64,000 nt of DNA, from contig NZ_FNCI01000001.1 in assembly GCF_900100755.1 (NCBI RefSeq), positions 124,001 through 188,000 of the forward strand. The letters run 5' to 3'. Below the pieces are notes generated by a model. That model did not search any database. It was not told the DNA's origin and saw nothing but the letters and a program-made list of their open reading frames with translations. The position numbers and the translations under genes were made by a program. Positions 1 through 64,000 of the stretch are shown one piece after another (positions within the stretch are counted from its first letter, which is position 1; each line of letters opens with the position of its first letter). This DNA comes from Onishia taeanensis. Lineage in GTDB: Bacteria; Pseudomonadota; Gammaproteobacteria; Pseudomonadales; Halomonadaceae.

Positions 1-1
1 C

Positions 2-496
2 GATGTGACCCTGGCCGACGAACGCTGGGTCGACGAGTCTGCCTCTGATAGCAATGCCCGGCTGGTGCGCGAGCATCTCCTCACGGCCGAGGCGGCTGCT
101 GCCAATTTCGTGCCGCTGACCACCGACGATGACACCCCTGAGCAGGGCGCGGCGGCCGTCGGCGAGCGCCTGGCAGGGCTTAGCTGGCCGGCGAGCGTGG
201 TCATTCTCGGTATGGGTGACGATGGTCATACGGCCTCGCTGTTCCCAGATAGCCAGGAGCTTCCACTGGCGTTGAGCACCGAGGCAACGGTGGTTGCTGT
301 TCGCACTCCCAGCCAGCCCCAGGCGCGGATCACGCTGAGCGCCGACCGCCTGCATCAGGCCAAGCGCCACGTGCTGCATATCAATGGCGAGGGCAAGCGT
401 TCCAAGCTGGCCGCGGCCCTGGGCGGCGACGATGTGCAAGCGCTGCCGATTCGCGCCTTCCTTGCCTGCCCGCTGGCGATCTACTGGGCGCCCTAG
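2..496 (+). CDS. pgl: 6-phosphogluconolactonase, 5' end cut by window edge
   Basis: Hydrolyses 6-phosphoglucono-lactone to 6-phosphogluconate, the step before Edd in the cytoplasmic Entner-Doudoroff route. The open frame runs in from the left edge, so the true start lies outside; about 165 residues are visible of a family length near 220-240. The visible part carries the early DERWV motif (residues 5-9 of the visible ORF) and the family signature GMGDDGHTASLFP near residue 69, and ends in the typical FLACPLAIYW. The gene is followed 48 bp later by eda, so the two are probably co-transcribed, and zwf may lie just outside the window (inference). Family assignment is secure. Confidence 0.93.
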   Translation, partial: DVTLADERWVDESASDSNARLVREHLLTAEAAAANFVPLTTDDDTPEQGAAAVGERLAGLSWPASVVILGMGDDGHTASLFPDSQELPLALSTEATVVAVRTPSQPQARITLSADRLHQAKRHVLHINGEGKRSKLAAALGGDDVQALPIRAFLACPLAIYWAP

Positions 497-502
497 GAAA
501 CA

Positions 503-517
503 CTGAAACCGTTTCAG
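503..517. promoter_or_regulatory. Palindrome between pgl and eda, possible LacI-family operator
   Basis: CTGAAAC-C-GTTTCAG is a perfect 7-bp inverted repeat with a one-base centre, 28 bp before the eda start. Its core TGAAACCGTTTCA is one base shorter than the TGAAACCGGTTTCA operator known for the Pseudomonas LacI-family regulator PtxS (from memory). It has no T-tract and a short stem, so a terminator is unlikely. Binding by any regulator is inference. Confidence 0.35.
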
Positions 518-544
518 CGCTTCCTTGAATTTTTGGAGACCAAC

Positions 545-1207
545 ATGACCATCGACAAACAGCTGCCTTCTACCCGCACGACCGAACTCGACAGCATCTG
601 TCTCAAGGCGGAGGTGATCCCGGTGATCACCATCGAACGCATCGAGGATGCCGTGCCTTTGGCCCGTGCTCTGGTCGAGGGCGGTTTGCCGGTGCTGGAG
701 ATCACCCTGCGTACCGACTGCGCGCTCGAAGCCATCCGTCGCATGCGCGAAGCCTTGCCCGGTGCCAGCATCGGCGTGGGTACCGTGCTGACGCCGGCTC
801 AGTATCGTCAGGCCGAACAGATCGGGGCCGATTTTGTGGTGACGCCTGGAGCAACCGAAGCGCTGTATCGCTACGGCGTCGAAAGCTCGGTCCCGATGCT
901 GCCCGGCATCTCCACCATCTCCGAGCTGATGACCGGCTGGCAGTATGGCTACCGTCGCTTCAAGTTCTTCCCGGCGGAGTCCAGTGGTGGTGCCAAGGCC
1001 ATCAAGTCCTTTGGCGGGCCGATTCCTGAGGCGCGCTTCTGCCCGACCGGCGGCATCACCGTCGACAATGCCGAGGACTATCTCAAGCTGCCTAACGTGA
1101 TGTGCGTCGGTGGCTCCTGGCTGACGCCCCAGGCGCTGGTCGAGGCCGAGGACTGGGACGGCATCCGCGAGCTGGCCCGTCAGGCCGCCGAGCGTTTTCA
1201 CCACTGA
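545..1207 (+). CDS. eda: KDPG/KHG aldolase
   Basis: Cleaves 2-keto-3-deoxy-6-phosphogluconate to pyruvate and glyceraldehyde 3-phosphate, the last step specific to the Entner-Doudoroff pathway. The 220-residue product has the family length and both catalytic residues: Glu52 in LEITLRT and the Schiff-base Lys140 in RFKFFPAES. The GVGTVL and CPTGGI segments of the TIM barrel are present. The ATG at 545 is preferred over an upstream TTG at 533 because GGAG lies at 535-538. It follows pgl by 48 bp and is closed by a strong terminator at 1270. edd, glk and gap lie 10 kb away, so the pathway is split into two loci here. Confidence 0.96.
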   Translation: MTIDKQLPSTRTTELDSICLKAEVIPVITIERIEDAVPLARALVEGGLPVLEITLRTDCALEAIRRMREALPGASIGVGTVLTPAQYRQAEQIGADFVVTPGATEALYRYGVESSVPMLPGISTISELMTGWQYGYRRFKFFPAESSGGAKAIKSFGGPIPEARFCPTGGITVDNAEDYLKLPNVMCVGGSWLTPQALVEAEDWDGIRELARQAAERFHH

Positions 1208-1269
1208 GCCGTCCTCGCCAGAGTGCTTGATCGCTTAACGTTTCTCTCTCGACAGCTCAGCTGTTGTTC

Positions 1270-1295
1270 GACCCGCCGCCGGCGGGTCTTTTTTT
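1270..1295 (+). terminator. Rho-independent terminator after eda
   Basis: An 8-bp GC stem (GACCCGCC / GGCGGGTC) with a 3-nt loop is followed directly by seven T. It ends the pgl-eda unit and separates it from the convergent regulator gene at 1354. Confidence 0.9.
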
Positions 1296-1353
1296 GTCTA
1301 GCGAATCGCCTTACATCGCTATCGATAGCGACGGAGTGCCTTGCCCGGGAGAA

Positions 1354-3117
1354 CTATCCGTAGGAGAGTTGAGCCGGCGTTGCCTGCTGCTGGCGATACC
1401 AGTCGGTGAAGGCCTCAGGCGGCAGTGGGCGAGAATAGTAGTAGCCCTGAGCGGTTTCACAGCCAAGGTCGCGGAGCAGGTCGGCCTGGGCGGCGTGCTC
1501 GATGCCCTCGGCGACCACGTCGCAACCAAAGCTGTGCGCCATGGCGATGACGGTGGCAGCGAGGTTACGGTCCTCTTCACTATCGGGCAGCGGGCTGACG
1601 AAGGCGCGATCGATCTTCAGGGTGCTGACCGGCAGGGTCTTCAAGTAGGCAAGCGACGAGTAGCCGGTCCCGAAGTCGTCGATGGCGATACGAATGCCGG
1701 CGCGACCGAGAAGAGTGAGCTGTTCACGAGCCAGGTCGACATCCAGCATCAAGCCCGATTCGGTGACTTCGAGTCCCAGCCGTGCGCCTGACAGGTCGCA
1801 ACGGTTCAATCTTTCCAGCAGCCGCTCGGCGAAGCCCTGTCGTGACAGCTGCCGTGCCGCCACGTTGATAGCGAGGTGGAAGTCTTGATCGATCCGGTCT
1901 TCCCGGTGCCACGCCTTGAGGTGCTTGAGCGCTTCGTCGATTACCCAGTCGCCGATGGCGAGAATATCGCCGCTGGCTTCGGCCAGGGGGATGAAGTCAG
2001 TCGGCGAGACCGTCCCGAACTCGGGGTGATGCCAGCGCAGCAGCGCTTCGGCACCGATTGCCCGCCCGCTGGCAAGGTCGACCTTGGGTTGGAAGACCAG
2101 TGTGAGTTCCTCCCTGGCCCCCGCGCCCCGCAGAGCCTGCTGCAGTTTCAAGCGATGGCGTTGTTCTTGCTCGAGGGCTTCGGAATAGTACTGCACCATC
2201 GGTGCGTAACCAGGCGGAAGGGCTAGTGCCGCTTGGTGGACTAGGCGTTCGGGGTCGAAGCGGCTAGCCTGGCAGATGCCGACTCGTGCCTTGATGGGCA
2301 GCAACAGATCGGCGACGGGATGATCCTGGTGAATCAGGCGGCACAGCAGGTTGGCCAGGTCGACGAGCGTCGCGGTATTCACGGCATCGGGGCAAATCAC
2401 CAGCCATTCCGAGCCTCCCCAAGGGCCGATCATATGAGACGGCGGCAGCGCCGCCGACAGCTGTTGGCTGAGGTGGCTGAGCAGCGCCTCTATGGTGCCG
2501 TAGCCATGCAGTCGCATGATGTCGTCGAGCCCGTCCAGGGCGATGAAGAGGATACCCGTGGAGTCGCCCTGCTGCGATAGCTCATCGAGGATCAGGGTCA
2601 GTCCATGGCGGTTGGGTAGGCCGGTCGTGGGGTTGGTGCGCGATTGCTGCTCTAGTGCCTGGGTGCGTTGTGCGACCAGGTGTTCGAGGGCTTGTGCCTG
2701 TTGGTCTCGGACTTGGAAGCGGTGATGAACCGAGAGCGCGTTGTTGATGCGCTGCAAGACCTCGTCGTGGCGAAAGGGCTTGGTCAGGAAGTCGCGTGCG
2801 CCCAGCGACAGGGCCGTTTGGCGCGTCTCATGGTCGTGCTGAGCGGTGAGTACGATCACCGGTGGCGCTTGGGCGCCGAAGCGTTCTGTGAGCGCGCTCA
2901 TCACGCCATGGCCGTCGAGGCCTGGCATGCGGATGTCGAGAAGAATCAGGTCCGGACAGTCGGTCTCGCATAGCGACACCACCCGAGTGCTGTCGCTGGT
3001 ACTGGTGACGTTCTCGAAACCATGCTCGTCAAGCAGGTCGAGGAGCAGCTCGATATTGGTTGGATTATCGTCAACCACCAGCAGGCGCTTATGGGTCAGG
3101 GCGGCTTCGTCCGTCAA
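1354..3117 (-). CDS. Response regulator with degenerate GGDEF and intact EAL domain (c-di-GMP phosphodiesterase)
   Basis: A 587-residue protein with three modules. Residues 8-125 are a receiver with phospho-acceptor Asp61 (LLLDIRMPG) and Lys113. Residues about 160-300 are a GGDEF fold whose active-site motif has become GGSEW (234-238), so cyclase activity is unlikely. Residues about 330-575 are an EAL domain with EALLRW (357), LEVTES, IDDFGTGYSS (479), KIDRAF and AEGIEH (536), the residues expected in active c-di-GMP phosphodiesterases. It lies 77 bp downstream of a hybrid kinase on the same strand, so the pair probably forms one signalling route with c-di-GMP breakdown as output (inference). 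The signal is unknown. Confidence 0.88.
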   Translation of the reverse strand: MTDEAALTHKRLLVVDDNPTNIELLLDLLDEHGFENVTSTSDSTRVVSLCETDCPDLILLDIRMPGLDGHGVMSALTERFGAQAPPVIVLTAQHDHETRQTALSLGARDFLTKPFRHDEVLQRINNALSVHHRFQVRDQQAQALEHLVAQRTQALEQQSRTNPTTGLPNRHGLTLILDELSQQGDSTGILFIALDGLDDIMRLHGYGTIEALLSHLSQQLSAALPPSHMIGPWGGSEWLVICPDAVNTATLVDLANLLCRLIHQDHPVADLLLPIKARVGICQASRFDPERLVHQAALALPPGYAPMVQYYSEALEQEQRHRLKLQQALRGAGAREELTLVFQPKVDLASGRAIGAEALLRWHHPEFGTVSPTDFIPLAEASGDILAIGDWVIDEALKHLKAWHREDRIDQDFHLAINVAARQLSRQGFAERLLERLNRCDLSGARLGLEVTESGLMLDVDLAREQLTLLGRAGIRIAIDDFGTGYSSLAYLKTLPVSTLKIDRAFVSPLPDSEEDRNLAATVIAMAHSFGCDVVAEGIEHAAQADLLRDLGCETAQGYYYSRPLPPEAFTDWYRQQQATPAQLSYG

Positions 3118-3194
3118 TGTAGGACTCCTTGCATGGCGGGCATCGCGTGGGCTTTGAGTATCGAGCGTCGGTGTTAAATAGCGGGAATCACGTC

Positions 3195-5789
3195 TCAGGG
3201 CAGTAGGCGAGCCAAGGTCTCAATGAAGCGACTTATCTTGATCGGCTTGGTGAGATAGGCATCGAACCCAGTGTTTTGACCGCCTTTGCGGTCGTCGTCG
3301 GCAGTATTGGCCGACAATGCGATCACCGGCAGGTCGGCGTTCGAAGTCGATCGGCGCAGCGTGTCCAGTGCCTGATAGCCGTCCATGCCCGGCAGATGCA
3401 GGTCCATCAGCACTAAATCCGGGGGCGAGTGGCGGATCAGTTCGAGGCCGACTTCAGCACTGGGTACTACCTGCAGCGTGAAACCCTCGAGGTCCTCGAT
3501 GATGTCCTCCATGAGGCGCTGGTTGGCCGGATTGTCTTCGATATAGAGCAGCCGGCGACCTGTCTGGCGGGGAGGCGTCGGTTGTTCATGGGGCGAAGTG
3601 CGATGCGCCTGTGTCGCGTCGTTTGCCGCCAGCGGCAGCTCGAACCAGAAGTCGCTGCCCTGGCCGGGGGTGCTGTCGACACCGATGGTGCCCTGCATGT
3701 GCTCGATGAGTTCGCGGCTGATGGCCAGGCCAATCCCGGAGCCTTCTATGGTGCTATGTTCGGCGGCAAGTCGTTGAAAGGGTTCGAATAACTCTGTTTG
3801 GTGCTCAGCGGTAATACCGGGGCCGGTGTCACGGACCGTGATGCGAACGCGAGCGTCTGTCAGTGTCGCGTATAGGCTCACTGTTCCAGCTTCGCGATTG
3901 TACTTAATGGCGTTGGACACCAGGTTCAAGAGCACCTGTTTGGTGCGGGTGTAGTCGGCGAACACGGCAATATCTGGCTCGGGAGGCCTGGTTTTCAGGG
4001 TGATGCCGGCGTTCTCGGCGATCCCTGCCAGGATGTCACTGGCGTCCTTGAGAAGACTGCTAATCGAGAGAGGCTCCAGGGAAAGCTGCAGGTGTCCGGC
4101 TTCGATCTTGGCAAGATCCAGTACCTCATTGATCAGACCAAGCAGATGATGTCCGCTCTTGTCGATCTGGTGGACCTGACGCTGCTGGCGCTGGTTGAGC
4201 GGCGCCTTGCGGCTGTTGGTCAGTAGCTGAGCGAAGCCGAGAATCGCGTTGAGCGGGGTGCGCAGCTCATGGCTCATCGAAGAAAGAAATTCGCTTTTGG
4301 CCAGGTTGGCTTTTTCCGCCTGATCCCTGGCTGCGGCCAGTTCGGCGATGATGTTCTCGCGCTGTGCTTGCTGGCGATAGAAGTTGATCAAGAGGGCACA
4401 GGTCGCCGTAAAGGGCTCGATCCAGTCGAGTAGCGCCTTGTCGAAACGCTGGGGGCTGTTGGCGATGGCGTACATGCCGATCACCTTGTCGCCATCGCGA
4501 ATCGGCACCCCCAGATAGTTGTGGATGTCGGGATGACCGTGAGGAAAGCCGCCGCTATGCGTGCGCTCAGCCAGGTCATTGGTCATCACCGTTTCGCCGT
4601 GGGCGAATACCTGTCCCAGCAGGCTATCGGGGTTATCGAGCGTCATGTCGCCGTTGCGCAGCTGCACCATCAGCTCACGTGACTCCTCGCTCCAGCTCAG
4701 GTCGGTGATGGCATGAATCTTCAGTGCGTGACGCTCATCGACGTCGATGACCTCGCCGATCAGCGCATAGTCGCTGCCGGTGAGTACCTGCAGGCCTTCC
4801 ATCAGAAATTCCCAGAGCTGCTCTCCCGACATCAGTGCCTGGTAATCGGTGATGCCCTGGTGAAGCACCTGAAGCAGTGCCGCCTGACGCTGAGTGGACG
4901 TGATGTCGTGGGCAACGCCGACGGTGCCGCGAATCTCGCCCTTTGAGTCGCGCAATGGCGAGATGGTCACATCGAACACGACGTCGTTGAAGGGGGGGAG
5001 GATGAAGCGTTCAGGCTCACCCAGCTGGATGACGGACTGCTCTGCGGCGGCAAGGCGCTCGGCGATGGGAGCAGGTAGATGATCTTGGATAGTGCTTGCT
5101 TCGATAGTGCTTGCTTCGATAGTGCCTGGAGTCAAGGGCCCGTCATCGAGCTTGAGCGCATTCAAACAGGCGCGGTTGGCCGTGAGATAGCGACCGCTGA
5201 GGCTGCGGGCGTAGATCGGATCGCGACTACTTTCGAGAATGCCTCGCAAGAGGCTGCTGAGATGCTTGATTTCGGCATTTTTCTCCGCCTCCTCGACACG
5301 CAGCAGGTGCAAGCGAAGTAATTCATCGGCTTGGGCGGCCAGCATGGCCAGGTGCCGCTGCTGGTTGGGTCCGAAGGTGCGGGGGCGGGTGTCGATCAAA
5401 CACAGGGTGCCGATCGGCATGGCATCCTGAGGGCGTAGCGGGTGACCGGCGTAGAAGCGGATATACGGGTAGCCGGTGACCAGAGGGTTATCGGCAAAGT
5501 CTGGATGGCTGGCGGCATCTTCGATGACAAAGGAAGCGTCATTGGCGATGGCATGGCCACAGAAGGAAATATCGCGGTGCGTTTCGCGGACATCGAGGCC
5601 GTAGCATGACTTGAACCACTGCCGCTGGTCGTCGACCAGCGTAATCAAGGCGATGGGAACGTCGAAGATTGCCTGGGCCAAGCGCGTCAGGCCATCAAGA
5701 CCGTCCTCGGCGGGGGTATCCAGGACCTGGAGCGTTTCTAAGGCGGCGAGCCGGCGCGCTTCTTCTGGATGTTTACCAGGTGTTTTCAT
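3195..5789 (-). CDS. Hybrid sensor histidine kinase (GAF-PAS-GAF-HisKA-HATPase-REC)
   Basis: About 864 residues with no membrane segment, so probably a soluble cytoplasmic sensor. Order: N-terminal GAF (about 10-160, with FCGHAI typical of this GAF class), a PAS (about 180-305), a second GAF (about 310-470), HisKA with the H-box [14 protein letters not shown] (phospho-His near residue 507), HATPase with [16 protein letters not shown] and GSGIGLAIS, then a C-terminal receiver with [13 protein letters not shown]. The ATG at 5789 is preferred over the longer frame at 5834: CGGAG lies about 9 bp upstream and GAF homology starts just after it. The EAL-domain regulator follows on the same strand. 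A 15-bp repeat lies inside the PAS coding part. Confidence 0.88.
5088..5125. repeat. 15-bp tandem repeat inside the sensor kinase gene
   Basis: The unit gatagtgcttgcttc occurs at 5088-5102 and 5103-5117, followed by eight bases of a third copy. On the coding strand it gives [12 protein letters not shown] in a linker of the PAS domain. The unit length keeps the frame, so copy-number change would only lengthen or shorten this loop. Confidence 0.85.
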
Positions 5790-5908
5790 GGCCCAGCTCC
5801 GAGCAAGAGTTGCCAAGGGCAGAACCCCTAACAATATTATCGGAGGGGCCGTGAAAAACTTTAGGACATTTGCCTAATGTAAACGCTTTGCGTGTTCGAC
5901 CCCTAGAA

Positions 5909-6879
5909 TCAGGACCGCCAGGCGGCAAGCTCTTCCGGCCCTGGCAAGGCTTGATAGGCGCCAGGGCGAGTGACCGCATGGGCGCCGCAGCGACAGGCGA
6001 TATCCACGGCGTGGCGCAGCAGGGTTTCCTCGTGCCACCAGTCATTGCCGGTGCCTTGGGCTTGCAGATTCTGCTCGGCAAGGGTGGCTAGCAGTCCGCC
6101 AATAAAGGCATCGCCACCGGCAGTCGTGTCCACTGCGGTGACAGAAGGCGGGGTGACCGTGAAACAGTCATTCACCGTGCGTACTTCGACAGCACCGGGT
6201 CCATCGGTGATCAAGATGAGCCGCACGCCGGCGCTCAGGCGTTCGGCCAGCCAGTCCTCGACGGGATGATCGCCGCGCAGGTAGTCGAGTTCCTCGCGGG
6301 CCAGCTTGACCAGCACTGCGCGATCGATCAGCTGCGTTACCAGGCCGATCTCGGCCTGGCCGGTCGGCCAGAGATTGTGCCGCAGGTTGGCATCGACGCT
6401 GACCAGGCTGCCGCTTTTGGCCGCCATGTCGGCGATGCTTAGGGTGGTCTCGGCGATACCGTCTTCGGTCAGGCTGTTACTGCACAGGTGCAGGATCGCT
6501 GGCGATTCGAAAACGCCGGCAGGCAGGTGTTCGAGGCGATACAGCAGATCCGCGGCCGGCGGGCGGTAGAAATCGAAGGTGCGCTCGCCTGCGGCGTCGC
6601 GGGAGACGAAGGCAAGTGCGGTGCGTGCCTCACGGGTGCGCACCACGCCCGAGGTGTCGACGCCATGGTGCTCGAGCTCTGCGGCCAGGAAGTCGCCGAA
6701 GTGGTCGTCGCCGAGCATGCCGAGAAACCGGCTTGGCACGCCCAGGCGTGCGCAGGCCACGGCGACATTGGCCGGCGCACCGCCGGCATAGGGAGTGAAG
6801 GTCTCGGGGCCTTGGGTATCGTCGCCAAGACGGCTTGAGAGCATATCGACGAGGGCCTCGCCGAAGGCAATGATGGGCG

Positions 6880-6883
<4 letters not shown>
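5909..6883 (-). CDS. PfkB-family sugar kinase, probably fructokinase
   Basis: A 324-residue PfkB kinase that phosphorylates a sugar, most likely fructose, with ATP. The N-terminal substrate motif AGGAPANVAVACARLG (33-48) and the C-terminal signature DTTAGGDAFIGG (252-263), with catalytic Asp258, are both present; the usual DTxGAGD appears as DTTAGGD, common in fructokinases. The ATG overlaps the pgi stop by 4 bp (ATGA), so the two are translationally coupled. Fructose 6-phosphate from this kinase would be turned to glucose 6-phosphate by Pgi and enter the Entner-Doudoroff route, which supports fructose as substrate. 2-Keto-3-deoxygluconate is a possible alternative substrate. Confidence 0.85.
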
Positions 6884-8574
<1,691 letters not shown>

Positions 8575-8674
8575 GCCGTCCTCCGGGGTCGTGGGTGGCG
8601 TCATTGTTGTGATGTTGGCTTGTTATCAGGGTCGCCGATTGGATGAATCGAGTCACCTGTGGCGTATGCATATG

Positions 8675-8707
8675 GTCGCCTGGCAGCCGACTGGCGGCTC
8701 AGGCGAC
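8675..8707. terminator. Stem-loop at the end of the aldo/keto reductase gene, no T-tract
   Basis: GTCGCCTG pairs with CAGGCGAC, and inside it AGCCG pairs with CGGCT with a small bulge. The hairpin overlaps the reductase stop on the minus strand and lies before pgi. There is no T-run on either side, so it may serve as an mRNA 3' stabiliser or a weak terminator rather than a classical one. Confidence 0.4.
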
Positions 8708-9574
8708 GCGGTGGCTGCGCGCCTCCTCGAGCAGGGCGAACCAGGTGGGGCGCTCCAGGTTCAGGTTGGCGCCGGTCAGTAATTCTTCGATGCGGCTTGG
8801 TCTCAGCGTGCCGATCACCGGCACCGGACGCTGGGGTAGAGCCCTGAGCCAGGCGAGGGCGAGGCCGGCGGAACTAGTCTCGAGCTCTTCGGCGATCCTT
8901 GAGAGCGACTCGCCAAGCACGTCCTCGAAGACGATGCCTCCACCCAGTGGCGACCAAGCCATGGGCTGCAGGTTATCGGCGACCAGGGCGTCATAGCGTC
9001 CGTCGAACAGCGGGTCGGGATGGGCCAGCGACAGCTGCAGTTGATGGCCGACCAGCTTGTGCTGCATGGCGCGCTGCAGGCGACGCCACTGTTCGGGCAG
9101 GAAGTTCGACACGCCGGCGGCGCCGATCTTGCCGGCGTCGATCGCGGCGTCCAGTGCGCGAGCGGTGGCCTCGGCATTCATCAGCGGGTCGGGGCGATGC
9201 AGCAAGAAGTGCTCGATGCGTTTGACCCCCAGGCGTTCCAGCGCATCGTCGATGGCCTGGGTGATGTACTCGGGCGAGCTGTCGTAGTGCTTGACGCCCA
9301 TCGGCGACAGGTCGCGCCCGGGCGTGACGATACTCGCCTTGGTGACGATCTTGACCCGCTTGGCTAGCGCCGGGCGGGCGCGCAGCGCCTGTCCGAACAG
9401 GATTTCGCCCTGACGGTCGCCATAGATGTCGGCATGGTCGAACCAGTGGAGTCCCTGGTCGAGGCGCGCCTCGATCCAGTCTGCCATGGCGCCGGGGCGA
9501 TGCAGCGGCTCGTGTTCATGCAGCCGCATCATGCCTAGCAGGAAAGGGGCATCGCGAAAAAACTCGGTGCTCAT
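8699..9574 (-). CDS. Aldo/keto reductase, YdhF-like
   Basis: A 291-residue NADPH-type oxidoreductase with a TIM-barrel fold. Visible family features are WFDHADIYGD with the catalytic Asp and Tyr, the Lys in KIVTKASI, the HFLLHRPDPL strand with the catalytic His, GVSNF, and the C-terminal cofactor segment PVPVIGTLRPSRI. The start at 9574 is chosen because its ATG overlaps the stop of the upstream mutarotase by one base (TGATG) and GGAGAG lies six bases upstream; the frame continues open 33 codons further without homology. It belongs to the edd-glk-mutarotase string, which suggests a sugar or sugar-derived aldehyde as substrate, but the substrate cannot be read from sequence. Confidence 0.87.
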   Translation of the reverse strand: MSTEFFRDAPFLLGMMRLHEHEPLHRPGAMADWIEARLDQGLHWFDHADIYGDRQGEILFGQALRARPALAKRVKIVTKASIVTPGRDLSPMGVKHYDSSPEYITQAIDDALERLGVKRIEHFLLHRPDPLMNAEATARALDAAIDAGKIGAAGVSNFLPEQWRRLQRAMQHKLVGHQLQLSLAHPDPLFDGRYDALVADNLQPMAWSPLGGGIVFEDVLGESLSRIAEELETSSAGLALAWLRALPQRPVPVIGTLRPSRIEELLTGANLNLERPTWFALLEEARSHRVA

Positions 9575-10635
9575 CAATCGCTCTCCGCACGTGACAGGGT
9601 AGTACCCAGCAGGTGCTGGGCGCCGGGAACCAGCCAAACCGGGTCGAGGCGCGTGAAGGCTGATTCGACGCACAGGAAGTGGCGGCCAGCATCCGCCGAG
9701 GTATCGGCCGGCAGATCATCGCCTGGATGCCAGACCACCGTCGAGTCGCTGCCCTGCTTGGCGATGGTGAGCTGGCGCTCGCCGTCATCGAGTACCAGCG
9801 GCCGGTTGGAATGATAGATGCGATCCAGCGGCCCGCGGATGCCAAGCTCGCCTTGCTGTTCACGTTCGGCGAAGTCGGCGCGCTTGTCGAGATAGCGTGC
9901 GCCCGCCAGGCCAGTCAGGCGGCAGCCCTGTACGTCGGCCACGGCCAGGTAGCTGTGCAGGGCGGCGGTCAGCTTGACCGGCGTTTCACCGACATGCTCG
10001 CTGATCAGCTCTACGTGCAGGCGCTTGGCATTGGCCTGGACGACCGCTCGCACCAGCAGCTGAGAGTGCAGCCGCTGGGTGGGCGAGAGGTGCAACTCGA
10101 CGCCTTCCTCATGTTCGTCCACGGCGTCCAGGTGCCAGTCCGTCAGCCGTGCCGGGCCATGCATGGGGCCTGAACGGTCCGGCGATTCATCGGCGGTATG
10201 CTCATCGGCGAACCAGGGCCAGCAAAGCGGAATGCCCCCGCGAATCGCCCCCGGCCGCTGCTGGGGTGTGGGCGTGACCCACAGCCAGCCACCGGGCACT
10301 AGGCCGCTGTCATCGGCTTCGGACGCGTTAGAACGCGACGCGGTTGAAGCGCCTGCGGCTTGCCCGGTTTCGGGCTGCTGAGTGGCGGGTGCTTGTCGCG
10401 CGGCATCGGGCGCGGTTGACGCGCCTGTGGCTCGCCCGGCTTCGGGCGGCTGAGTGGTGGGTGCTTGTCGCGCGGCATCGGGCGCGGTTAAAAAGTGCAG
10501 CACCTGGGCGCCTTGCAGCGATACCACAAGCTCCCCCCAAGGCTCGCGAGCCAGCCACAGGGTGCGCCCCTGCCATTCGGCTTGGCGCTGTCCATGGGTG
10601 GCGTCCAGCAGTTCGCGCAGGGACCTTGGAATCAT
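9574..10635 (-). CDS. yeaD: D-hexose-6-phosphate mutarotase (YeaD-like aldose 1-epimerase)
   Basis: Galactose-mutarotase-fold enzyme that equilibrates the anomers of glucose 6-phosphate. Typical YeaD segments include WVTPTPQQRPGAIRGGIPLCWPWF, which continues toward HGPARLTDW, LHSYLAVADV, and the C-terminal VWHPGDD followed by FLCVESA. The product is 353 residues, longer than the usual near 290-300. The excess comes mainly from a 24-residue tandem repeat rich in Ala, Pro, Thr and Gln inserted near residues 50-100, before the conserved catalytic part. It overlaps glk by 4 bp upstream and the reductase by 1 bp downstream, and GAGGAGG precedes the ATG. Confidence 0.88.
   Translation of the reverse strand: MIPRSLRELLDATHGQRQAEWQGRTLWLAREPWGELVVSLQGAQVLHFLTAPDAARQAPTTQPPEAGRATGASTAPDAARQAPATQQPETGQAAGASTASRSNASEADDSGLVPGGWLWVTPTPQQRPGAIRGGIPLCWPWFADEHTADESPDRSGPMHGPARLTDWHLDAVDEHEEGVELHLSPTQRLHSQLLVRAVVQANAKRLHVELISEHVGETPVKLTAALHSYLAVADVQGCRLTGLAGARYLDKRADFAEREQQGELGIRGPLDRIYHSNRPLVLDDGERQLTIAKQGSDSTVVWHPGDDLPADTSADAGRHFLCVESAFTRLDPVWLVPGAQHLLGTTLSRAESD
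10342..10485. repeat. Two tandem copies of a 72-bp unit inside yeaD
   Basis: Copies at 10342-10413 and 10414-10485 match at nearly every base, with only a few substitutions between them. A third partial copy (ggtt) starts at 10486. The unit is 24 codons, so the frame is kept. On the coding strand each unit encodes a TAPDAARQAP-type segment of low complexity. Confidence 0.93.
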
Positions 10636-11600
10636 TCGACCTCCTCGTTGTGCAATGCCTCGGCGGCTCCCAGCAGCCCTGTCCAGGGTGCGGTCACCAC
10701 CCAGCTTGGGATGTCGGCATTGTAAGCGCTCATGCGGCCCTTGTCGGCAAAGGCGGCGCGAAAGCGGCTATCCGGCAGCCAGTCGAGCAGCCTAGGCAGG
10801 ATGCCGCCGCACAGGTAGACGCCGCCACGGGCGCCGGTGGTCAAGGCCGCATCGCCGCAGACGTCACCGAGGATCTTGAGGAAGCGCTGAACGGTGTCCA
10901 CGGCGATGGCATCGCCTTCGGCGGCACCGGTCGTGACTTCGGCAGGGCTTTGGTAGCGCGGGTTGGCACCCTTCAATGAGGCATGAGCGCAATACAGATC
11001 GAGCAGCCCCTGCCCACAGAGGATGCGTTCCACCGACACCCGGCCATAGCGTGTATGGAAATAGCGCAGCAGGTTCTGCTCCCGCTCGTCGGTGGGGGCG
11101 AAGGTCACATGCCCCCCTTCGGTAGGCAGCGGAATCCAGGCGTGCTGGCCGGGGAATACTGCGGCTACCCCGAGGCCGGTGCCGGGGCCGATCACTAGCC
11201 GGATGCTGTGTGCCTGAGCCGTGCCGCCGCCCACCGGGACGAGGTCCTCGGCCGCGACATGAGGCACCCCCAGCGCCTGGGCGGTGAAGTCGTTGATGAC
11301 CTTGAACAGCTCAAGGTTGAGCGTCCGCTGTACCTCGGTCTTCGAAAAGGCCCAAGCATTGTTGGTCATCTTCACCCAGTCGTCGTGCACCGGGCAGGCA
11401 AATGCCAGGCAGGCTTCCCTTGGGGCCTGCTCGCCACTCTGTCCGACGCGGGCCAGGTAATCCTCGACGGCATCCACTAGGCTCGGGTAGTCGGCGCAGG
11501 GCAGGCTCAGAATGTCCTGGGGGGCGAAACTGCCTGGCGTCACCAGCGCAAAACGCGCATTGGTGCCGCCAATATCACCAATCAGGGCAGGGCGGGTCAT
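10632..11600 (-). CDS. glk: Glucokinase
   Basis: Phosphorylates free glucose with ATP to give glucose 6-phosphate for the Entner-Doudoroff pathway. The 322-residue protein has the proteobacterial Glk layout: N-terminal phosphate loop GDIGGTNARFAL, catalytic Asp in VINDFTAQALG, GPGTGLGVA, and a glucose-binding Glu in PTEGGHVTF. GGAGG lies seven bases before the ATG. Its stop overlaps the yeaD start (ATGA). It lies 73 bp after edd, but an intrinsic-terminator-like hairpin sits in that gap, so expression may be partly separated from edd. Confidence 0.95.
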   Translation of the reverse strand: MTRPALIGDIGGTNARFALVTPGSFAPQDILSLPCADYPSLVDAVEDYLARVGQSGEQAPREACLAFACPVHDDWVKMTNNAWAFSKTEVQRTLNLELFKVINDFTAQALGVPHVAAEDLVPVGGGTAQAHSIRLVIGPGTGLGVAAVFPGQHAWIPLPTEGGHVTFAPTDEREQNLLRYFHTRYGRVSVERILCGQGLLDLYCAHASLKGANPRYQSPAEVTTGAAEGDAIAVDTVQRFLKILGDVCGDAALTTGARGGVYLCGGILPRLLDWLPDSRFRAAFADKGRMSAYNADIPSWVVTAPWTGLLGAAEALHNEEVE

Positions 11601-11620
11601 GTGTCTGCCTCCGGCGTTCG

Positions 11621-11647
11621 AAAAAGGGTGCCGCCGTTTGCGGCGAC
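11621..11647 (-). terminator. Terminator or attenuator between edd and glk
   Basis: Reading the minus strand, GTCGCCG-CAAA-CGGCGGC forms a 7-bp stem (one G-T pair), followed by ACCC and five T. It lies just after the edd stop and ends about 20 bp before the glk ATG. It would cut or reduce read-through from edd into glk. Confidence 0.6.
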
Positions 11648-11673
11648 GGCATCCATCAAGGCTGGACGAGTCA

Positions 11674-13560
11674 CTAGGCGTCCTCTTCCTGGATCTGCTG
11701 TTGCTGGCGCGCTAGGTCGTCGGCCTCGAAGCCGCCGAAAACGCCTGCGCCTTCTTCGGCGCCCATGGCCAGGTGGCGGAAGCCGGCAAAGAGCTCACGG
11801 CCAAGGCCGTAGTGATAGTGATCCAGGTTGGCATCCGCCAGGGGGCGCTTGGCCAGCTCATCGGCTTTTATCAGCACGCTTAGCTCGCCGCGGTTGGCGT
11901 CAAGGCGTACTACGTCGCCTTCCTTGAGCTTGGCCAGCGGCCCACCGTCGATGGCTTCCGGGGTCATATGGATGGCCGCCGGCACCTTGCCCGAGGCACC
12001 CGACATGCGCCCATCGGTGACCAGGGCGACCTTGAAGCCACGGTCCTGCAGCACGCCGAGGAAAGGCGTGAGCTTGTGCAGCTCCGGCATGCCGTTGGCC
12101 TTCGGCCCCTGGAAGCGCACCACGACCACCACGTCGCGGTCGAGTTCGCCGGATTCGAAGGCGGCCTTGAGCTGATTCTGGTCATCGAAGATCCGCACCG
12201 GCGCTTCGACCAGCCGGTGCTCGGCTTCCACGGCAGACACCTTGATCACGCCGCGGCCCAGGTTGCCGTCGAGCACGGTCAGGCCGCCGGTCGGGGCGAA
12301 GGCCTCGGATACCGGACGCAGCACATCGAGGTCGTGGCTCTCGGTGGGGCCCTCGCGCCAAACGAGCTTGCCGTCCTCGAGGAAGGGCTCCTGGGTGTAG
12401 GCGCTCATGTCGCTGCCGAATACGGTGGCGATGTCCTGGTGGATCAGGCCAGCCCCGAGCAGTTCGCGAATCAGTAGGCTCATGCCACCGGCGGCCTGGA
12501 AATGATTGATATCGGCCTGCCCGTTGGGATAGATGCGCGTCATGCTGGGCACGACGGCGGAAAGGGCGGTGAAGTCGTCCCAGGTGATGGTCAGGCCCGC
12601 CGCCGCGGCCATGGCCACCAGGTGCAGGGTATGGTTGGTCGAGCCGCCGGAGGCCAGCAGGCCGACCATGGCGTTGACAATCGCCTTCTCATCGACTTGC
12701 TTGTAGAAGGGACGGTAGTCGCCGCCGGCCTCTGTGTTGCGGATCGTCTGCTCGGCCGCGTAGCGGGTCAGCGCCTCGCGCAGTGCAGTGCCCGGGTTGA
12801 CGAAGGAAGCGCCGGGCAGGTGAAGCCCCATGATCTCCATCATCAACTGGTTGGAGTTGGCGGTGCCGTAGAAGGTGCAGGTGCCCGGGCCATGGTAGGA
12901 CTCGGATTCGGCCTCCAAGAGGGCGTCGCGGCCGACCTTGCCTTCGGCAAACAGCTGGCGGATGCGGGCCTTTTCCTTGTTGGGCAGGCCGCTGGTCATC
13001 GGGCCTGCCGGCACGAAGGTCGACGGCAGGTGACCGAAGCGCGCGGCGCTGATGAACAGTCCCGGCACGATCTTGTCACATACACCGAGGAAGATGGCGC
13101 CGTCGAACATGTTGTGCGACAGCCCCACGGCGGCGGCCATCGCGATCACCTCACGAGAGTAAAGCGATAGCTCCATGCCCGGCTGGCCCTGGGTAACGCC
13201 GTCGCACATGGCCGGTACGCCACCGGCAAACTGGGCGGTCGAGCCCATGGCGCGGGCGGCGTCCTTGATGGTTTCCGGGAAGGATTCCAGCGGCTGATGT
13301 GCCGACAGCATGTCGTTATATGACGAAATGATGCCGAGGTTGGCACTGTTCATCATCTTGAGCCGGCCCTTGTCGGTTTCACCGCAGGCAGCGAAGCCAT
13401 GTGCCAGGTTGCCGCAGGATAGCTCGCCGCGATGCACGCCCCGGCCATGCTGGTCGGCCATGCGGCGCTCATAGAGAGCCCGCCGCTCCTGAGAGCGTTC
13501 GCGAATACGCTCGGTGACCTGGCGGACGACGTCGTTCAGAGGGGTATCTTGAGTAGCCAT
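11674..13560 (-). CDS. edd: Phosphogluconate dehydratase
   Basis: Dehydrates 6-phosphogluconate to KDPG, the key Entner-Doudoroff step, using an oxygen-sensitive iron-sulfur cluster. The 628-residue product is a normal family length (E. coli about 603). It has the IlvD/Edd signatures [18 protein letters not shown] and [17 protein letters not shown] with the cluster cysteines, plus the C-terminal [25 protein letters not shown] lies about seven bases before the ATG at 13560. It is divergent from gap across a 221-bp region, and glk, yeaD and the reductase follow downstream. Confidence 0.97.
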
Positions 13561-13781
13561 GGGCAGCCTCGCTGAGGGGTGGTGGGTGGCAATGTTTGTA
13601 AATTTAGCAAAAAATTGCCTTGAATGTCGTCATGCTTTGGGCCAAATTGGGGCACAAATGTAAGATTACTTCACCGGGGGCGCGGCGGAATTTGACCGTC
13701 TCTCGTATGCTTCGGGCAATGTTCCTGCATATGACCCTCGATTCCAGCAGACGCCAGTAGAGTCAGTGTGAGGATGCCGTC
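13561..13781. promoter_or_regulatory. Divergent promoter region between edd and gap
   Basis: This 221-bp gap must hold promoters for edd (minus) and gap (plus). Its middle is AT-rich compared with the neighbours (about 13590-13670). It contains TGTAAGATTACT at 13659-13670, close to a TGTAA/TTACA inverted repeat. HexR, the usual repressor of edd and gap in gammaproteobacteria, binds TGTAAT-type palindromes, so this is a candidate site by analogy only. No regulator gene adjoins. Confidence 0.45.
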
Positions 13782-14783
13782 ATGACGTTACGAGTAGCTA
13801 TCAATGGTTTCGGCCGCATCGGCCGCAATGTGCTGCGCGCACTCTACGAAAACGGTTACAGCGATCGCATCGAGGTCGTTGCCATCAATGATCTGGGTGA
13901 TCCGTCGCTCAACGCTCACCTTCTCAAGCACGATAGCGTGCATGGGCATTTCCCGCATCAGGTCGAGCACGACGACGAAAGCATCAGCATCGATGGTCAG
14001 CGCATCAGCATCTACGCTCAGCGCGATCCGGCTCAGTTGCCGTGGAAATCCCTGAACGTCGATCTGGTCATGGAGTGTACCGGTCTGTTCGTCAAGAAGG
14101 CCGATGCCGGCAAGCACCTCGAAGCCGGTGCCGGTCGCGTGCTGATTTCCGCGCCGAGCCCGGATGCCGACGCCACTGTGGTGTTTGGCGTCAACGATGA
14201 CGTGCTGACCGCCGAACACAAGGTCGTGTCCAACGCCTCCTGCACCACCAACTGCCTGGCGCCGGTGGCCAAGGCCCTGAACGATGCCGTGGGCATCGAG
14301 AACGGCCTGATGACCACCGTGCATGCCTATACCAATGACCAGAACCTGTCTGACGTCTACCACAAGGATCCGTACCGGGCGCGCAGCGCAACCCAGTCGA
14401 TGATTCCGACCAAGACCGGTGCGGCGGCGGCGGTAGGCCTGGTGCTGCCGGAGCTCGAAGGCAAGTTCGATGGCCTGGCGGTGCGCGTGCCGGTGATCAA
14501 CGTCTCGCTGGTCGACCTGGTGTTCACGGCGAGCCGCGATACCACCAAGGACGAGATCAACGAGATCGTCGCCAAGGCGGCGGAAGGCTCCAAGGTGCTG
14601 GCCGTCAATGCCCAGCCGCTGGTGTCGATCGACTTCAATCATGACCCCAATTCCTCCACCTTCGATGCCAACCACACGCGGGTTAACGGTCGCCTGGTCA
14701 AGGTAATGGCCTGGTATGACAACGAGTGGGGCTTCTCCAACCGCATGCTGGACACTGCGCTGGCCATGCACGCCGCCTCGTGA
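13782..14783 (+). CDS. gap: Glyceraldehyde-3-phosphate dehydrogenase, type I
   Basis: Oxidises glyceraldehyde 3-phosphate released by Eda to 1,3-bisphosphoglycerate. It has 333 residues, the normal length. The Rossmann start [19 protein letters not shown] is followed by the active-site segment [15 protein letters not shown] with the catalytic Cys, the catalytic His in [12 protein letters not shown], and [14 protein letters not shown] at the end. The coenzyme loop reads INDLGD; NAD versus NADP preference is not settled by this. GAGGA precedes the ATG at 13782. Divergence from edd with a shared promoter region is the arrangement seen for Entner-Doudoroff genes in other gammaproteobacteria. A terminator follows at 14883. 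Confidence 0.96.
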
Positions 14784-14882
14784 GGCGGTAAAGGGTACGG
14801 ACATCGCGTCATCCTGCGGTTCCGGCGATCTCACGGCTCCGCTCGTGCTCGCAGGCCGGCGGGATGTCCTACTTGCAGCAGA

Positions 14883-14906
14883 GGGTGCCGAAAGGCACCC
14901 TTTTTT
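14883..14906 (+). terminator. Rho-independent terminator after gap
   Basis: GGGTGCC-GAAA-GGCACCC is a perfect 7-bp stem with a GAAA tetraloop followed by six T, 100 bp after the gap stop. Confidence 0.93.
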
Positions 14907-15018
14907 GTTGCCTTTCTTCATGACTAGGCGCTAATGGGGTCTCGCACTGGCGGCTTAGCTGCTAAGCTCTTACTTATCAAGCTCAATCATCTTCCTCAGC
15001 TTCAGGAAGCCAGTCATC

Positions 15019-15462
15019 ATGGACAAGGCAGTAGCAGACACACATTGCCTCTTGGGGTCACGGCTGCGTGACCCGGACAGCGGGCGCCAGGGGCGCATCG
15101 TGGGTATCGATCAGTCCCGCGAGACCCCAGCGCTGCTGGTCAATTGGGGCCAGTCGGGCGTAGAGCGAGTCTCGCTCAGCACCGCCGAACTGTCTGATCT
15201 GGTCACGGCGAGCCTTGCCCATGAGCGCAATACGCGGGGAAGCGTCCGCGAAAGCGGTAGCTCTCGCGCGGACGCGGAGAGCGCCGGGTCGGAGCGACAG
15301 CCTTCCCGAGGTGCTTCTCAGGCCTCCGGGCGCTCGCGCGCTGCGGGGTCGGTGGGGCGCACGCGAGATGGCGATGCTGCCCCCGGTGTATCATCTTCAT
15401 CGACGGCCTCCGGCTCGACCGATTATCGCCCTCTGGCGACCGGCAGTGGTGGTCGGCACTGA
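15019..15462 (+). CDS. Hypothetical protein with a small N-terminal domain and disordered tail
   Basis: 147 residues that I do not recognise. Residues 10-60 look folded and include GSRLRDPDSGRQGRIVGIDQ and LLVNWGQSGVERVSL, reminiscent of a small beta-barrel (PRC- or KOW-like) fold. Residues about 70-147 are rich in Ser, Gly, Arg and Ala and are probably disordered. AGGA lies about 11 bases before the ATG at 15019. The gene stands alone between the gap terminator and a FemAB-like gene. The tail sits in GC-rich sequence where chance open frames are common, so the end is less sure than the beginning. Confidence 0.55.
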   Translation: MDKAVADTHCLLGSRLRDPDSGRQGRIVGIDQSRETPALLVNWGQSGVERVSLSTAELSDLVTASLAHERNTRGSVRESGSSRADAESAGSERQPSRGASQASGRSRAAGSVGRTRDGDAAPGVSSSSTASGSTDYRPLATGSGGRH

Positions 15463-15525
15463 GGCGACGCGATACCTCGGCCTTTCACTTCTTCAATCGC
15501 CACTCCCTTTATTTCTGAGGTCACG

Positions 15526-16683
15526 ATGACCGTTCCTTCCCGGTCCGATCAGACGGGCCTGTCGCTTTCCTGTGTCGATGCCGTGTCTGCTATCCCGCGT
15601 GATGACTGGAATGCCCTGGTGGGGGATGATCACCCCTTTCTGCGCCACGAGTTTCTGTGTGCCCTGGAAGCCAGCGGCGCGGTGACGCCGGAGACCGGTT
15701 GGGCACCCAGGCACCTGACGCTGTGGCGGAATGGGGCGCTGGTCGGGGTGCTGCCCAGCTATGACAAGGCACACTCCTACGGGGAATACGTCTTCGATTG
15801 GGGGTGGGCGGATGCCTGGGAGCGCGCCGGCGGGGCCTACTACCCCAAGGCGTTGTCGGCCATTCCCTTTACACCGGCTCCGGGCCCCCGGCTAGCCCTG
15901 GCAGCGGGCGAGGATCGACAGGCGGCCATGCAGCTGCTGGCGAGTAGTTGGGAGGGCCGTGATATGCTTTCCTGGCATCTGCTGTTCGCCGAAGATGCCG
16001 AAGTCGATGACTGGTGCGCCGCTCGTCCCGAGCTCATCGAGCGGCGTGGCGTGCAGTTCCAGTGGCAGGATGCGGGCTACCGGGACTTCAACGGCTTTCT
16101 TGCGGCCATGACGTCGCGCCGGCGCAAGGAAATTCGCCGCGAGCGGCGCATCGTCGCCGATCAGGGGCTGAGTCTGCATCGCCTGGAAGGCGAGGCCATC
16201 GATGCGCACGCCCTCGAGCACTTTTACCGCTGCTATCAAATGACCTATCTGGAGCGAGGCCGGCAGGGCTATCTAAATGCGGACTTCTTCCAGCGCCTGC
16301 GGGAAAGCATGCCTGAGGCACTGGTGCTGATCCAAGCCCGGCTAGAAGGCAAGCCGGTGGCGGCGGCACTGTGCCTGCAGGGGCGTCATACCCTCTACGG
16401 GCGCTACTGGGGCAGTGAGGTCATGGCGGATTGCTTGCACTTCGAAGCCTGCTACTACCAGGGCATCGAGCATTGCCTGGAACGAGGGCTCAGTCGCTTC
16501 GACCCCGGTACTCAAGGTGAGCACAAGCTGACCCGAGGCTTCGCCCCCCGCCAGTTGCGCTCGCTGCACTACATTGCCGACCCTCGCCTGCATGACGCCG
16601 TGGCTCGCTTCTGCCACGAGGAAGCGGCTCAGGTCGAGGCCTACTGCCAGCAGGCCGAGGCGGCGCTTCCGTTCAAGCATTGA
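15526..16683 (+). CDS. FemAB-like (PF04339-type) GNAT-fold acyltransferase
   Basis: A 385-residue soluble protein of the family once described as peptidoglycan biosynthesis/recognition proteins, related to FemAB and GNAT acyltransferases. Family features visible are HPFLRHEFLCALEASG near the start, YGEYVFDWGWADAW, the basic segment SRRRKEIRRERR, RYWGSEV with HFEACYYQGIEHCLERGLSRFDPGTQGEHKLTRGF, and the C-terminal HYIADPRL. The true acceptor is unknown for most members. It lies just before ftsB, an envelope-division gene, but 86 bp separate them and a functional link is speculation. Confidence 0.8.
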   Translation: MTVPSRSDQTGLSLSCVDAVSAIPRDDWNALVGDDHPFLRHEFLCALEASGAVTPETGWAPRHLTLWRNGALVGVLPSYDKAHSYGEYVFDWGWADAWERAGGAYYPKALSAIPFTPAPGPRLALAAGEDRQAAMQLLASSWEGRDMLSWHLLFAEDAEVDDWCAARPELIERRGVQFQWQDAGYRDFNGFLAAMTSRRRKEIRRERRIVADQGLSLHRLEGEAIDAHALEHFYRCYQMTYLERGRQGYLNADFFQRLRESMPEALVLIQARLEGKPVAAALCLQGRHTLYGRYWGSEVMADCLHFEACYYQGIEHCLERGLSRFDPGTQGEHKLTRGFAPRQLRSLHYIADPRLHDAVARFCHEEAAQVEAYCQQAEAALPFKH

Positions 16684-16769
16684 TCTTATTGGGCGGGCGG
16701 CGCCGCTCGCCGCTGGTCAGGAGATGATGGCATAATGCGTGCCATCGAACCCTCCTGACAGGACCCTTC

Positions 16770-17066
16770 ATGCTCAAGTGGTTGGCCATCGTGCTGGTTG
16801 CCCTGATGATGCTGCTGCAGTACCGACTGTGGTTCGGCGAAGGCGGGCTCAAGGAATATTCCCAGATCCGGGCTCGCGCCGATGCCATGGAAGAGCAGAA
16901 CCAGCCGATGCGCGCGCGTAACGAGCGGCTTGCCGCCGAGGTGGTCGACCTCAAGAAGGGGTTGGACGCCATCGAAGAGCGAGCGCGTAGCGATATCGGT
17001 ATGGTGCGTCGCGACGAGCAGTTCTACTGGGTGCCGGACGTCAATGCCGGCGGGGAGCAGCCATGA
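16770..17066 (+). CDS. ftsB: Cell division protein FtsB
   Basis: A 98-residue bitopic inner-membrane protein of the FtsQLB divisome complex. Residues 3-17 form one membrane segment (LKWLAIVLVALMMLL), residues about 28-70 a coiled coil, and the C-terminal part has ERARSDIGMVRRDEQFYWVP, a conserved FtsB end. It overlaps ispD by 4 bp, the ftsB-ispD-ispF order seen across gammaproteobacteria. Confidence 0.95.
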   Translation: MLKWLAIVLVALMMLLQYRLWFGEGGLKEYSQIRARADAMEEQNQPMRARNERLAAEVVDLKKGLDAIEERARSDIGMVRRDEQFYWVPDVNAGGEQP

Positions 17067-17785
17067 GCCGCCTGTGGTTGATCGTGCCGGCTGCCGGCCA
17101 GGGAAGGCGCATGGGGGCCGACCGCCCCAAGCAGTATCTGGAGCTAGACGGTCGTCCGGTATTGGCGCATACCCTGTCACGCCTGTATCAGGCCTTTCCA
17201 GAGGCCGGTCTCTGCCTTTGCCTGGATGACGATGACCGCTGGTTCGATCCGGCCTGGGTGCCCTTTGCCGACTGGCTGCGCAGCTCTGGTGGCATAGAAC
17301 GGGCCGATACCGTGAGCCTGGCCCTTGCCAGGCTCGGTGATCAGGCCGGTGACGATGACCTGGTACTGGTTCATGACGTGGCCAGGCCCTGTGTGTCCCT
17401 CGATGACCTGACCCGATTAAGGGCGGCTCTCGAGCAAGAGCCGGCCGGTGCGCTGCTGGCGACGCCGGTGGCCGACACCATGAAGCGCGCCGACGCTGCC
17501 GGGCGGATTGCCACCACCGAGCCGCGCAGCGGCCTGTGGCACGCCCAGACGCCCCAGGGCTTTCGCGTCGGCCTGCTGAGAAAAGCCCTCGAGGCTGCTC
17601 GCTTGCGGGGCGTGACTGTCACCGACGAGGCCTCCGCCGTCGAAGCGCTGGGGCTCGCACCGCGTCTGGTCATGGGCCGTCGCGATAACTTCAAGATCAC
17701 TCATCCCGAAGACCTGGCACTGGCGGCTCATGTACTGGCCGCTCAGGCCGCGTCTTCGCAAGCTTTCGGGAATAGCATCACATGA
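17063..17785 (+). CDS. ispD: 2-C-methyl-D-erythritol 4-phosphate cytidylyltransferase
   Basis: Joins CTP and MEP to give CDP-ME in the non-mevalonate isoprenoid pathway. 240 residues. The nucleotide-binding N-terminus reads [31 protein letters not shown] with the conserved Gly, Arg and Lys residues, followed by [10 protein letters not shown] and a C-terminal [14 protein letters not shown]. It starts inside the end of ftsB and its own end overlaps ispF by 4 bp, so the three are translationally coupled. Confidence 0.96.
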
Positions 17786-18288
17786 CGCTGCGAATCGGCC
17801 ACGGTTTCGACGTTCATCGCTTCGGCGAGGGCGACCACCTGATGCTCGGCGGAGTGCGAGTCCCCTTCGAACACGGCTTCGTTGCCCACTCCGACGGCGA
17901 CGTGCTGCTGCATGCGGTTTGCGATGCCCTGCTCGGCGCCTGTGCCCTTGGCGATATCGGCCGCCACTTCCCCGATACCGACCCGGCCTGGTCTGGGGCC
18001 GATAGCCGCGCGCTGCTGCGCCATGTCACGACCCTGGTGCAGGGCAAGGACCTCAAGGTCGGCAATCTGGACGTCACGCTAATCGCCCAGGCGCCGAAGA
18101 TGGCGCCTCATCTGGCGGCCATGATCGACCACCTGGCTGCCGATCTCGACGTGGCGCCCGATGCCGTCAACGTCAAGGCTACGACCACGGAAAGGCTTGG
18201 CTTCACCGGGCGCGGCGAGGGTATCGCCGCCGAGGCGGTGGTGTTGCTCGAGGCCTGCCCAGCGTCCGGGGTCCGCCATGATGGTTGA
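17782..18288 (+). CDS. ispF: 2-C-methyl-D-erythritol 2,4-cyclodiphosphate synthase
   Basis: Cyclises CDP-ME 2-phosphate to MEcPP in the MEP pathway. 168 residues, slightly longer than the usual 157-160 because of a short C-terminal tail. The zinc ligands are visible in HGFDVHRFG (Asp10, His12) and [18 protein letters not shown] (His42), with [10 protein letters not shown] and [19 protein letters not shown]. It overlaps ispD (4 bp) and truD (11 bp). Confidence 0.96.
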
Positions 18289-19354
18289 AGCGACACCCTG
18301 GCCCCCGGCCTGGCCGCGAGCGCTGAGCTCGGCACCTGACACGCTGCCGGCCGGCGATTATCGCGCCGTACCCGAGGATTTCGTGGTCGAGGAATGCCTG
18401 GGGTTCAGCCCGGAAGGCGAGGGCGAGCACCTCTGGCTGTGGATCGAAAAACGCGCCCTGACGACTCACGAGCTGGCGCGGCTATTGGCCAAGCTGTGCG
18501 GCGTGAAGGAGCGCGATATCGGCTACGCCGGCATGAAGGACCGCCAGGCGGTGACGCGCCAGTGGTTCTCGGTGCATTTGCCTGGCCGTGAAGCTCCCGA
18601 GGGCATCCAGGCGGCGCTGGATACCCGCTTTGCAAGCGACGATGAGCGCTCGGTGCGCCTGCTCGATCGGGCCCGCCATTCACGCAAACTCAAGCGGGGC
18701 GTGCATCGGGGCAACCGTTTCCTGCTCCGCCTGAGTGGCGATGTCGTCGATGACCCAGCGCTCGAATCGCGCTGGCAGGGGCTGATCGACGGCGGAGTGC
18801 CCAACTATTTCGGCCCGCAGCGCTTCGGTCCCGAGGGACGCAACCTGGCCCGAGCGCGGGCGTTGCTGGCGCGGGGCTGGCGCAAGCGGGACGACCGCCA
18901 GGGCATGCTACTGTCGGCCGCCCGCAGCTATCTGTTCAACCAGCTCCTGGCCGCGCGCATCCTGGATAATAGCTGGGCCACGCCGCTGCAGGGCGAGCTT
19001 GTCATGCTCGAGGGCACCGCCAGCCAGTTTCTGGCTGAGGACGTCGACGATGCATTGCGGGAGCGGGCCGCGCGTCTGGATGTGCATCCCAGCGGCGTGC
19101 TGTGGGGGGCTGGTCGCCTAGCCAGCCAGGACCAGGCGGCAAAGCGGGAGCAGGCAATGATTGCAGCGGAGCCGGAGCTTGCTGCCGGGCTCGAGGCGGC
19201 CGAGGTGCGCATGGGGCGTCGCCCGCTGCGCCTGTGTCTCGACGAGCCGCGCCTGACGCGGGACGGCCATGCGCTTCGGCTGGCTTTCGGCCTGCCGCGG
19301 GGCGCCTTCGCCACGGCGGTGCTTCGCGAATTGATGACACACCCGACGCTTTAG
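18278..19354 (+). CDS. truD: tRNA pseudouridine(13) synthase
   Basis: Makes pseudouridine 13 in tRNA-Glu. 358 residues. The catalytic segment [18 protein letters not shown] holds the nucleophilic Asp, and [11 protein letters not shown] and [11 protein letters not shown] are TruD hallmarks. The frame is open far upstream, but homology begins near the double ATG at 18278/18281, which overlaps the end of ispF. ispF-truD-surE-pcm order is the standard gammaproteobacterial arrangement. Confidence 0.94.
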
Positions 19355-19440
19355 GGTGGGCCAAGGATAGGAGCGGCTGTCTAGCGGCTGCTCTCTCGCC
19401 GGCGATCGCCGGTCAGATGATGGTAAGGCAAGGAGATCGG

Positions 19441-20187
19441 ATGCATCGTTTGTTGCTGTCCAATGATGATGGCGTCCATGCCCCGGGGCTTCGGGCGCTG
19501 TATGACGCCCTGAGTGATCATGCCCACCTGCGGGTGGTGGCGCCTGATCGTGACAAGAGTGGGGCGAGTAATTCGTTGACCCTGAGTCGGCCACTGATGC
19601 TATCGGGGCTGGATAACGGCTTCTATAGCGTCGATGGCACGCCGGCCGACTGCGTCTACCTTGGCGTCAATGGCGTCTGGGACGAGCGTCCGGATCTGGT
19701 CATTTCCGGCATCAACCATGGCGCCAATCTGGGCGATGATGTCCTCTACTCCGGTACCGTGGCCGCGGCCATGGAGGGGCGCAACCTGGGCATGTCGGCG
19801 ATCGCCATGTCGCTGGTCGGTCAGCGCTATTTCGAGACCGCTGGGCGGGTGGCGGCAAGCCTGGTCGGCGCCGCTTCCTCCCTGTCACTACCGCCCCGCA
19901 GCCTGCTCAACGTCAATGTGCCGGACCTGCCCTGGGAGCAGATCCGTGGCTTCAAGGTCACCAGGATGGGATATCGTGGTCCCGCCGCCAAGCCGATGAA
20001 AGTGCTCGACCCGCGCGGTCGCGAGCGTTACTGGATCGCCGCCGTTGGCGAGAATGCCGACGATGGCCCGGATACCGACTTCGCTGCCGTGGAGGCCGGA
20101 TTCGTGTCGATCACGCCATTGCAGACCGATCTAACGCGCCATGCGGCGCTGGGAGACGTTCAGGGGTGGCTGGATGCCTTTGCGTGA
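19441..20187 (+). CDS. surE: 5'/3'-nucleotidase SurE
   Basis: Metal-dependent nucleoside-monophosphate phosphatase linked to stationary-phase survival. 248 residues. The N-terminal [17 protein letters not shown] carries the Asp pair of the metal site, followed by [17 protein letters not shown] and [32 protein letters not shown] lies six bases before the ATG at 19441; the much longer open frame upstream is a shadow of truD. The last 14 bp overlap pcm. Confidence 0.96.
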
Positions 20188-20854
20188 GTTGAAAGATCCG
20201 GCCTTGCTCGGGGTCGGCATGACCTCTCAGCGCACCCGGGATCGTATGGCCGGGCGCCTGGAAGAGGCCGGCATCACCGATGAGCGTGTGCTGGATACGC
20301 TGCGCCGGGAGCCACGTCACCTGTTTCTCGACGAGGCGCTGTCGCACCGCGCCTACGAGGACAGCTCCCTGCCCATCGGCCATGGTCAGACCCTGTCTCA
20401 GCCGTGGATCGTCGCGCGGATGAGCGAGCTGGTGGTGGCCGAAGCACCGCAGCGCGTGCTCGAGGTTGGCACCGGCTCAGGCTATCAGACCCTGGTTCTC
20501 TCGCGGTTGGTGCCGCGGGTGTTCTCCGTCGAGCGTATCGCCGCCCTCAAGGAGCGGGCCGCAGAGCGACTTCGTCGTCTGTCGGCGCATAATGTCACGC
20601 TGCGCCTGGCCGACGGCGGGCACGGCTGGCGAGAGGCCGGGCCCTTCGACGTGATCCTGCTGACAGCCTGCGCCAGCGAGCTGCCATCGGCGTTGCTCGA
20701 TCAACTGGCGGACGGCGGTGTCCTGATTACGCCCCTCGAGGATGATACCGGCCAGCAATGGCTGACCCGAGTGCGCCGACAGGGGCAGCATTTTGAATAT
20801 CAGCGGCTGGAGCCCGTGCGCTTCGTGCCGCTCTTACAGGGAGTCATACGTTGA
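20174..20854 (+). CDS. pcm: Protein-L-isoaspartate O-methyltransferase
   Basis: Repairs isoaspartyl damage in aged proteins using S-adenosylmethionine. 226 residues with family motifs [18 protein letters not shown] (active-site loop) and the SAM motif [16 protein letters not shown], then [21 protein letters not shown]. The ATG at 20174 is inside the end of surE. The following gene begins four bases before the pcm stop, so coupling continues. Confidence 0.94.
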
Positions 20855-21783
20855 AGCGGTCCTATTCAGTTTTCCTAAAGGGTGCCGGCATGGGGGCCGC
20901 CGATGCGGTGCCTGGAGTCTCCGGCGGCACCATCGCCTTTATCACCGGCATCTATGAGGAATTGATCAATTCCATCAAGAATTTCGGGCCCAGTGTCTGG
21001 GGCGCCTGGCGGCGTGGTGGCCTCAAGGGGGCGGCGGTTCATCTCAATCTTGGTTTCGTGATTCCACTGGTCCTGGGGATCGGCGTCAGCCTGGTGAGCG
21101 TGGCGCACCTGGTGACCTACCTGCTCGACAATCAGCGCTTGCTGCTCGATGCCTTCTTCTTTGGCCTGGTCGCCGCCTCGGCCTGGATGGTGAGCCGTCG
21201 CCTGACCGACTGGCGAATCTGGCATGTGCTGCCATTGGTGGCAGGCCTCTTGCTGGCGGACGGCCTGCCAGCGCTGATGCCGCTGGTCAGCGGTTTGGGC
21301 AGCGAGGGCTTAATGTTTGCCGTAGCGGGGGCGATCGCCATCAGTGCCATGCTCCTGCCGGGCATTTCGGGAAGTTTTCTGCTGCTGACCATGGGGCTCT
21401 ATAGCAACGTGATGGAGGGTATCAAGTCCTTCGACGTGGTGCTGATGGCGCAGTTCGGGTTGGGCTGTTTGGTGGGGCTGATGACCTTCTCCCGGCTGCT
21501 TTCCTGGTTGCTTTCGCGTTTCCATACCGGGACCCTGCAACTGCTGATCGGTTTTATTCTCGGCTCCTTGCCTTTGCTATGGCCATGGCGGGAGTTGGTC
21601 AGCTACCGTTTGGGGCCCGATGCGCAGATCATTCCCATGGAATACCGATATCTGCTACCCAATGACTATGCCCAGCTGACAGGTGATCCGTCGGCTCTAT
21701 TACCGGCCGTGGCGTTGATGCTGGGCGGCCTGATTCTGGTGTTGGCGGTGGGGCGTTTCGCGTCGCCGGCCGGCAGCCACTGA
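20851..21783 (+). CDS. DUF368 membrane protein, PopT-type undecaprenyl phosphate translocase
   Basis: A 310-residue polytopic protein with the DUF368 start LKGAGMGAADAVPGVSGGTIAFITGIYEELI and a second half-repeat near GAIAISAMLLPGISGSFLLLTMGLY. Members (PopT) were recently shown to return undecaprenyl phosphate across the membrane for envelope polymer synthesis, and to matter at alkaline pH in Vibrio cholerae. The start is TTG at 20851, with AGGGAG seven bases upstream and a TTGA overlap with the pcm stop; no better ATG is near. Its place within the surE-pcm-nlpD string, where E. coli has no such gene, is notable. A role in alkaline or saline growth is inference. Confidence 0.87.
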   Translation: MKRSYSVFLKGAGMGAADAVPGVSGGTIAFITGIYEELINSIKNFGPSVWGAWRRGGLKGAAVHLNLGFVIPLVLGIGVSLVSVAHLVTYLLDNQRLLLDAFFFGLVAASAWMVSRRLTDWRIWHVLPLVAGLLLADGLPALMPLVSGLGSEGLMFAVAGAIAISAMLLPGISGSFLLLTMGLYSNVMEGIKSFDVVLMAQFGLGCLVGLMTFSRLLSWLLSRFHTGTLQLLIGFILGSLPLLWPWRELVSYRLGPDAQIIPMEYRYLLPNDYAQLTGDPSALLPAVALMLGGLILVLAVGRFASPAGSH

Positions 21784-21800
21784 CAAGGAGGAAGTTTGTG

Positions 21801-22988
21801 ATGCGCAAGGCTCTGTTGGCCTCTGCCGTGACGTTGTCCCTGGCCGCCTGTGCGGCCCAGCCCCCGGAGGGGGCGAATGGCGTACAGGTTCAGGATCTCT
21901 CGCTGACCCGTAAGCAGGCGACTACCGGCACCTATACCGTTGAACCCGGCGATACCCTTTATGGCATCGCCTGGCGTTACGAGATGGATTTTCGCGATCT
22001 GGCCCAGCGCAACGGCATTACGCCGCCTTATCGCATTCAACCTGGCCAGCAATTGAGCCTGTCAGGCAGCCAAGGCAACAATCTGCAGGGGGCGGCCATC
22101 GCTCAGGCCGAAACCGCAGGTGGGGCCCAGGCCAGCCCGGCTGGCAGTGGCGGCGGTGAAAGCCCGGATTGGCTGGCGCCGGATACCTCGGCCATCGAAC
22201 GTAATCGCCGGCTGACCTCCGCGCCGCTATCCGACGCTTCGGGTGAGCAGGCCGGTCAGCAGTCCCAGGCGTCAGCGGCCGATAGTGGCCAAGGAATTGA
22301 TCAAGGCAGCGCAGTGGCAGCTGAGGGCGAGCAAGGCCCTGGCCCCGTCTACAACTACGAAAGCCCAGGCGCCGATGGTGAACTTAGCGCTGCCGATCGC
22401 GCCGAGCGGCAGGCCCGTGAGAAGGCAGAGGCCGCTGAACAGCAGCAAGCTGCCAGCACCGCGGAGACCGAAACGCAAACGGCTTCAACCCAGTCTGCCC
22501 AGCAAAGCCAGTCGTCACAGCAAAGCCAGCCTTCATCTCAGCAGGCTGACGCCGGTGCCGCAGTGGCCGGGGAAAGTGAGCCGGCTTCCGAGCGGCGCAC
22601 CTATCAGCCCGTCGACGAGGTGCCTTGGCAGTGGCCCGCCGACGGCGAGGTGATCAATGGCTTCGGCGAAGGATCGAGCATTACGGCAGGCATTGATATC
22701 GCAGGTCAAAAGGGTCAATCTGTCAAGGCGGCTGGCCCAGGAATTGTGGTCTACGCAGGAAATGGCGTACGGGGGTACGGCAACCTGATCCTGCTCAAGC
22801 ACAATAATCAGTTCCTCAGTGCCTATGCCCACAATGATAGCCTGCAGGTGAAGGAAAACGACGTGGTCGAAGCCGGTGAAGTGATCGCCACCATGGGCGA
22901 CACCGATGCCGATACCGTCAAACTGCACTTCGAGGTGCGCAAGGATGGGCAGCCCAAGGATCCCCTAGACTTCCTTCCTGGGCGGTGA
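21801..22988 (+). CDS. nlpD: Lipoprotein NlpD: LysM and degenerate LytM domain, amidase activator
   Basis: About 395 residues. A signal peptide ends in the lipobox LSLAAC with lipidated Cys17. A LysM domain (about 45-90, YTVEPGDTLYGIAWRY) binds peptidoglycan. A long linker (about 95-260) is rich in Gln, Ser and Ala. The C-terminal LytM fold (about 275-390) has GIDIAG where active enzymes have a zinc His, and KLHFEV where they have HxH, so metal ligands are lost, as in NlpD proteins that activate AmiC. AAGGAGG at 21785 serves either the GTG at 21798 or the ATG at 21801. rpoS follows after 120 bp; in relatives an rpoS promoter lies inside nlpD. Confidence 0.94.
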   Translation: MRKALLASAVTLSLAACAAQPPEGANGVQVQDLSLTRKQATTGTYTVEPGDTLYGIAWRYEMDFRDLAQRNGITPPYRIQPGQQLSLSGSQGNNLQGAAIAQAETAGGAQASPAGSGGGESPDWLAPDTSAIERNRRLTSAPLSDASGEQAGQQSQASAADSGQGIDQGSAVAAEGEQGPGPVYNYESPGADGELSAADRAERQAREKAEAAEQQQAASTAETETQTASTQSAQQSQSSQQSQPSSQQADAGAAVAGESEPASERRTYQPVDEVPWQWPADGEVINGFGEGSSITAGIDIAGQKGQSVKAAGPGIVVYAGNGVRGYGNLILLKHNNQFLSAYAHNDSLQVKENDVVEAGEVIATMGDTDADTVKLHFEVRKDGQPKDPLDFLPGR

Positions 22989-23108
22989 CCCGCAGCGCTT
23001 GACGCAGGCGCAAGCCTACGACAGAAGCTTAATGGTCAGGTCTTCGCTATCGCAGTATAAGTGCTTGGGGCGGCCTGGCCATGGCTAAGAAGATAGTGGG
23101 GTAGCGAG

Positions 23109-24083
23109 ATGAGCATGCTTGAACGGGATATTCAGGATGTCGAGATAGAGGATGTCGACACGACAGTTGACGATGAAGTCGAAGAGGCACAAGAGAAAGA
23201 TGAACGGGCGTTCGAGAAGGCCCTGAATCGGGAAGAGAACACCTATCATCATAGTCTCGATGCTACTCAGATCTATCTCAACGAAATCGGTTTCTCGCCG
23301 CTGCTGAGTCCCGAAGAAGAAGTGCATTTTGGTCGTCTCGCCCAAGCCGGCGACCCTGCCGGCCGCTCGCGGATGATCGAGTCCAATCTACGGCTCGTGG
23401 TCAAGATCGCCAGGCGCTACCTGAACCGGGGGCTATCGCTGCTTGACCTGATCGAGGAGGGCAATCTGGGCCTCATCCGTGCCGTGGAAAAATTCGATCC
23501 CGAACGTGGTTTTCGCTTCTCCACTTACGCGACCTGGTGGATTCGTCAGACCATCGAGCGGGCGCTGATGAATCAGACGCGCACCATTCGACTCCCGATT
23601 CACGTGGTCAAGGAACTCAATATCTATCTGCGTGCAGCCCGTGAGCTGACCCAGAAACTCGATCACGAGGCCACCGCCGAGGAGATCGCCGACTTCCTCG
23701 ACAAGCCGGTGGCGACGGTCAAGAAGATGATGGGGCTCAATGAGCGGGTGTCTTCGGTGGATTATCCGATGGGCGGCGAGAGCGACAAGCCGCTGATCGA
23801 GACCCTGGCCGATGACAATGATCATGGCCCCGAGTCCTCGTTGGTCGATGGCGATGTCAAACAGCACGTGGACGATTGGCTGGCCGAACTCACCGAGAAG
23901 CAGATGGAAGTCGTGGTCAGGCGCTTTGGCCTGCGCGGCCATGAGGCGGCAACGCTCGAAGAGGTCGGTGAAGAAATTGGCCTGACCCGTGAGCGGGTTC
24001 GTCAGATTCAAGTCGAGGCGCTAAAGAAGCTGCGACGTGTCCTCGAAAAGCAGGGACTATCGCTGGACGCCATCTTCGAGTGA
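23109..24083 (+). CDS. rpoS: RNA polymerase sigma factor RpoS
   Basis: Stationary-phase and general-stress sigma factor. 324 residues with an acidic N-terminal region 1.1, region 1.2 ([21 protein letters not shown]), region 2 ([52 protein letters not shown]), region 3 and region 4 with the helix-turn-helix [28 protein letters not shown]. The start at 23109 has only a weak SD, and a second in-frame ATG follows at 23115; poor initiation would fit control of rpoS at translation. The 120-bp leader after nlpD has a TATAAG element near 23056. A terminator follows at 24097. Confidence 0.97.
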
Positions 24084-24096
24084 CCTTGCCATTATC

Positions 24097-24124
24097 CGCC
24101 GCGATGCCCGCATCGCGGCGTTTT
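24097..24124 (+). terminator. Rho-independent terminator after rpoS
   Basis: CGCCGCGATG-CCCG-CATCGCGGCG is a perfect 10-bp stem followed by TTTT, 13 bp after the rpoS stop. Confidence 0.9.
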
Positions 24125-24428
24125 CGTATCTGCTAAGTCTTCCCCATCTGAGGGCGCATGATCCTATCGCCGTTATTGCTGGCAATCCCTTGCCAAGCAC
24201 TCTCCTGACTCACTCTTTGTCCATTACCGCGCGGTTTTTGGGGTTGCCATGGTGGCTGAACGCCCCGGTGCAATATCTTTGGGCTAATGGTCTGTAATGG
24301 CGTTATTTAGTGGTTTTTTTAAGTGTTTTTAGAGCTAAAAATGGTCAAAAAATCCGTGAAAAAGCCTGCTGGATGACAAATAATCTTAGCCTCTTTTTTT
24401 GTCCTCTCTTACCTGGCCGGAGACCCCC
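24125..24428 (+). other. Non-coding stretch between rpoS and alr with an AT-rich patch
   Basis: About 300 bp without a supportable gene. The part 24296-24415 is clearly AT-rich, with several T- and A-runs, in an otherwise high-GC window, and probably holds the alr promoter. I looked for the repeated GGA motifs of an RsmZ-type RNA, which lies next to rpoS in Pseudomonas, and did not see them. Confidence 0.5.
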
Positions 24429-25529
24429 ATGGCTCGCCCCCTGATCGCCGACATCGACCTCAATGCCTTGCGTCATAACTATTGCCTGGCAAGAGACCTG
24501 GCGCCGCATAGCCAGTCGGTGGCGGTACTCAAGGCCGACGCCTACGGCCACGGTGCCGTGGCCTGTGCGCGGGCGCTCGAGGATCTGGCGCCGGCCTTCG
24601 CGGTGGCCTGCCTCGAAGAGGCGGAAACGCTGCGCGCGGCGGGGATCGAGGCGCCGATCGTGCTGCTCGAGGGCATCTTCGAGGCGCCGGAGCTTGAGCG
24701 AGTGGATGCCCTCGGCCTGTGGGTGGCGGTGCATAGCGAATGGCAGATCGAAGCGCTGCTTTCGTTCACGCCTCGTCGCCCCATTCCTGTATGGCTAAAG
24801 GTCGACTCCGGTATGCACCGCCTGGGCTTTCCCCCGGCTCAGGCCGCCGATATCTGGGCGCGCCTGCAGGCGGCGCCCGACCATGTCGCCGACCTTCATC
24901 TGATGAGCCATTTCGCTACCGCCGACGCTCTCGAGCCGGGCTATTTCCGCCGCCAGCTCGATTTGCTCAATGCGCTGGCTAAGTCCCTCGATGCGCCGAC
25001 CTGTCTGGCCAACTCGCCTGCCACCCTGGCTTGGCCCGAGGCCCATGGTGCCTGGAATCGCCCCGGAGTGATGCTCTATGGAAGCGATCCCCTGGAGGGC
25101 GCCAATGACGCCAGCCGTTCTCTGGTGCCGGTGATGACGCTGCGTTCCGAGATCATCGCCGTGCGTGAGATCGATGCCGGCGAGCCGGTGGGCTATGGCG
25201 GGCGTTTCAAGGCGCCGCGCCCGACTCGCATCGGCGTGGTGGCCTGTGGCTATGGCGATGGCTATGATCGCCATGCGGTGGATGGCACCCCGTTACTGGT
25301 GGACGGCCAGCGTGTGGGGCTGGCCGGCAAGGTGTCGATGGATATGCTGATCGTGGATATCACCGATCTCCCGTCTGCCGGTATCGGCAGCGAGGTGGTG
25401 CTATGGGGCCAAGCGGCCAACGGTGAGGTGCTATCGGTGGATGAGGTCGCCCGTTACTGCGATACCATCAGCTATACGCTGCTTACCGGGGTGCTGCCGC
25501 GGGCGCCGAGGCGGTATCATGGTGGCTGA
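24429..25529 (+). CDS. alr: Alanine racemase
   Basis: PLP enzyme converting L-alanine to D-alanine for peptidoglycan. 366 residues. The PLP lysine lies in VAVLKADAYGHGA, followed by KVDSGMHRLGF, HFATAD, NRPGVMLYG and the C-terminal VACGYGDGYDRH with GKVSMDMLIVDITD. CGGAG lies six bases before the ATG at 24429, so that start is preferred over the earlier in-frame codon at 24399. It stands behind an AT-rich leader and is followed after 24 bp by an acyltransferase gene. Confidence 0.96.
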   Translation: MARPLIADIDLNALRHNYCLARDLAPHSQSVAVLKADAYGHGAVACARALEDLAPAFAVACLEEAETLRAAGIEAPIVLLEGIFEAPELERVDALGLWVAVHSEWQIEALLSFTPRRPIPVWLKVDSGMHRLGFPPAQAADIWARLQAAPDHVADLHLMSHFATADALEPGYFRRQLDLLNALAKSLDAPTCLANSPATLAWPEAHGAWNRPGVMLYGSDPLEGANDASRSLVPVMTLRSEIIAVREIDAGEPVGYGGRFKAPRPTRIGVVACGYGDGYDRHAVDGTPLLVDGQRVGLAGKVSMDMLIVDITDLPSAGIGSEVVLWGQAANGEVLSVDEVARYCDTISYTLLTGVLPRAPRRYHGG

Positions 25530-25553
25530 TCCGCCCCTGAACTAGAGAAATGC

Positions 25554-26492
25554 ATGTCACAGGACGACACCAAAACCGATACCAAGACCGGCACCCAGGC
25601 CTCCTTCGCCCATCCTCGCTACTGGCCGACCTGGCTGTCGATTGGGCTGATGCGCCTGATCGCCTGGCTGCCCTGGTGCCTGAAGCTCGCCATCGGTCGC
25701 CTGATCGGTCTCTTGGCCTGGCGTTTTGCCAAGCGCCGTCGGCACATCACCGAGACCAACATCCGGCTGTGCTTTCCCGAGCGGGATGAAAAGGCCCAGG
25801 CTCGTCTGGTGCGCGAGGCCTTCATCGCCAATGGCATGGGGCTGGTCGAGACCGCCACCGGCTGGTGCCGAGACCCGGAGCATCTTCGCCACCGCGTCAC
25901 CTTCAAGGGCCAAGAGCACATGGTGCGTGCACAGGCCCAGGGCAAGGGAGTGCTGATTATCGGCGTGCATTTCTCGACCCTGGACCTGGGCGGGGCTTTG
26001 CACTCACTGTTCTTCCCTGCCGATGTGGTCTATCGCCCGCATGACAATCCGCTATTCGAACGTTTCATGACCAAGGCGCGCAACCGGATCTTCGGCCGAG
26101 CCATCGATCGACACGACCTGCGTGGCGTGGTGCGCCGGATCAAGGCCGGGAACAACGTCTGGTATTCGCCGGACCAGGATTTCGGGCGTGACGCCAGTGT
26201 CTTCGCGCCCTTCTTCGGTATCAATGCGGCGACCATCAAGCTCACCGCCAAGATCGCACGCATGACCGGGGCGCCGGTCATGCCGCTGATTTTCCATCGC
26301 AACCCCGACAACCGCACCTACACCCTCGAATACCTGCCGGCATTGGAGAACTTCCCGAGCGGCGACGAGGTGGCCGACGCCACCCAGGTCAATGCCGTCA
26401 TCGAGGCGGCGATCCGCCGCCATCCCGAGCAGTATCTGTGGCTGCATCGTCGCTTCAAGACGCGCCCACGGGGCGAGGCGGGCTTCTACTGA
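25554..26492 (+). CDS. LpxL/HtrB-family lipid A acyltransferase
   Basis: A 312-residue inner-membrane enzyme adding a secondary acyl chain to Kdo-lipid A. It has a hydrophobic N-terminal anchor (about 25-60), the family start HPRYWPTWLSIGLMRLIAWLP, NIRLCFPE, the catalytic HX4D motif in GVHFSTLDLGG, YRPHDNPLFE, and the substrate segment VWYSPDQDFG. It is probably co-transcribed with alr, 24 bp upstream. Which acyl chain it adds (LpxL, LpxM or LpxP type) cannot be told from sequence. Confidence 0.9.
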   Translation: MSQDDTKTDTKTGTQASFAHPRYWPTWLSIGLMRLIAWLPWCLKLAIGRLIGLLAWRFAKRRRHITETNIRLCFPERDEKAQARLVREAFIANGMGLVETATGWCRDPEHLRHRVTFKGQEHMVRAQAQGKGVLIIGVHFSTLDLGGALHSLFFPADVVYRPHDNPLFERFMTKARNRIFGRAIDRHDLRGVVRRIKAGNNVWYSPDQDFGRDASVFAPFFGINAATIKLTAKIARMTGAPVMPLIFHRNPDNRTYTLEYLPALENFPSGDEVADATQVNAVIEAAIRRHPEQYLWLHRRFKTRPRGEAGFY

Positions 26493-26571
26493 GCGTTTGG
26501 TGGCTCAGCTGATGGCGTGAGTCATGCACTCCCTTGACTCATGCCCACCGCTGGATGCCGCCAGAGGCGTC

Positions 26572-27924
26572 TCAAGACGGCGTTACCGGTTTCTCCTTGG
26601 GCGTTGGCAGTTCGGCGGGAAGCGACAGGCGGTGCTCGCCGCTGGCCAGCCGCTCGCCGATAAATTGCCGATCCAGGATATGAGTGTCGCGCTCGGCAAG
26701 GGTGGCAATCACCCGCTCGGCATGGCGTTGGATGGTGGTGAGCTCGGCGTCTTCCGCGAACAGCGACAGTGTCTTCAGCGACTTGAGCAGCGCCAGGCCG
26801 ATGCTTACATCGTCCTTGCCGTAGTGCAGGATCGGGTTGACCAGCCGGTAAAGCAGGCTGTCGAAGCGTTCGGTCTTCCAGACCACGCGCCGCTTTCCCT
26901 GCTGGTCGGTAAAGGTGTTGCAAGGATGAAACTGCAGGCGTCGGCACAGCAACTCGGTTAGCTGATGCAGGCAGAGTCGTGCCGTACCCGGGTCATTGAT
27001 GCCTGGCGACAGCGCTTTGACGGCGACTTCCATCAGCTGCGTCATGCCGTTGACATAGAGATCCTCGGCGACTTCTCCCTCCACGTAGACCAGCAGCCCC
27101 AGCGCCGATGCCTCGAAGCGCTCACCGGGCGCCTCTGCGGCCTCGATCGTGAACAGGGGAAAGCCTTCCACCGTGTAGTCACCGAAGCTGAAGTTCAAAT
27201 GCACCACCACATCGGCCTCGATGGCCAGGCGTGCCAACGCCTCGATATCGGCGTTCTGGATGTAGCCGCTGCGGCGGGCCTTGATCCGCGGCCAATGAGC
27301 TTGCAGCGGCTGTGATGACGGCCGGTGACACCAGCCTGGACGTTGCTGACGCGTCTCTAGCTTGGCCAGCGACTTGCGGGTGGCCTGGTGCAGGCCGCTA
27401 TTCACGGCATTGATCTGCACGGATTGCGAGGCGTTATGAATGAAGTAGACGAAAAGCGCCAAGCAGTGGGTGACCATGGCCACGCCCAGGTAGGTGCTCA
27501 GCGAACGCCAGGTGCTGGGTACATCACCGCTCACGGGGACCATCAACAGCATAAGGATGAACAGGATGGTGCCGAGGTAGTGGCCGAGCACCCGCTGATG
27601 GTGACGTTCGGTGATCAGCCCGAAGACCAGCTTGTGAGAAAAGTTGCCGCCGGCCTGGGTCAGCACCGACATCACCATGGAAAAGCTGAACACGGTCAGC
27701 GAGATCATGGCGGCAATCAGCGTCGACAGCAGAGTGCGCGGCGTTTCTATATCGGCGAAGCGAATGCCTGCCAGAAGGCCCGGTAGCGGCAAGCGCTCGC
27801 CCAGCGGAAGAACGGCCAGAAGTCCTAGCACCAGGTAGAGCATGGCCAGCAGGGTCGGCAGAAAGGCAATGCTCTGTCGGAAGCTCAGAACGCGATTGAT
27901 AAGCCAGCGCATGGGGGTCGTCAT
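26572..27924 (-). CDS. DUF2254 membrane protein
   Basis: About 450 residues of unknown function. Four membrane segments lie in the first 170 residues (around 20-45, 65-90, 108-130 and 140-165), followed by a large soluble part. TQLMEVAVKALSPGINDPGTA is the hallmark DUF2254 motif. The ATG at 27924 is chosen since AGGGA lies seven bases upstream; a GTG at 27930 is in frame but too close to that SD. It is transcribed alone, converging on the lipid A acyltransferase. Confidence 0.85.
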   Translation of the reverse strand: MTTPMRWLINRVLSFRQSIAFLPTLLAMLYLVLGLLAVLPLGERLPLPGLLAGIRFADIETPRTLLSTLIAAMISLTVFSFSMVMSVLTQAGGNFSHKLVFGLITERHHQRVLGHYLGTILFILMLLMVPVSGDVPSTWRSLSTYLGVAMVTHCLALFVYFIHNASQSVQINAVNSGLHQATRKSLAKLETRQQRPGWCHRPSSQPLQAHWPRIKARRSGYIQNADIEALARLAIEADVVVHLNFSFGDYTVEGFPLFTIEAAEAPGERFEASALGLLVYVEGEVAEDLYVNGMTQLMEVAVKALSPGINDPGTARLCLHQLTELLCRRLQFHPCNTFTDQQGKRRVVWKTERFDSLLYRLVNPILHYGKDDVSIGLALLKSLKTLSLFAEDAELTTIQRHAERVIATLAERDTHILDRQFIGERLASGEHRLSLPAELPTPKEKPVTPS

Positions 27925-28133
27925 GAACACATCCCTATGAAGATCATGCTTGAGTTATCCCCCTTGTGCGTCTGCCATGCAAGGTCGATGAGGGGCTTAA
28001 CGACGTCACGCAGCAACACCGAGCCCTGGTAGCCAGGTGAGCAGGGCTGGCGGTGGTCGAGAAGGGGGAGGACAGAGAAGGAAATGGCCCGAAGTGGCGC
28101 CAAGAATGACCTAGGGAGCATCAGCCGAGCATG

Positions 28134-28161
28134 AAAAACGGGCGGTGTCGCCACCGCCCGT
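28134..28161 (-). terminator. Rho-independent terminator after ettA
   Basis: On the minus strand ACGGGCGGTG-type arms of 10 bp (28138-28147 and 28152-28161) enclose a 4-nt loop and are followed by a run of T. It lies 27 bp beyond the ettA stop. Confidence 0.9.
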
Positions 28162-28187
28162 CGGATCATCGCGCAAAGCCCTTGGCG

Positions 28188-29849
<1,662 letters not shown>

Positions 29850-30050
29850 GGATATCCATTGGGTTGAGGGTTTCGGCACGATGATAGTGGCCGCACCCGC
29901 GAAAGGCCAGCGCTGGGCGGTGATTGAGGCGATGAGATGAGTACTTGCTGACGGTGGCGCGGGCGATGGTGCCCGCGACTTGATGTGCGTTCTGGGGCTT
30001 GCTGTTCTGTCGGTGGCTGTTATGCGGTGACTGGGCAATCGCCGGCGGTT

Positions 30051-30299
30051 TTATTCTTCCTCTTCCTCTTCCTCTTCCTCGCCGTCGAGCCCCCAGTCAT
30101 CGTCGATGACCTGTTTGAGGCGACGTTCTTCCAGCAGGCTCTCGAGGCGGCGCCTTGCCTGCAGATTGTCTGAGCGTGACGAACGGCGGTTGTACTGGCT
30201 GTCGTTGACGGCGTCCATGAAGGCGTCGACATCCCCGTCATAGATCACATCATCCGGGGCGTCGTCTGATGTGTCGTGCACTTGGTGTTTGCGGCTCAT
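30051..30299 (-). CDS. PA3496-family small acidic protein
   Basis: An 82-residue protein matching the small family named after Pseudomonas PA3496, described only as putative envelope integrity proteins. The recognisable part is RRRLESLLEERRLKQVIDDDW near the C-terminus. It then ends in GLDG and nine Glu encoded by a 6-bp repeat. The ATG at 30299 has GGGAGGA seven bases upstream; the upstream in-frame ATG at 30314 would overlap that SD. No signal peptide or membrane segment is visible, so the envelope label is not supported by the sequence itself. Confidence 0.75.
   Translation of the reverse strand: MSRKHQVHDTSDDAPDDVIYDGDVDAFMDAVNDSQYNRRSSRSDNLQARRRLESLLEERRLKQVIDDDWGLDGEEEEEEEEE
30057..30080. 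repeat. Hexanucleotide repeat (ttcctc) x4 in the PA3496-like gene
   Basis: Four perfect copies of ttcctc, preceded by ttc, encode the nine-Glu C-terminus on the minus strand. Slippage would change the number of Glu pairs without shifting the frame. Confidence 0.9.
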
Positions 30300-30430
30300 G
30301 CGATGTCCTCCCATGACCCCATGTAAAAATGGCGACTGATGCTCGACTCAGCGAGCATCGTGCAACGCGGGTGCGTTGCTGGCTATATAACGCCAGTTGA
30401 GGATGAGGACAAGAGGGGGAAGGGAAAAAA

Positions 30431-30862
30431 TCAGTCTGTGGCAGTGCCCCTTATGCGCTCGAGTTCGGCGATGGCCTCGACGCGTTCGGTGACATCCTTC
30501 TGCACGCCGAGATAATAGGTGATGTCTTCCCGTTCGTCGTACATCGGGGTAATCGACAGCTCGTTGTAGAACAGGGTGCCGTCTTTCTTGTAGTTGCGAA
30601 GGATCTCGCGGCAGGGCCGGTTGTCGACCAGGGCTTCACGTATGCGAGCAAGGCCGGGCTGGTCGCGGTCGTCATTCTGCAGGAAGCGGCAGTCACGGTA
30701 GAGAATCTCGTCGGTGCTGTAGCCAGTCATCCGCTCGAACCCCTGATTGACGTAAATCAGGATGTGTTCATCACCCTCACGTTCGGCAACGACAATACCG
30801 TCCTCCGAGGCGTCGATAATGCGTTCCAGAAGCTCGGAGCTGATCATGGGCGGTCTTTTCAT
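30431..30862 (-). CDS. Short LOV-domain blue-light receptor (PpSB1-LOV-like)
   Basis: 143 residues consisting of one PAS/LOV core with short flanking helices and no output domain. LOV residues are in place: Cys58 in RDCRFLQ (the cysteine that bonds FMN after blue light), Arg59 and Gln62 of the same motif, Asn90 (RNYKKDG), Asn100 (FYNELS) and Gln121 (GVQKD). The whole chain, from IIDASEDGIVVAEREGD onward, closely resembles the short LOV proteins PpSB1/PpSB2 of Pseudomonas putida as I recall them. AGGA lies nine bases before the ATG; an internal Met at residue 6 matches the Pseudomonas start. It probably dimerises through terminal helices and signals to an unknown partner. It is monocistronic, between the PA3496-like gene and an MFS gene. 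Confidence 0.88.
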   Translation of the reverse strand: MKRPPMISSELLERIIDASEDGIVVAEREGDEHILIYVNQGFERMTGYSTDEILYRDCRFLQNDDRDQPGLARIREALVDNRPCREILRNYKKDGTLFYNELSITPMYDEREDITYYLGVQKDVTERVEAIAELERIRGTATD

Positions 30863-30965
30863 GCGAAGCGTTCCTGTCGCGACCCTTAAGGGAGTAGGTA
30901 TGGCCTAGCCACGGTGTAATGGCTCTATCATGGCTAGGCGGTCGCCAGATTTCAATGTGTTGCGC

Positions 30966-32282
30966 TCATTCCTCGACCTCTGGCAGCCCCTGTGCGGTGA
31001 GCGCGGCGGCAAGCGCACAGGCGGCAAGCAGGCCAAGCAGTACGGCGCTGCCGAACCACTGCGCGAGGGCGCCGACCAAACCGCCGACCAACAGCATCAA
31101 AAAGCCGGTCAGAGTATTGGACAGGGCCACATAGAGGGCGCGTTGATCGCTTCCGGCGAGATCCACCACGTAGGTCTTGCGGCCCAGGCGCACGCCGGCG
31201 TGGGCAATCACCAGCATTCCGTAGAGCAGGGCGTAGGGCCAGGGAGTGGTGGTCCAGGCGCCGGGAATACTGCCCGCCAGCGCCGCTAGGGTGCAGCATA
31301 TCGCCGCGGCCAGGCCGGCATCGCGCATTACCCGGCGGCTGGAGCTGTCGGCCCGCTTGCCCCAAATGGGGCTCGCCAGCATGCCGGCAAGCCCTGAAAC
31401 GATGATCAGAAGCCCCAGATCGCCCAGGTTCGAGCCGCTGCGCTGCTGAGCCAGCAAGGCAATATAGGGCAGTGCCAGGGCACTGGAAAGGAGTAGGGCG
31501 CGTGCCAGGTTGAAGCGTAGAAAGGCCTTGTCTTCGCGCAGCAGGTGAAGCCCCTGGCGCACGCTGTCCCAGGCGTTTTCACCACCTTCCACGGCCCCCG
31601 GCGTCTCCTCGATCCGCGCGGCACACAGGGCATTAAGGCCCCAGCCCAGAGCCGCCACGCTCATCAGGACCGCCAGGGCCAGCTCGCTGGGGCGATCGTC
31701 GAAAAAGACCAGCACGATACCGGCGGCCAGGGTCACGCCACCGGCGATGCTGCCGCTCCAGCCCATCAGAGTGCCGCGGCGCTGCTTGGCGATGGTCTTG
31801 CCCAGCACGTCCTTGGTGGCGATCGACGACAGGCCGCGAGCCAGGGATAGGGCGACAAGCACCACCAGCACCAGGCTGCCGCCGACACCACCCTGGCCCC
31901 ACAGGGCGAGGGCGACCAGTAGCAGGGCGGCCGCGGTCTGAATCAGCCCGCCGGCCACCCAGGTCCATTTGCGCTGCGCCTGGTGGCGAATGAAACCGGC
32001 CACGAACACCTGTGGCAGCAGGGCGCCGGCCTCGCGAATTGGCACCAGCAGGCCCACCATCCACAGCGGTGCGCCGATTGCCCCCATCAACCAGGGCAGC
32101 ACCAGGCGGGCGCTGGACAGCTCGTCGGCTAGCTTGTTGCCTAGCGAGGCGATCAGTTGGCGCAGAAAATTCTTGGGTTGCACCTGGCAGGCGGAGTCGG
32201 GAATATCCTTGCACATCCGGCTGTCTTCATCGCCGGTTAGCCACTCGTAGAGGCGGGTTTGTGAAATCTCGTTTGGTGGCAT
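30966..32282 (-). CDS. MFS transporter
   Basis: A 438-residue membrane protein of the major facilitator superfamily, with about 11-12 hydrophobic segments starting near residue 60 and a soluble N-terminal stretch of about 50 residues that contains two Cys. The segment KDVLGKTIAKQRRGTLMGWSGSIAGGVTL and the mid-loop GLHLLREDKAFLRF before the second half are typical. The substrate cannot be read. It diverges from the SelW-like gene at 32368. Confidence 0.82.
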   Translation of the reverse strand: MPPNEISQTRLYEWLTGDEDSRMCKDIPDSACQVQPKNFLRQLIASLGNKLADELSSARLVLPWLMGAIGAPLWMVGLLVPIREAGALLPQVFVAGFIRHQAQRKWTWVAGGLIQTAAALLLVALALWGQGGVGGSLVLVVLVALSLARGLSSIATKDVLGKTIAKQRRGTLMGWSGSIAGGVTLAAGIVLVFFDDRPSELALAVLMSVAALGWGLNALCAARIEETPGAVEGGENAWDSVRQGLHLLREDKAFLRFNLARALLLSSALALPYIALLAQQRSGSNLGDLGLLIIVSGLAGMLASPIWGKRADSSSRRVMRDAGLAAAICCTLAALAGSIPGAWTTTPWPYALLYGMLVIAHAGVRLGRKTYVVDLAGSDQRALYVALSNTLTGFLMLLVGGLVGALAQWFGSAVLLGLLAACALAAALTAQGLPEVEE

Positions 32283-32367
32283 CTAGTGGGCTCCCTGTGC
32301 GCGCATTCCAGCCGCCATGATGCCTCAGTTATGATGCCGGGCAAATGTCCAACAGGGAGAGGGCTTC

Positions 32368-32637
32368 ATGGCAAGCGTGCGTATCCACTTCTGTACTCAA
32401 TGCCACTGGCTGCTGCGCGCCGCTTGGTATGCTCAGGAATTGCTGTCGACCTTCGGTGAGGAGCTCGATGACGTCGCGCTGGTGCCCAGTCACGGCGGAC
32501 ACTTCGAGATTACCTTTGACGGCGAGCAGCTGTGGGAGCGCAAGCGCGATGATGGCTTCCCGGAGATCAAGGTGATCAAGCAACGGGTGCGTGATCGGCT
32601 CGACCCCTCGCGGGATCTGGGGCATCTGGATCGCTGA
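32368..32637 (+). CDS. SelT/SelW/SelH-family thioredoxin-like protein (Cys form)
   Basis: An 89-residue Rdx-family redox protein with the redox motif C9-T-Q-C12 after the first strand, where eukaryotic members carry selenocysteine. The second part holds FGEELDDVALVPSHGGHFEITFDGEQLWERKRDDGFPEIKVIKQRVRDRLDP, normal for the family, whose exact function is unknown. AGGGAG precedes the ATG. It is divergent from the MFS gene. Confidence 0.9.
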   Translation: MASVRIHFCTQCHWLLRAAWYAQELLSTFGEELDDVALVPSHGGHFEITFDGEQLWERKRDDGFPEIKVIKQRVRDRLDPSRDLGHLDR

Positions 32638-32807
32638 GTGCTGATTTCTGCGCTGCCGGTGCTTGATCGACAGCCGGGATTTTTCAATCTAAGGGACAAG
32701 CCGAGTGGCGGCGTCTAGCGAATGACCGATGGCTCTGCATCGCCGGCCTGCTGACCGCCGCGCCGCTGCCGTACCGTCCTGGGCACATCCAACACAAGGA
32801 AGGGAGC

Positions 32808-33698
32808 ATGACACAGGAACGTTACGCCATGCTGTGCGGCCTGGGCGCTGTCGGCCTCTGGTCCACGGTGGCCACAGCCTTCAAGGTGGCGCTTGGCGAA
32901 ATGTCGCCGCTGGAACTGATGTGGATCGCCGCCCTGGTTTCCTGGGCGCTGATGGGGGTTCTGGTATGGCGCAAGGGGCTAATGCGCCAGGCGCTGGGGA
33001 GGGGTTGGCGCACGGCGCTATGGGCCGGGATGATGAATCCGGTCGCCTACTACCTGGTGCTGTTCGCGGCCTATGATCGCCTGCCGGGGCAGGAGGCGAT
33101 GGCGCTCAACTACACCTGGGCACTTGCCATGGCCTTTCTCGCCGTGCCGATTCTCGGCCAGCGATTGACCCGCATCGATATCATCGCCGGCTTGATTGCC
33201 TATGCCGGTGTCTGGACCATCGCCACCCGTGGCGCGGTGCTCGATGTGGCCTTTGCCGACCCGCTGGGCGTGGGGCTGGCGCTGGCCTCGACCCTGCTAT
33301 GGGCGCTCTATTGGCTGCTCAATGCCCGCGACAGTCGGCCCCCGCTCGTCGCACAGTGGCAGAATTTCAGCGTTGGCTTGCCGGTGTTCACGCTGCTGAT
33401 CGCGCTGGGGTCGGGGTTCGAATGGTACGGCTGGAAGGGCGTGGGTGCCGGCATCTATGTAGGGCTCTTCGAGATGGGGATCGCCTTCGTGCTTTGGCAG
33501 TTGGCCGTGCGGGGAATTTCCCGCACGGCCAAGGTGGCCAATCTGATCTTTCTGTCGCCGCCGATCTCCCTGCTGCTGCTGCATCTGGTGATCGGCGAGC
33601 CAATCCTGATCTCGACGCTGGTGGGGCTGATGCTGATTCTCGGCGGCCTCGGTCTTCAACAGTGGCAGAAGGCCGCCGAGCCGGCACCTCAGGCCTGA
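32808..33698 (+). CDS. EamA/DMT-family transporter
   Basis: A 296-residue drug/metabolite transporter with ten predicted membrane segments in two EamA halves (about 5-140 and 150-285). The first half contains ALNYTWALAMAFLAVPILGQRL, the second FEMGIAFVLWQLAVRGIS and the terminal ISLLLLHLVIGEPILISTLVGLMLILGGL. Members export amino acids or other metabolites; the substrate is unknown. A gap of 170 bp after the SelW-like gene holds its promoter. The 3' end overlaps tesA tail to tail by 10 bp. Confidence 0.87.
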   Translation: MTQERYAMLCGLGAVGLWSTVATAFKVALGEMSPLELMWIAALVSWALMGVLVWRKGLMRQALGRGWRTALWAGMMNPVAYYLVLFAAYDRLPGQEAMALNYTWALAMAFLAVPILGQRLTRIDIIAGLIAYAGVWTIATRGAVLDVAFADPLGVGLALASTLLWALYWLLNARDSRPPLVAQWQNFSVGLPVFTLLIALGSGFEWYGWKGVGAGIYVGLFEMGIAFVLWQLAVRGISRTAKVANLIFLSPPISLLLLHLVIGEPILISTLVGLMLILGGLGLQQWQKAAEPAPQA

Positions 33699-34450
33699 GC
33701 GGGCAGAGCCCCGGGTACCGGCTGGGAAGGAGAGACGGCCGCTGAGCTATCGGGCGAGATGGCCTCTTTACCCGCCGCCGCCTCAGGCTTGGCCTGCTCG
33801 AGCAAGGGCGCCAGGGTCGGCCATACATTATCCAGAATGATTGGCTGAGCCTCGGCGGTCGGGTGCAGGCCGTCGTCCTGCATCAGCGCATCTTGCAAAG
33901 CGACTCCCTCGAGCAGGAAGGGTACCAGCGGCAGCTCATGGCGCTCGGCCAGGTCGTCGAATACGCCGGTGAACGCTTGTCGATAGGCGTCGCCGTAATT
34001 GGGCGGAATATCGATGCCCAACAGCATTACCCGGGCGCCGCTGGCCTGACTTTTCTCGATCATCGACTCGAGATTGCGGCGCATCTGGCTCGGTGCCAGG
34101 CCGCGCAAGCCATCGTTGGCGCCAAGCTCCAATAGCACTATGTCGGGAGAATGCTGTCCTAACAGCTTAGGCAGGCGTGTGGCGCCACCGGCGGATGTCT
34201 CACCGCTGATGCTGGCATTGACGACCCGCGCCTCGCCCTCGAGCCTCATGGCCAACAGACTGACCCAGCCGTCCTCCGGCCGTTCAAGCCCATAGGCTGC
34301 GCTCAGACTGTCTCCCATCACCAAGAGCGTGGGGCGGTCGGTGCGGGAGTCGGCCGAGGAGGCATCGGCCAGAGCCGGAGCCGCCATGCAAAGCGCGGCC
34401 AGCCCCATGCAGAGACCAGCCATGAGCCCGGCTAGCGGCTCGCGACGCAT
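33689..34450 (-). CDS. tesA: Arylesterase / acyl-CoA thioesterase I, periplasmic
   Basis: An SGNH hydrolase of about 253 residues. A signal peptide (MRREPLAGLMAGLCMGLAALCMAAPALA) exports it. Block I is GDSLSAAYGL with the catalytic Ser, block III GANDGL, and block V DGLHPT with catalytic Asp and His. The C-terminal 35 residues are a low-complexity Pro/Ala/Ser tail. The start at 34450 has no clear SD; it is chosen because the signal peptide begins there and the longer frame has no homology. Divergence from the ybbA/ybbP genes is the E. coli arrangement. Confidence 0.9.
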   Translation of the reverse strand: MRREPLAGLMAGLCMGLAALCMAAPALADASSADSRTDRPTLLVMGDSLSAAYGLERPEDGWVSLLAMRLEGEARVVNASISGETSAGGATRLPKLLGQHSPDIVLLELGANDGLRGLAPSQMRRNLESMIEKSQASGARVMLLGIDIPPNYGDAYRQAFTGVFDDLAERHELPLVPFLLEGVALQDALMQDDGLHPTAEAQPIILDNVWPTLAPLLEQAKPEAAAGKEAISPDSSAAVSPSQPVPGALPAQA

Positions 34451-34652
34451 TGTGAGGGTGGATGTCGCCACGGATTTTTTTGCTGGGGCCGTTGCCAGTA
34501 GGCAACGGCCTAGCCTTTGCACCAGATGACTTGCGTACTGGGCGTACCGCCTCTTCCAGGCGCTCGGCTCGGCGCTCAGCGCAGCTTTTCGCTCAGCGGG
34601 GCCCTTGGCGCCGCGTTTCGACCTCTTCAGGCCAACAGGGAATCCCGTCACT

Positions 34653-35393
34653 ATGCCTTCCACTAAGTCCTCCACTGCGTCCACCTCCTCGCATCATGAT
34701 CTTGCGCCCATCCTACAGGCTAGCCGGCTTGGCAAGCAGGTCAGGAGTGGCGATCGGTCGCTAACCATTCTGAGTGATCTTTCGCTTACGGTGTTCCCCG
34801 GAGAAACGGTGGCGATTCTCGGCGAGAGCGGCGCCGGCAAGTCGACCCTGCTGGGGTTGCTGGCCGGGCTCGATGCGCCAAGCAGCGGTGAGCTCAAGCT
34901 GTTTGGTGAGTCGCTGGCCGCATTGGACGAGGACGGACGCGCCGAGCTTAGGGCCGGGCGGGTGGGGTTCGTGTTCCAGAACTTCCAACTGCTGCCGACC
35001 CTCACCGCGCTCGAAAACGTGCTGCTGCCACTCGAGCTGGCGCCTGCCGCCGACAACGATGCCCGGGCCCGGGACTGGCTGACCCGGGTGGGGCTTGGCG
35101 AGCGCCTCGATCACCTGCCCAAGCAGCTCTCCGGTGGCGAGCAGCAGCGGGTGGCGCTGGCCCGTGCCTTCGTCACCGGTGCCGAGCTGGTGTTTGCCGA
35201 TGAACCTACCGGCAACCTTGACCCGGCCACCGGCGAGCGCATCATCGAGCGGCTCTTCGCTCTCAACCGTGAAGCCGGCACTACCCTGATGCTGGTGACC
35301 CACGACCATGCCCTGGCCCGCCGCTGTGATCGCTGTCTGCGGCTCATCGACGGCCAACTGGTGGACATGACCCCAGAGGAGGTCAGCGCATGA
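34653..35393 (+). CDS. ybbA: ABC transporter ATP-binding protein, YbbA-like
   Basis: A 246-residue ATPase of the LolD/MacB type. Walker A GESGAGKST, Q-loop FVFQNFQLLPTLTALENVLLPLEL, signature LSGGEQQRVALARAF, Walker B LVFADEPTGNLDP and switch His in VTHDH are all present. The ATG at 34653 is chosen with AGGGAA upstream; an earlier in-frame ATG at 34605 adds 16 unconserved residues. It overlaps the permease gene by 4 bp. In E. coli the pair lies beside tesA as here; the cargo is not established. Confidence 0.93.
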   Translation: MPSTKSSTASTSSHHDLAPILQASRLGKQVRSGDRSLTILSDLSLTVFPGETVAILGESGAGKSTLLGLLAGLDAPSSGELKLFGESLAALDEDGRAELRAGRVGFVFQNFQLLPTLTALENVLLPLELAPAADNDARARDWLTRVGLGERLDHLPKQLSGGEQQRVALARAFVTGAELVFADEPTGNLDPATGERIIERLFALNREAGTTLMLVTHDHALARRCDRCLRLIDGQLVDMTPEEVSA

Positions 35394-38035
35394 TGGCAAG
35401 CGGTGATTCACGGCGCGATACGCGCCGCATCCCAGGCAATGGCCTGCACTGGCTGGGGCTCGCGGCTCGTGGCCTCAAACGCGATCTGCGCGCCGCCGAC
35501 GTACGGGCACTGTTCGTGGCGCTGGCGCTGGCGGTGGCGGCATCGACCATGATCGGCTTCTTCCTCGATCGCCTCGAACGCGGCCTGACACGCCAGGCCG
35601 GTCAGATGCTGGGGGGCGACCTGGTGCTGGAGCAGGGCGAGCCTTTCTCCAGCGAGCTGAAAAGCACCCTGCGAGAGGCCGGCATGACCCTCTCGGATCA
35701 GGTCGACTTGGTGTCGATGATCAGTCGCGGCGAGCGCTTCCAGCCGGCCAGCCTCAAGGTGGTCGACAGCGCTTACCCGCTGTATGGCGCCTCACGGGTC
35801 GATGTGGGCAACGGCGTCGAGCCGCTGGCCCGCGGGCCAGGGCCTGGCGAGGCCTGGGTCGACCCGAGGCTCGAGTCGCTGATTGATCTTCAGCTAGGCG
35901 ATGAGGTAAGGGTAGGCCGCACCACCCTCACCGTGAGCGGCATCATCGAGCGGGAGGCCGACCAGTCTGGCGGCTTCTCGAGCTTCAATCCGCGGCTGAT
36001 GATGCACGTCGATGATCTGGCGGCTACCGGCCTGGTGCAGCCGGGCTCGCGGATCGAGTATGAGATTCTCGCCGCCGGGCCGCCGGCGGCGGTGTCGAGC
36101 CTCGATGCCCGCCTCGAGGCGCTCAAGCGCGATGGGGTCGAGGTGCGGGATGTCCGGGTCGATCGACCGGGCCTTGGGCGCGCTCTGGAGCGTGCCGAGA
36201 AGTATCTGGCCCTGGCCGGGCTTGCCGCAGTGCTGCTGGCCGGCGTGGCGGTGGCCATGGCCACTCGGCGCTATGTGGATCGCCACCTGGATACCGCCGC
36301 CTTGCTGCGCTGTTTCGGCGCCTCACAGCGTCAGCTCACCCGCCTATTCGCCCTGCAGCTCGGCTGGCTGGCGCTGGCGGCATCGGTGTGTGGTGCCTTG
36401 CTGGGCCTGGCCGGTCAGGCGGGGCTGCTGGCATTGCTGACCGCTTTTCTGCCGCTCGAACTGCCACCGCCTGGCCCGCTGCCGCTGGCACTCGGGGTGC
36501 TCACGGCGCTTGCCGTGTTGGTCGGCTTCGCCGGCCCGACGCTGCTGCGTCTAAAGCGGGTCAGCGCCCTGAAGGTGCTGCGGCGTGAACTCGATCCGCT
36601 GCCCGCCTCGGCCTGGCTGGTGGTGGCCATGGCGAGCCTGGTGTTCGGCGGCCTGATGTGGCTCTACTCCGGCGATCTCTGGCTGTCCGTGGCGCTGCTG
36701 GTCGGTGGCCTGGTGATGCTGGTGATTCTTGGTGGGGTCGGCACGCTGATCTTGAGCGGGGTGCTGCGCCTGGCCGCGCTGCTGCCCCAGGGGGCCCATG
36801 GCGCCTCATCGACCCGGGCACTGCGGCTCGGTGCCCGCCAGCTGGGCCGCCGTCGGCAGGCGAGTCTCGGCCAGCTACTGGCCTTTGCGGTGACCTTCGC
36901 GGCGATGGCGATGATCGGCCTGGTGCGCGGCGACCTGCTCACCGCCTGGCAGGACCAATTGCCCGAGGATACCCCCAACTACTTCGCCATCAACATTCAG
37001 CCCCAAGAGCGCGACGCCTTCGTCGAGACCCTGGCCGGGGCGGTGGACGACCGCACCGCGCTCTATCCGATGGTGCGCGGGCGTATCACCGCGCTTAACG
37101 GCCAACCGCCCCTGGAGGCGGTGCCCGAGAGCGGCCGGGGCAGCAATGCCCTGCGCCGCGAGCTCAATCTGACCTGGCGCGACACCTTACCGGAGGGCAA
37201 CCGGTTGGTGGCAGGCGAGTGGTTCGCAGCGGGCGATAGGGTGTCGGAGGCAGAAGCGTCTTTCAGCGAGGCAGCGAATGCCGGCGGCGTGGGAGCCACT
37301 GAGCCGTCCGACGAGATCGTGCCGATATCGCTCGAAGCCGAACTGGCCGGCCGTCTCGGCTTGGGGCTTGGCGATACCATGAGCTTTACCATCGGTGCCG
37401 ACACGCTCACCGGGCGAATCACCAGTCTTCGCGATCTCGACTGGGACAGCTTCCGTCCCAACTTCTATGTGATCTTCCCGCCGGGTGTGCTGGAGCGCTT
37501 CGGCCATACTTATATCACCGCCTTCCACCTGGGGGATGAGCAGAGCTCGCTGCCCGGTCAGATCGTCAAGAACTTCCCGGCCGTATCGCTGCTCAACGTC
37601 GAGGCGATCCTCGGTCAGGTACGCGATCTTCTGACCCAGGTCACCCGCTCGGTGGAGCTGGTACTTGGCTTCGTACTCTTGGCCGGTATCAGCGTGCTCT
37701 ATGCGGCGCTGATCGCCAGCCGTCCGCTGCGTGCCCATGAAAGTGGCCTGCTGCGAGTGTTCGGTGCCAGTGACCGGCTGATTTCACGGGTGCAGGGCGC
37801 CGAGTTTGCCATCCTGGGCCTGGCGAGTGGTCTGATGGGCGCGCTGCTCGCCGAGCTTGCCGCTGCCGGGATCTATGCCGGCTGGCTGGATCTGGCGCCG
37901 CGCCTGCACCCTTGGCTGTGGATAGGACTGCCGCTGGGGGGCGCCCTGTTGGTGGGCCTGATTGGTCATGGCCTGTCGCGCAGCCTGCGCCGCCAGACCC
38001 CCATGGCCAGCCTTGGCCTGCTCGGTGAGGCATGA
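35390..38035 (+). CDS. ybbP: ABC transporter permease, YbbP-like (FtsX family)
   Basis: An 881-residue permease. One membrane segment near residues 35-55 precedes a large periplasmic domain, followed by FtsX-type membrane blocks around 270-470 and a second half with membrane segments near 500, 755-785 and 810-870. The second periplasmic domain spans about 525-750. The segment RYVDRHLDTAALLRCFGASQRQLTRLFALQLG is the conserved FtsX coupling region. Length and layout match YbbP. It is coupled to ybbA through an ATGATG overlap. It probably handles a lipid or lipophilic cargo with TesA nearby (inference). Confidence 0.92.
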   Translation: MMASGDSRRDTRRIPGNGLHWLGLAARGLKRDLRAADVRALFVALALAVAASTMIGFFLDRLERGLTRQAGQMLGGDLVLEQGEPFSSELKSTLREAGMTLSDQVDLVSMISRGERFQPASLKVVDSAYPLYGASRVDVGNGVEPLARGPGPGEAWVDPRLESLIDLQLGDEVRVGRTTLTVSGIIEREADQSGGFSSFNPRLMMHVDDLAATGLVQPGSRIEYEILAAGPPAAVSSLDARLEALKRDGVEVRDVRVDRPGLGRALERAEKYLALAGLAAVLLAGVAVAMATRRYVDRHLDTAALLRCFGASQRQLTRLFALQLGWLALAASVCGALLGLAGQAGLLALLTAFLPLELPPPGPLPLALGVLTALAVLVGFAGPTLLRLKRVSALKVLRRELDPLPASAWLVVAMASLVFGGLMWLYSGDLWLSVALLVGGLVMLVILGGVGTLILSGVLRLAALLPQGAHGASSTRALRLGARQLGRRRQASLGQLLAFAVTFAAMAMIGLVRGDLLTAWQDQLPEDTPNYFAINIQPQERDAFVETLAGAVDDRTALYPMVRGRITALNGQPPLEAVPESGRGSNALRRELNLTWRDTLPEGNRLVAGEWFAAGDRVSEAEASFSEAANAGGVGATEPSDEIVPISLEAELAGRLGLGLGDTMSFTIGADTLTGRITSLRDLDWDSFRPNFYVIFPPGVLERFGHTYITAFHLGDEQSSLPGQIVKNFPAVSLLNVEAILGQVRDLLTQVTRSVELVLGFVLLAGISVLYAALIASRPLRAHESGLLRVFGASDRLISRVQGAEFAILGLASGLMGALLAELAAAGIYAGWLDLAPRLHPWLWIGLPLGGALLVGLIGHGLSRSLRRQTPMASLGLLGEA

Positions 38036-38159
38036 AGGTGAGACGTAAGATAGGGGCTGACCGGCCATTCACCGCAATCGGGCAACTGCTCGTCGGGCCC
38101 GGTGCTGGCAAGGGACTGCCGGCTCACAGGGAAAGCATCACACGGATGAAGGCCGACAG

Positions 38160-39599
38160 ATGAAAACAGAGACCCTGCGCTATCAATTGCTACAAGCCCA
38201 GCTGCAGATGGCCAAGCGCGAGAACCGGGCCCTGGTGCTGATGCTAAGCGGCCAGGCGGCGAGCTATATGCATCCCATGCTCAACACGCTCAATCACTGG
38301 CTGGAGAACCGCCGCACCGAGGTTCATGCTTTGGAGCCCAGCGGCGAGGATGCCAAGCGGCCGGCACTGTGGCGCTACTGGCGGCGGATGCCGGCTCGTG
38401 GCACGACCGGCATTTTCGTCCACGGCTGGTACGGCGATGCGCTCTTCGCCCGCGCCGAGCGTCGCATCGGCGCCGGTGCTTTCGAGGATCGCCTGGCGAT
38501 GATTCGCGAGTTCGAGGCCGAACTTGCCGCCGAAAATGTGGCGCTGGTCAAGATCTGGTTGGATATCGACCGCAAGACCCAGGGCGAGCGCCTGAGTGCC
38601 ATGCAGGAGGATCCGAGTCGGGCATGGCAGCTCGATCCCGCCGACTGGCAGCGCCATCTCCAGCATCCGCTGATCAAGGCGCTAGGCAAGCCGCTACGCG
38701 AGATCACCCATACCGATTGGGCGCCCTGGCACTGCATTACCGGTGATGATCCGGAAGACCTGGTTCATCAGGTGGCCGAGCGGCTGCTCGATACCGCGAG
38801 GCAGCCGACGGTTGATCCCGAGGCGCCCTGGGCAAGCTGTCACCTGGCGCCGGCGGCCAAGGATGCCCCCACGGTAACAAAGCCTGACCCCGCCTCTCGG
38901 TCGGCAGGGCGCCTGAAAAAGGACGACTACCAGCAGCGGCTGGTCGAGCAGCAGGCGCGGCTGTCGCATAACAGCCGCGAGGCGGCCCGGCGCGGTATCC
39001 CGGTGGTGCTGGTCTTCGAGGGCCATGACGCCGCCGGCAAGGGCGGCAGTATTCACCGGGTGACCACGGCGCTGGATGCGCGGCACTATCGCGTGCACAG
39101 CATTGCGGCGCCTAGCGACGAGGAGCGTCTGCACCCTTGGGCGTGGCGCTTCTGGCGACGGCTGCCCGTCGATGGGCGCTTCGCGATCTTCGATCGTTCC
39201 TGGTACGGGCGAGTGCTGGTCGAACGCGTGGAGGGCTTTGCCGCTCCAGCGCAATGGCGCCGCGCCTATGGCGAGATTCGCCACTTCGAGAAACGCCTGC
39301 TCGAACACGGCACGGTGCTTGGCAAGTTCTTCCTGTCGATCAGCAAGGATGAGCAGCTCAAGCGTTTCGAGGCGCGAGCCAACACCCCGCGCAAGCAATA
39401 CAAGCTGACCGAGGAAGACTGGCGTAATCGCGCTCGCTGGGACGACTACGAGGTCGCCATCGATGAGATGTTCGAGCAGACCCACCGGACGCATGCCCCC
39501 TGGTCGTTGATTAGCTGTGACGACAAGCGTCAGGCGCGCCTCGAGGTGATCGAGCGGGTCAATGAGCTGCTCGAGCGTCGCCTGGACGGGGCGCTCTAA
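38160..39599 (+). CDS. Two-domain polyphosphate kinase 2 (polyphosphate:AMP phosphotransferase type)
   Basis: 479 residues formed of two PPK2 domains (about 10-215 and 240-470). The C-terminal domain has Walker A EGHDAAGKGG, the lid residues and the catalytic Asp in FDRSWYGRVLVERVEGF. In the N-terminal domain the Walker A position reads SGQAASYMHP, without the Gly-Lys, though FVHGWYGDALFAR still aligns with the DRSWY motif. Class II two-domain PPK2 enzymes such as Pseudomonas Pap convert AMP and polyphosphate to ADP, with only the C-terminal domain active. This protein fits that class. It stands 124 bp after ybbP. Confidence 0.87.
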   Translation: MKTETLRYQLLQAQLQMAKRENRALVLMLSGQAASYMHPMLNTLNHWLENRRTEVHALEPSGEDAKRPALWRYWRRMPARGTTGIFVHGWYGDALFARAERRIGAGAFEDRLAMIREFEAELAAENVALVKIWLDIDRKTQGERLSAMQEDPSRAWQLDPADWQRHLQHPLIKALGKPLREITHTDWAPWHCITGDDPEDLVHQVAERLLDTARQPTVDPEAPWASCHLAPAAKDAPTVTKPDPASRSAGRLKKDDYQQRLVEQQARLSHNSREAARRGIPVVLVFEGHDAAGKGGSIHRVTTALDARHYRVHSIAAPSDEERLHPWAWRFWRRLPVDGRFAIFDRSWYGRVLVERVEGFAAPAQWRRAYGEIRHFEKRLLEHGTVLGKFFLSISKDEQLKRFEARANTPRKQYKLTEEDWRNRARWDDYEVAIDEMFEQTHRTHAPWSLISCDDKRQARLEVIERVNELLERRLDGAL

Positions 39600-39645
39600 A
39601 GCTGGCTGATAGGTGAGCCCGCCTGGTCGTCTTCTTGGTGAGGCG

Positions 39646-39678
39646 CACCTTGGCTTTAGTGTGACTAAAGCCAAGGTG
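39646..39678. repeat. Perfect 15-bp inverted repeat between ppk2 and glyA
   Basis: CACCTTGGCTTTAGT and its exact complement are separated by GTG. The resulting 15-bp hairpin lies 46 bp after the PPK2 stop. There is no T-tract on either strand. It may end PPK2 transcripts by another route or protect their 3' end. Confidence 0.6.
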
Positions 39679-39703
39679 AGAAATTATCGAGTACGGGATG
39701 ACC

Positions 39704-39721
39704 GCCTTTCATGTGAAAGGC
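39704..39721. promoter_or_regulatory. 18-bp palindrome upstream of glyA
   Basis: GCCTTTCATGTGAAAGGC has 8-bp arms around TG, about 60 bp before the glyA ATG. It does not match the PurR or MetR consensus used at glyA in E. coli. A dimeric regulator site is a fair guess; it could also be a leader hairpin. Confidence 0.35.
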
Positions 39722-39782
39722 ACCCCGGGCTGCGGTATTATGACGCCATCGTTTCACCCCCCTAGCTCGAGGACCACCGACG

Positions 39783-41048
39783 ATGTTCAGCCGTGACATG
39801 CAGATTGCCGGATTCGATGATGCTCTGCTCGAGGCGATGCAGAAGGAAGCTGCTCGCCAGGAAGCGCATATCGAACTGATTGCTTCCGAAAACTACGCCA
39901 GCCCGCGAGTGATGGAAGCGCAGGGCTCGCAGCTGACCAACAAGTACGCGGAAGGCTATCCGGGCAAGCGCTACTATGGCGGCTGCGAGTATGTCGACAT
40001 CGTCGAGCAGCTGGCCATCGATTACGCCAAGGAGCTGTTCGGGGCGAGCTATGCCAACGTTCAGCCGCACTCCGGCTCACAGGCCAACGGCGCGGTCTTT
40101 CAGGCGCTGGTCAAGCCGGGCGACACCGTGCTGGGCATGAGCCTCGACGCCGGCGGCCACCTGACTCACGGTGCCAAGCCGAACTTCTCGGGCAAGCACT
40201 ACGAAGCCATCCAGTACGGCCTCGACGATCGCGGCCTGATCGACTACGAAGAAGTCGCGCGCCTGGCTCGCGAGCACCAGCCGAAGATGATCATCGCCGG
40301 CTTCTCCGCCTATTCCCAGATCATCGACTGGGCCAAGTTCCGCGAGATCGCCGACGAAGTGGGCGCCTACCTGTTGGTCGACATGGCCCACGTGGCGGGT
40401 CTGGTCGCTGCCGGTGTCTACCCGACGCCGCTGCCCCACGCCCATGTGGTCACTACCACGACCCACAAGACCCTGCGCGGCCCGCGCGGCGGCCTGATCC
40501 TGTCTGCCGAAGGCAGTGAAGAGATCGAGAAGAAGCTGCAGTCAGCCGTCTTCCCGGGCGGCCAGGGTGGCCCGCTGGAGCACGTCATTGCCGCCAAGGC
40601 GATCTGCTTCAAGGAAGCCATGGAGCCGGAGTTCAAGGCCTACCAGCAGCAGGTGGTCAAGAACGCCCAAGTCATGGCCAAGGTCTTCATCGAGCGGGGC
40701 TTCGACATCGTCTCTGGCGGTACCGAAGATCACCTCTTCCTGCTGTCGCTGATCAAGCAGGGCCTGACCGGCAAGGACGCGGACGCCGCTCTGGGCCGCG
40801 CCCATATCACCGTCAACAAGAACGCCGTGCCGGGCGACCCGCAGAGCCCGTTCGTCACCTCCGGCCTGCGCATTGGCACCCCGGCGGTCACGACTCGCGG
40901 CTTTGGTGAGACCGAATGCCGTGACCTGGCTACCTGGATCTGCGATCTGCTCGACGCCATGGCCAGCGGTGATTCCAGCGCCGCCGAAGCCGAGATCAAG
41001 ACCAAGGTCGAAGCGGTTTGCGCCCGTTTCCCGGTCTATCGCGACTGA
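39783..41048 (+). CDS. glyA: Serine hydroxymethyltransferase
   Basis: PLP enzyme converting serine and tetrahydrofolate to glycine and methylene-tetrahydrofolate. 421 residues. It has [43 protein letters not shown] at the front, the PLP lysine in [14 protein letters not shown], and [10 protein letters not shown] near the end. GAGGA lies upstream of the ATG at 39783. It is monocistronic, with an inverted repeat before it and a strong terminator after it. In halophiles it can supply glycine for betaine synthesis, but nothing nearby supports that link. Confidence 0.97.
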
Positions 41049-41080
41049 GCCTGCCCCTTGCCGACTAACTGACGGCAGCT

Positions 41081-41118
41081 AAAAACGCCTCGGCCATCAC
41101 TGGCCGGGGCGTTTTTTT
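41081..41118 (+). terminator. Rho-independent terminator after glyA
   Basis: AAAAACGCCTCGGCCA pairs with TGGCCGGGGCGTTTTTTT across a TCAC loop, with one G-T pair in the stem. The A-run before the stem means it may also act on the opposite strand. Confidence 0.93.
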
Positions 41119-41200
41119 ATGCCTGCGAGTCGCGTTTGGTCGCACCCAATGACAAAACGCGACCATGGTCTAAAGGCGTTATGTCCGTTGTTGGTTGATC

Positions 41201-41215
41201 CTATGTCAGACATAG
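41201..41215. promoter_or_regulatory. Likely operator of the GntR/FCD regulator
   Basis: CTATGTC-A-GACATAG is a perfect 15-bp palindrome 37 bp before the regulator start. FadR-subfamily GntR regulators bind short palindromes of the TGTCNGACA kind, so self-regulation is a good guess. I did not see a second copy before dctP. Confidence 0.55.
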
Positions 41216-41251
41216 CGATTCAACAAACAGACACGCCGGGCAGGTTCCCCA

Positions 41252-42040
41252 ATGGGCCAAGCACCTTCCACAACAAGCAGTCGCGCCACGCGGCCGGATA
41301 TTGCCGAACAGCTGGCCGAAGCCATCTTCGGCGGTGTCTATGCGCCGGGCGACTTCGTGCCCAAGGAACTCGACCTCTGTGAGACCTATGGGGTGAGCCG
41401 CAGCACGGTGCGCAGCGCTCTGCAGTCGCTTGTCGCCGCCGGCATGATCAAGCGCATCTCGGGGCAGGGCAGCCGGGTCCAGGAGCTGGCGCAGTGGCAT
41501 CTGCTCGACCCAAGGGTCAGCGACTGGATGGCGCGGTTCGCCCAGCCCAATCCGCGTATTCGCCAGGAAATTTTCGCTTTCCGGGTGGCGGTGGAGCCTT
41601 TCGTGGCTCGCCTGGCCGCAGAGCACGCCACCGCCGCCGACCTCAACGAGATCGAGACCGCGTACCTGGGCATGATCAAGGCGCTGGAGTCGTCCGATCA
41701 GTGCCATCAGGACGTCAGTCATGACGATTACGACGTGGCCTTCCACGAAGCGATCTTCTCGGCCACCCACAACCTGCTCTGGTCGCAGATCAGCCATGTG
41801 CTCAAGCCGGCGATTGCGCTACTGGTCGAGACCTCGAATCACAGCGCAGACGAATTGCAGGACAGCATGGAGCGCCACCGCCAGTTGATGGAGGCCATTC
41901 GTCTGCGGCGCCCCGAAGAGGCCGAGCAGGCCGCGCTGCGCGTTCTCGAACGCACCGGGCTCGACCTGGGCATCGACAGCATATTCGCTACACCGCTTTC
42001 TCATTTGCGCCTTCCGGGTGCATTGCCGCCCGCGTCATGA
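41252..42040 (+). CDS. GntR-family transcriptional regulator (FadR/FCD subfamily)
   Basis: 262 residues. A winged helix-turn-helix (about 12-80; ELDLCETYGVSRSTVRSALQSLVAAGMIKRISGQGSRV) is followed by an FCD ligand domain (about 100-235) with the metal-type residues in DDYDVAFHEAIF and later His residues. Members sense small organic acids such as sugar acids. It lies directly before the dctPQM genes on the same strand and probably controls them, releasing repression when the transported acid is present (inference). A perfect palindrome lies 37 bp upstream. Confidence 0.9.
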   Translation: MGQAPSTTSSRATRPDIAEQLAEAIFGGVYAPGDFVPKELDLCETYGVSRSTVRSALQSLVAAGMIKRISGQGSRVQELAQWHLLDPRVSDWMARFAQPNPRIRQEIFAFRVAVEPFVARLAAEHATAADLNEIETAYLGMIKALESSDQCHQDVSHDDYDVAFHEAIFSATHNLLWSQISHVLKPAIALLVETSNHSADELQDSMERHRQLMEAIRLRRPEEAEQAALRVLERTGLDLGIDSIFATPLSHLRLPGALPPAS

Positions 42041-42121
42041 CGACGTGATCTGGCCGTCCGCGGTGCCTTCGCGTACCGGTAACAACAACCTCACACTCAA
42101 CCGATGACGAGGAAATGCACC

Positions 42122-43171
42122 ATGAAAAACGTCACGTCTATCAAGTCTTCCGCTCTGAAGCCTTTCGCTCTCAAGGCCCTGACGGCTGCCGTGCTCGGCT
42201 CCATGGCGTTCGGCGCCCAGGCGGCAGAATACGAATGGACCTTCCAGACCTCTGAGACCTCAGGTGAGCCGCAGTTCGAGCTCAAGAAAGCGTGGGCCGA
42301 GAACGTCAACACCATGTCTGGCGGGCGTATCGAAATCGAGATCCTGCCGGTCAACGCCGTGGTCGGCGCGACCGAAACCCTGCAGGCGGTGAGCGCCAAC
42401 ATCCTTCAGGGCCATATGACCGATCCCAGCTACTTCTCCGGCCAGAATCCGGCCTTCGGCATGATGGGCAACCTGGTGGGCGCCTGGGGCGACCCGGTCG
42501 AGTTTCTCGACTACATGAATTACGCCGGCGGCGAGGACATCTACAACGAGTTGGCCGAGCCCTACGGTGTGCACCTGATCGGTGCTGCCGCCACTGGCCT
42601 CGAGGCGCTGCCCTCCAAGCGTCCGATTCGCACCGTCGAGGACCTTGAAGGGCTCAAGCTGCGTGCCCCCCAGGGCATGGTGTACAACATCTTCGAGAAG
42701 GCCGGCGCCACACCGGTCAACCTGCCGGGCTCCGAGGTCTATACCGCCCTCGAGAAGGGCGTGATCGATGCCGCCGACTACACGGTCTTCGCCACCAACT
42801 ATGACCAGGGGCTCTACGAGTTCGCGCCTTACCCCAACTATCCGGGCTTCCACTCGCTGCCGATGGTGGCGATTTCGCTCAACAAGGGCATCTGGGACGG
42901 TCTGCCGGATGACCTGAAGGCCATTCTCGAGACCTCCGTCGACAGCATGTCCTATGAAATGGTGGCCATGCTCAAGGCACGGGATCTCGCGGCAGTGAAA
43001 GAGGTGAACGAGGATCCGAACATCGAGATCATCGACATGCCGGCCGAAGAGCGCGCCAAGTTCCGCAACATCGCCAAGGAAGAGTGGGCGGTCTGGGCCG
43101 AGAAGAATGAGATCACCCAGAAGTACTACGACTCCGTGGTCGGCTATCTGCAGGACCATAACCTGATGTAA
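42122..43171 (+). CDS. dctP: TRAP transporter substrate-binding protein (DctP family)
   Basis: A 349-residue periplasmic solute-binding protein with a signal peptide ending AFGAQAAEYEW. It is a DctP-type receptor with LPSKRPIRTVEDLEGLKLRAPQGMVYNIFEKAGATPVNLPGSEVYTALEKGVIDAADY; the conserved Arg of KLRAPQ normally binds the ligand carboxylate. The ATG at 42122 follows GAGGAA; an in-frame ATG six codons earlier has no SD. The ligand is unknown; the neighbouring GntR regulator and gluconate kinase make a sugar acid plausible. Two strong hairpins separate it from dctQ. Confidence 0.92.
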   Translation: MKNVTSIKSSALKPFALKALTAAVLGSMAFGAQAAEYEWTFQTSETSGEPQFELKKAWAENVNTMSGGRIEIEILPVNAVVGATETLQAVSANILQGHMTDPSYFSGQNPAFGMMGNLVGAWGDPVEFLDYMNYAGGEDIYNELAEPYGVHLIGAAATGLEALPSKRPIRTVEDLEGLKLRAPQGMVYNIFEKAGATPVNLPGSEVYTALEKGVIDAADYTVFATNYDQGLYEFAPYPNYPGFHSLPMVAISLNKGIWDGLPDDLKAILETSVDSMSYEMVAMLKARDLAAVKEVNEDPNIEIIDMPAEERAKFRNIAKEEWAVWAEKNEITQKYYDSVVGYLQDHNLM

Positions 43172-43178
43172 CCCGTCC

Positions 43179-43246
43179 GGGGCCGGCTCTGAGTGCCGGC
43201 CCCGCGTCGACGGCATCGCCACCGAGCGCCCGGTGGTGATGCCGTC
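43179..43246 (+). promoter_or_regulatory. Two strong stem-loops between dctP and dctQ
   Basis: The first (43179-43203) pairs GGGGCCGGC with GCCGGCCCC. The second (43209-43246) has 16-bp arms, with one G-T pair, around a 6-nt loop. Neither has a T-run. Such hairpins commonly protect the binding-protein message so that DctP is made in excess over the membrane parts. Confidence 0.75.
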
Positions 43247-43273
43247 GTCCCTATTGATTTGAGAGGAAACGTC

Positions 43274-43891
43274 ATGTCTCGACAATCCCAACGCCACGAG
43301 GCAGCCGGCGTGACGCGCGACGACGAGCTGGTCGCCGCCACCGCAGGGGAGCCCGAGCCGAGTGACCCGACCCGCAGCGCCTTCGATCGCGGCGTGACCT
43401 GGTGCGCCCGCGGGGCCGCCTGGCTGGTCTTCATCGCCATGGGCATCAGTGTCTTCGAGGTCATCATGCGCTACGGCTTCGATTCGCCGACCTCCTGGGT
43501 GCATGAGACCGTGGTCATGCTGGTGGCCGTGAGCTTTGCCCTGGGTGGTCCCGCGGCATTGGCCGGTAATCAGCATATTCGCGTGCGCGTGCTCTATGAC
43601 CATGCCGGTCCGCGGCTCAAGGTCTGGCTGGATCGCTTCAATGATCTGGTGACCCTGGGCTTTTGCGTGGCGATGAGCTATGCCGCCTTCGTGATGTTCT
43701 GGGATGCCTCCCACAACCCGCTCGGCGACTGGTCGCTGGAGCGTTCGGGTACCTCCTGGAACCCGCCGTTTCCGGCCCTGGTCAAGGGCATCATCATGGT
43801 CTCTCTGATGATCATGAGCATTCAGGCGCTGATTCACTGCATTCAGTCGCTGCGTGCCAAGCCGACCACCAACGCTGAGAGGAGCCGGTAA
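43274..43891 (+). CDS. dctQ: TRAP transporter small permease (DctQ family)
   Basis: 205 residues with a long hydrophilic N-terminus (about 45 residues) and four membrane segments. WVHETVVMLVAVSFALGGPAALAGNQHIRVRVLYD is the typical DctQ segment. GAGAGGAA precedes the ATG at 43274. It overlaps dctM by one base (TAATG). Confidence 0.9.
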   Translation: MSRQSQRHEAAGVTRDDELVAATAGEPEPSDPTRSAFDRGVTWCARGAAWLVFIAMGISVFEVIMRYGFDSPTSWVHETVVMLVAVSFALGGPAALAGNQHIRVRVLYDHAGPRLKVWLDRFNDLVTLGFCVAMSYAAFVMFWDASHNPLGDWSLERSGTSWNPPFPALVKGIIMVSLMIMSIQALIHCIQSLRAKPTTNAERSR

Positions 43892-45192
43892 TGGATATCG
43901 CTGACGGAACGCTGTTATTGGTTACCGCCATCTTTGCGCTGCTGGTGACGGGCCTGCCGCTGGCTTTCATCACTGGTCTAGTGGCCCTGGTATTCACCTT
44001 CGGCTGGTTTGGCAGCAACGCCTTGCCGTTGGTTACCAGCCGCGTATTTGGCTTCGTGACCGAGTATTCGCTGGTGGCGGTGCCGATGTTCGTGTTGATG
44101 GCCTCGTTACTCGACCGATCGGGGATCGCCAAGGATCTCTTCAACGCCATGCGCGTCTTTGCCGGCCGTTTGCCTGGCGGTGTCGCCGTGCAGACCATCG
44201 TGGTGGCCTTCTTCCTGGCGGCGCTATCCGGCATTATCGGCGGCGAGATCGTGCTGCTGGGCATCTTGGCACTGCCGCAGATGCTGCGACTGGGCTATGA
44301 CAAGCACCTCTCGATTGGTGTGGTCTGCGCGGGCGGTGCCCTCGGCACCATGATGCCGCCCTCGATCGTACTGATCATTTACGGCCTGATTGCCAGCGTG
44401 TCGATCGCCGATCTGTTCACGGCGGCCATTACGCCCGCGGTGATCCTGATGGGCTCCTACATCGCCTATGTACTGGTGCGCTGCATGCGTAATCCGGCGA
44501 TGGGACCGCCGATGACCGATGCTGATCGTGAAGACGGTTTCTCCAACCGCTGGCAGGCGCTCAAAGCCATCATCGTGCCCGGACTGATCGCCTTCATGGT
44601 GTTGGGGTCTATCTACGGCGGTGTGGCCTCGGTGACCGAAGCGGCGGCAATGGGCGTGTTCGGTGTACTGCTGGCTATCTTGCTGCGCGGCGAGTTTTCC
44701 TTCAAGACGCTGCATGCAAGCCTCGGTCAGACCATGACGACCTGCGGCATGATCATCTGGATCGGTATCGGTGCCGCGGCATTGGTCGGGGTCTACAACC
44801 TGATGGGAGGCAACCGTTTCATCTCGCAGGTGATTCTCGGTATGGACGTTGAGCCGATCGTGATTCTGCTGGTGATGATGGCGATACTGCTGGTGCTTGG
44901 CATGTTCCTCGACTGGATTGGCGTGGCGATGCTGGCGCTGCCGATCTTCGTGCCGATCGTGGTGCAGTTGGGCTATAGCCCGATCTGGTTCGGCATCCTG
45001 TTCGCGGTCAACATGCAGGTCTCCTTCCTGTCGCCACCCTTTGGCCCCGCCGCCTTCTACTTGAAGGGCGTGGCGCCACCCAGTATCAGCCTCAAGGATA
45101 TCTTCGTATCGCTGCTGCCGTTTATCGCTATTCAGCTCTGCGTCTTGTTCCTGCTGCTGTTCTTCCCCGATCTGGCCATGTGGCTGGTCTGA
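43891..45192 (+). CDS. dctM: TRAP transporter large permease (DctM family)
   Basis: A 433-residue ion-coupled permease with about 12 membrane segments. It has GIIGGEIVLLGILALPQMLRLGYDKHLSIGVVCAGGALGTMMPPSIVLIIYG and, near the end, NMQVSFLSPPFGPAAFYLKGVAP, the family signatures. TRAP systems use a sodium gradient, which suits a halophile. It ends the operon, with a terminator at 45229. Confidence 0.94.
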   Translation: MDIADGTLLLVTAIFALLVTGLPLAFITGLVALVFTFGWFGSNALPLVTSRVFGFVTEYSLVAVPMFVLMASLLDRSGIAKDLFNAMRVFAGRLPGGVAVQTIVVAFFLAALSGIIGGEIVLLGILALPQMLRLGYDKHLSIGVVCAGGALGTMMPPSIVLIIYGLIASVSIADLFTAAITPAVILMGSYIAYVLVRCMRNPAMGPPMTDADREDGFSNRWQALKAIIVPGLIAFMVLGSIYGGVASVTEAAAMGVFGVLLAILLRGEFSFKTLHASLGQTMTTCGMIIWIGIGAAALVGVYNLMGGNRFISQVILGMDVEPIVILLVMMAILLVLGMFLDWIGVAMLALPIFVPIVVQLGYSPIWFGILFAVNMQVSFLSPPFGPAAFYLKGVAPPSISLKDIFVSLLPFIAIQLCVLFLLLFFPDLAMWLV

Positions 45193-45228
45193 TTCATGAC
45201 ACTGCGTTCATGAAAAACGCCTGATCGA

Positions 45229-45264
45229 ACGCCCCAATCATGCGAATGGTTGGGGCGTTTTTTT
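45229..45264 (+). terminator. Rho-independent terminator after dctM
   Basis: ACGCCCCAA(TCA) pairs with (TGG)TTGGGGCGT and is followed by six more T. It closes the regulator/TRAP unit. Confidence 0.9.
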
Positions 45265-45664
45265 GATTTGAATGCCTGCGGGTCGAATCAGCAGGGCAAT
45301 TCTTTCTAGCGACGGCCATGATGGTCAGCCGTGGATACACCGCTCATGAAAAGTGGCATCACACCCTATGAAAAGGCTTGGCTGAGAGAAGTTAAGAAAT
45401 GACAGCCCAAATGGCGAGTGATAACTGAAGCGATGATAAGAGCCAGGGAGAGCCAGATGTTGAGAGGGCACAGTGGCTATGAAAGGGGGGATGATAAGAG
45501 AAACATCAGCACATAAGAAAGGAATAGTGACGGTGGTGGCGGGAATTTAAGGCAAGCGCCACTTAGAGATTCATGGCGCTAATTGCTTGAGGCTTTCTGA
45601 GATGCCTGTCCCCGATGCTCTTCTTTTAGGTATTTTTTATAAGCGCTTCTCTCGGGATGGCCTG
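45265..45664. other. Gene-free, AT-richer stretch between dctM and gntK
   Basis: About 400 bp without a credible open frame. Base composition is visibly lower in GC than the surroundings, and the plus strand is purine-rich at 45380-45545. The 11-mer gatgataagag occurs at 45432-45442 and 45490-45500. AGCGCCA / TGGCGCT arms (45555-45580) form a 7-bp hairpin with a 12-nt loop. It is either decayed sequence or an unrecognised RNA; I cannot assign it. Confidence 0.4.
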
Positions 45665-46180
45665 TCAGCGCTGAATGCCAGATCGTGAGAGAAAGTCTGC
45701 CACAATCTGTTCCGGAGGCTGGCGGATATCGAGGCGAACGGCTTCGGTTTCGTCTGGCATCTCAAGATCGGTAAGCTGGCTATTCAGCATATGTTCGCCG
45801 GTAAAGAAGTGGCCGCTACGACCGCCTAGGCGCTCCAGCAATACGGTCCGGGAGCCGTGTAGATACAGGATGTGGAGCTCGGGAGCCCCTTGTCGCAGTA
45901 CATCACGGTAGCGATGCTTCAGCGCCGAGCAGCCGATGACGATATCCTTGCCCTGGGCGCGATAGTCGCGATACAGGTCGGCAAGGGTCAAAAGCCAGCC
46001 TTGACGGTCGCTATCGTTCAGCGGCTCCCCTCGCGCCATCTTGGCGATACTGTTTTCGCTGTGATGATCATCGGCATCGATAAATTCGGCATGGACCGCC
46101 TGTGCCAGCAGTTTTCCGATGTGTGATTTACCCGAACCGGAAACGCCCATAACGAGTAGAGTGAGTGGCGAGGTATTCAT
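45665..46180 (-). CDS. gntK: Gluconokinase
   Basis: Phosphorylates gluconate to 6-phosphogluconate, the substrate of Edd, so it is a side entry into the Entner-Doudoroff pathway. 171 residues. P-loop GVSGSGKS (12-19), IDADDHHSENSIAKMARGEPLNDSDRQGWL and CSALKHRYRDVLR are the GntK motifs, and HFFTGEHMLNSQLTDLE follows. The SD is weak. It is convergent with the TRAP genes, which supports but does not prove that the TRAP system imports gluconate or a related acid. Confidence 0.95.
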   Translation of the reverse strand: MNTSPLTLLVMGVSGSGKSHIGKLLAQAVHAEFIDADDHHSENSIAKMARGEPLNDSDRQGWLLTLADLYRDYRAQGKDIVIGCSALKHRYRDVLRQGAPELHILYLHGSRTVLLERLGGRSGHFFTGEHMLNSQLTDLEMPDETEAVRLDIRQPPEQIVADFLSRSGIQR

Positions 46181-46348
46181 GCGCTTTTCTCGATAAATAA
46201 TGCGGTGAACTTGAGGGAATAATAGCGAAAATTAGCCGTTGGTGGCCAGTGATAATACGACGATTTCAAGGGGTGACGCTCTGTCGCCATATTGGCTATT
46301 CAACTCCTCATATAGGCGCATGACCGGGCCTCATTTTTTTAGGAAAGC

Positions 46349-46382
46349 GGCACTTTGTTGTGCGGTGAACCAAAATGGTGCG
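46349..46382 (+). promoter_or_regulatory. NtrC-like enhancer boxes upstream of the glucosylglycerate genes
   Basis: TGAACCAAAATGGTGCG at 46366-46382 agrees at about 14 of 17 positions with the E. coli glnA NtrC site as I recall it (TGCACCAACATGGTGCT). A weaker box, GGCACTTTGTTGTGCG, lies just upstream at 46349-46364 with one base missing. The main box centres about 140 bp before the predicted start of transcription, a normal place for an NtrC enhancer. Confidence 0.55.
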
Positions 46383-46489
46383 CGGTGTTGCCGTATTGCA
46401 AAAAGGTCGCCTCTTTGTGGTGCTCTGGACCGCTGTCGGGTCCCGCGACAACCAGCGTTGCGCCATGCGTCATGGCGAATGCATCGGTC

Positions 46490-46505
46490 TGGCACGCTGC
46501 GTGCT
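46490..46505 (+). promoter_or_regulatory. Sigma-54 (-24/-12) promoter
   Basis: TGGCACG-CTGC-GTGCT matches the consensus TGGCACG-N4-TTGCT at all but one position. The invariant GG (46491-46492) and GC (46503-46504) are exactly ten bases apart. The predicted transcription start is near 46516, giving a leader of about 37 nt before the ATG at 46553. Confidence 0.68.
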
Positions 46506-46552
46506 AGGGTTTTCCATATCGGCACGCTCATGCCAGCCAGCAGGTAACGCCC

Positions 46553-47413
46553 ATGTCACCCGTTTCGCCTTCCTTGCCTCGCCTGGTCTTCACCGATCTC
46601 GACGGCACCCTGCTAGACCACGACAACTATGGGTGGAAGCCGGCCGCCCCTTGGCTCAAACGGCTTCATCACGCAGGAGTGCTGGTGATTCCGGTGACCA
46701 GCAAGACGCGTGCCGAGCTAATGCCGCTGCGTCGCGAGCTGGGCCTGCAAGATATTCCTTTCATTGCCGAAAACGGAGCGGTAATTGGGCTTCCACCCGC
46801 CTGGCAGCATGCTCGCCTGGATCGTAATCCGAACTTTGTCGACGGTCTGGCAATCAAGACGCCGGGAATCGATATCGGTTTTCTTCGCACTCGGCTTGGC
46901 GTGATGCGCGAGCGCCTTGGCGTTCGCTTTCGTGGCATGGGGGAGCTCGGCATAGACGAAATCATGTCGCTGACCGGCCTGCCGGAGCCACAGGCCCGTC
47001 TGGCCCGGGTGCGGGAAGGCTGCGAGCCGCTGATTTGGGATGACTCCGAGGCGGCGCTAGTGGACTTTCGTCAGGCGCTGGAGGCGGACGGGCTATGCCT
47101 GCTGCGCGGCGGGCGTTTCTGGCATGCCATGGGCCAGCTCGACAAGGGCGACGGCGTTCGCTGGCTGGTCGAGCGCTATCAGGCGCTGCGGGGCCATCGC
47201 CCCCTGACCCTGGGGCTTGGCGACGGGCCCAACGACGTACCGCTGCTCGAGGCGGTGGATCGCGCCGTGCTGATTCCTGGCCGCCATGACCACTCGGTGC
47301 GGCTTACCAATGCCCATCAATATCATGCCCGACACCCGGGACCCTCGGGCTGGGCCGAAGGGCTGGATTACTGGTGGGGAAAGGAGCTGACCGCGCCGGC
47401 CAAGGAATCCTAG
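46553..47413 (+). CDS. gpgP: Glucosyl/mannosyl-3-phosphoglycerate phosphatase (HAD-IIB)
   Basis: A 286-residue HAD phosphatase of the MPGP (YedP) family. The nucleophile motif FTDLDGTLLD gives Asp15 and Asp17, then VIPVTSKTRAELMPLRRELGL, FIAENGAVI and the motif IV GLGDGPNDVPLLE. The family dephosphorylates mannosyl- or glucosyl-3-phosphoglycerate to the free compatible solute. The neighbouring synthase points to the glucosyl form. It is first in the unit behind a sigma-54-type promoter, with the synthase 98 bp downstream. Which hexose it handles cannot be told from the sequence alone. Confidence 0.8.
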   Translation: MSPVSPSLPRLVFTDLDGTLLDHDNYGWKPAAPWLKRLHHAGVLVIPVTSKTRAELMPLRRELGLQDIPFIAENGAVIGLPPAWQHARLDRNPNFVDGLAIKTPGIDIGFLRTRLGVMRERLGVRFRGMGELGIDEIMSLTGLPEPQARLARVREGCEPLIWDDSEAALVDFRQALEADGLCLLRGGRFWHAMGQLDKGDGVRWLVERYQALRGHRPLTLGLGDGPNDVPLLEAVDRAVLIPGRHDHSVRLTNAHQYHARHPGPSGWAEGLDYWWGKELTAPAKES

Positions 47414-47511
47414 CCGCCCTGGCACTACACCGCACGACACGATCACCAAGCACCATGACAAGACTGATGCATTAGCCATAGTCACCAGCAGGATGATCAG
47501 GAGAATCTCGG

Positions 47512-48732
47512 ATGAGCGACTTTTACCAGAACGGCATCATCACCAATTTTCACAACCTGATGCGGCGTCCGGTAGAGGACATCGAGGCCGATCTGGTGCG
47601 CTTTTCCCGGCGGCGTCCGATGGGCCTTATCTTGCCCTCGCTGTATTCCGAACTCGAAGGGCCGGCGCTCTCGCATATCGTCGATGAACTGGCCAAGGTG
47701 CCTTATCTCTCCGAGATCGTGATCGGGCTTGATCGGGCGGATCGAGAGCAGTTTCTGCACGCCCGGGAGTTCTTCTCCCGCCTACCTCAGCACCACCGCA
47801 TCTTGTGGAACGATGGGCCACGGCTGAAGTCGCTGGACGCCGAGCTGTCGGAGGAGGGGATCTCGCCCCAGGAGCCCGGCAAGGGGCGCAACGTCTGGTT
47901 CTGTGGTGGCTATGTCCAGGCTTCTCGCCGCACCGAGGCGATCGCCCTGCACGATTGCGACATCGTCACCTATGATCGCGGTCTGCTGGCGCGCCTGATC
48001 TATCCGGTGGCTCATCCGCAGTTCAATTATGAGTTCTGCAAGGGCTACTACTCGCGCATCGCCTCGGGCAAGCTCAATGGCCGGGTCGCGCGGCTGATGG
48101 TCACGCCACTGATCCGAGCCCTGAAGAAGATCTATGGCCCTTTGCCCTATCTCGATTACCTCGACAGCTACCGCTATCCGCTGTCCGGGGAGTTCTCGAT
48201 GCGCACCGACGTGCTCGATGGCATTCGCATTCCCAGCGACTGGGGGCTCGAAATCGGCGTGCTCTCCGAAGTGCACCGCAACTACTCCACCAAGCAGCTT
48301 TGTCAGGTCGACATCGCCGATGTCTACGACCACAAGCATCAGTCTGTCTCGGAAGAGGATGCCACGACCGGACTCAACCGCATGAGCCTGGATATCGCCA
48401 AGGCGCTATATCGCAAGCTGGCGACCCTGGGCATCGAGATTCATGCCGAGACCTTCCGTACCATCAAGGCGACCTATTATCGCATCGCCCTGGACCTGAT
48501 CGAGGCCTACGACAACGATGCCACCATGAACGGCCTGAAACTCGACCGGCACAGCGAGGAACAGGCGGTGGAACTGTTTGCCTCCAACATCATGGAGGCG
48601 GGGGCCGCCTTCCTCGACAATCCCCGTGACAAGCCATTCATCCCCAGCTGGAACCGGGTGCAGGCGGCGATTCCCGATCTGCTCGAGCGTATGCATGCGG
48701 CAGTGGAGCTCGACAATCAGGGCAAGGTCTAG
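47512..48732 (+). CDS. gpgS: Glucosyl-3-phosphoglycerate synthase (GT81-type glycosyltransferase)
   Basis: A 406-residue GT-A-fold enzyme that would join a nucleotide-activated glucose to 3-phosphoglycerate. The start MSDFYQNGIITNFHNL and the central WFCGGYVQASRRTEAIALHDCDIVTYDRG, with the metal motif Asp-Cys-Asp (148-150), match bacterial GpgS-type proteins as I remember them. YPLSGEFSMRTDVLDGIRIPSDWGLEIGVLSEV is the acceptor-side segment. GGAG lies before the ATG at 47512. The phosphatase gene just upstream provides the second step, and together they give glucosylglycerate. A mannosyl donor is the main alternative. Confidence 0.75.
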   Translation: MSDFYQNGIITNFHNLMRRPVEDIEADLVRFSRRRPMGLILPSLYSELEGPALSHIVDELAKVPYLSEIVIGLDRADREQFLHAREFFSRLPQHHRILWNDGPRLKSLDAELSEEGISPQEPGKGRNVWFCGGYVQASRRTEAIALHDCDIVTYDRGLLARLIYPVAHPQFNYEFCKGYYSRIASGKLNGRVARLMVTPLIRALKKIYGPLPYLDYLDSYRYPLSGEFSMRTDVLDGIRIPSDWGLEIGVLSEVHRNYSTKQLCQVDIADVYDHKHQSVSEEDATTGLNRMSLDIAKALYRKLATLGIEIHAETFRTIKATYYRIALDLIEAYDNDATMNGLKLDRHSEEQAVELFASNIMEAGAAFLDNPRDKPFIPSWNRVQAAIPDLLERMHAAVELDNQGKV

Positions 48733-48818
48733 CCGCGTCAAGGCGGTTGACTGACCTGGCCTGGCGGCGCCCTCCGACTATGCTGAAGGCGTGACCCCAG
48801 CAGTTGGAGGCAGGCCCG

Positions 48819-50237
48819 ATGTCGACACTGACGTTTCTGGGTGCGGTCGGTGAGGTGACCGGCTCGCGCTATCTGATCGAAGTCGATGCTGACGGCGAGG
48901 GCGTGCCGGCCCGGCGTGTGCTGCTCGAGTGCGGCATGCATCAGGGCGGCGAGGACGCCGAGCGCATCAATGCGGAACCCTTCGGCCGTCTGGCCGACAC
49001 CCTCGATGAGGTCGTGATTTCCCACGGCCACCTGGATCACTGCGGTCTCTTGCCCAAGCTGGTGCGCGAGGGCTATCGAGGCGCCATCCACTGCACGCCC
49101 GGCACCAAGGCGCTGCTCGAGATCACGCTGGCCGACTCCGCCTTCATCATGGCCAAGGATGTCGAATGGGAGAACCGCTGGCGGCATCGGGCTGGCAAGC
49201 CGCTTCTCAAGCCGCTCTATGATATCGATGACGTCGAGAGGACGCTCGATCTCTGCCAGATCCATCCTTTCGGTCAGCCGGCGACGCTCGCCGGCGGCGT
49301 CGTCCTCGTGTATCACGATGCCGGCCATATCCTCGGCTCGGCGATCGTCGAGCTGGCGATTCCCTCGGGTGGGCGCACTCGGCGCCTGGTGTTTTCCGGA
49401 GACCTCGGCAATCCTGAATCGGCGCTGATGAAGGACCCAGACATTCAGCGTGACGCCGATCTGGTGTTGTTGGAAAGCACCTATGGAGACCGCGATCACC
49501 GTCCGCTCAAGGAGACCATCGAGGAATTCGCCGAGGTGCTCGATGCGGCCTTCGAGGATGGCGGCAATGTGCTGATTCCCGCTTTCGCCATCGGTCGCAC
49601 CCAGGAAATCCTCTATCATCTCAGTATGCTCTACCATCAGGGGCGGCTGCGCCAGCAGCGCATCTTCCTGGATAGCCCGATGGCGATTCGAGTGACCGAG
49701 CTCTACGAGCGCCGTCGCTCGACCCTCGATCCCGAGGACCTGCACGCGCTCAACGTGGCGGCCCATGGCGACCCCGAACAATACTTGCCAGGGCTGCGGC
49801 TGACGCGCAGCGTCGAGGAGTCCATGGCGATCAACCGGATTCGGGGCGGGGCGGTCATCATCGCCGGTGCTGGAATGTGCAACGGTGGCCGCATCCTGCA
49901 TCACTTTCGCTACAACCTTGAACACCCCAGCACCCGAGTCGTCATCGTCGGCTTTCAGGCCGCGGGGACCAACGGCCGGCGACTGGTCGATGGCGCTTCC
50001 CACCTCAAAGTGTTGGGGCGCGAGCTGAAGGTGAAGGCGCATATCCACACCATTGGCGGCTTTTCAGCCCATGCCGGCCAGACCGAGCTGGTCGCTTGGG
50101 CCGGCGCCTTTCGCGATTGTCCACGGTTCTATCTGGTGCACGGCGAGCCGGCGGCACAGCTGGCCTTGCAGCAGGTACTTGCCACCAGCGGCATTGAAGC
50201 CGAGATTCCCGTCTACCAGCAGTGCATTGAGCTTTAG
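48819..50237 (+). CDS. Metallo-beta-lactamase/beta-CASP RNA-processing exonuclease family protein
   Basis: About 472 residues. The zinc motif SHGHLDHCG (HxHxDH), HDAGHILGSA, the beta-CASP Walker-like segment GGNVLIPAFAIGRTQEILYHL, AGAGMCNGGRILHHF and the terminal HTIGGFSAHAGQTELVAW are the hallmarks of the YsgC/CPSF-73-like group, which processes RNA. The ATG at 48819 follows GGAGG at eight bases; the frame also opens at a TTG at 48804. It lies 86 bp after gpgS, so it may be in the same transcript, but no functional link to solute synthesis is known. Confidence 0.88.
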   Translation: MSTLTFLGAVGEVTGSRYLIEVDADGEGVPARRVLLECGMHQGGEDAERINAEPFGRLADTLDEVVISHGHLDHCGLLPKLVREGYRGAIHCTPGTKALLEITLADSAFIMAKDVEWENRWRHRAGKPLLKPLYDIDDVERTLDLCQIHPFGQPATLAGGVVLVYHDAGHILGSAIVELAIPSGGRTRRLVFSGDLGNPESALMKDPDIQRDADLVLLESTYGDRDHRPLKETIEEFAEVLDAAFEDGGNVLIPAFAIGRTQEILYHLSMLYHQGRLRQQRIFLDSPMAIRVTELYERRRSTLDPEDLHALNVAAHGDPEQYLPGLRLTRSVEESMAINRIRGGAVIIAGAGMCNGGRILHHFRYNLEHPSTRVVIVGFQAAGTNGRRLVDGASHLKVLGRELKVKAHIHTIGGFSAHAGQTELVAWAGAFRDCPRFYLVHGEPAAQLALQQVLATSGIEAEIPVYQQCIEL

Positions 50238-50283
50238 CGCTGCGCACTCATGCCGTCTGTCCGTGCACTCCCTGTGCACTCCG

Positions 50284-50305
50284 CCGCTTGACGCAGGTCA
50301 AGCGG
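50284..50305. promoter_or_regulatory. FNR/ANR-like box upstream of the persulfide dioxygenase gene
   Basis: TTGAC-GCAG-GTCAA (50288-50301) sits in a longer perfect repeat, CCGCTTGAC / GTCAAGCGG. Its half-site spacing of four bases equals the FNR/ANR consensus TTGAT-N4-ATCAA. A TATGCT element at 50342-50347 could be the -10. The gene start is 210 bp downstream. Confidence 0.5.
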
Positions 50306-50514
50306 TGCTTGGTTATTGCCCCGTGATGTCGCCACTGGTGCCTATGCTGGTAGAAGGCGCTCGTCTTTGCCGTTGGTCGCAGCTCGGGTAGTCTTCTTTC
50401 TAATATGCCAAAAAGGTATAACGTTAGAATATTTTTTGCGTTATGCTGAGGCCAGTGACGCTAACCAGGCGCTGCCGGTTTCCCCGTGTCTTTTTGGTTG
50501 TAGAGGTATCCGCG

Positions 50515-51381
50515 ATGAAAAGCCCGATCGTCACGTCTTTCTTTGACGAACCTACCAATACCTTTAGCTACGTGGTTCAGGACCCGGCGAGTCGGACCTG
50601 TGCGATTCTCGACTCGGTGCTGGATTTCGATTATGCCGCCGGGCACACCGATGTGAAGAGTGCCGATGCGATCATCGCTTTCATCCGGGAGCATGAGCTC
50701 GAGGTTGCCTGGGTTTTGGAGACCCATGTCCACGCCGATCACCTCTCGGCGGCGCCTTATCTGCACCAGAAGCTTGGCGGCCAGACCGGCATCGGTGCCC
50801 GCATTACCGAGGTGCAGGAGATCTTCGGCAAGGCCTTCAATGCCGGAACCGATTTCGCTCGGGACGGCAGCCAGTTCGATCGCCTCTTCGAGGAGGGCGA
50901 CACCTTCGCCATCGGCGGCCTCGAGGGGCGGGTGCTGCACACCCCGGGACACACGCCGGCCTGCCTGACCTATGTGATAGGCGATGCTGCCTTCGTCGGC
51001 GACACCCTGTTCATGCCCGATTACGGCACGGCCCGCTGCGACTTTCCCGGCGGCGATGCCGCCACGCTCTTCCGTTCGATCCAGAAGGTGCTGGCCCTGC
51101 CTAGTGAGACGCGGCTTTTCCTTTGTCATGACTACAAGAGCCCAGATCGCGACACCTATCACCACGAGACCTCGGTGGCCGAGCAGCGCGCCGATAATAT
51201 TCATGTCCATGAGGGCGTGAGCGAGGAAGACTTCGTCAAGCTGCGCACCGAGCGTGACGCCACCCTGGGCATGCCACGCCTGATCCTGCCTTCTGTTCAG
51301 GTCAATATGCGCGCGGGCGAGATGCCGCCCGCCGAGGAGAATGGCCAGGTCTACCTCAAGGTGCCGATCAACCTGTTGTGA
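50515..51381 (+). CDS. Persulfide dioxygenase-like MBL-fold protein (ETHE1/Blh family)
   Basis: 288 residues. Oxidises glutathione persulfide to sulfite in sulfide detoxification, by family. The iron-binding motif is THVHADHLSAA (His71, His73, Asp75, His76), followed by HTPGHTPACLTYV, FVGDTLFMPDYGTARCDFPGGDAATLFRSI and FLCHDY. AGAGG precedes the ATG at 50515; the upstream frame from 50443 is unconserved. An AT-rich leader (50395-50445) contains TTCTAA/TTAGAA and TAACG/CGTTA inverted repeats. Two YeeE-type genes follow 171 bp later, the usual sulfur-detoxification grouping. Confidence 0.88.
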   Translation: MKSPIVTSFFDEPTNTFSYVVQDPASRTCAILDSVLDFDYAAGHTDVKSADAIIAFIREHELEVAWVLETHVHADHLSAAPYLHQKLGGQTGIGARITEVQEIFGKAFNAGTDFARDGSQFDRLFEEGDTFAIGGLEGRVLHTPGHTPACLTYVIGDAAFVGDTLFMPDYGTARCDFPGGDAATLFRSIQKVLALPSETRLFLCHDYKSPDRDTYHHETSVAEQRADNIHVHEGVSEEDFVKLRTERDATLGMPRLILPSVQVNMRAGEMPPAEENGQVYLKVPINLL

Positions 51382-51552
51382 GGCGGCTGATCAACGGTCT
51401 GCTGGCTATCTTGCTCTTGCAGCGGCGTGCATGGCCGCCAAGCGCGCCTAGGTTGAGTGGCATATTTGAGGGTCGACGTTGAGAACCAAGGTTGAGAACC
51501 GCAGCAGCGTAATCGCATGGGTAACGCTTTGACGAGAATCATGGAGGAGACG

Positions 51553-52014
51553 ATGTTGGATTGGAGTTCGAGTCTGCAGGGCCTGGCCGGTGGCGTATTG
51601 ATCGGTCTCTCGGCGGTGTGGCTGATGGCCGCCCTTGGCCGTATCGCCGGGATCAGCGGCATTCTCTCGGCGCTGGTGCTGGAACGGCCCAAGGGGGATA
51701 CCGCTTGGCGCCTGACCTTTCTGCTGGGGCTGATCAGTGGTCCCTTGCTGTTAACGGCGCTGGGAGCCTTTGGCAACGTCGCGGGGCAGCCGGGCGCCGT
51801 GATTGGCGCACCCGCCGGCGGCGTGGGGCTGATGCTGGTTGCTGGGCTGCTGGTGGGGGTGGGGACCGGTATCGGTAGCGGCTGCACCAGTGGCCATGGC
51901 GTTTGCGGCCTGTCGCGGCTCTCTCCACGGTCATTGGCGGCCACGGTGACCTTTCTAGCCACCGGCATCGTGACCGTGTTCGTAGTGCGCCATCTGCTGG
52001 GAGGTGGCGCATGA
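51553..52014 (+). CDS. YeeE/YedE-family membrane protein (first half-protein)
   Basis: 153 residues with about four membrane segments and the family motif GTGIGSGCTSGHGVCG, whose cysteines handle sulfur compounds such as thiosulfate in TsuA-type transporters. Full YeeE proteins are about twice as long; here the two halves are separate genes. The ATG at 51553 has GGAGG five bases upstream, so in-frame ATGs at 51517 and 51541 are rejected. It overlaps the second half-gene by 4 bp. Confidence 0.88.
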   Translation: MLDWSSSLQGLAGGVLIGLSAVWLMAALGRIAGISGILSALVLERPKGDTAWRLTFLLGLISGPLLLTALGAFGNVAGQPGAVIGAPAGGVGLMLVAGLLVGVGTGIGSGCTSGHGVCGLSRLSPRSLAATVTFLATGIVTVFVVRHLLGGGA

Positions 52015-52430
52015 CGTCAGCGATGCTCAAGCCCATCGCGGGCTACCTTGCCGGCCTGCTGTTCGGTCTCGGGTTGGCACTCGGCGGCATGACGGATCCT
52101 GCCCGGGTGATCGGTTTTCTCGATCTGGCGGGGGCCTGGGACCCGACGCTAATGTTCGTGCTCGGCGGCGCCGTGGTGACCACCTTCGTCGGCTACCGCT
52201 GGGTGCTACGCCGCCGTGCGCCACTCTTTGCGGGCGCCTTCCAACTGCCGACCCGCCGCGACCTGGATGCCAAGTTGCTAGGCGGGGCGGCGCTGTTCGG
52301 CATCGGCTGGGGACTCTCCGGCTACTGCCCGGGGCCGGCAGTCGCCTCGCTTTCAGGTCTGAGCCTGCCGCTTGCCGCCATGCTGACCGCAATGGTGGGC
52401 GGTTGGTGGTTGGCTCGGCGCCTGGGATGA
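52011..52430 (+). CDS. DUF6691/YeeE-type membrane protein (second half-protein)
   Basis: 139 residues with about four membrane segments, including GLLFGLGLALGGMTDPARVIGFLDLAGAWDPTLMFVLGGAV and the sulfur-type motif GIGWGLSGYCPGPAVASL with one Cys. GGGAGG precedes the ATG and the ATGA overlap couples it to the first half. The pair with persulfide dioxygenase suggests uptake or export of reduced sulfur species (inference). Confidence 0.88.
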   Translation: MTSAMLKPIAGYLAGLLFGLGLALGGMTDPARVIGFLDLAGAWDPTLMFVLGGAVVTTFVGYRWVLRRRAPLFAGAFQLPTRRDLDAKLLGGAALFGIGWGLSGYCPGPAVASLSGLSLPLAAMLTAMVGGWWLARRLG

Positions 52431-52461
52431 AGCGCACCGGGACGTTCCGGCCTGGCCCGGA

Positions 52462-54246
52462 TCAGGCAAGGCCCGGCTGCACCAGCCATAGGCTGCGGTA
52501 GGGGCGCAGTATCTCGCGCTCATCCGGTGCCCAGACGTTGCCGTCGGCGAGCACGTCGAGCCATTGGCCCTGATCCAGCTCGGGCATGCTGAGCGGCTGG
52601 CGCTGGTCGCTGATGTTATAGATCGCCAGCAGTCGGCGGCCATCCGGCAGCGGGCCGCGCTCAATGGCAAAGAGCCCCGGTGGCGTCTCGAGCACCCGCT
52701 GAGGCGCCTCGGGGTGAAAGCAGGGCTCCGCGGCGCGCTGCTTGAGACGCTCCTTGAGCGAGCCGAAGGCCTCGCGGGTCGGGGTGCTGCGGCTGTCGAT
52801 CAGCTCGTTGAGTTCGCAAAGCTGCCAGCGACGGCGGTTGATGGCGCGCAGCTGGCCCCTGCGCTCAACGCCCTCGTGGTCATTGAGCGTCGCGGTCAAC
52901 GAATGCAGGTAGATGCCGGGAATGCCTTGGAGGGCCAGCAGCAGATTCTGGCTCAGTAGGAAGCGTTCGACCTGCCAGGCGTCGGCGCCGCGCCGGGTGC
53001 CCTTCATGGCATCGAAGTAGGCGATATTGATCTCGTAGGGCGAGTCCTGGCCGTCCGGGTTGGTCTTCATGCTGACGAAGCCGCCGAAGCGATGCATCAA
53101 ATCGAGCATCACGTCGACTTCATGCTGCGGCAGCAGTCCTTCCAGGGCCCTCACGCCGATGCCGTCGTGGCTGGCCGTGAAGTTGAAATAGCTGCAGCCC
53201 GGCGGCAGGGCAGGCAGGCTCCTGGCCCATTGCGTCAGCGCCGTGGCATCGCCGCTGGTCAAGGTATGCACCAGCAGCGGTGGCAGGGTGAACTGATAGA
53301 TCAGGTGCGCCTCGTCCGGCGCCGTTCCCTCCATGGCGGCTCGCTCGAGCCCCAGATAGCTCATGTTCTCGCGGTGTGGCACATTGGTTTCGGTGATCAG
53401 GCGAGTGCCTGGGGCCACGTAATCGACGATTGCCCGCAGCAGACGCACGATGGCATGGGTCTGGGGCAGGTGAATGCAGGAGGTGCCGACTTCCTTCCAC
53501 AGGTAGGCAATGGCATCCAGGCGGATGGTGCGGGCCCCCTGCTGGAGATAGAAGAGCAGGATGCCGACGAATTCGATCAGTACATCCGGGTTGTCGAAGT
53601 TAAGATCGATCTGGTCTTCCGAGAAGGTGGCCCATAGGTGGCGGGTGCCGCGCCGGGTACTGACCGGCACCAGCAGCGGTGAGTTGCGTGGCCGCGTGAC
53701 CTGAGACAGGTCGGTCGCCGGGTCCATCTCGATGAAGTAGTTACGTCCGGGCTGGCTGTCGGCCAGATAGTCGACGAACCACAGCGAGTCTCGCGATACG
53801 TGGTTGATCACCAGGTCGACCATCAGGTCCCGGCGATCGGCCAGCGCGCGGATATCCGGCCAGTCGCCGAGTTCCGGGTTGACCTCCCGGTAGTGCACCA
53901 CCGAGAAGCCATCGTCGCTGCTCCAGGGAAAGAAGGGCAGCACATGCACGCCGCTGAAGATGTCTTCCGTTCGCTCATCCAGAAAACCCTTCAACACTTC
54001 CAGTGGCGCACGATCACCGTCGAGCAGGCTGTCGCCATAGGTGATCAGCCACTGGTCGCGCTCGCTCCACAATGGACGTGGAGTGGCGTCGATGGCACCA
54101 CGCTGGTGCGAAATCAAGGTGACCAGGCGGCGCAGGATCGCGTCGCTGCGGGGCCCGTAGACTTCCTCCAGGCGTGCGCGGGCGGCATCGATGAAGCCGG
54201 TTTCGTCCAACTGGCGTGGGGGTGTGGGAGGTAGAGATGAGCTCAT
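52462..54246 (-). CDS. GH13 sugar phosphorylase, candidate glucosylglycerate phosphorylase
   Basis: A 594-residue alpha-retaining phosphorylase of the sucrose phosphorylase group. Catalytic residues are Asp244 in IRLDAIAYLW (nucleophile), Glu286 in ITETNVPH (acid/base) and Asp361 in ASHDGIGVR, with VDLVINHVS as GH13 region I. The ATG at 54246 has GAGGA seven bases upstream; the longer frame runs through the nrdR promoter region and is not conserved. Subfamily GH13_18 includes sucrose and glucosylglycerate phosphorylases. The nearby gpgP/gpgS genes favour glucosylglycerate, which would give glucose 1-phosphate and glycerate. Sucrose remains possible, and no sucrose transporter is nearby. Confidence 0.78.
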   Translation of the reverse strand: MSSSLPPTPPRQLDETGFIDAARARLEEVYGPRSDAILRRLVTLISHQRGAIDATPRPLWSERDQWLITYGDSLLDGDRAPLEVLKGFLDERTEDIFSGVHVLPFFPWSSDDGFSVVHYREVNPELGDWPDIRALADRRDLMVDLVINHVSRDSLWFVDYLADSQPGRNYFIEMDPATDLSQVTRPRNSPLLVPVSTRRGTRHLWATFSEDQIDLNFDNPDVLIEFVGILLFYLQQGARTIRLDAIAYLWKEVGTSCIHLPQTHAIVRLLRAIVDYVAPGTRLITETNVPHRENMSYLGLERAAMEGTAPDEAHLIYQFTLPPLLVHTLTSGDATALTQWARSLPALPPGCSYFNFTASHDGIGVRALEGLLPQHEVDVMLDLMHRFGGFVSMKTNPDGQDSPYEINIAYFDAMKGTRRGADAWQVERFLLSQNLLLALQGIPGIYLHSLTATLNDHEGVERRGQLRAINRRRWQLCELNELIDSRSTPTREAFGSLKERLKQRAAEPCFHPEAPQRVLETPPGLFAIERGPLPDGRRLLAIYNISDQRQPLSMPELDQGQWLDVLADGNVWAPDEREILRPYRSLWLVQPGLA

Positions 54247-54409
54247 GGGCAATTCCTCGGAGGCCGAAATGCGCACCTGGCGGGCGGTGAGGCATATCCT
54301 TGGCTTCATGCAGGCCTCGTGCCAAACGCGAAGTGTGGCTGGGCGCCATGCGGCCAAATCGTTACAATAGAGCAAGAGTTGTTGTGTCGAACAGGCCGGA
54401 ATCCAGCCG

Positions 54410-54889
54410 ATGCATTGTCCTTTCTGCGGTACCCATGACACCAAGGTCACCGATTCGCGCCTGGTCGTCGAGGGCGACCAAGTTCGTCGTCGACGTCAGT
54501 GCGCCGCCTGCGGTGAACGCTTCACGACCTATGAGACCGCTGAGTTGGTCATGCCGCGGGTCGTCAAGGCGGACGGTTCGCGGGAAAGCTTCGATGAGGC
54601 CAAGCTGCGTGCCGGCATGCTGCGGGCGCTGGAGAAGCGCCCGGTGAGCGCCGAATCGATCGAGGCCGCCGTCGAGCGGATTCGCCAGCGCCTGCGGGCG
54701 CGGGGCGAGCGAGAGATCAAGGCGATCGAAGTGGGCCAGGAAGTGATGGATGCGCTCAAGCGTCTGGATCAGATCGCCTATATTCGCTTCGCTTCGGTCT
54801 ACCGTCGCTTTCAGGATATCGACGAGTTTCGTGCCGAAATCGACCGCCTGGCCCAGGAGCCGAGCTTCTCGCCCCAGGACGATCACTGA
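54410..54889 (+). CDS. nrdR: Transcriptional repressor NrdR
   Basis: A 159-residue repressor of ribonucleotide reductase genes. The N-terminal zinc ribbon has Cys3, Cys6, Cys31 and Cys34, and an ATP cone (about 48-138) senses ATP/d[20 protein letters not shown] and [34 protein letters not shown] are family hallmarks. It heads the nrdR-ribD segment, diverging from the GH13 gene. Confidence 0.97.
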
Positions 54890-54931
54890 CGCTGCACTCG
54901 CCTCTTGCCTGCTCAACTGCCTAGGATGCCC

Positions 54932-56065
54932 ATGGCCACTGCGACCCCGGAAGCCTTCATGGCCCGTGCCCTGACCCTGGCACGCCGCGGCCTCTACACC
55001 ACCGACCCGAACCCGCGAGTCGGCTGCGTGCTGGTCAAACGCCGCCAGATCGTTGGCGAGGGCTACCATGTCCGCGCCGGCGAGCCCCATGCCGAGATCC
55101 ATGCCCTGTCTGATGCCGGCGGTGCCGCTAAGGGCGCTACTGCCTACGTGACCCTCGAACCCTGCGCGCATCACGGTCGTACCGGACCCTGCGCCCAGGC
55201 GCTGGTCGATGCCGGCGTCAAGAAGGTGGTGGCCGCCATGCAGGACCCCCACGCGGCGGTGGCGGGGAAGGGCTTCGCCATGCTGCGTGAGGCCGGGATC
55301 GAAGTGGAATGCGGGCTGCTCGAGGATGAGGCCAGGGCCCTGAACCCGGGGTTTCTGTCGCGCATGACCCGTGGGAGGCCCTTCGTGCGCATGAAGATGG
55401 CGATGAGCCTCGATGGACGCACCGCGATGCGCTCCGGTGAATCGCAATGGATCACCGGGCCACGGGCGCGCACCGAGGTACAGCGTCTGCGAGCCCGTTC
55501 CAGTGCGGTGATCAGCGGCGTCGACTCGATCATCTTCGACAATTCGCGGCTGACGGTGCGCGCCTCCCAGCTCGATCTCGAGGATGGCGAGGCGATCGCC
55601 CGCCGCCAGCCGCTTAGAGTGATCGTCGACAGTACCCTGCGCCTGCCGCTGGCCGCGGCCTGCCTGAGTGAGCCGGGACGCACCCTGATCGCCAGCTGTT
55701 CCCGGGACGCCGAGCGCCGCACCAGGCTCGAGGCGGCCGGCGCCGAGGTGCTGTGCTTGCCGTCGGGCGCCGATGGGCGAGTCGACCTGGTGGCGCTGCT
55801 CGAGTATCTGGCCCGCGAGGAGCAGACCAACGAGGTGCTGCTCGAGACCGGGGCGACGCTTGCCGGCGGCATGCTCGATGCCGAGCTCGTCGATGAGATG
55901 CAGCTGTTCGTTGCGCCGACCTTGCTCGGCGGCGAGGCACGCCCGCTGGTGGCACTGCCCGGGCTCGAGCGTATGGCGCAGCAGCGGCCGCTGGATATAC
56001 TCGACATGCGGGCCGTGGGGCGTGACTGGCGAATCATCGCGCGACCCCAGCGCCAGTCGCCCTAA
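54932..56065 (+). CDS. ribD: Bifunctional riboflavin deaminase/reductase
   Basis: 377 residues. The N-terminal deaminase (about 5-145) has the zinc motif HAEIHAL (His53, Glu55) and PCAHHGRTGPC (Cys78, Cys87). The C-terminal reductase (about 150-370) has FVRMKMAMSLDGRTA and ITGPRARTEVQRLRA. They catalyse steps two and three of riboflavin synthesis. The ATG at 54932 is preferred, with AGGA five bases upstream, over an ATG at 54926. A strong terminator follows at 56134, so ribD ends its own unit. Confidence 0.95.
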   Translation: MATATPEAFMARALTLARRGLYTTDPNPRVGCVLVKRRQIVGEGYHVRAGEPHAEIHALSDAGGAAKGATAYVTLEPCAHHGRTGPCAQALVDAGVKKVVAAMQDPHAAVAGKGFAMLREAGIEVECGLLEDEARALNPGFLSRMTRGRPFVRMKMAMSLDGRTAMRSGESQWITGPRARTEVQRLRARSSAVISGVDSIIFDNSRLTVRASQLDLEDGEAIARRQPLRVIVDSTLRLPLAAACLSEPGRTLIASCSRDAERRTRLEAAGAEVLCLPSGADGRVDLVALLEYLAREEQTNEVLLETGATLAGGMLDAELVDEMQLFVAPTLLGGEARPLVALPGLERMAQQRPLDILDMRAVGRDWRIIARPQRQSP

Positions 56066-56133
56066 AGGTCGCTTTGAGAGTGGTGGCAGGACGGCCCAGT
56101 GCTGGCGCCGCGCGGCTTGCCAAGGTACCCTGA

Positions 56134-56188
56134 GCGCCGATCAGCTGCCGGCATCAAGCCTCGGCAGCCCGTCGGCGCCCGTTTTTTT
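56134..56188 (+). terminator. Strong two-tier terminator between ribD and ribB
   Basis: GCGCCGA pairs with TCGGCGC outside and GCTGCCG with CGGCAGC inside, and seven T follow at 56182-56188. It lies where many relatives carry the riboflavin synthase gene. I looked for an FMN riboswitch core in 56066-56252 and saw none. Confidence 0.85.
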
Positions 56189-56252
56189 CAGCGGCGCCCC
56201 GGTATGCGGCGCCTACCGTTGACGCCAGCACGCACAGTAATTCGGAGACCCC

Positions 56253-57422
56253 ATGGCGCTTTCCAATGACCTGTCTTCCCAAACCGCGGACGACCAGCAC
56301 GACACCGCCAGCGACCTGGCGCGTATCGAGGACCTGATCGAGGATATCCGTCAGGGCAAGATGGTGATCCTCATGGACGATGAGGACCGCGAGAATGAAG
56401 GCGACATCATCATGGCCGCCGAGAAGGTCGAGGCCGAGCACATCAACTTCATGGCTCGCCACGCCCGCGGCCTGATTTGTTTGCCGATGACCCGCGAACG
56501 CTGCGAGCGCCTGCAGCTGCCGCTGATGGTGCAGGACAACGGCTCTGGCTTTGGCACCAAGTTCACGCTGTCCATCGAGGCCGCCGAGGGCGTATCCACC
56601 GGGATCTCTGCCGCCGATCGCGCCCGCACCGTGCGCGCCGCTTCGGCGCGTGACGCCAAGCCCTCCGATATCGTCCAGCCGGGCCATATCTTCCCGCTGA
56701 TGGCCGAGCCAGGCGGCGTGCTGCGCCGCGCCGGCCACACCGAAGCAGCCTGTGACCTCGCCGCGATGGCTGGGCTCGATCCCAGCGGCGTGATCTGCGA
56801 AGTCATGAACGACGACGGCAGCATGGCGCGTCGCCCGGAACTCGAGCGCTTCGCCGCCGAGCACGGCCTGAAGATGGGCACCATCGCCGACCTGATCCAC
56901 TATCGCATTCACAACGAGCAGACCGTCGATCACCTCGAGGCAACGCCCGTGGAGACCGCCTACGGTGAGCTCATCCTGCATGTGTTCCGCGACAGCATTC
57001 AGGGTGCCCATCACCTGGCGCTGGTCAAGGGCACGCCCCGCCCGGAGGAGTTGACCACGGTGCGCGTGCACCTGGCCGATACCCTGCGGGATATCCTGAC
57101 GTTGATCCGCCTGGAGAGTCAGAGCTGGACTGCCCAGCAGGCACTGGCCGAGATCGCCAATGCCGACAGCGGCGTCTTCGTGCTGCTCGACGATGCCCGC
57201 CATGCAAGCGATCTCAAGGATCAGCTCGATATACTGCTCGAGCGCAAGCGCGCGCCCCGCACCAGCGACTCCGACGGCGCCGGCAACTACCTGACCATCG
57301 GCACCGGCTCGCAGATTCTGCGTCACCTGGGCGTCGGCAAGATGCGTCTCTTAAGCTCGCCCTGGAAGTTCTCGGCCCTTTCCGGCTTCGACCTGGAAGT
57401 GGTCGAACGGTTGAGCCCCTGA
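56253..57422 (+). CDS. ribB: 3,4-dihydroxy-2-butanone-4-phosphate synthase with degenerate GTP cyclohydrolase II domain (RibBX)
   Basis: 389 residues. The N-terminal synthase (about 20-220) has [22 protein letters not shown], the substrate loop [15 protein letters not shown] and [13 protein letters not shown], all intact. The C-terminal part follows the RibA fold in length, but the zinc cysteines and the SRCDCG-type motif of active GTP cyclohydrolase II are absent; only [21 protein letters not shown] resembles RibA. RibBX proteins of this kind are common in Proteobacteria and need a separate RibA elsewhere. GGAG lies before the ATG. ribH follows 117 bp later. Confidence 0.92.
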
Positions 57423-57539
57423 GCGACTGATATCGTAATATCCGGGGCGCCGCTCCAGGCGAGTGGCGCCCCGGCGATGAACGCAACATCCGAGAAGCGT
57501 CCTTCCGGACGCGTAGAAGATTCAAGCAGGAAGACAAGC

Positions 57540-58022
57540 ATGCAACCGATCTCCCAAGTCGAAGGTAACTTCACCGATGTCGATGGCCGCTACGTGATCG
57601 TGGTCGGTCGCTTCAACCACCATGTGGTTGACAGCCTGGTCGAAGGTGCCGTGGACAGCCTGGTTCGCCATGGCGTGGACGCCGAACATATCGACATCGT
57701 CCATGTGCCGGGCGCCTGGGAGCTGCCGCTGGCGGTCAAGCGCGCCCTCCAGGTGGCGAGCCCGGATGCGGTGATCGCTCTCGGCGCGGTGATTCGTGGC
57801 GGCACCCCGCACTTCGAGCATGTCGCCGGCAGCTGCAACACCGCACTTGGCTCCTTGCAGCTACAGTTCGATACCCCGATCGCCAACGGCGTGCTGACCG
57901 TCAACTCCATTGAGCAGGCCATCGAGCGAGCCGGCACCAAGGCCGGCAACAAGGGGGCCGAGGCCGCCATGGCTGCCATGGAAATGGTCTCGCTGCTCAA
58001 GCATTTCGGAGGTGAAGAATGA
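57540..58022 (+). CDS. ribH: 6,7-dimethyl-8-ribityllumazine synthase
   Basis: Condenses the butanone phosphate from RibB with the pyrimidine from RibD. 160 residues. [30 protein letters not shown] and [15 protein letters not shown], with the catalytic His, are present. GGAA lies before the ATG at 57540; an earlier in-frame ATG at 57477 has no SD. It overlaps nusB by 4 bp. Its product needs a riboflavin synthase that this locus lacks. Confidence 0.95.
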
Positions 58023-58528
58023 GCCGTTCCTCGGATAACGAGCGTCGGGCACCGTCGAAGGGCCAGGTCGCTCGCCATGCGGCGCGCGAGCTGGCGGTTC
58101 AGGCCATCTATACCTGGCAAATGACCGGTAAGCCGGTCAGTACCATCGAGGCCGAGTTTCGCAGCCAGGTCGCCGATGAGGATCTCGAGGACCACGAAAA
58201 CTGGCACAAGGTCATGCAGGTCGCCGATCTGGCGCTTTTCCATGAGCTGGTCCACAACGTGGTGCGCTTCCAGGCGGACCTTGATGCATCCCTGAGCCCG
58301 CTGCTGGATCGTCGCCTCGAGGATCTCGATAGCGTCGAATTGGCCATCCTGCGTTTAGGTACCTACGAGCTGTCCCGTCGCCTCGAGGTCCCTTATCGCG
58401 CCGTGATCAACGAAGGCGTAGAGCTCGCCAAGTCCTTCGGGGCCACCGACGGTCACAAGTACATCAACGGTCTGCTCGACAAGCTCGCGGCGCGCCTGCG
58501 CTATGCCGAGGTCAGCGCCCGTCGCTGA
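58019..58528 (+). CDS. nusB: Transcription antitermination factor NusB
   Basis: 169 residues, all-helical, partner of NusE in antitermination at rRNA operons. [43 protein letters not shown] and [33 protein letters not shown] are typical. It begins inside the end of ribH. Confidence 0.96.
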
Positions 58529-58529
58529 C

Positions 58530-59522
58530 ATGTCACTCGCGATGCAAAAGCCCACGCAACGCCTGTCCAGGGATGGCTCGCCGAGCGAGTTTGACATGAT
58601 CGCCCGCCATTTCACGCGCCCCGCACGCCACACCGGCGTGATGCTGGGCGTGGGCGATGACTGTACCTTGCTGGCGCCCACCCCTGGCCATCAGTTGGCG
58701 GTCAGCGTCGACACCTCATTGGCCGAGGTGCACTTTCCCCATGCAGCGCCCGCGGCGGCTATTGGCCACCGGGCGCTGGCGGTCAGCCTGAGCGATCTGG
58801 CAGCCATGGGCGCCACTCCCCGCTGGTGCCTGATGGCGCTGACTCTCGATGACGCCGACGATGCCTGGCTCGAGCCTTTTGCACAGGGCTTCGATACGCT
58901 GTGTGCCCGCGCCGGAATCGATCTGGTCGGCGGGGATGTGACCCGTGGCCCGCTGTCGGTTAGCGTCACCGTGCACGGGGAGGTTCCTCCCGGCGAAGCC
59001 CTGACCCGTCATGGCGCCCATGAGGGCGACTTGCTCGCCGTCACTGGCTCGCTGGGCGGCGGTGCCGGGGGCCTGGCCGCCTGGCAGTCCGGCGAACGCT
59101 CGCTGGATGATCCACTCCTGGCCGCCTACCTGCTGCCCGAGCCGCGCCTCGCCGCCGGGCAGGCGCTGCGTGGCCTGGCCAGTGCGGCAATCGACGTCTC
59201 CGATGGCCTGCTCGCCGATCTGCAACACCTCTGCGATGCCTCGGGGCTTGGCGCGGCGCTGGAACTCGAAGCGCTGCCGCTGGCCCAAGGTCTTGTCGAG
59301 CGGTTGGGGGAGGGCGCCCTTCAGGCGGCGCTTAGCGGCGGAGACGACTACGAGCTGCTGGTCGGCCTGCCGGAAGGTGCCCTCGAGTCGGCCCAGCGGG
59401 CGCTCGGCGCTCTCGGAGTGCCGCTGACGGTCATCGGGCGCTTCACTGCTACGCCCGGCATTCAGGGTGTGGAAGCGAACGGCCCCGGGGGCTGGCAACA
59501 CTTTTCAGGAGCAACGCCATGA
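58530..59522 (+). CDS. thiL: Thiamine-monophosphate kinase
   Basis: Makes thiamine diphosphate from thiamine monophosphate and ATP. 330 residues. GVGDDCTLLAP, SLSDLAAMGATPRW, VGGDVTRGP, DVSDGLLADLQHL and SGGDDYELLVGLP are the PurM-like superfamily motifs. There is no clear SD, and starts at 58503, 58530 and 58542 are all open. 58530 lies one base after the nusB stop and is preferred for coupling. The end overlaps pgpA by 4 bp. Confidence 0.94.
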   Translation: MSLAMQKPTQRLSRDGSPSEFDMIARHFTRPARHTGVMLGVGDDCTLLAPTPGHQLAVSVDTSLAEVHFPHAAPAAAIGHRALAVSLSDLAAMGATPRWCLMALTLDDADDAWLEPFAQGFDTLCARAGIDLVGGDVTRGPLSVSVTVHGEVPPGEALTRHGAHEGDLLAVTGSLGGGAGGLAAWQSGERSLDDPLLAAYLLPEPRLAAGQALRGLASAAIDVSDGLLADLQHLCDASGLGAALELEALPLAQGLVERLGEGALQAALSGGDDYELLVGLPEGALESAQRALGALGVPLTVIGRFTATPGIQGVEANGPGGWQHFSGATP

Positions 59523-59992
59523 ATCGTGCACCGGGCAGCGTCTGGCGACGCCCCAGCCATTTCCTGGCTTTTGGCTTGGGCAGCGGCGTCGTCCCCTTCG
59601 CTCCAGGCACCTTTGGGACCCTGGCGGCGATCCCTTTCTATTGGTTGATGACGGATCTGCCGCTGTCCTGGTATCTGGGCGTGGTGGTGGTGGCCTATTT
59701 TCTGGGAATTTGGCTGTGTGATCGCACCTCGCGGGATCTTGGCGTCCACGACCATTCCGGTATCGTCTGGGACGAGTTCGTTGGCTACTGGATTACCATG
59801 GCGGCGGTGCCGTTTTCCTGGGAGGCGGCGCTTTGGGGCTTTGTCATCTTTCGGGTCTTCGATATCTACAAGCCCTGGCCGATTCGCTGGGCCGACCGAC
59901 GTGTGGCCGGTGGCTTCGGCATCATGATCGATGACGTGCTGGCCGGCATTTATGCCTGGAGTACCATCCACCTTTGGCTGTGGTTGCATTAG
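59519..59992 (+). CDS. pgpA: Phosphatidylglycerophosphatase A
   Basis: Removes phosphate from phosphatidylglycerophosphate at the inner membrane. 157 residues with three hydrophobic segments. GSGVVPFAPGTFGTLAAIPFYWL, HDHSGIVWDEFVGYWITM (acidic metal site) and FRVFDIYKPWPIRWADR are signature segments. The start overlaps the thiL stop (ATGA). Confidence 0.95.
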   Translation: MNRAPGSVWRRPSHFLAFGLGSGVVPFAPGTFGTLAAIPFYWLMTDLPLSWYLGVVVVAYFLGIWLCDRTSRDLGVHDHSGIVWDEFVGYWITMAAVPFSWEAALWGFVIFRVFDIYKPWPIRWADRRVAGGFGIMIDDVLAGIYAWSTIHLWLWLH

Positions 59993-60091
59993 GCGAGTAA
60001 GGCAGTTGGCCAGAGTAGGGCGCCGTTCTAGCGCTCGATGAACATTCATTCGTCATCGCCAAGCGATGACCATTGCCAGTGAGGGAACACA

Positions 60092-61339
60092 ATGCGCAAG
60101 GGACTGTTGGCCGTGACGGCTGTCGTACTAGTGGGGGGAGGTTATCTTGCCGCTCAGGCCTACTCCAGCGAACGCTTCGACGACGAGCTGACGCGGGGCC
60201 TGAACAACCTCGAGGAAAACGAGGATCTCACGGTCGAGCGTCAGGACATCAAGAAGGGCTGGTTTACCTCCAGCGGCGAGATCATCCTCACCGCCAAACG
60301 TGACGAGCGCTTTAGCGTGAGTTTCCCCTACACGGCCAACCACGGGCTTACCAGCACGCGGCTTTCTGGCGAGATGGAAGTCGTTGCGGACGACCAGGCA
60401 TTGTTCGCCGATAAGCTCGAAGTGGCACCTCCGCGCTGGCACGCTGAGATCGAGACCCTGAGCGGTGACTTCACCGGGCGTCTCGACGTCTCCGCCATGG
60501 ACATCCAGGATGCCGATAATCGGCTGACCAGTGAAGGTGGCTTTTTCACCATCAAGGGCCAACCTGACGACGCGCGTCTGGACGGTGAGATTGCGCCCTG
60601 GGAGTTTCGTAACGAGGAGGGAAGCCTCGAGGTGGGGCGCCTGACGCTGACTTCTCGCTACCAGCAGGACGAAGCGGGCCAGCAGCGTGATCAGCAGGCG
60701 AGCATCTCCCTGGATAGCCTGGTCGTCGCGCGTGACTACAACCCCACGGTTGAACTCGCCGACATGGGGTATGAGGGCAACCTGAGTCTCGGTGCCGACG
60801 AGTTGCAGCTGGGCGGCACCCTCAAGCTCGGTGAAGCACGGGTCGACGATGAGCCACTGCTTTCCGGTGAACTCGCTTTCTCGCTGTCGCAGATCAATGC
60901 TGACGCGGTTCGCACGCTCGAGACGGCCATCGATGAGGCAACATCGGGCGGCACGCCCATTGAAGAGCTCAACGATGAAGAACTCGCCGCCTTGATCGAG
61001 CGTCTCGAGCCTCAGGTGTTGGCGCTGTTCGCTGACTCGCCGAAGCTGACCCTCGAGCACCTCGCCGTTAAGAGCGACTTGCTCTCCATGGACACCGACC
61101 TGAGCGGTGAACTGACCTTCGATGGTGACGGCGTCGAGAACCTGTCGCTCGATGATTTGGATAAGCCCAAGCAGCGCCTGCGTTGGATGCGTCGACTCGA
61201 TGGCGAGTTCGACTGGCAGGGCGTGCCGCCGATGGCGCTGATGCAGTTGGGTCTGCCGATGACCACCGAGCGCCTGGAGATCCTCATCGAAAACGGCCGA
61301 CCGAGCGTCAATGGTCAACCCCTCCCGCCGCTTCTGTAA
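60092..61339 (+). CDS. YdgA/DUF945 family protein
   Basis: 415 residues. The N-terminal hydrophobic segment (about 3-20) is a signal anchor or uncleaved signal, and the rest is an extracytoplasmic beta-rich region. FDDELTRGLNNLEENEDLTVERQDIKKGWFTSSGEI matches the family's opening, and the C-terminal QLGLPMTTERLEILIENGRPSVNGQPLPPL its end. The function is not known. GAGGGAA precedes the ATG. It is monocistronic with a terminator just after it. Confidence 0.82.
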   Translation: MRKGLLAVTAVVLVGGGYLAAQAYSSERFDDELTRGLNNLEENEDLTVERQDIKKGWFTSSGEIILTAKRDERFSVSFPYTANHGLTSTRLSGEMEVVADDQALFADKLEVAPPRWHAEIETLSGDFTGRLDVSAMDIQDADNRLTSEGGFFTIKGQPDDARLDGEIAPWEFRNEEGSLEVGRLTLTSRYQQDEAGQQRDQQASISLDSLVVARDYNPTVELADMGYEGNLSLGADELQLGGTLKLGEARVDDEPLLSGELAFSLSQINADAVRTLETAIDEATSGGTPIEELNDEELAALIERLEPQVLALFADSPKLTLEHLAVKSDLLSMDTDLSGELTFDGDGVENLSLDDLDKPKQRLRWMRRLDGEFDWQGVPPMALMQLGLPMTTERLEILIENGRPSVNGQPLPPLL

Positions 61340-61344
61340 GACAT

Positions 61345-61379
61345 CCGGGCCCAGCAAAATGCTGGGCCCGGTTGGTTTT
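61345..61379 (+). terminator. Rho-independent terminator after the DUF945 gene
   Basis: CCGGGCCCAGCA and TGCTGGGCCCGG form a perfect 12-bp stem with an AAA loop, six bases after the stop, followed by TTGGTTTT. Confidence 0.88.
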
Positions 61380-61466
61380 GGGCATAGCCTACGACTTGAA
61401 GTTCGTCGCCGCCGCCCGCATTCCATGGCCTAGGGTCATATGGCCAACTGGATCACAGGATGGATC

Positions 61467-63899
<2,433 letters not shown>

Positions 63900-63956
63900 A
63901 AATCGGCCTGCCATCAAGCGGCCGCGGGCAACCGTCGGCCGCACTATCACCATGAG

Positions 63957-63977
63957 AGGGGCCCCGATTGGGGCCCT
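63957..63977 (+). terminator. Possible hairpin after lon at the window end
   Basis: GGGCCCC-GATT-GGGGCCC can pair over 7 bp, 58 bp after the lon stop, with no T-run. The last bases (GAGGAA at 63983-63988) look like an SD, so another gene may begin just beyond the window; hupB is the usual neighbour. Confidence 0.4.
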
Positions 63978-64000
63978 ACGCATGAGGAAACGACACCATC

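Follow-up and report, generated by a model that had tools for sequence, protein, structure and literature searches.

Can the synthesis of a compatible solute be placed directly under the control of nitrogen supply? This question is raised by a short intergenic region of Onishia taeanensis, found within the 64,000-nucleotide stretch of DNA analyzed here (hereafter, the window). The region precedes gpgP and gpgS, a probable operon for the synthesis of glucosylglycerate, and resembles an NtrC-activated sigma-54 promoter driven by nitrogen shortage. From the sequence comparisons described below, we assign this reading a probability of roughly 0.88, and control of gpgP-gpgS by NtrC and sigma-54 is considered very likely.

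The likely functions of the two genes follow from profile matches and gene order (Table 1). GpgP scored 251.9 bits against the TIGR01486 model (MPGP family), exceeding the cut-off of 164.75, and matched the structure 1xvi with an E value of 3.1e-62. GpgS matched NF040724 over nearly its full length (E 2.2e-105), with a score of 352.8 bits that falls under the cut-off of 700; a weaker match to NF010496 and a weak match to a PDB GpgS structure (E 3.3e-05) were also found, and no Pfam family was matched. In the loci of relatives gathered with GpgS (the best 80 of 529), gpgP was located directly upstream of gpgS in 80 of 80. The gene that follows gpgS encodes a beta-CASP metallo-RNase-like protein; its best NCBIfam match is a type VII CRISPR Cas14 model, far under the cut-off, and the product is probably an ordinary beta-CASP nuclease.

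Table 1. Elements and genes of the glucosylglycerate locus, numbered from the first base of the window.
Feature	Position	Strand	Details
Strong NtrC box, TGAACCAAAATGGTGCG	46366-46382	+	10/12 consensus bases; matrix score 20.2
Weak second NtrC box, CGCCTCTTTGTGGTGCT	46408-46424	+	matrix score 4.7
Sigma-54 -24/-12 promoter word, TGGCACGCTGCGTGCT	46490-46505	+	GG at 46491-46492, GC at 46503-46504
Predicted transcription start	46516	+	12 bases past GC element, from promoter geometry
gpgP, probable glucosyl-3-phosphoglycerate phosphatase (mannosyl-3-phosphoglycerate phosphatase family)	46553-47413	+	TIGR01486
gpgS, probable glucosyl-3-phosphoglycerate synthase	47512-48732	+	NF040724; gpgP upstream
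Beta-CASP metallo-RNase-like gene	48804-50237	+	
GH13 sucrose-phosphorylase-like gene	52462-54246	-	probable ATG at 54246
Second sigma-54-type word, TGGCACGAGGCCTGCA	54309-54324	-	63-78 bases before ATG of the GH13 gene; without NtrC box

Sigma-54 promoters follow the consensus TGGCACG-N4-TTGCW, and NtrC recognizes the palindrome TGCACC-N5-GGTGCA. The original prediction had claimed a -24/-12 promoter with exact GG-N10-GC geometry, and the word with this spacing is indeed present, missing a single T of the consensus (GTGC for TTGC). The transcription start predicted from it lies 37 bases ahead of the gpgP ATG. Counting both strands, the 3.76-Mb genome contains 26 copies of the strict form of the word, TGGCAYR-N5-TGCW, and eight of the reversed pattern; thus, the word alone is no proof of a promoter.

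The NtrC boxes claimed upstream were likewise recovered. The stronger one, which had been placed about 108 bp before the promoter, is separated from the promoter word by 107 bases and centered about 142 bp ahead of the predicted start. Scored with the NtrC matrix built from glnA promoters (described below), it reached p=0.005, the lowest value attainable with 200 dinucleotide shuffles of this 180-base stretch. The adjacent weaker box lies 42 bp away, or about four helical turns, and reached p=0.010 against the second-best box of the shuffles. Both recur in the three loci L001-L003, where the strong box is conserved and the second box occupies the same place with the same spacing (scores of 8.7, 10.3, and 8.8). 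An inverted repeat at about 46462-46481 was considered as an extra element and dropped, as it is not kept in L003.

Conservation was assessed in the 80 relatives kept from the contig scan; together with the window these gave 81 loci, of which 80 were usable once the incomplete locus L046 had been left out. In 40 of the 80, the strict word was found in the 250 bp preceding gpgP, its first base lying 51-145 bases from the estimated gpgP start, as opposed to 0/80 on the opposite strand and 0/80 for the reversed pattern in the same stretches. The remaining 710 kb of these loci held eight further strict words on both strands. Among the nine off-site words (these eight and one from L046), four lie ahead of a phosphorylase gene and two ahead of the operon of L070 and L075, discussed below.

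The positive loci comprise the window and loci of Onishia (3/3), Halomonas (4/5), Franzmannia (1/1), Litchfieldella (2/2), Modicisalibacter (3/4), Aidingimonas (2/2), Cobetia (2/2), Chromohalobacter (5/5), Salinicola (14/14), and Vreelandella (1/1), along with both rows lacking a genus name (2/2). On a GpgS tree, nearly all of them fall in one clade of Halomonadaceae. Halomonas litopenaei L051, whose word carries one mismatch, is negative in the strict count and was treated as positive on the tree (41/80), where the promoter label requires at least two changes. Because the loci are related and the label needs only two changes, the 40 positives are not independent cases.

The other 39 of the 80 tree rows have no promoter directly before gpgP. 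They belong to Erwiniaceae (0/15), Kushneria (0/7), Larsenimonas (0/3), Halotalea (0/1), Phytohalomonas (0/1), Alcanivoracaceae (Alcanivorax/Alloalcanivorax, 0/6), Pokkaliibacter (0/1), Neptuniibacter (0/2), Modicisalibacter ilicicola, and the Thalassolituus-type loci (0/2); in the last of these, the promoter sits before a kinase gene instead of gpgP. In five of the six Alcanivoracaceae loci, gpgP starts 8-12 bases after an ORF, a spacing that would fit a move into another operon. The two Neptuniibacter loci (L064 and L073) show an unusual order: upstream of gpgP, the sigma-54-like word lies at about -129, ahead of the NtrC-like box at about -56. We judged it unlikely that the motif owes its conservation to the divergent gluconokinase gene, which was detected in no more than 10 of the 40 positive loci.

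The symmetric matrix for NtrC boxes was trained on glnA alone, using the sequence that precedes its sigma-54 word. Of 31 genomes (that of the window and the 30 best of 61 searched), 28 contributed, the other three having no strict word; the consensus of the matrix is TGCACCAAATTGGTGCA. The matrix was applied to the 180 bases before the promoter word, with 200 dinucleotide shuffles per locus. A best box with p<0.05 was found at 37 of the 40 promoter-positive loci versus 2 of the 40 promoter-negative ones, namely L051, with its one-mismatch promoter, and the Pantoea locus L068. A second box at the same level was found at 28/40 and 2/40, respectively. Distances between the two best boxes recur within groups: the boxes are 42 bp apart in the window and in L001-L003, L009, L014, and L026. 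The spacing is 23 bp for L004-L007 and 62 bp for four of the five Chromohalobacter loci, and varies in others. The expectation that these elements would be kept in relatives is thus borne out, by the strict word in 40/80 gpgP upstream regions and an NtrC box in 37 of those 40.

The genome encodes the machinery that such a promoter would require. A single match to the RpoN model TIGR02395 (467.2 bits; cut-off 277.35) was found, as was one protein above the NtrC family cut-off (TIGR01818, 743.7 bits versus 558.6), residues 391-462 of which match the structure of the NtrC DNA-binding domain, 1ntc (E 2e-18). By our reading, an ntrB-like ORF lies ahead of ntrC; the single glnA gene is on the same contig and strand as ntrC, and an ectoine synthase is also encoded. 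When all 26 strict words in the genome were ranked by NtrC score, the gpgP site came first (20.2) and glnA next (12.8), the latter having been part of the training set, such that bias, if any, would favor glnA. The third-ranked word (10.2) precedes a gene whose start we read as resembling a molybdopterin oxidoreductase, and the remaining words scored at most 6.1. Another strict word, CTGGCACAGTACGTGCTAG (own genome, contig C20, 18297-18312, minus strand), is much like that of gpgP; it lies 211 bases ahead of an ORF whose start, in our reading, resembles a phosphomannomutase/phosphoglucomutase, and is without an NtrC box.

Similar elements recur outside Halomonadaceae, often at a different gene. 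In Thalassolituus (L070) and a metagenome-assembled genome (L075), a kinase gene is followed by gpgP-gpgS; the L070 kinase matches the D-glycerate 3-kinase structures 6ckg and 7xpc, and the strict sigma-54 word and NtrC boxes (best scores of 12.8 and 17.9) precede the kinase. The same arrangement, in which a D-glycerate-3-kinase-like gene heads the operon and the elements stand before it, was found at L178-L186 as well as at these two loci (L070:2175 and L075:2165). A search of the order with the L070 GpgP covered 390 genomes, with matches in 201, from which 90 loci were taken: the 30 best matches and 60 picked by hand to spread over families. Gene starts in these loci were estimated from alignments, and the identity of kinases other than that of L070 denotes similarity to the L070 kinase.

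gpgS was detected in all 90 loci. The nine best matches, all of family f38, carry the strict word in 9/9 cases and an upstream NtrC box scoring at least 12 in 8/9. Across the whole set, 40/90 scored at least 17.3 for sigma-54 close to the gene that leads the operon (2.8% in shuffles), and 17/90 operons versus 1/1800 shuffles combined this with an NtrC score of at least 12, under thresholds that we set ourselves and applied to related genomes after part of the loci had been inspected. These 17 operons, 10 led by the kinase gene and seven by gpgP, are spread over six families (f38, 7/11; f6, 5/7; f37, 2/3; f15, 1/1; f39, 1/1; f40, 1/4); by the same rule, the other 73 of the 90 are without the pair. 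A sigma-54-like word near the first gene, as we defined it, is absent from f29 (0/6), f47 (0/3), f44 (0/4), and f8 (0/4), and present once in f20 (1/12). In f24 (6/7) and f27 (4/4), a sigma-54-like word occurs without an NtrC box scoring 12 or more. Repeated words of this type, TGGCAAGAAAYCTGCTT and TGGCACCANNTTTGCA, were seen in f24 (L218, L220, L233, and L260-L262) and f27 (L200, L209, L210, and L259), unaccompanied by strong NtrC boxes; the gpg operons of these two families may answer to another activator.

A second sigma-54-type word in the window lies before the GH13 gene on the opposite strand. GH13_18 enzymes encoded beside glycerate kinase, gpgS, or gpgP genes proved to be glucosylglycerate phosphorylases, according to one study (PMC7178133). 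As its gene is linked to gpgS/gpgP, the published clue to this specificity, the GH13 enzyme is possibly a glucosylglycerate phosphorylase and thus the sink of the pathway. A search for this gene in 101 genomes gave matches in 83, and the 30 nearest loci were analyzed. All 30 have a sigma-54-like site, 49-128 bases ahead of the start (the strict word in 23/30), and no NtrC box was found in about 350 bases before these 30 genes (best score 8.6). Among 25 readable named phosphorylase loci, 12 have a clear sigma-54-like site and 10 have none; L070 and L075 show only a weak word near the start, and L017 only a word at -307. Nine of the 10 loci without the site are also without the gpgP promoter, which the tenth, Cobetia L019, has. 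A TGTAACG motif before the phosphorylase gene was considered as an activator site and set aside, since in our reading it belongs to the promoter of a divergent gene on the reverse strand.

Taken together, these observations allow a tentative proposal, which we regard as possible and somewhat doubtful: glucosylglycerate metabolism might be a recurrent sigma-54 module across the order, in which NtrC would start synthesis at the leading gene of each operon, be it gpgP or the glycerate 3-kinase gene, and breakdown by the phosphorylase would, in the core halophile clade, use sigma-54 with a different activator, such that one sigma factor both fills and empties the pool.

Possible other activators also bear on gpgP itself. 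The promoter could be a genuine sigma-54 promoter that answers mainly to another enhancer-binding protein, for instance one responding to carbon or osmotic conditions, leaving NtrC a minor role or none. Besides NtrC itself, ten more proteins of the genome match the NtrC model strongly, ATPase domain included, and the phosphorylase site and the f24/f27 words, all without NtrC boxes, suggest that other activators may serve the pathway elsewhere. However, a matrix trained on glnA puts the gpgP region first among the 26 sigma-54 words, and NtrC boxes accompany the promoter at 37/40 positive versus 2/40 negative loci, which makes this explanation improbable.

It is far less probable still that the -24/-12 word is a palindromic operator for a repressor (TGGCACG-CTG-CGTGCTA) or part of a hairpin. 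The copy in the window does form an inverted repeat, flagged as terminator-like (nine pairs), and C and G at word positions 10 and 11, which the search pattern leaves free, are each found in 36/40 loci. However, in Cobetia (TGGCACATTCCCTGCAA) and Vreelandella (TGGCATATAAGCTGCTT) the inner arm is broken while GG-N10-GC is preserved; in glnA promoters of the family, a word almost identical to that of gpgP lacks the full palindrome (TTGGCACGCTGCCTGCAT), and NtrC boxes accompany the gpgP word. Chance likeness of motifs in a GC-rich gap, with the operon served by a housekeeping promoter, would suit the low specificity of NtrC-like boxes alone and the location of several of the 26 strict genome words inside long ORFs, yet is scarcely credible given 40/80 loci against 0/80 in both controls and a sigma-70 consensus scan of 46181-46560 that returned no forward-strand site and one on the reverse strand.

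An NtrC-activated sigma-54 promoter therefore remains the preferred reading, and the earlier interpretation of this promoter is supported at the level of sequence and comparative genomics. Counting against this reading are the weak second box of the window, the 39 tree rows with no promoter directly before gpgP, the relatedness of the loci, and the 73 of 90 operons elsewhere in the order that do not show the pair. Under nitrogen shortage, NtrB would phosphorylate NtrC, and NtrC-P would bind the strong box and, cooperatively, the weak one. DNA looping would then bring it to the RNA polymerase-sigma-54 complex waiting at the promoter word, such that transcription of gpgP-gpgS would begin near the predicted start. 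GpgP and GpgS would make glucosylglycerate, a nitrogen-free anionic solute, from 3-phosphoglycerate, and this product would stand in for glutamate and ectoine. What we infer is that NtrC binds and activates here, that transcription responds to nitrogen, that the enzymes have the activities named, and that the solute plays the physiological part described, including the putative switch away from ectoine or glutamate when nitrogen is short.

Published physiology provides a context for this proposal. One article states that glucosylglycerate is able to replace glutamate when nitrogen is scarce, and that its levels rise with high salinity and nitrogen starvation (PMC11009771); planctomycetes are described in another as producing it under limiting nitrogen (PMC5924519). 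In Chromohalobacter salexigens, from a genus in which 5/5 loci carry the promoter word, the solute is reported to be minor; it was detected when salinity was low or when ectoine synthase was mutated, and not at high salinity (PMC3308980). Its production there agrees with the proposal, and its occurrence at low instead of high salinity speaks against it. Among the matches listed from the open-access literature, outside which most subscription papers lie, no title or abstract linking NtrC or sigma-54 to glucosylglycerate was found; in passages of some texts naming both glucosylglycerate and NtrC, the solute appeared in the reference list only or the terms were unconnected. Nor did the literature searched yield a statement on how Proteobacteria sense nitrogen shortage for glucosylglycerate. 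The mechanism proposed here is classical, and the target, with its recurrence in several families, looks new. The master nitrogen regulator appears to be wired directly to glucosylglycerate synthesis in a large halophile clade and, displaced to another gene, elsewhere. This bears on the ectoine-producing bacteria of Halomonadaceae and makes a nitrogen/osmolyte switch testable.

Several known systems resemble the one proposed. The closest is the glnA promoter of the same genome and family, where a -24/-12 word is likewise preceded by NtrC boxes. Each has two boxes, 31 bp apart at the genome's own glnA and 42 bp apart at gpgP. The two differ in purpose: glnA serves nitrogen assimilation, whereas gpgP-gpgS is a compatible-solute operon, and its second box in the window is weak. 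Cyanobacteria, Erwinia chrysanthemi, and mycobacteria accumulate the same solute in response to the same kind of signal, nitrogen shortage, according to one article (PMC11009771). However, the nitrogen genes of mycobacteria are reportedly under GlnR (PMC3662644), in contrast to the signs of NtrC and sigma-54 here, and Erwiniaceae, unlike the window, have the promoter word in 0/15 of the loci examined. Finally, NtrYX of Ruegeria pomeroyi, reported to be linked to ectoine breakdown (PMC5924519), offers another case of an NtrC-family regulator tied to a compatible solute; there, NtrX is associated with the breakdown of a nitrogen-containing solute, whereas here NtrC would govern the synthesis of a nitrogen-free one.
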